From positions 1 through 20,690 of the IMG/VR virus record IMGVR_UViG_3300032083_002753: a DNA stretch of 20,690 nt. One strand, given 5' to 3'. Position 1 is the first letter of the stretch. Each line of letters opens with the position of its first letter. The notes under the pieces are model-generated. The model saw only the letters and a program-made list of their open reading frames with translations. It made no database searches and was not told the DNA's origin. The stretch is from a virus. Positions 1-20,690 of this stretch are shown here, in pieces. A program made the translations under genes and the position numbers.

Positions 1-86
1 ACTTTCCTTTCTCAATTCCCCACCCGTAACTATTTTAAATTCAATAACTTATAAACTATCTTCTTTTTTTGAATTAAATTACTCCT

Positions 87-115
87 TTGTCAAGCCGATT
101 CTTTTAGAATATCAA
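87..115 (+). promoter_or_regulatory. candidate sigma70-type promoter for the plus-strand trio
   Basis: TTGTCA (87-92) and TATCAA (110-115) are separated by exactly 17 bases in an AT-rich stretch, about 70 bases before the first plus-strand gene. The -35 box differs from TTGACA at one base and the -10 box from TATAAT at two. The rest of positions 1-184 holds no convincing gene. This is a pattern match only; the host sigma factor is unknown. Confidence 0.3.
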
Positions 116-184
116 ACATGAAAAATGTCATATCTTCCTTTAACCTGGCTATGAGTAGAACGCGATAAGAGAAAGGATGATTTT

Positions 185-634
185 ATGGATTTAAGCGGCA
201 TCTCCATTGCTACGGTTCTCGATCTCATTAACAAGATTTTTAAGGGAAAGGAGAGCCCAGACGTCATCCGACTTAAGGAGTACATTATCAGCATAGAGGC
301 GTCCAAGATCGCGTTGGATAAAGAAAACTCTCAACTCAGAACGGAAAAGGCGGAGCTTATGAAGCAAATAGCCGAGCACAATAAATGGCAAAAGGAAAAG
401 GAACTGTACGAAACGCACAGGTTGGAAACCGGGACCTGGGTGTACCGCCTTAAAGGTACTGACCAAAAATTTTGTCCAAGATGTTTTGTCGAGTTCCATG
501 TCCCTATCCATTTACAGCCTCACACGTATTCTCATGAACACATTAATTACTGCCCAAAGTGTGACAATAAATTTGAAATTACTAAATTCCTTTGGAATAG
601 TCCGGATCGATCTATCCCGGAAGATTCCTACTAA
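185..634 (+). CDS. coiled-coil and zinc-ribbon protein of unknown function
   Basis: A 149-residue protein that I do not recognise as a named gene. After a short hydrophobic stretch with a basic segment (about residues 6-25), residues about 30-75 are rich in Glu, Lys and Gln and look like a coiled coil. The C-terminal third carries two knuckles, CPRC and CPKC, about 30 residues apart with several histidines between them, which should form a zinc ribbon. The start is supported by AAAGGA seven bases before the ATG. It is the first gene of a small plus-strand group opposing the late structural operon, so it is likely an accessory or early gene rather than a virion part. Proteins with this layout are common hypothetical genes of prophages and mobile elements; DNA, RNA or protein binding are all possible. 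Confidence 0.7.
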   Translation: MDLSGISIATVLDLINKIFKGKESPDVIRLKEYIISIEASKIALDKENSQLRTEKAELMKQIAEHNKWQKEKELYETHRLETGTWVYRLKGTDQKFCPRCFVEFHVPIHLQPHTYSHEHINYCPKCDNKFEITKFLWNSPDRSIPEDSY

Positions 635-650
635 TCCACCTCGGGGGTTT
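633..650 (+). repeat. direct repeat, copy 1: translation-leader element
   Basis: AATCCACCTCGGGGGTTT begins at the stop codon of the upstream gene and ends five bases before the ATG at 656. It matches 17 of 18 bases of a second copy at 939-956, which sits three bases before the ATG at 960. The G-run may act as the ribosome-binding site; the CCACCTC part resembles the anti-Shine-Dalgarno sequence rather than a Shine-Dalgarno. Confidence 0.7.
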
Positions 651-655
651 TTAAA

Positions 656-886
656 ATGAGTGATTCTCCAGCTACGCATTGCAATATGTTTACGGTCAAT
701 TGTGACAAGAATCACCTATTTCTTGAATTGTATTACAGAGACGTTGGCTCTCCGGTTAGGCAAGAGCCCGGGAATCATTTGATTGCGAAAATCGTCCTTG
801 ATCATATATCAGCCGCTCATCTTGCGTCAGAGGTCGTAAAACACTTGAAATTAAACGGTCCGGAAGACCAGGGCAAACGACCTTAG
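656..886 (+). CDS. small hypothetical protein (possibly DUF3467-like)
   Basis: A 76-residue protein starting directly after the repeated leader at 633-650. The core has a strand-like segment (MFTVNCDKNHLFLELYYRD) followed by IAKIVLDHISAAHLASEVVKHL, a layout that loosely recalls the small DUF3467 family (beta strands, then a helix ending in a Leu-rich tail). That resemblance is weak and from memory. Cys11 and Cys17 do not make an obvious metal site. It lies 21 bases after the zinc-ribbon gene and 73 bases before the membrane-protein gene, probably on the same transcript. Function unknown. Confidence 0.6.
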   Translation: MSDSPATHCNMFTVNCDKNHLFLELYYRDVGSPVRQEPGNHLIAKIVLDHISAAHLASEVVKHLKLNGPEDQGKRP

Positions 887-938
887 TTGTTTCTATCATT
901 ACATCTTTATTAATTTCTTTTTCTGTAACTAATTTCAC

Positions 939-956
939 AATCCACCTCGGGAGTTT
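939..956 (+). repeat. direct repeat, copy 2: translation-leader element
   Basis: AATCCACCTCGGGAGTTT, one base different from the copy at 633-650 and again immediately before a start codon (ATG at 960). In this copy the changed base creates GGGAG, a better Shine-Dalgarno six to seven bases from the ATG. The 52 bases before it (887-938) are AT-rich and show nothing else. Confidence 0.7.
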
Positions 957-959
957 GAA

Positions 960-1166
960 ATGTCAGAGACAAGAAAGATTATCAATTCTCTTATCGAATT
1001 CAGCGATAAGGTGATTTTGCCGGTATTTGAAAAGGTTGCTTTGATTGCTTTGTCGCCCATATACATTTTCTTTGCGGCTGTGATTTGCCTAGGTCCTTTA
1101 GTCTTGCTTTTTTTTGTTTTGTTCAGGTCAGATATCATAATTAAATGGCTAACTTCCGCCTTCTAA
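960..1166 (+). CDS. small membrane protein of unknown function
   Basis: A 68-residue protein with an amphipathic N-terminus (about 1-24) and a long hydrophobic stretch, about residues 25-56, which could span the membrane once or as a tight hairpin. A charged FRSD segment and a short C-terminal tail follow. GGGAG lies six to seven bases before the ATG within the repeated leader. It is the last gene of the plus-strand trio, and its final 18 bases overlap, tail to tail, the end of the large minus-strand protein gene. Size and topology would suit a membrane effector such as a holin-like or exclusion protein, but nothing in the sequence decides this. The antisense frame lacks a ribosome-binding site and is less plausible. 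Confidence 0.6.
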   Translation: MSETRKIINSLIEFSDKVILPVFEKVALIALSPIYIFFAAVICLGPLVLLFFVLFRSDIIIKWLTSAF

Positions 1167-3275
1167 TAGGTCAGCAATGTCCTTTCCTAGAACTCGCCGC
1201 ATATTCTGATTCCTTGCGCTATTAATAAAATCAAAGGCAATATCACCGCTTTGACCCATAGGAACCCAGAGATTCCCGTAAAGCCTAGCCTGTATTCTTG
1301 GAGATGCACCAGCCATTACTAAAGCAGAATTTGCGGTGATTTCCGGCCTTCCAACAAACATACCCCCAAGTCCAAAAGTTGAAGCGTTCTGCAAAAGCCT
1401 TCCCACTTGCCCACTCGCCATCCAGCTATTAATAGTTTCCCGATCCTCAAGAAGCTTTATGGTGTCACCGAGCGCCTTTTTCTCCTCCATGAGCTGTTGC
1501 CGTTTCTGTGTCCGGTAATTCTGAATCAGGCTTCTTTTCTCGGCGTCTTTAATCGAAACATCCTGCCTCTGCTTTTTCACAAGCCCTCTAATGCTGTCTT
1601 CGTTCTTCCTTTTGGCAAGCTTGTAATAAGCAAGGGATTCTGTTCTGACGCGGTCTATATCGTTTAAAGATTCCTTGATTTTAGGCAAGAGTCTGTCTTT
1701 TTCCGGGAGCAGGGCATCGGCTTTCTGCATGGTCTGAAGAGCCGCTTTATCTCCCTTCTGAATGGCTCTGACAGCCTTATCAACGTCAGGAATCAAGGCT
1801 CCGTTCGCGTCTTTCTTAAAAAAGCTGTCAATGGCCTGATTGTATTTAGGCTTCATCTCAGCAAAGGCTTTGTTGGCTTCGGCGAGTTTCGGAAGGGCTT
1901 TTTGTAATTGTGGGTTATCGCTGATTAAATTCGCGGGATTTATCATGCGAGAGATTTCAGCGTAAACCTGCCCAAACTGGTTTGAACCGCTCTTGAACTT
2001 CGTGTTTGCAAGCTCCTGAAGCTGGGTTTTCAGAGTCTGAAGATAAGAAAGTGGGATCTCTCCGGCTTGGCGGTATGACATTAAATCCCCAAAGATCGTC
2101 GAGAATTCTTCAACATCGCTGACGCCAAGCTTTGTTCTCGGATCTATTTTGCTTCCGAAGTTACTGAGACTGATAGGAAGCTGGCCAAGATTCGCTTTTT
2201 CCGTGACCATTTGCCGAATCTTTGGGCCGATGTCTTTATAGGGAATCGCTATAAAAGGATCATCGTCAAGAACGGACTTAATCGCATCACCAACCGCCTT
2301 TCCGCGCTCCTCTTCAATTCCCTTTAAGATCCCAAGGGATTTCTCATAAGATCCGACAAGCTTCTGATTTGCCGTTTCCATCGCGCTCTTTACTGCGGAA
2401 TCACCCTTCTCTTTTAATCCCTGAAGGGTCGTCGCGCCGCCCTGGCGTACACCGGAAAGCGCCTCTCTCTGCGCTTCTCGGATGGTGTTAATAGCAGAAG
2501 TCATCTTTTCACGAGAATCAAAAATCTTGTCATCCCATTGTTGGCGCATAGCCTCGAGGTTTGCCATTCCGGCTTCTTTAGTTTTTTCGATGTCTATGGG
2601 AGGTTCGCCTTTGGGTGGGAGATATTTTTTAGGATCAGCAACAAAATCCTCTGCGAGCTTCTTGTCTCCTGTGCTTAACCGAAGAAGCATCTTTGTTGCC
2701 GATCTCCCAAACCTTCTTCCATAATCCCAAGCCGCTTGAGCCGCAGGGAAAGCAAGCCCGACTGTTGCCCCGGCAAGAGCGCCTTCAGCCGCAGGCTTAA
2801 AGCCCTCACCTATTTTTTCCATAGCTTCAACCGCCGCGAACTGCGCCGCCTCTGACATGCTTTTGAATTGAGCCAGTTTAGGGGCTATCTTTAGTCCTTT
2901 CAGCAAAGCCCCGCCCTGCTCAAATTCAGCGATAATTCCAGGGGTTTCACCGATGGCCTCGTTAATAAAACGTGCAATTTTAGGACTAGTGGAACTCGGG
3001 ACATTTTCAGAGAGATTCATATAAGCTTCTACTGACTGCTTGGGAAGGTTCAGATTGTCTGGAACGCCTACCGCGTCAAGAATCCCAGCAAGCGGGCGAG
3101 AAACGCCTGCCATGCCTCTTGTGAAACCTCTGGCAATGTCAGATCCCGGGCCTTGAATCAAGCTCTCAATAAACTGATTTTGAGGAAATTCAACCTTTAC
3201 CGGCTGAGCCTCTCGATTTTCGTCGATAAACTCAATGCGGTTCTTCGGCGCTTCGTCAATAAATTCAATAGGCAT
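1149..3275 (-). CDS. large internal virion / DNA-ejection protein (P22 gp16-like position)
   Basis: A 708-residue protein, last gene of the late operon. GAGGAG precedes the ATG by about eight bases. The N-terminus carries a tandem motif, IEFIDE at residues 3-8 and 14-19, then Gly/Ala-rich segments (about 45-65 and 160-180) that may touch membranes. Residues about 215-650 are dominated by charged Lys/Glu/Gln helices with coiled-coil character, and the C-terminal 70 residues are again Gly/Ala-rich. No lytic transglycosylase or lysozyme motif is evident. Size, helical content and position (last of a run of three internal-protein-like genes) match the third ejection protein of P22-type phages (gp16, about 600 residues), which is packaged in the capsid and delivered into the cell with the DNA. 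That role is inferred from context and composition. Confidence 0.65.
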   Translation of the reverse strand: MPIEFIDEAPKNRIEFIDENREAQPVKVEFPQNQFIESLIQGPGSDIARGFTRGMAGVSRPLAGILDAVGVPDNLNLPKQSVEAYMNLSENVPSSTSPKIARFINEAIGETPGIIAEFEQGGALLKGLKIAPKLAQFKSMSEAAQFAAVEAMEKIGEGFKPAAEGALAGATVGLAFPAAQAAWDYGRRFGRSATKMLLRLSTGDKKLAEDFVADPKKYLPPKGEPPIDIEKTKEAGMANLEAMRQQWDDKIFDSREKMTSAINTIREAQREALSGVRQGGATTLQGLKEKGDSAVKSAMETANQKLVGSYEKSLGILKGIEEERGKAVGDAIKSVLDDDPFIAIPYKDIGPKIRQMVTEKANLGQLPISLSNFGSKIDPRTKLGVSDVEEFSTIFGDLMSYRQAGEIPLSYLQTLKTQLQELANTKFKSGSNQFGQVYAEISRMINPANLISDNPQLQKALPKLAEANKAFAEMKPKYNQAIDSFFKKDANGALIPDVDKAVRAIQKGDKAALQTMQKADALLPEKDRLLPKIKESLNDIDRVRTESLAYYKLAKRKNEDSIRGLVKKQRQDVSIKDAEKRSLIQNYRTQKRQQLMEEKKALGDTIKLLEDRETINSWMASGQVGRLLQNASTFGLGGMFVGRPEITANSALVMAGASPRIQARLYGNLWVPMGQSGDIAFDFINSARNQNMRRVLGKDIADLLEGGS

Positions 3276-3302
3276 TAAAGTTTACTCCTCACACACCCGT
3301 TA

Positions 3303-3509
3303 TTACCAAAGCCATGAAATTAAGCGAAACAACAAAGTATAGGATAGCCCGTACAGGAAAGTTCTTAATTGCATGTCTTGCCAGCTGGGTTTTCCAGAAA
3401 GTTTTTGATCATCTGCATCAAAGCCGTAGCCTAAAGGCTTTAGGTAGTAATGTTGTGACATTCCTAACAATAAGAATAGAAATGCCGTTATTCCCACTTT
3501 TAATAGCAT
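3303..3509 (-). CDS. small two-helix membrane protein (holin candidate)
   Basis: A 68-residue protein with two hydrophobic segments, about residues 4-17 and 51-68, joined by a polar loop containing YGFDADD and GKPSWQD. AAGGGTGG lies about five bases before the ATG, and the gene fits the gap between two minus-strand structural genes, which favours this frame over the overlapping plus-strand ORF at 3314-3577. Two transmembrane helices in a very short late-operon protein is the usual look of a class II holin, or of a small membrane helper of DNA entry. No endolysin is visible next to it, so the holin reading is only a guess. Confidence 0.55.
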   Translation of the reverse strand: MLLKVGITAFLFLLLGMSQHYYLKPLGYGFDADDQKLSGKPSWQDMQLRTFLYGLSYTLLFRLISWLW

Positions 3510-3544
3510 TTGCCACCCTTTTTTATTTTGCTTTCTATAAAATT

Positions 3545-3574
3545 AAATTCACTTATGTTTATCAGGGTGAATTT
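3545..3574 (-). other. 8-bp perfect inverted repeat at the end of the 313-aa gene
   Basis: AAATTCAC (3545-3552) and GTGAATTT (3567-3574) are perfect inverted copies around a 14-base spacer, starting inside the stop codon of the upstream gene. On the minus strand AATTTTAT follows. The stem is AT-rich and the T-run is interrupted, so it is at best a weak terminator or an RNA-processing hairpin. Confidence 0.35.
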
Positions 3575-4515
3575 TAGATTACTCTCGCCTTTTTGCCGCC
3601 CACCATGATTATTGAACCCTTTGGAAGATTGGCCGCTTCTGCTTCTTGAAGACTGGCAAAAGATTTTACCTGCCCTGCGCCTCCTATTTCGTAAGGCTTG
3701 AAGGGGTCTATACCAGAAAGTACAGTTTCGGGTTTTACGCCAAAGGCAGACGCTCTTTTCTCAAGACCCGAAATGCTGTCATTGAACATGCGCCCTCTTT
3801 CATTGGCGATAATCTTTGCCGCCGTCACAAGGTCTTTTCTATCTGCTGCCGTGAGTCCAGCGCCGCCTTTCTGAAATTTACCTAAAGCGCCGAGGATGCG
3901 ATTGACTGCCGAAAGGTCGGCCTGCGTCCTCGCGTATTCGCTTTCTCTGACCACTGAACCAGGATCATTGATTTTGTTAAACGTGGTGATTAAGGCTTGG
4001 TCAAGTGCGTTATTACCGTCCAAAGCGCCGTCCTTTGCCTTATTAAGCAGTTCGTCCATCTGCCCGACGCGGCCCCTGATTTCATTGAAGCTCTTTGTTT
4101 CCTCTGACTTTAAAAAGTTGTCCTGAATCTTAAAGGCTCTATCGAGCGTTTCTTCGCCCGTTGTAGCGTCAAAAGTCGGCCCCGCTGGAGTGAGGCCTGA
4201 AAGCTGAAGGCCTGACCCGCCTCCGCCCATTGCGCCTTGAAACATCTTCAGTTGAGCTTGTTTAAGCTGAGTATCGAGCAAGTCCTCTTCGCTCATCAAG
4301 GAAGCATCTTTAGCAATTCCACCTGTTTTAGGGTCATAGCGAAGCCCTGCCTTGGCAAGTGTCGCTTGAGTCGTTAAGTTCTTCAAAAGATTATCCTGCT
4401 GGGTTTGCCGTGCCTGCAAGAAGGTATTCACCGCGTTAGGAATCGCGCTAAATTCCGCTTCTCTCTGCTGATCCTGGTACTGCTTTACCGCTAAAAGTTC
4501 TTGCAATAGACTCAT
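3574..4515 (-). CDS. putative internal virion / ejection protein (P22 gp20-like position)
   Basis: A 313-residue protein with a helical, Gln/Ala-rich N-terminus (about 1-60), a Gly-rich break near residues 95-105 (MGGGGSG), a second helical region (about 125-260), and a C-terminal module resembling SLQEAEAANLPKGSIIMV, which I associate with the ends of many phage virion proteins. AAGGTG sits before the ATG. It lies nine bases after a gene for another Gln-rich internal-protein-like product and upstream of the large 708-residue protein. The three sizes and their order fit the P22 gene 7-20-16 block of ejection proteins. No enzymatic motif was seen; a minor structural role is the fallback. Confidence 0.6.
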   Translation of the reverse strand: MSLLQELLAVKQYQDQQREAEFSAIPNAVNTFLQARQTQQDNLLKNLTTQATLAKAGLRYDPKTGGIAKDASLMSEEDLLDTQLKQAQLKMFQGAMGGGGSGLQLSGLTPAGPTFDATTGEETLDRAFKIQDNFLKSEETKSFNEIRGRVGQMDELLNKAKDGALDGNNALDQALITTFNKINDPGSVVRESEYARTQADLSAVNRILGALGKFQKGGAGLTAADRKDLVTAAKIIANERGRMFNDSISGLEKRASAFGVKPETVLSGIDPFKPYEIGGAGQVKSFASLQEAEAANLPKGSIIMVGGKKARVI

Positions 4516-4524
4516 ATCATCACC

Positions 4525-5430
4525 TTAATTGAAAAGATTTTGGTTATTCAAAGCAAGAAAAGATTCAAGGGTTAAATTCTTGCCTGGGCCGCTGATTGCG
4601 TTAGTCGCCGCGCCGCCAGGAATAAACGAAGGTCTTTTCCCTAACCCATACGCCAAAGCCCCGGCGTTAAGTAATTGCCCGCCCGTATTCTGCGTTCCCT
4701 GGCTTCCTGTGTATGCTCCAAGGCCAAACCCGACAAGGCCGCCCACAGGGCCACCTAATTCAAATCCCGTAAGAGCGCCGCCAAGACCTCCCTGTAATCC
4801 TCCAGATATTCCCCCGGTCTGAGGTGCTAAAAGATTTGGAGCTACAGCAAGGCCAAGCTGATTCTCGAAATTAGTAAGGTTAAAGGAGTTTCTTTGCTGT
4901 TGATTCGTGAGACCAAGAGAAGACGCACTTTCAAGCGTCCCAAGACCTAACTGAAAAAGATCCCGAGTATTCGTCATAGCCCTCTCAAGATCTGCGAGTT
5001 CAAAGCGTGTACTTATGTCTGCAATGTCTCTTGAGAATCCTTTTTGAAGATCTCCGAGGCGCGAAGAGGCTACGCTTGAGGATAGCTGATTGTTTGCGGC
5101 GAGCTCATTGCGTATCTGAGTAAAAGCATCTTGTTGGGCATCTATCACAGGACGCGCCGCAAGGCCAAAAGCTCTTTGCGTGATTTCAGGATTTAATTGA
5201 GTTAAAGGCGCGAGAAAACCTAAAGCGGAATTCGGGTCTAGATAATCACCCCTTGAAAGACCAAGGCCAGCTTCCCCTAAAGCAGGGATTGTCTTCTCTG
5301 CTGTTGGATCTGTGTACCACTCTGGAGCTTTGGGAAGAGAAAAACCTCCCCCCTTTTTTTTGCCCCCAAACAATCCTATTGGATCGTAAAAATTTCCGGC
5401 AAACGTTTTATGATTATTGAACAACCCCAT
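4525..5430 (-). CDS. putative ejection / DNA-transfer protein with glycine-zipper segment (P22 gp7-like position)
   Basis: A 301-residue protein with three parts. The N-terminus is Gly/Lys-rich (GLFGGKKKGGG near residues 19-29). Residues about 80-195 form a Gln- and Asn-rich helical stretch (VIDAQQDAFTQIRNELAANN). Residues about 206-250 are strongly Gly-rich, with a GGxxGGLxGGxxG pattern typical of glycine-zipper membrane helices. Such architecture suits internal virion proteins that build a channel across the host envelope during DNA delivery, as proposed for P22 gp7 and T7 gp14; assignment here rests on composition and gene order. The ATG at 5430 follows GTGGGGATTAG, a modest ribosome-binding site. 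Confidence 0.6.
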   Translation of the reverse strand: MGLFNNHKTFAGNFYDPIGLFGGKKKGGGFSLPKAPEWYTDPTAEKTIPALGEAGLGLSRGDYLDPNSALGFLAPLTQLNPEITQRAFGLAARPVIDAQQDAFTQIRNELAANNQLSSSVASSRLGDLQKGFSRDIADISTRFELADLERAMTNTRDLFQLGLGTLESASSLGLTNQQQRNSFNLTNFENQLGLAVAPNLLAPQTGGISGGLQGGLGGALTGFELGGPVGGLVGFGLGAYTGSQGTQNTGGQLLNAGALAYGLGKRPSFIPGGAATNAISGPGKNLTLESFLALNNQNLFN

Positions 5431-5463
5431 TCATAAACTCTAATCCCCACCACTACTTTTGAT

Positions 5464-5727
5464 TTACTTGGCTTGCCATCCAGTATTAGATGAACCAGAT
5501 TCTTTTATATAAATGCTAGTATTCGCTCCACCATCTAGTCTTAGATAAATACTGCCAACACCCGCCGCCACCGAGTTTTCAGGGCTTCCGTATCCCTTAT
5601 AAATCCTGATCGTTTCTCCATCTCCCGGCATCAGTTCAAAAAGTTTTTGAAGCATTCGATTTAAATCAGAAACACCTGCTGAGGTCTTTAACTTCTCAGA
5701 ATCAAGAGCAACGAATCCGTCAGCCAT
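5464..5727 (-). CDS. small tail-associated protein with phage fibre C-terminal motif
   Basis: An 87-residue protein. Residues about 36-87 contain a module I recognise from the ends of many phage tail and fibre proteins: GSPENSVAAGVGSIYLRLDGG, then YIKESG (73-78) and NTGW (81-84). Usually it is the C-terminal part of a larger fibre; here it is almost a free-standing gene with a short helical N-terminus (about 9-34). Its start overlaps the end of the 60-residue coiled-coil gene by eight bases, and the ribosome-binding site is weak (AAAGA), so translation is probably coupled. Likely a tail or fibre accessory subunit; receptor contact or trimerisation are possible roles. Confidence 0.65.
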   Translation of the reverse strand: MADGFVALDSEKLKTSAGVSDLNRMLQKLFELMPGDGETIRIYKGYGSPENSVAAGVGSIYLRLDGGANTSIYIKESGSSNTGWQAK

Positions 5728-5902
5728 TTTTTAAATCTTTCGTCAGGTTTCCTTGAGCTTTATCAATCTCTGCAATTCTTTTCTCAGCTTGAAAAACTTC
5801 CTTCTTCAATTTTTGAAGCTGTTCTTTTGCGATTTTCCTTTGAGAATCAATGACTTCCATCTGGCGGCGAATCGCGTTTTTTGTCTCTTCTGAAATAGGC
5901 AT
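5720..5902 (-). CDS. small coiled-coil protein in the tail module
   Basis: A 60-residue protein made almost entirely of charged helix: Lys, Glu, Gln and hydrophobic residues recur with heptad-like spacing from about residue 5 to 52. The start shares TAATG with the stop of the fibre-like gene, and GGAG lies about 11 bases upstream. It ends inside the following 87-residue gene. Coupling on both sides suggests the three products work together; a coiled-coil linker, trimerisation element or chaperone for the fibre is plausible. There is no recognised family. Confidence 0.55.
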   Translation of the reverse strand: MPISEETKNAIRRQMEVIDSQRKIAKEQLQKLKKEVFQAEKRIAEIDKAQGNLTKDLKNG

Positions 5903-6744
5903 TAAGCTTTTATCTCCGTAATAGTGATGCTGGACGCTGACACCCCGCCAAACCTTGCCCCGCCATCCCCTCCATTGAATAAGGCTCCTCCGCTACTTCC
6001 CCCGATACGAACCTTGAATGTGGTAGAGCTTGTGGTTCCAGCGCCCATGTAATGCGTGAACTTGATATTGTGTGATTGGTTTGTTGCCCCATAACTCCAC
6101 CCGGAAGCAAGGGCATTGGCCGTGCTGTCTTGAAACAGAGCGGCTATTAGATAAGTGTCCGATCCCGCATTGACAACAACATCTATCTTTAATTTGCTCG
6201 TTGCGCTCGTCGGAGTGATTGAAAGCGACATCACCTGATCGCCCTCCGTGTTCTGCGGTATTGAATTGTCAAAAGGAATAGACGTTGATCCAGCCGAATA
6301 AGTTCCGCTCTGAGTGTTTACAACCTGAAGGACTGATCCGTTAGGAAGGTCTTGAGCGCGGATCGTTTCGAGGGACGGGGCGGCGGAAGCAGCTCCGTCT
6401 CCGGTTTGTGTGTAGAATTTTCTGGTTGTTGTCGTGTTTCCAGCGAGCCTAACAAGATTTGATCCATCATGGTAGAGGGTGTCTCCCAAGGCCCCGCTTG
6501 TAAGGGAAAGATCCGAAACCAGTATCTTGGGCCCCTCGTTCGCCGTCCCATCGTGTTTATGCCCGCTCGTCGAATTCATCATGTCCTGAATGTAGGAATG
6601 AATAATGTCTAACTGAGCTTCGAGGTCTGCGTCCGTAAGAACTTCGCTTCCCCAGTTCTTGGTTCTTACGGAGTCTGAAGGCCAAGCGGCGAAAGCATTA
6701 ACAGGGAGCGAAATAGCAAGGATAAGAGCTAAAATTTTCTTCAT
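5902..6744 (-). CDS. tail-fibre-like protein with Sec signal peptide
   Basis: A 280-residue protein. Residues 1-20 form a textbook signal peptide: MKK, a hydrophobic core (ILALILAISLPV), then NAFAA with an AxA-type cleavage site near residues 19-20. The mature start, WPSDSVRTKNWGSEVLTD, precedes a short helix and a GHKHDG motif (61-66) of the type found in tail fibres. The remainder is Ser/Thr/Gly-rich beta sequence ending in a Gly-rich region (GGDGGARFGG) and ITITEIKA. GGAGG before the ATG and a shared TAATG with the upstream tail gene place it in the late operon. It sits where P22 carries its tail-needle gene (26). A secreted fibre is odd, because virions assemble in the cytoplasm; it may be exported for another purpose, or the signal-like helix may be retained. 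Confidence 0.75.
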   Translation of the reverse strand: MKKILALILAISLPVNAFAAWPSDSVRTKNWGSEVLTDADLEAQLDIIHSYIQDMMNSTSGHKHDGTANEGPKILVSDLSLTSGALGDTLYHDGSNLVRLAGNTTTTRKFYTQTGDGAASAAPSLETIRAQDLPNGSVLQVVNTQSGTYSAGSTSIPFDNSIPQNTEGDQVMSLSITPTSATSKLKIDVVVNAGSDTYLIAALFQDSTANALASGWSYGATNQSHNIKFTHYMGAGTTSSTTFKVRIGGSSGGALFNGGDGGARFGGVSASSITITEIKA

Positions 6745-8597
6745 TAATTTTCCTCCATAACGATAGCGTGAATCTTGATTTTTTTTACCTTCGGTCGGTT
6801 ACTTGTGCCGGAGTTGGTGATCTCAAAATAGAATTTTCTCCCGACGGCCTTATTAGGGAATGATTGCGTGACCACCTTATCCGGAGGAAGGGAAACAAGC
6901 TTGCTTGTATTTATTATGAAGGTTGAATTCAACAAATCACCTTCGGCGCTAAGGTCAAAAACTTTCCCACCAGATATTCTTCCGCTGTCCGCCGCCCAAC
7001 CCAAGCCAAGAGTCCCGGTTGTTCCGTAATACTCTACAGTCACTTTCTTTAGCTTTAGCCGCGCATTATCAATGGGGAATTGCTTCCCCCCAGCCGTCAA
7101 AAAGTCGATGCTGGAAAAATCCTTTGTCCTATACGTCGCTTCCGTCGCGTTTCCCTCGTCTTCTTCTCCGGTTTCAATTTCATAGACCTTATCTTTCCTC
7201 GAAGACGCTACATAAATTTCATTGTTTAATTCGGTGAGAAGCGCGGGGTATCCGAGACTGTCGGCGAGGTCTTCGTTTAATTCTCTTTCGTGCCAGCGTC
7301 CGAATCGGGTGTCATAAACCCAGCATTTATTTGGGTAAGAGACCCCAGATCCAAGTTCGTTATAAATGAAATAATATTTCTTATCTCGATACACGCCAAA
7401 ACATCGTTTTGCAAAATCAACTTTTTCAATCAAGACATCTTTGTTGAACTGGGTAAGCTCTATAAAATTCACCCCATCAAAAAGAAAAATTCCGAGCGTG
7501 GGATATTTGCTCGCAAAAAACACTCCCTCATCCCCTTTCGCGATAGAAGACGGAGCAGAACATCCTCTTCCATTGGCGATAGGACGATAAGCCACATTAG
7601 GAAAATTAAAAAGACTGAAACACCCGAATTCGGTGAAAACCAAATCCTCATCGCCAGACGGAAAGGCCGTCGCAATCCCCTTGGTATCATTCGGGAAATC
7701 AATCGTAAACGCATCATTTGAAGCGCTCCAGGCATTACCAGTGATTGTGATTGTCCACTTATTCCCTAGAGTATGCCCTGTCGTAGCTCCGAAGGTAACC
7801 GTTACACCGTCAGAAAGTGTTTGAGGTGATCCTGTAATGGAAACACCCGAAGTGTAAGCGCCACCGTTTTTCCTCCATTTATAAGTATCAGGCGTTCCTG
7901 TTGCGTCTATTTCTACTTCGTAGACATCTTTTTTTTCTCCTGTATAAGTTCCACCGCTTGTGAGATCGTTCAGGCCGCCCCCGGTAAAAACAGCCGCGCC
8001 CACAGAAGCATTAACCCAGTTCCCTTGCCCTGCCCTTGATCCTGCAACGCGGTTTTTATCGGTGACTCCCCCTTCTTGGATAAGTCTACTTTTATGATGA
8101 TAAATTCTAGCGTAATTCTGAGAAGGGCTTCCTGGAGGCGTTGCGATAGACTGACCGATCTTTTTAAATTTAAGACCGTCTGTCTGGTTCGTAATCCAAA
8201 GTTTTCCACCAGCAGAAACGGCATGCGATAATACAGCCGTCGTAAATGCAGAGGCATCTTCTTGTGAAAGACTAGCTCCGTTAACTTTGACGAGATCCCC
8301 GGCTATAATTCCATAAACCTCGTCAGACGCTCCTTCTTTGTGATATGCCAATAAATCCGGGGCGGCTGAATAAGAAACTCCGCCGTCTGCGATTTCATTA
8401 ATACCCTTTGAGCGGATCATTCCTCCAAGGGATAGGGCATCCCAATTTTTAATTACCCTTGCCTCATTGGCTTTAACGGCTTGATCCTCCCCGATGGTAT
8501 TAACGCCCCCAGCGAAAGAATCAATCAAAAGAACAAGCTCTGTGGGAGGGGCCACATCTAACAAATTCCGGCTTGTGTGAAGATGCGCTTTACTCAT
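6744..8597 (-). CDS. large tail / DNA-stabilisation protein (P22 gp10-like position) with inserted beta-domain
   Basis: A 617-residue beta-rich protein. The opening LIDSFAGGVNT and later W/Y-rich repeats (for example WVYDTRFGRWHERELNED near residue 430) are typical of beta-propeller tail-hub proteins of short-tailed phages, such as P22 gp10 and tail tubular protein B types. Residues about 205-290 look like a separate Ig-like or beta-sandwich insert (DVYEVEIDATGTPDTYKWRK, then TLSDGVTVTFGATTGHTLG), a module I recall from many phage and bacterial proteins. The C-terminal part (about 500-617) is a further beta-domain. Its start shares TGATG with the adaptor stop and follows AAGGGA. It probably plugs the portal-adaptor channel and connects fibres to the tail. 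Confidence 0.7.
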   Translation of the reverse strand: MSKAHLHTSRNLLDVAPPTELVLLIDSFAGGVNTIGEDQAVKANEARVIKNWDALSLGGMIRSKGINEIADGGVSYSAAPDLLAYHKEGASDEVYGIIAGDLVKVNGASLSQEDASAFTTAVLSHAVSAGGKLWITNQTDGLKFKKIGQSIATPPGSPSQNYARIYHHKSRLIQEGGVTDKNRVAGSRAGQGNWVNASVGAAVFTGGGLNDLTSGGTYTGEKKDVYEVEIDATGTPDTYKWRKNGGAYTSGVSITGSPQTLSDGVTVTFGATTGHTLGNKWTITITGNAWSASNDAFTIDFPNDTKGIATAFPSGDEDLVFTEFGCFSLFNFPNVAYRPIANGRGCSAPSSIAKGDEGVFFASKYPTLGIFLFDGVNFIELTQFNKDVLIEKVDFAKRCFGVYRDKKYYFIYNELGSGVSYPNKCWVYDTRFGRWHERELNEDLADSLGYPALLTELNNEIYVASSRKDKVYEIETGEEDEGNATEATYRTKDFSSIDFLTAGGKQFPIDNARLKLKKVTVEYYGTTGTLGLGWAADSGRISGGKVFDLSAEGDLLNSTFIINTSKLVSLPPDKVVTQSFPNKAVGRKFYFEITNSGTSNRPKVKKIKIHAIVMEEN

Positions 8598-9280
8598 CAG
8601 TTCCCTTGAGTATCAACGGTTTCGTTTTCGTATTCGTCGCCTGTGTCCACAAGAGGCATGGGATTATCAACATCTCTTTCGTCAATCTGGTCTTTTGCTT
8701 TCTGGACAAAGGAGGAATACATTGCATCAAATTGCGCGGCAAGCTGGGTCTGGCCGATCTGCAAAAGGAGTTCTCTTGCGGCGTAGTAGCAAGGCCCCTC
8801 CCTGAACTCCTCGGGGAGCAGAGAAACATCGGCATCGGCTGAAAGCTCGGTCGTGGGTTTCTTGATATAGAAAAGCTCGTAGGCTGCCCCGTTTAAAGAC
8901 GTGGGGCCAAGAAGTTTCATCTTCCTCGTTCCTGAAAATTCCCAAACGTAGAACTTGGGAGGAAGATCCGCGTAATTTGTGTAACGCACTCTTTGATTGA
9001 CAGAGATTTCGTTTTTATTGGTAAGAAGGTATTCTGTCCCGCCGATTGTAATAATAAGGGTTTTGGTTTCGAGCCAATCAGCCGGCAGGGATATTTCCTT
9101 ATCCGCAATCGTTCCAGAGGCGTACTCCTTGACGTTCTTTGAATCAAGAGCAAACTGAAGCTCTCCACGATTCAGTTCTTTCTTTCGATCCGCAAGCGGC
9201 CACTGGTCATCCGAGCTTGTGTTCGGATCACCCAATAGACGGCTTAATTTATCTAGCTGATCCGAAAAGGCGAAACTCAT
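8597..9280 (-). CDS. head-tail adaptor protein (P22 gp4-like)
   Basis: A 227-residue protein of the phage adaptor type. The N-terminus (FSDQLDKLSRLLGDPNTSSD) and helix RGELQFALDSKNVKEYA are followed by a beta-rich middle (about 55-140), then a long helical segment (REGPCYYAARELLLQIG, about 158-195) and an acidic tail. This alternation is characteristic of the ring proteins that dock under the portal and close the packaged head. The ATG overlaps the stop of the GT4 gene as ATGA, so translation of this essential-looking gene is probably coupled to the end of the glycan cassette. In P22 the equivalent gene 4 follows the coat gene directly; here eight genes lie between. Confidence 0.7.
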   Translation of the reverse strand: MSFAFSDQLDKLSRLLGDPNTSSDDQWPLADRKKELNRGELQFALDSKNVKEYASGTIADKEISLPADWLETKTLIITIGGTEYLLTNKNEISVNQRVRYTNYADLPPKFYVWEFSGTRKMKLLGPTSLNGAAYELFYIKKPTTELSADADVSLLPEEFREGPCYYAARELLLQIGQTQLAAQFDAMYSSFVQKAKDQIDERDVDNPMPLVDTGDEYENETVDTQGN

Positions 9281-10410
9281 ACAAGAACACTCTCTTTCTT
9301 AAGTTCTCTCGCGTAGGCACTCACCCACAAATGAGCCTTTTTGTCCGCATTGTGATTTTCCAAAACATCTTCATAGGCGTTATGCGCAAGAGCTTCTCTT
9401 TTACGTTTATCTTTAATCAGCCTAGAAATGGCATCTACCCAAGCTTCAGTTGTGTTTTCCACTAAAAGACCGTTCTGTCCATTTGTAATTACTTCTTTAT
9501 AAGGTGATACGTTTGAAGCAATCGTTGCCGCGCCAATGGCCGAATATTCCAAGTATTTAATGCAAGATTTATTCCGATTGAATTCGTTGTCTACGAGAGG
9601 GCAGATCCCGATATCTAAGTTAAGCGTCGAAAGCTTCAAGGGATATACTTCATTGCCGACCCAATGTTCAAATTTATAGCCATGAACGTCTTTAACTGGA
9701 GCCATGATGCGGTCATCTCCAAAAAAGACAATGTCTACATCGTATTTATCCCCGATGATTTTAAGGGCGTCTTTGACCGTCCAAAGATCTTCATAATGGC
9801 TTACGCCCCCCTGCCAGCCGATTCTTACTTTTCGCTTCACAATCTCAATCTTTGGGTAGATGTTTAAATCAATCAGGTTCGGGAGAACGCAGACGTTAGG
9901 ATTAATGACGCTGAAAGTGTCCGCCAAAATCTGAGTCGTTGCCGTTACAAGGTTTGATTTTTTGAACGCGGCGCGGCACATATCCCGGCGGTTAATATTC
10001 TTTTCGATATTAAAATACTCTTCTCCGTCCGGGCCTTTCATGCCGTCCTTCCATACTTCTTCAATCGTGCCGTCTGCCCATTTAAAGGAGTATTCCTTAA
10101 CGCCAATCCATCGATAATACGGATTCAAGGGGGATGTCGAAAAAGGATCGTCATCGTAATCTGAGACAAGCACTTTTCCGGCTTTTTGAACGGAGCGAAC
10201 AAACTTGAACCACTCCTCACTTGAGGGTCTTGGAAGCAAGATCACATCCGCTTCAAGTATCTTCGCCATATTCTCCTCAGAATCGAGCTGATCCCCTAAT
10301 TCGATTAAACGAACGTCTGCCAGTTCATGCTGTGCGATTTTGTTCAATGGCTGAAAAATCCGGTAAAAGTTGCAAGCCTTATCGTCTCTCTCCACCCCTA
10401 AGATACGCAT
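9277..10410 (-). CDS. GT4-family glycosyltransferase (GT-B fold)
   Basis: A 377-residue protein of the group 1 glycosyltransferase type. The N-terminal half begins with MRILGVERDD and contains an acidic SDYDDDPF loop (83-90). The C-terminal half has the nucleotide-sugar site: RIGWQGGVSHYEDL (196-209), VFFGDD (228-233), ICPL (269-272), KSCIKYLEYSAIG (281-293), and GQNGLLVE (311-318), the standard end of the GT4 signature. It should transfer a sugar from a nucleotide donor; donor and acceptor cannot be read from sequence. GGAGG precedes the ATG, which overlaps the NTase-kinase gene by 13 bases, and the stop shares ATGA with the adaptor gene. Position suggests late expression and possible action on virion components or on a cell-surface glycan. 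Confidence 0.85.
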   Translation of the reverse strand: MRILGVERDDKACNFYRIFQPLNKIAQHELADVRLIELGDQLDSEENMAKILEADVILLPRPSSEEWFKFVRSVQKAGKVLVSDYDDDPFSTSPLNPYYRWIGVKEYSFKWADGTIEEVWKDGMKGPDGEEYFNIEKNINRRDMCRAAFKKSNLVTATTQILADTFSVINPNVCVLPNLIDLNIYPKIEIVKRKVRIGWQGGVSHYEDLWTVKDALKIIGDKYDVDIVFFGDDRIMAPVKDVHGYKFEHWVGNEVYPLKLSTLNLDIGICPLVDNEFNRNKSCIKYLEYSAIGAATIASNVSPYKEVITNGQNGLLVENTTEAWVDAISRLIKDKRKREALAHNAYEDVLENHNADKKAHLWVSAYARELKKESVLV

Positions 10411-11390
10411 ACTTCCTCCAGTTCATAATCAAGCTGTCTCATTACTTTTTTCATACTAAAAGCATCATCAAAACCGTAAGGCGATTTATTAGGATATCCC
10501 AAAAGATCGGGCGTTTTCCCGTCTTCTTCTGAGGCGAGCCTCGCCCATCCAAAATCTATCAATTTGATTACCTCGTCCTTAACCATAAGGTTATCAAGTC
10601 TGATATCCCGGTGAACGATGCCTAAAGTTTTAAGCTGTAAAATAATCTCTATTAACTGCTCTTTCCAGTTCTCGGGAAGGTTCTCGGGACGCAAAGATTC
10701 GCCGCAATCATCGGTTTTAAGAGTTGTCTCATCATGGCTGATAATCTTCGGGAAGTTTTCTCCGGAAAGAAGCCTTAAGATACGCGCTTCATTAGCTATG
10801 AGGTCATGGTTCTTGAATCGGTACTGCTTCTTTTCTACTGTTCCGTCTCCTAAAGAGACAATGCTTGTGGCCCCTTTGTGATAAGGATGAAAAGCGCCAA
10901 CTGTCGGATCATCCGGAGCAACCCAGCCAATACTTGATTTCTTGAGCGATTCAAGCAGTTCTTTCGGAGTCGCGGTCCCCAGGTATCTCTCATAGCTGTT
11001 AAATCCCTTATGGTGTACGGCGTGATACGAAAGGGCGACGCGGTGCATGACCGGATTGGGGGTAAAGAATCCTCTTTTGTTCCATTCCCGGCTTTTAAGA
11101 ATCTCTAACTGAAACTCGTAGGGATAATAGTTGTCTCCGACATGGCGAACGTCACAAAGAATATAAGAATCACCTATGGGTATTTTGTGCTGAACCCTTG
11201 GCAGATCGTGGACAATTTCGATCTTATCTCCAAAAACTTCACGAAAATGCTCGAAATCATAGACTAGAAGATCAAGGTCGGAATGGGGACCGACTTTAAC
11301 GTCATATGGAAGATTCTCCCAATTGCGAAGAACGACATATTCAAAGTCGATGTCGTTCAAATAGGAAAAGAATTGAGCTAAGTCACGCAT
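10398..11390 (-). CDS. fusion of nucleotidyltransferase-like and protein-kinase-like domains
   Basis: A 330-residue two-domain protein. Residues 1-150 look like a nucleotidyltransferase fold: YVVLRNWENLP (18-28), HSDLDLLV (36-43) with D38 and D40 as the metal-binding pair, and a possible third acid at D80 (ILCDVRH). Residues about 170-300 carry a full eukaryotic-like kinase set: a glycine turn (GDGT, 181-184), Lys187 or Lys188, Glu201 in helix C, the catalytic loop HRDIRLDN (260-267) and DFG (279-281). Closest thematic relatives are sugar or lipid kinases of surface-polysaccharide systems (WbdD/WaaP type) rather than signalling kinases. AAGGAG lies eight bases before the ATG, and both ends overlap neighbours by 13 bases. 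Probably adds a nucleotide-derived or phosphate group to a glycan or its carrier; the substrate is unknown. Confidence 0.75.
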   Translation of the reverse strand: MRDLAQFFSYLNDIDFEYVVLRNWENLPYDVKVGPHSDLDLLVYDFEHFREVFGDKIEIVHDLPRVQHKIPIGDSYILCDVRHVGDNYYPYEFQLEILKSREWNKRGFFTPNPVMHRVALSYHAVHHKGFNSYERYLGTATPKELLESLKKSSIGWVAPDDPTVGAFHPYHKGATSIVSLGDGTVEKKQYRFKNHDLIANEARILRLLSGENFPKIISHDETTLKTDDCGESLRPENLPENWKEQLIEIILQLKTLGIVHRDIRLDNLMVKDEVIKLIDFGWARLASEEDGKTPDLLGYPNKSPYGFDDAFSMKKVMRQLDYELEEVCVS

Positions 11391-11923
11391 TTTGACCGCT
11401 CCTTTTCCTTGGCTAGGAGTTTTTGAGTTCCTTCAATTCCCCATTGATCGAAGGCTTCCAAGGTATGAATCTTGTGCGGGAACTTATGATGGATGACCTC
11501 AATACCAGCATCATTCATCATCTTTTCATTAAGGTACTTTTCTATAGCGTCAGGATTGGTGAGGTACTGATCGCATTCGTAATACTTGCAAAGCTCGATG
11601 ATCCTCTCCGTCCCTCTCGCCTCTGTCGGGAAATCGTATCTCAGTTTTGCTGTGTCGATTCCTAGAGTGAGACAAAGAGCGCGAATCCACGCTTCATTGA
11701 CTACCGTAAGACGTTCTCCGTTTACATACTTTTTATCCTTGATGTTTTTAAGGCCAGACTGAACCGGCATCGTCCACCACTTCCCAAAGACCTCGGCCCG
11801 GTTCTGATAGCCGTTTTTCTCGAACTGGCAATTGACCATAAGCACAAAGATATCGGCTTTGTTGATCTTGTCCATATAGGCTAACCACGGACAAAAATTA
11901 GGCTGATGCGCGGCTAAAAGCAT
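11378..11923 (-). CDS. WbqC-like protein
   Basis: A 181-residue protein with the N-terminal signature of the WbqC family: AAHQPNFCPWLAYMDKI, then KADIFVLMVNCQFEKNGYQN, then NR (41-42) and a WWTMPV strand. Family members are usually somewhat longer (about 220 residues) and occur in O-antigen and other surface-polysaccharide clusters; their biochemistry is, to my knowledge, poorly defined. The C-terminal part has a Cys/Tyr-rich segment (ELCKYYECDQYL) and ends in a basic helix. AAAGGA lies eight bases upstream of the ATG. It overlaps the deacetylase gene by 26 bases and the NTase-kinase gene by 13. Presence beside GT2, GT4 and NodB-like genes supports a glycan-decorating role. Confidence 0.8.
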   Translation of the reverse strand: MLLAAHQPNFCPWLAYMDKINKADIFVLMVNCQFEKNGYQNRAEVFGKWWTMPVQSGLKNIKDKKYVNGERLTVVNEAWIRALCLTLGIDTAKLRYDFPTEARGTERIIELCKYYECDQYLTNPDAIEKYLNEKMMNDAGIEVIHHKFPHKIHTLEAFDQWGIEGTQKLLAKEKERSKCVT

Positions 11924-12443
11924 TCAATTTTTCCTTTAGAGTTGCAGGCGTAAATCGCCACGGATGGAAATACCATTTGCTGTGGCTTGGGTCGAAGTCT
12001 TCCCGGTCGAGACATTTCCAGCCATCTTTTACATTAACCAACTCAATGCCGTGTTTCTCGCAGATAATAGAGGTTCCAATGTTGTGCCGGTTAAAGGGTG
12101 GAACGAAGATCTTTGTATCAAGAAGCTTGCAAGATACGACAATGCTTAATTCCTGAGCGCTCGGAGCCATTTCGGAATGATCTGCATGTAAAAGCCCGTG
12201 AGATACCGTCTTCCCAGGCAGGTTTTTGTAAAGATGGCACTCGTCCACATCGTAAAACCATTGAAGCGGCTTATCTTTAAAGGGAGCCCCCGGGTAAACA
12301 GAGCCTTGATTGTTCCATTTCCCGAGGATGGAGGCTACAGACCAAAACTCGGCCAAAGGGAACATCTGCATTATGACCTTATGCATCAAATCAAGTTCAA
12401 AAAAATCCGTGTTCGGATTCACATCGTCACAACGAAAAATCAT
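11898..12443 (-). CDS. NodB-like polysaccharide deacetylase, short form
   Basis: A 181-residue protein that carries, in order, the motifs of the carbohydrate esterase 4 (NodB) fold: FRCDDVN with the Asp pair at 6-7; SHGLLHADHS (81-90), matching the HxxxH metal motif with H82 and H86; FVPPFNRHN (113-121), in the place of the RxPY groove motif; and KWYFHPWRF with H160 as the likely final catalytic His. Active members use the metal to remove N- or O-acetyl groups from sugars. The length is at the short end for the fold, so it may be a minimal catalytic domain. It starts in an ATGA overlap with the 61-residue gene. The substrate could be the sugar added by the neighbouring transferases. Confidence 0.7.
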   Translation of the reverse strand: MIFRCDDVNPNTDFFELDLMHKVIMQMFPLAEFWSVASILGKWNNQGSVYPGAPFKDKPLQWFYDVDECHLYKNLPGKTVSHGLLHADHSEMAPSAQELSIVVSCKLLDTKIFVPPFNRHNIGTSIICEKHGIELVNVKDGWKCLDREDFDPSHSKWYFHPWRFTPATLKEKLNAFSRASA

Positions 12444-12625
12444 TTAATCCTAACCTTTACCTTCTCAACCTGGTCATTTCCGATAGGAACAAGGCGAATG
12501 TCGTAACAATCCTCTTCGCTCCAAGCGATATGCTTATCCGGATTGACCACATAGACCTTATCTTTCTCAATCGATAAGTCCTTTTTGATTTCGTAATCCT
12601 TCAATTCTGTTTTTTTCTTAGGCAT
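12440..12625 (-). CDS. 61-aa basic protein in the glycan cassette
   Basis: A 61-residue protein with no recognised family. It is Lys/Glu/Asp-rich (begins MPKKKTELKDYEIKK), with a short beta-like centre (KVYVVNPDKH) and a basic end. A perfect GGAGGT six to seven bases before the ATG and overlaps on both sides (eight bases with GT2, ATGA with the deacetylase) show it is translated as part of the cassette. It may be a small partner or carrier subunit, or a small virion protein; nothing decides this. Confidence 0.6.
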   Translation of the reverse strand: MPKKKTELKDYEIKKDLSIEKDKVYVVNPDKHIAWSEEDCYDIRLVPIGNDQVEKVKVRIK

Positions 12626-13334
12626 TCTTTACCTCCGGATTCCAAGCAATCGGCCTGCCGACTTCCGCCGAATAAACCGCGTGCTCGATTGATTTAATGT
12701 GTAACGGGTGATGCCCCGACCAATGGCCGATATCTTCAAAAGTGACTTTATCCGTCCAGCCTATCTTCGGGTCTTTCTCGATGACAATCTGATTCAGGAT
12801 ATGAAATGCCCCGGTGATTCCGGATACATCCACCTGCTCAAAGTAAATTCCATCGATCATATTCTTTTTCATCGTCCAGACCCCGCCAACGATCTCGGAC
12901 GGGATGAAATCGCCCTCTTTTCGGCTTAGATCACCGTGTTTAAAAGCGGCGTTTGAAGGAGTAACGTTCGGGCTAATGATGTCGGCATTGGATGTTTCTA
13001 GGATAGAGAGGAGGTCGTTCATCCAGTTTTTAGAGACGATGCAGTCGCTGTCCACTTTAGAGATGTAATCAATTCCGAATTCTTTATCGAGGTCTTTCAC
13101 CCAGGAAATGAAGTCAATAATGACCTTTCTCAGGCCTTTGTTTTCCTGGAATACGAAGTGAGCGGAAATCCCTGATTGTTCAATAATCTCTCTCGTTCCA
13201 TCATTTGAGCCGTCATCAACGATATAAAAATAAACGCGGCTTCCGTAATCCTGGGCCAACTTGATGGCCTCAAGGCAAAGCTTCGTGTATTCCGGTCTTT
13301 TATAGCAAGGAACTAGAACCGCGACGGATTTCAT
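12618..13334 (-). CDS. GT2-family glycosyltransferase (GT-A fold)
   Basis: A 238-residue inverting-type family 2 glycosyltransferase. The start SVAVLVPCYKRPEYTKLCLE is the usual first strand and helix. IVDDGSNDGT (38-47) binds the nucleotide, VDSD (94-97) is the metal-binding DxD, and FEDIGHWSGHH (199-209) supplies the ED catalytic-base motif and His-rich end. No transmembrane segment is present, so it should be soluble or peripheral. AAAGGAG precedes the ATG, which overlaps the preceding gene by 35 bases. It is the first recognisable enzyme of the glycan cassette. Donor, acceptor and linkage are not predictable from sequence alone. Confidence 0.88.
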   Translation of the reverse strand: MKSVAVLVPCYKRPEYTKLCLEAIKLAQDYGSRVYFYIVDDGSNDGTREIIEQSGISAHFVFQENKGLRKVIIDFISWVKDLDKEFGIDYISKVDSDCIVSKNWMNDLLSILETSNADIISPNVTPSNAAFKHGDLSRKEGDFIPSEIVGGVWTMKKNMIDGIYFEQVDVSGITGAFHILNQIVIEKDPKIGWTDKVTFEDIGHWSGHHPLHIKSIEHAVYSAEVGRPIAWNPEVKNA

Positions 13335-13776
13335 CTAGGGCTCCTTTCGCTTCTTTGACCGCATCTGCAAGGACATTAAATTCTTCCTCAGTAAACTCCA
13401 GCCGAATGTCTCTGACTTTAAAATGGATGTAAAATTCGTCTTTGAGGTCTGCGCCTTCTGAAAATATTTTCCCTTCATTCGGGACATAGAGATTCTTATT
13501 AAGATTGATCTTTAACCCTTCATCCACCGGGAAACGGGCAACGTCTTTACGGCAAAGCTCCGAATGCTTCCCGACAGGCTGGCCCTTTTTCATCCACCGA
13601 GCGAAAGCATCAGCAAAGCCTTTCCCCATACTCAGCCAATCCTGGAAATTTAAATTAATGCGAAGATTCCTATAGTGAAAATGGAACGTCTCACAGCTTT
13701 CAACAACAAATCGGTTGTTAAAGATTGCCTTCGGAGGCAACGGGCGCTCCGCCAAGGTTTGTATTGTCTGTCCCAT
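13300..13776 (-). CDS. unknown protein with duplicated His/Arg motif
   Basis: A 158-residue protein that I cannot assign to a family. Two segments look like copies of one motif: FHFHYRNLRINLNF (31-44) and FYIHFKVRDIRLEF (115-128), each followed by a helix rich in Ala, Phe and acidic residues. His34/His118 and Arg39/Arg125 line up apart from a two-residue shift. The middle (about 62-110) has basic and Asn-rich sequence. The start overlaps the upstream gene by 59 bases, but GGGTGGTGG lies before the ATG and no better downstream start exists. As it sits just before GT2 it may bind the acceptor or glycan, or be a capsid accessory. Confidence 0.65.
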   Translation of the reverse strand: MGQTIQTLAERPLPPKAIFNNRFVVESCETFHFHYRNLRINLNFQDWLSMGKGFADAFARWMKKGQPVGKHSELCRKDVARFPVDEGLKINLNKNLYVPNEGKIFSEGADLKDEFYIHFKVRDIRLEFTEEEFNVLADAVKEAKGALDEIRRGSSSLL

Positions 13777-14272
13777 AACGCACCACCACCCTTTTCTTTG
13801 ATTCTTTTAAAATCCGGTTCTTGATTGCCTGCTGAAGCTTCACGATCTTTAACTTGTCACCTTCAATGATCATCTTTTTAATACGCTTCCAATACCGACT
13901 ATTTTCATTCGACCAAATGTCTTTCCCCACTCCAATGAAAGGCCCTATGATATTTCGCATCATGTTGTAAAACGTAGGAGATACGTTAAAATCCCACTTA
14001 AAATCTTTATTCGGACTCCAACCGTAGGTTCCAGTAAAAGTCCCCTTTTTTGTCACGGTTTCAATAAACTTCTTGTCCTGGTAATATCTTTGCCTCTCGT
14101 TTTCCATGATCTGCGGCAAATGCTCTACAAGCAATAAAGCTTTGTGAATCCAAACGCTCATTACAAGGTCTGCAAGGGCGTTAGGGCCGCGCAGTTTCGC
14201 ACCGCCTCCCATTACTCTTGGAGTAGCGTTTAGAATCGCCTGATAAGTAATCTGCTCATCGAATGTATTCAT
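13718..14272 (-). CDS. unknown protein following the capsid gene
   Basis: A 184-residue protein with no recognised family. It begins with a helical segment (FDEQITYQAILN), has a Gly-rich turn (VMGGGAKLRGP, 20-30), a hydrophobic helix (LADLVMSVWIHKALLLVEHL, about 33-52), an aromatic middle (TYGWSPNKDFKWDFNVSPTF), and a very basic helix (KKMIIEGDKLKIVKLQQAIK) near the C-terminus. It starts 40 bases after the major capsid gene, with only a weak GCGGG ribosome site, so it may rely on reinitiation. A head-completion, decoration or DNA-contacting role would suit position and basic charge, but this is a guess. Confidence 0.55.
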   Translation of the reverse strand: MNTFDEQITYQAILNATPRVMGGGAKLRGPNALADLVMSVWIHKALLLVEHLPQIMENERQRYYQDKKFIETVTKKGTFTGTYGWSPNKDFKWDFNVSPTFYNMMRNIIGPFIGVGKDIWSNENSRYWKRIKKMIIEGDKLKIVKLQQAIKNRILKESKKRVVVRYGTDNTNLGGAPVASEGNL

Positions 14273-14312
14273 AATAGACCCGCGTTTGACGGATGCGCGG
14301 CCCCCGTTTTCA

Positions 14313-15221
14313 TTAACTTACCGTTCCAGAAGTCTTCACGCCGGAAATCTTACCGTGCGCCTTCTGGTTACCCCATTCAAGGGTCATTTCAGCCTCAACC
14401 CAACCGCGAATTGCGGAATTGGTCTGCGCCCCTTTGAATTGCTCAATGTCACGGAGAACCGCAACACGGATCATATCTGGAGTAACAATATGAATCTTCT
14501 CGGGACGGATGAAGTGATCGGGAACAATATCAAGCGTTCCAAAGCTACCTTCGTACTTGTTGATATTAGAGATCATCATCCGAGCTGACTGGTTAATCTG
14601 GAAAGAAAAACCCGTCTTCGCCGAGAAGGTTTCAGAAACCTGCCGCTTCGACTGACCACCGCAGAACATCACTCGGGGATCTCCGCCTTCGTTCCAAATC
14701 TTCTGAAGGATTCGGGAAACGTGCGATTCCTGAAGGAAGGTGGAAACACCAGCCTTGGAAACAACGTTTGTGGTGATAGCCTTAGAAAGACCCTTTGAGA
14801 CGCGAGCAACAGCTGAGGTACCAGCGGCAGAGTTAGCCGTAGACTGTATGATTTTCTCATAGTCCGTGGTCAACTCTTTCAGGGCCTTCATGATTTCCCG
14901 GGCTACGTCATTTCTCACGCCAGCCGTGGTAACAGCCTGCTGAGTAAACGACACATCCCAAGGGCGAAGTCGAATCTGGCAGTAATTCTGCCGACGAGTA
15001 CGGACTTTACGCTTTGCGTAAGAAACCGTCGCGCCTTCAACAACGCCCGCTTTGCTTGCAGAGGCAAGAGAGTCTTCCTGCCATTCGTGCTTGGTGGAAA
15101 TGGCTTTTACTTTACGAGCCATACCGAACATAGGTGCAGAGTCAACGAACAAATCAGCAATCGTGTCCGTCAAACCTTCCCTATTTCCTACTGTGTTATA
15201 CGTATCCTGTCTCGATGACAT
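14313..15221 (-). CDS. major capsid protein (DUF5309 / SU10-type)
   Basis: A 302-residue protein whose N-terminus, YNTVGNREGLTDTIADLF then MFGMARKVKA and HEWQEDSLA, matches what I know of DUF5309 coat proteins, a family with the HK97 fold that includes the SU10 coat protein. Later hallmarks are an RTRRQNYCQIRLRPWDVS strand (75-92), a long helix (NDVAREIMKALKELTTDYEK), and a C-terminal beta-region ending AEMTLEWGNQKAHGKISGV. It follows the acidic scaffold-like gene by 11 bases, in the normal coat position after terminase, portal and scaffold. GAGGAG lies seven bases from the ATG, partly in a hairpin loop, which fits strong, regulated translation. It builds the icosahedral shell. Confidence 0.85.
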   Translation of the reverse strand: MSSRQDTYNTVGNREGLTDTIADLFVDSAPMFGMARKVKAISTKHEWQEDSLASASKAGVVEGATVSYAKRKVRTRRQNYCQIRLRPWDVSFTQQAVTTAGVRNDVAREIMKALKELTTDYEKIIQSTANSAAGTSAVARVSKGLSKAITTNVVSKAGVSTFLQESHVSRILQKIWNEGGDPRVMFCGGQSKRQVSETFSAKTGFSFQINQSARMMISNINKYEGSFGTLDIVPDHFIRPEKIHIVTPDMIRVAVLRDIEQFKGAQTNSAIRGWVEAEMTLEWGNQKAHGKISGVKTSGTVS

Positions 15222-15224
15222 TTA

Positions 15225-15240
15225 AGCGCTCCTCAGCGCT
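15225..15240 (-). promoter_or_regulatory. hairpin displaying the capsid-gene Shine-Dalgarno
   Basis: AGCGCT (15225-15230) and AGCGCT (15235-15240) form a perfect six-base-pair stem around a four-base loop that reads GAGG on the transcript. The loop plus the next two bases make GAGGAG, seven bases from the capsid ATG at 15221. The upstream arm and loop overlap the last codons and stop (TGA, 15235-15233) of the scaffold gene. Ribosomes ending scaffold translation would melt the stem, so capsid output may be coupled to it. The structure is read directly; the regulation is inferred. Confidence 0.5.
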
Positions 15241-16219
15241 CGAAGAAATTCTCAGGAATCAAAGACGCAACAAAATCAAGCTTGTCGTAATAGGTGCCAT
15301 TTACGGCTCGGTTACGAAGCTTTTCCTTGCTTTCTTTGTTCGTCGTTTGAATCCGGCTCTTTCCCTCAAGAGCTGTTTTTTTCTTGAGAGCCTGAACCTG
15401 CTGGGACGCTTTCACGAGCTTCTGTTTACCGGAGGCGGACAGCTTGATTTCCTGAAATCTTTCAGCCGCAAGAACCATAGCCTCAGCCATTCCCGTTTCT
15501 GAACGCTGGAGGGACGAATATCTCTGGTAGATCGCGCTTGCGAGATTCCAAAGCTCCCCTTTTCCCTGCTTAACGTTCGGATCGAGATCGGCCACGCTTT
15601 CGAGGATCGGCTTCAGATTCTCAACCTGCCTGTTATAAGTGCGGTGAGGCGCTTCCTGAAGGGCCTTTACAGCGTTCCTGTGCAGTTTCCGGAGCTGTTG
15701 AAGCTTATCCTTATTCTGTTCAAGCAACGCTTCGTCCCTCGCGTCCTCTGTCTGCTCAATCAAAACTTTCAGTTCGTCAGGGCTTAACCGTTCAAGCTTT
15801 TCTTCCTGGCTTTGAGGTTCTTTCGGGGCTGCCTCCTGAATCGTCTTGAGTTTCGCCGTCAAAGAATCAATGCGCTTTTGCATTGCCTCTTTAGTCTTCT
15901 CAAGCTCTGACTTCGGAACAACCTCCTCCTCTTCCTCATTCTCTGCTTCGCCCTGAGTCTCTTCTTCCTCCGGAGCTTCCTCCTCGGCCTCTTCCCCATC
16001 GGTAACGCTGACGTTTCCGTCATCGTCTGATTCGATATTCAATTCCTTGGGGCCTGATTTCTTAAGGCCAAGCGTAGAAATGCCATCGTCTTGAGCTGAC
16101 CCGCCTTCCGGTAATTCGTGCTCGTTGATTACGTCATCAACAAAGCTGTTAAAGCTCTCTTTGGTTTTGTCTGTCGGTACCGTTTCGCCGATATCCGATT
16201 TAGTTCCCTTATCACTCAT
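15233..16219 (-). CDS. acidic scaffold-like capsid assembly protein
   Basis: A 328-residue protein placed between the portal region and the coat gene, where scaffolding proteins lie. Residues about 60-105 are extremely acidic, with long Glu runs, followed by Lys/Glu/Gln helices with coiled-coil character (about 105-280) and a basic, mixed C-terminus ending LIPENFFER. That low-complexity acidic plus helical plan is usual for scaffolds, which line the procapsid and leave or are cut before DNA entry. The start chosen is the ATG at 16219, because GAGGAAGAG lies just before it; an ATG five codons earlier (16234) has its own codons made of that Shine-Dalgarno. No protease motif was seen. Confidence 0.7.
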   Translation of the reverse strand: MSDKGTKSDIGETVPTDKTKESFNSFVDDVINEHELPEGGSAQDDGISTLGLKKSGPKELNIESDDDGNVSVTDGEEAEEEAPEEEETQGEAENEEEEEVVPKSELEKTKEAMQKRIDSLTAKLKTIQEAAPKEPQSQEEKLERLSPDELKVLIEQTEDARDEALLEQNKDKLQQLRKLHRNAVKALQEAPHRTYNRQVENLKPILESVADLDPNVKQGKGELWNLASAIYQRYSSLQRSETGMAEAMVLAAERFQEIKLSASGKQKLVKASQQVQALKKKTALEGKSRIQTTNKESKEKLRNRAVNGTYYDKLDFVASLIPENFFER

Positions 16220-16314
16220 AACTCTTCCTCGCATTTATGGCCCTGGGAGGCCGTTGATTTATCCGCCTTTTAACGTGTATGAGGCACGAGTCTTTTATCC
16301 GCTGACTAGACGGT
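16220..16314 (-). promoter_or_regulatory. untranslated leader of the capsid unit with repeated GCGGATAAA
   Basis: The stretch between the terminator and the scaffold gene holds two direct copies of GCGGATAAA on the minus strand (16266-16258 and 16302-16294), 36 bases apart, plus a short GGCC...GGCC hairpin near 16240-16252. I could not find a good -35/-10 pair. If the upstream terminator is used, a promoter or antitermination signal for capsid genes must lie here or bypass it. Confidence 0.3.
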
Positions 16315-16366
16315 AAAAAAAATAGAGGCTGGCCCCAGGAGAGGGTGGATTCTGCCGGAACCAGCC
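16315..16366 (-). terminator. intrinsic terminator between the connector and capsid genes
   Basis: On the minus strand GGCTGGTTCC pairs with GGGGCCAGCC (10 base pairs including two G-U pairs; plus-strand arms 16357-16366 and 16327-16336) around a 20-base loop, followed by TCTA and eight T residues (16322-16315). This is a standard rho-independent shape. A second hairpin, AGCCCG-CC-CGGGCT (16363-16376), overlaps the promoter-proximal arm and the stop codon of the upstream gene, so the two stems exclude each other. Confidence 0.7.
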
Positions 16367-16374
16367 CGCCCGGG

Positions 16375-16710
16375 CTAAACAGATCCCCCATAATTATCGG
16401 GGGTGTATGTCTCACCAGATTTTTCTTCTTTTTCAATGGGCTTGTTAAGTTCATCTCGGACAATCACATAATTTTCTAGGTCGTTTTTGATCTTCTGGAA
16501 TGCTCTGAGCATCCCGACCGTTTCCGCGTCGCTCAAACCCTGCAAATCCTTGTCTGTTCTTCGCCCCTCAAGTATCTCCGCTGATCTCGCGTTTAAAAGA
16601 GCATCGAACAGCTCCCCAAATTCAGAATTGAGGTAATGACTCTCTACCAGATCTCCGAAGTATTTCTGGTCCTCGAAGTTATTCCTCGACAAACGCTCTT
16701 TGATATTCAC
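16375..16710 (-). CDS. small hypothetical protein between portal and scaffold
   Basis: A 111-residue, mostly helical, charged protein with no recognised family. It starts with GTG; AGAGG lies seven bases upstream, which supports this start although it overlaps the 53-residue gene by 32 bases. Features are an N-terminal acidic helix (DQKYFGDLVESHYLNSEFGE), a central LLNARSAEILEGRRTDKD segment, and a disordered-looking tail ending TYTPDNYGGSV. The stop codon lies inside the hairpin region of the terminator. Short proteins of this type in podovirus-like phages sit beside the portal and may help procapsid assembly; that is inference from place alone. Confidence 0.6.
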   Translation of the reverse strand: MNIKERLSRNNFEDQKYFGDLVESHYLNSEFGELFDALLNARSAEILEGRRTDKDLQGLSDAETVGMLRAFQKIKNDLENYVIVRDELNKPIEKEEKSGETYTPDNYGGSV

Positions 16711-16840
16711 CGCGAAACCTCTTCTCTAAAATTTTAAGGGCCGATCTCTTAGGAAAACCGCCCTCCTGCATAAGCGCATCAAGATATCCCTTGAAATACT
16801 CTTTCCGATCATTCTTTTCTTCCTCTTTAATTCGGGGCAT
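16679..16840 (-). CDS. 53-aa basic protein after the portal gene
   Basis: A 53-residue protein, starting MPRIKEEEKNDRKEYF and continuing with a helix (YLDALMQEGG) and a basic helix (KRSALKILEKRFRGEYQRAF). I chose the ATG at 16840 because AAGGGA lies seven to eight bases before it and it overlaps the portal end by only 14 bases; the longer frame from 16924 would lie deep inside the portal gene without support. Function unknown. The charged, helical make-up suggests a small assembly factor or DNA-contacting protein of the packaging module. Confidence 0.55.
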   Translation of the reverse strand: MPRIKEEEKNDRKEYFKGYLDALMQEGGFPKRSALKILEKRFRGEYQRAFVEE

Positions 16841-18833
16841 ACTTTTTCCCTTCAATCGGCATGAGAGCCGCCGCTTTTTCAACCTCAAGAGCGTTTTCCA
16901 TACGCTTGGCGCCAACACCCTCAAGGACTGCTTTATTTTTCATTTCTTCCGCTTTTGCCCGCTGAATCGTGGCAAGCTTTTGCTTCTCCTCGTCTGTGTA
17001 AAAAAGTCTTGAGCCAAGACGCGGGTCAATTTCATTCATAAGCATTTTCTTAAGCTCGATCTGCTTAACATCCGAGTCATTGGCAAAGAGCTGATAAACG
17101 TTAAAAGCTTTAGCTGTTCTTGACTGGGGATTGGAATTCTCTATCTTTCCATTGGGGACAAGATTAAATTTCCCCTGAATCTCAGCCCTTGAAACCGTAA
17201 CCGTCTGCTCTCCGTTAAAGATCGTTTCTTCCTCATCTCCAAATTGCTCATAAAGCGCGTCGATCTGGTAATAAACTTTCTGCATCTGCATCTGGAATGT
17301 AATCAAGTCAAGACTCTGACTCGCTCCTTCCATTGTGGCAATAAGATCAATTTCGCGTTTCGTTTTCTGCCCCTGAAGTCCTGCCCCTGTTTTGTTGAGC
17401 GTGCTTGTAACCCCGGAAGAAGCGCTCCCTAATCGCTCATTAGCCCAAGACTTAAGAGTCTGTTGGACAAGTAACGCTTGCCCTTGCGAAACGCTCTGTA
17501 ATTGCTGAATCTCAAGGCTTGCCATGTCATCCACTTCAAAGGGCTGACCGGGAACAAAACGAAGATTACGCATGTTCTTAACGCCGTTTCTTCGGTGCTT
17601 AACAATCGGCGTACTAACGATTCTTTGGTTATTCATCTCGTTATTAAAAGATTCTGAGATGCCTGTTTGAAAATCATCATCGAGGGCCGTGATTCCGCGA
17701 GAAGAAAAGAACCCGTCATCGATCAATTCCCGGGCAATCTGGACATAAGGCCATTCGCCGTGATCGTACGGAAGCTCTATGAAACGAAGAATAGAGGAAG
17801 GATCAGAATCAGGATAAGTAACAATGCACTTTTCCAAAATTCCGTCATTGTTAACATCAAACATAACACAGGTTTCGTGCAGAAGAATGAGATCATCAGA
17901 GTCATAACTCCGCGTCACCCCTTCCCGGTAATCTTTATCGCTTTTGTTGGAGTGATAGTTGTTCTTCGAGCCCTTACCCGCCCATGAATTCAAAACATCA
18001 TCATCATAGTCCTGATATTTCTCGTCCTGCATGGCGATCTTGATGTCATTTTTGGAGAGCCAAAACGGATAGTCAATAAAGCGGGCATTGGTAATGTCTG
18101 TTGTGTCAGGAGGGACAACAACGTCTTTCGGATCGCAGGCTATTAGTTGAGCTCGGTTATATTTCTTTTCAAGGAGATCCATCTCAATATTAATCTCTCC
18201 GCCCCTTATCTTCTGGACGGCCTTTAAAATCTCTTCTGAGTTTTCCTCGAAGGAAATATCAATATCGAGCTCCTCTTGAATCATCTGAGCAATCATGTCA
18301 TCCGTCACTGAGGGATTGAAAAGAACTTGAAGAACCTCTTGGGGGAATGTCTCAAGCTCCAAGAAATCCGTATATTTCCGGCTCTCAAACTGCCAGATCA
18401 CTTTGAAAACCACGAACCCCTTAGAGAGACATTTATCAACGCCGATAGAGTACGGTTTAAAGAAATCCATCTTGTGCTTAATTCGCCAGTCCATGAGGAT
18501 TTCGCGTTTCCTCGCGGCTTCAACGCTGGCAAGAATAGGCTCATAGGTAACAGCAGGAGAAACGCCATAAACGAGATTGATATAAGCAGGCTTGGCTCTC
18601 TGGATATCGGAATCAGCAAGAGGGAGAACATAATTCGCGGCGTCTTTCCAAGGCCAAGTTTTTTTGGGCCGAAGTCCAAAGCGTAGCCGGTAATAGTGAT
18701 CGTCCCTTTGATCCCACTCAGAGCGAGACTGTTTCGCTTCATCAATTTCACGAGCAAGGCCGTTTACAAACTCTCTCGCCTCGTCGTTGATCTTTACCGC
18801 GTTTACGTCTTTTAAATTCTCGGGATGTTTCAT
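16827..18833 (-). CDS. portal protein (P22-type)
   Basis: A 668-residue portal of the long podovirus kind. The N-terminus is helical with DQRDDHYYRLRFG (41-53), then TWPWKDAANYVLPLADSD (59-76), a block typical of P22-like portals, followed by helices (KPAYINLVYG, RKREILMDWRI). The middle has stem and wing regions, and the C-terminal about 100 residues (EEKQKLATIQRAKAEEMKNK) are coiled-coil like, suited to a barrel. It forms the dodecameric ring at one capsid vertex through which DNA is pumped and later ejected. The start overlaps the terminase stop as ATGA. It directly follows the large terminase, as expected. Confidence 0.85.
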   Translation of the reverse strand: MKHPENLKDVNAVKINDEAREFVNGLAREIDEAKQSRSEWDQRDDHYYRLRFGLRPKKTWPWKDAANYVLPLADSDIQRAKPAYINLVYGVSPAVTYEPILASVEAARKREILMDWRIKHKMDFFKPYSIGVDKCLSKGFVVFKVIWQFESRKYTDFLELETFPQEVLQVLFNPSVTDDMIAQMIQEELDIDISFEENSEEILKAVQKIRGGEINIEMDLLEKKYNRAQLIACDPKDVVVPPDTTDITNARFIDYPFWLSKNDIKIAMQDEKYQDYDDDVLNSWAGKGSKNNYHSNKSDKDYREGVTRSYDSDDLILLHETCVMFDVNNDGILEKCIVTYPDSDPSSILRFIELPYDHGEWPYVQIARELIDDGFFSSRGITALDDDFQTGISESFNNEMNNQRIVSTPIVKHRRNGVKNMRNLRFVPGQPFEVDDMASLEIQQLQSVSQGQALLVQQTLKSWANERLGSASSGVTSTLNKTGAGLQGQKTKREIDLIATMEGASQSLDLITFQMQMQKVYYQIDALYEQFGDEEETIFNGEQTVTVSRAEIQGKFNLVPNGKIENSNPQSRTAKAFNVYQLFANDSDVKQIELKKMLMNEIDPRLGSRLFYTDEEKQKLATIQRAKAEEMKNKAVLEGVGAKRMENALEVEKAAALMPIEGKKYAPN

Positions 18834-20131
18834 GCGTGAAATGTGTACTCCGCTATATCGTTTGCAGGTTCGCCGCGTCCCACCCGATCTAAAACTTCTT
18901 CATCATCAGGAAGTTCCTGAAGCGCTCTTGTTGCATACAGGTCGTGCCGGATTCCCCAATTTGCTAGGGCGAGGCCGATTACGCAGTCATCATGTTTTCC
19001 ATCCGGAGCCCCGTATTTAATGCGTCCCTCGTTGGTAATCGAATACTCAAACTGCATCAGCTCATCTACTAAAATCGGGTCATTTGGGAACGTGATCAAT
19101 CGACGCTCGATACTCATGACAAGCTTTTCGATCAACTGCTGCTTGCTTGTGTTGGTAAATTTAAACGCCTCAACGGATACATTCGCGTCTTGCAGGTCAT
19201 CAAAAATCGCGTCACCCACTCCGGTTGAGTCCAGCACCACAAGAGCATTGTTGTATTTAAGGGCAAGTCTCTGTATCCGCTCTTTCTGCTCCGGCCATCT
19301 GACATCCTGGAACCGCTCGAAATGGTCAATGTTCCGGGTCTGAGAATTGATCACAAAGAGCGTCGTAAAATCCTTAGTCTTGGCGAGGTCTGCGCCGATC
19401 ACATAAAAGACACCCTTCTCTGGTGCTTTTGTCTCACCGACCGCACAGCGCCGAACGCCACGAAATACGCCCGTTTCATCGTCCAAAAACTCGGCCATGA
19501 ACTCTTGGCGGAATAACCGCTCGCTCATATCCTGCTCGGCGGCTTTTAGCTCTGATCTCGGCACGAACTTATTAACACTCGTCGGGTGATGCCAGCATCC
19601 CCAATCCTCTTGGGTCTCATCAAGCCCGCGCTGATAAATATCAAAAAACCAATTTCGGCCTTTGGGGGTTGAAATAAAAATCGCCCATCCCTGAGAGTCG
19701 GCAAGCATCGGCCTTAAGATCTCTGGCCATACATTCGCTTTGATAAATGCGCACTCATCCATCACAAGCCCTTTAATCCCTGCGCCTCTTAGGGAGTCTT
19801 CGTTGTCCGCGCCTTTCAACTCGATAACTAGCCCCACCGGATGAGATGCCTTTAACTCTTGCTCGTTGTAGACCCACATCTCATCATTTCTTAAAAGCTT
19901 CTTCAGGAGCGCCCATGCAATCTGCTTTGACTGCCTGTAAGATGGAGATATATACCAGTAAAGCCCCGGGTCTTTCATGCCGCGCTTAATGATCTCAATC
20001 AGACTCATTAGCGTCTTTCCGGCTCTGCGGCCCGCGTTTACGACTTTAAATCTCTTGGCCGAGTCGTGTATCTCCGCTTGATAGTCCTGCGGCGTGTACG
20101 GGATCACTATTTTTTTGATCATCAAAGACAT
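18830..20131 (-). CDS. terL: terminase large subunit
   Basis: A 433-residue DNA-packaging motor with all catalytic parts visible. The ATPase has Walker A GRRAGKT (34-40), Walker B LVMDE (122-126) and the coupling motif STPKG (154-158). The RNase H-like nuclease has acids at D248 (VIGADLAKTKD), D301 (VVLDSTGVGD) and D392 (KHDDC). It cuts concatemeric DNA and pumps it through the portal. The start overlaps the small upstream gene by 86 bases without a strong Shine-Dalgarno; an ATG three codons later is an alternative, and both give a large overlap. The stop shares ATGA with the portal start. Both domains are present and the motif order is normal. Confidence 0.93.
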   Translation of the reverse strand: MSLMIKKIVIPYTPQDYQAEIHDSAKRFKVVNAGRRAGKTLMSLIEIIKRGMKDPGLYWYISPSYRQSKQIAWALLKKLLRNDEMWVYNEQELKASHPVGLVIELKGADNEDSLRGAGIKGLVMDECAFIKANVWPEILRPMLADSQGWAIFISTPKGRNWFFDIYQRGLDETQEDWGCWHHPTSVNKFVPRSELKAAEQDMSERLFRQEFMAEFLDDETGVFRGVRRCAVGETKAPEKGVFYVIGADLAKTKDFTTLFVINSQTRNIDHFERFQDVRWPEQKERIQRLALKYNNALVVLDSTGVGDAIFDDLQDANVSVEAFKFTNTSKQQLIEKLVMSIERRLITFPNDPILVDELMQFEYSITNEGRIKYGAPDGKHDDCVIGLALANWGIRHDLYATRALQELPDDEEVLDRVGRGEPANDIAEYTFHA

Positions 20132-20321
20132 AGGTGATATGCGTGTGCTTTGATTGGTCTACAAGAGGTCTTGTTTTTTCAAGCCTGTAAGCCTCTAAAG
20201 CAATCTTTATCTTTTGTTGCTCGTTAAATTTATGAAAATTGTCGCAGAGATATTTGTAACCCATTTCGTAAAGGGTTTTTTTCTGCTGTCTCTGGCGTCT
20301 CTGTCTTATTGTTTCAGCCAT
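20046..20321 (-). CDS. small basic protein in the terminase small subunit position
   Basis: A 91-residue protein whose N-terminus is very basic (MAETIRQRRQRQQKK), followed by helices (TLYEMGYKYLCDNFHKF, EQQKIKIALEAYRLE) and a strand, THITYVFDD. The last third overlaps the start of the large terminase gene by 86 bases. Position and size would suit a short terminase small subunit, which binds the packaging site, and the helix-to-strand plan is compatible, but I see no clear HTH match. The ATG follows directly on the stop of the zinc-ribbon gene (TGAATG). A general nucleic-acid-binding protein is the alternative. Confidence 0.55.
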   Translation of the reverse strand: MAETIRQRRQRQQKKTLYEMGYKYLCDNFHKFNEQQKIKIALEAYRLEKTRPLVDQSKHTHITYVFDDQKNSDPVHAAGLSSGDTRLGQEI

Positions 20322-20468
20322 TCAATCCGCACCCTTCTTAATGTCATCTTCTTCATACATCGCTCTTGTGCATTCCTCGCAAAGATTCTTTTTCGTGATC
20401 TTTCTCCACTCCGCGCACATCGGGCATCTTTTCAAATCTTTCCATTCATCAAGCATCGCTTTTGCCAT
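20322..20468 (-). CDS. small zinc-ribbon protein
   Basis: A 48-residue protein with CPMC and CEEC knuckles 12 residues apart, a compact zinc ribbon followed by an acidic tail. I prefer the ATG at 20468, where AGGA lies eight bases upstream. A longer frame from a TTG at 20567 has no usable ribosome site and would overlap the 59-residue ORF on most of its extra length. The short version overlaps that ORF by 20 bases, a usual coupling distance here. Zinc ribbons of this size in phages can bind nucleic acid or host transcription proteins; the role is unknown. Confidence 0.55.
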   Translation of the reverse strand: MAKAMLDEWKDLKRCPMCAEWRKITKKNLCEECTRAMYEEDDIKKGAD

Positions 20469-20628
20469 TTTTCTGATCCTGCTTTTCCTGAAAATAACTT
20501 TGCGGAAGCCTTGAGCCTGCCGCTGATTTTGAAAAGCCGTACTCCCTGCAAATTCTGTTTTCTTCAAGCCTCAATAGCCAAAGCTCAATCTTGTATCTCT
20601 GAGCAATCGTTATTTCTGCTTCGTGCAT
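20449..20628 (-). CDS. 59-aa hypothetical protein, first gene of the late block
   Basis: A short open frame from an ATG at 20628 to a TGA at 20449, 59 residues. It begins MHEAEITIAQRYKIELWLL and continues with a charged helix and RICREYGFSKSAAGS, which has an HTH-like feel but is too short to be sure. The amino-acid make-up looks coding (alternating charged and hydrophobic helix). The ribosome site is weak (GAAGATGA). It lies just downstream of the direct repeats and the parS-like site and overlaps the zinc-ribbon gene by 20 bases. Function unknown; a small DNA-binding or packaging-site protein could be imagined. Confidence 0.45.
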   Translation of the reverse strand: MHEAEITIAQRYKIELWLLRLEENRICREYGFSKSAAGSRLPQSYFQEKQDQKNGKSDA

Positions 20629-20636
20629 TCATCTTC

Positions 20637-20669
20637 AATCTATTATTGATAGATAAAAATCTATTATTG
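20637..20669. repeat. iteron-like direct repeats, 12 bp with 21-bp period
   Basis: AATCTATTATTG occurs at 20637-20648 and again at 20658-20669, exactly two helical turns apart. An inverted repeat, ATAGAT-AAAA-ATCTAT (20649-20654 and 20659-20664), is interleaved with them. The AT-rich block lies a few bases upstream of the first minus-strand gene and abuts the parS-like site. It could be an operator, an origin-type iteron pair or a packaging-protein site. Confidence 0.55.
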
Positions 20670-20683
20670 TTGCACGTGAAACA
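20668..20683. promoter_or_regulatory. parS-like site (ParB binding motif)
   Basis: TGTTGCACGTGAAACA matches the near-universal bacterial parS palindrome TGTTTCACGTGAAACA at 15 of 16 positions; the difference is at position 5, which as I recall varies among natural sites. parS is bound by ParB, which spreads along DNA and works with ParA in segregation. No parA or parB is in this window, so either they lie outside or host ParB would be used. A single short match may arise by chance. Confidence 0.5.
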
Positions 20684-20690
20684 AAAAAAA

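Follow-up and report, generated by a model that had tools for sequence, protein, structure and literature searches.

Why genes for glycan enzymes should lie between the capsid and adaptor genes of a virus is the question raised by IMG/VR virus record IMGVR_UViG_3300032083_002753, a 20,690-base stretch of DNA that was analysed whole and is called the window here. Its head module, which an earlier note had compared with a P22-type coat and adaptor pair, is instead of SU10 type, with a capsid protein (SU10_MCP, minus strand, 14313..15221; PF17236, E 4.3e-67) at the left border of the junction, an adaptor (SU10_adaptor, minus strand, 8597..9280; PF24175, E 2.7e-12) at the right border, and also a portal and a large terminase. 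Between these borders, all on the minus strand, are g13718 (13718..14272), a fast-evolving gene whose label implies no function and which is at the same place in all relatives, and a chain of seven genes: a double-motif protein (13300..13776) in which an HxHYRNLR / IHxKxRDLRLE unit occurs twice; a soluble GT2 glycosyltransferase (12618..13334; PF00535, E 4.2e-15); a 61-aa ORF (12440..12625); a NodB-like (DUF2334-like) predicted sugar deacetylase (11898..12443); a WbqC-like protein (11378..11923; PF08889, E 2.7e-22); a fusion of a nucleotidyltransferase-like domain to a protein-kinase/APH/LPS-kinase-like domain, hereafter NTase-kinase (10398..11390; PF00069, E 4.7e-8); and a GT4 glycosyltransferase (9277..10410; PF00534, E 9.9e-12). 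From GT4 to the double-motif gene, successive overlaps are 13, 13, 26, 4, 8 and 35 bases; the GT4 stop and the adaptor start share four bases (ATGA), and g13718 and the double-motif gene have 59 bases in common. The ORF coordinates thus bear out what the earlier note had described, namely seven genes on this strand overlapping by 4-35 bases, the shared ATGA, and one further gene at the junction, which is g13718. A promoter scan of the junction gave no matches above those in shuffled sequence. Clear transmembrane segments are absent from every cassette protein, the highest transmembrane value of any family being 1.61, in a double-motif family ORF, with ORF starts taken as predicted and not curated.

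Relatives were found in IMG/VR with the capsid protein sequence and with one alignment each for capsid protein, NTase-kinase and double-motif protein. As a lone sequence the NTase-kinase retrieved nothing, and its alignment did find relatives. The order capsid, g13718, double-motif, GT2, WbqC, NTase-kinase, GT4, adaptor recurs in all 14 distinct contigs that span the junction, which measures 5.5-8.3 kb in them vs 5.0 kb in the window, and a later scan added two more (L103 and L104). The gene set is therefore not a chance assembly, since 16 other contigs, every relative that spans the junction, share its core and the order of the core genes; the earlier note had suggested this comparison with related phages as a check. 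The enzyme list itself needed revision: the core is constant in order, the NodB-like gene is exchangeable and the 61-aa gene occurs in the window alone, no homologue of it having turned up in any fetched contig. All 16 loci recovered with the NTase-kinase alignment fall in the window's clade and include GT4, and the adaptor lies downstream of it wherever the contig extends far enough, and none places the NTase-kinase at an unrelated site, an arrangement that would have told against a tie to the head genes.

The core is diverging at about the rate of the capsid genes. Over 15 phages, mean pairwise identity is 0.61 for the capsid protein, 0.58 for the nozzle, 0.57 for the NTase-kinase, 0.55 for the double-motif protein and 0.54 for GT4, followed by lower values for the portal (0.51), GT2 (0.51), the adaptor (0.48) and WbqC (0.47). 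Mantel correlations with combined portal, MCP and nozzle distances are as high for GT4 (r 0.91) and the NTase-kinase (0.90) as for the scaffold (0.91) and adaptor (0.90); the double-motif protein (0.77), GT2 (0.73) and WbqC (0.63) score lower. GT2 and WbqC, the enzymes that fit worst, are the borders of an interval of variable content described below, as would be expected if that interval recombines within its borders. A partial test for distance linked to the module in this interval was significant for GT2, the double-motif protein and GT4, and not for WbqC.

Linkage of GT4 to SU10-type capsid genes extends far beyond this clade. An alignment scan returned 49 GT4 loci, among which 27 distant relatives (25-38% identity to the window copy; 23 clusters at 80% identity) were picked by sequence alone, without regard to context. 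An SU10-type MCP gene lies upstream on the same strand, within 0.4-4.9 kb, in 23 of these 27, and about 7 kb upstream in two more (L109 and L111), which brings the total to 25. Only two distant relatives place GT4 at an unrelated site, and one of these, L131, has GT4 at a contig end with a capsid gene near the opposite end, which leaves L135 as the only distant locus that has no SU10-type capsid gene. Among ten loci tested with Pfam (nine distant loci and Podoviridae sp. ctQWt234), the gene after GT4 encodes an SU10 adaptor in eight, a methyltransferase in one and an unknown protein in one. Three loci (L118, L132 and L133) are minimal, consisting of MCP, a small gene, GT4 and adaptor with no other large genes. 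The make-up of the collection does not account for this linkage, because WbqC loci there rarely have an SU10-type MCP. WbqC was tried as a capsid-linked marker and set aside: they are common in IMG/VR contigs that do not come from SU10-type phages (WbqC-like genes of L151-L214), and among these last 64 WbqC loci only three have an SU10-type MCP, all three with the rest of the core.

Linkage of phage glycosyltransferases to virion genes, a feature of virion glycosylation systems, is thus found here, and the junction is probably a virion glycosylation locus that is co-transcribed and co-translated with the capsid genes. The main rival reading is that the enzymes modify the host envelope (lipopolysaccharide, capsule or teichoic acid), late in infection or in lysogens, so that superinfection is blocked or new virions are kept from sticking to debris. 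Loci for surface polysaccharides typically contain glycosyltransferases, WbqC, deacetylases and LPS-kinase-like domains, some kinase members weakly match lipopolysaccharide kinases (WaaY, Kdo), one relative carries an integrase and looks temperate, and phage GT9 genes have been interpreted in this way in a groundwater virome (PMC10980836); moreover, a late enzyme acting on the envelope or on released lipopolysaccharide could show the same inheritance. However, the cassette has no membrane glycosyltransferase, flippase or polymerase, its GT4 stays tightly linked to the genes for capsid and adaptor even among very distantly related phages, and expression from a prophage is not expected of its place in the late structural operon, so that envelope modification, with either benefit, seems unlikely. 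Because the core holds the junction in all 16 spanning relatives and location at unrelated sites is almost unseen, virion modification appears the better reading; capsid-linked inheritance, soluble enzymes, the minimal form with GT4 alone and comparable cassettes at this position in other phages also favour it. The capsid linkage of GT4 is circumstantial evidence for a role in the virion. Of the late virion-sugar system proposed in the earlier note, placement and linkage have thus gained evidence, and the glycan and its acceptor are still a matter of deduction.

The same enzymes could in principle serve DNA hypermodification, in which glycosyltransferases glycosylate hydroxymethylated phage bases and the other enzymes elaborate the sugar, since DNA is a known substrate of phage glycosyltransferases (Pyle et al. 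2024, cited by PMC12619734). Yet thymidylate synthase/hydroxymethylase was detected in none of 11 relatives' records, several of them fragments (the control was positive in nine genomes), and the late structural position adjoining the capsid gene likewise makes this alternative very unlikely. A search of the 11 records for Tet/JBP dioxygenases, run without a positive control, gave no match.

Between GT2 (left border) and WbqC (right border) lies a slot whose contents are exchanged among relatives. It holds the NodB-like deacetylase in the window and in seven relatives (L011, L013, L015, L021, L051, L053 and L058), and a Rossmann-hexapeptide protein, fused or split, in six others (L016, L018, L019, L022, L023 and L026); the two modules occur together in none of the examined contigs. 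In L020 the hexapeptide gene follows GT4 and the slot holds a PIG-L deacetylase, an enzyme found in L008/L020, L022 and L046. Methyltransferases accompany many loci of both slot types, some of them outside the slot. A phylogeny of portal, MCP and nozzle implies two or more switches of module type, with L022 (hexapeptide and PIG-L) nested in a NodB group. An HNH endonuclease-like gene within one slot (L026:8654-9100) is possibly a mobile element that aids slot exchange. This gene and the variable slot contents would also suit an island of chance cargo, a hot spot for unrelated morons with no functional tie to the virion, but a core whose order never varies and which is as conserved as the portal, along with retention of GT4 at the junction in distant phages, renders that explanation highly improbable.

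The WbqC-like protein matches PF08889 with 80.1 bits against a cut-off of 21.3, and the GT2 protein weakly matches a GtrB-like PHROG (E 1.6e-4). None of the window's NodB-like, 61-aa, double-motif and g13718 proteins has a significant Pfam match. Members of the NodB-like family match DUF2334/Polysacc_deac_1 (PF10096/PF01522) weakly, the best with E 5e-4, and their alignment has invariant D6, D7, H82 and H86 (D-D ... H-x3-H motifs, numbered by the first row of the alignment). In 15 NTase-kinase sequences, D38, D40 and D80 of the nucleotidyltransferase-like part and K187, E201, H260-x-D262, N267 and DFG 279-281 of the kinase part are invariant; two family members match NTP_transf_5, single members match WaaY and Kdo kinases weakly, and the AF2 model matches kinases by Foldseek. 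The double-motif protein is present in all 14 of the first set of spanning relatives, with 38 residues invariant across 15 sequences. Its AF2 model is confident (pLDDT 85, pTM 0.74) and Foldseek found no match to it in PDB or BFVD at E<=0.4; the predicted fold is apparently new. PDB profile searches with the double-motif, NodB-like and g13718 families returned nothing useful, and none of 50,697 GenBank phages gave a tblastn match to the NTase-kinase, double-motif or NodB-like protein. HMM matches to g13718 occur in 28 ORFs of the fetched loci, with 17-42% identity to the window copy.

From this gene content we infer an acceptor, a sugar, an order of reactions, roles for the tailoring enzymes and a benefit to the phage. 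Soluble glycosyltransferases would draw on host nucleotide sugars in the cytoplasm. GT4, which in the minimal relatives is the sole sugar enzyme, is the candidate attachment enzyme and would put the first sugar on a protein of the virion; the neighbouring MCP is the likeliest acceptor, and the adaptor, a tail protein or g13718 could take its place. GT2 would add a second sugar, and the slot enzymes would then alter the glycan: in the window the NodB-like deacetylase may free an amino group, and in relatives the tailoring would fall to the acyltransferase-like Rossmann-hexapeptide protein, the PIG-L deacetylase and methyltransferases. Amide- or phosphate-linked substituents are probably the contribution of WbqC and the NTase-kinase, and the double-motif protein, a core component that is not a glycosyltransferase, is perhaps an acceptor-binding or scaffold protein. 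Replacement of the slot by recombination would change the surface chemistry of the virion and leave the attachment machinery constant. O-antigen and capsule loci similarly have fixed glycan-assembly genes around exchangeable tailoring enzymes, and the cassette resembles them in its fixed flanks and variable centre; unlike them, it has no flippase, polymerase or membrane anchor enzymes that we could see, and it sits in a virion operon.

Most of the GenBank phages with an SU10-type MCP that were sampled have no cassette at the junction and hold one or a few small genes there (HTVC106P, Venkman, ct2t2046, Ss1, MJing1, ctnlZ23, ctXG6705, ctyzp037, ctjtQ328, C75C1 and phiGT1); one junction gene of ctyzp037 is annotated as a putative glycosyltransferase, and in ctKR88 the capsid gene is followed there by numerous glycosyltransferase and methyltransferase genes. 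A close parallel is Podoviridae sp. ctQWt234 (GenBank MW202801, Manatee Spring), in which, as in the window, the capsid gene is followed by a small gene and by glycan enzymes that include NodB, and a homologous GT4 directly precedes an SU10-type adaptor. In contrast to the window, its capsid protein falls outside the window's clade and is related to the Bacillus phage Page group, and radical-SAM and PhyH genes are present in the set before the adaptor (radical-SAM, GT, PhyH, methyltransferase, NodB, GT4); profiles of WbqC, the NTase-kinase and the double-motif protein had no match in this phage. Two contigs with a different capsid protein, L042 and L043, have GT9-like and methyltransferase genes after the capsid gene, joined in L043 by TylF, GT8-like and DUF2334 genes. 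Both also encode distant, fused double-motif proteins after the capsid gene (L042:10001-10849 and L043:9604-10347), with an extra C-terminal part that resembles ParB/sulfiredoxin by eye and has no Pfam match.

Glycans on capsid and tail-tube proteins of the mycobacteriophages Che8 and Rita have been tied to phage glycosyltransferases (Freeman et al. 2023, as cited in PMC12619734 and PMC11256854), and glycosyltransferase plus methyltransferase genes have been taken elsewhere as a sign of virion glycosylation (PMC13313380). Virion glycosylation is thus known in kind; the place at the junction, the enzyme set and the modular layout are new. In the mycobacteriophage Maravista (cluster F1), glycosyltransferases are near the 3' end of the genome and not, as in the window, at the capsid/adaptor junction, and these cited texts do not describe an exchange slot, WbqC, an NTase-kinase or a double-motif protein in the mycobacteriophage system. 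The Gtr serotype-conversion systems of temperate phages share a phage-borne GT2 glycosyltransferase with the window, whereas their GtrA flippase and membrane-anchored glycosyltransferases are absent from the cassette as judged by Pfam matches and transmembrane prediction. Literature on WbqC function and on capsid-adjacent sugar cassettes yielded no direct precedent.

Sugar enzymes of environmental phages are often interpreted as host-metabolism or lipopolysaccharide genes (e.g. PMC10980836). A GT4 that keeps its place next to capsid genes in distant phages directs attention to the particle and singles out the enzyme, and the MCP-GT4-adaptor arrangement offers a simple minimal case. A broader proposal, which we hold with middling confidence, is that many SU10-type podoviruses attach a virion glycan with a capsid-linked GT4, and that the window's clade has added fixed flanks, an exchangeable tailoring slot and a double-motif protein whose fold is apparently new and which is found again next to the capsid gene in a second type of phage. 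If so, sugar coats of swappable chemistry would be widespread on the virions of environmental SU10-type podoviruses, with effects on adsorption, persistence and avoidance of binding to debris.

Several minor observations were made in the same contigs. At least part of the clade appears to be temperate: a near-full-length relative encodes an integrase (L068:2906-3982), and a pooled scan of two relatives gave a repressor family match. Two clade contigs (L057 and L058) are binned in Nitrososphaeraceae and Parcubacteria MAGs, possibly through binning errors. A protein with the same double HLHYRNLR motif is encoded in a Poribacteria MAG (L059, ~3012-3400), where no clear glycan locus was seen among its neighbours, which do not indicate a function. 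The window also encodes, after the tail genes, a 708-aa protein (1149-3275, minus strand) that has no relative in the fetched contigs and no PHROG match. A tail-side protein (5902-6744, minus strand) has an N-terminal Sec-type signal peptide (MKKILALILAISLPVNAFA, followed by AWPSD...); most of its relatives begin at MA(W/Y/F)PSD, the apparent cleavage point, and the L024 version also has a signal-like extension.
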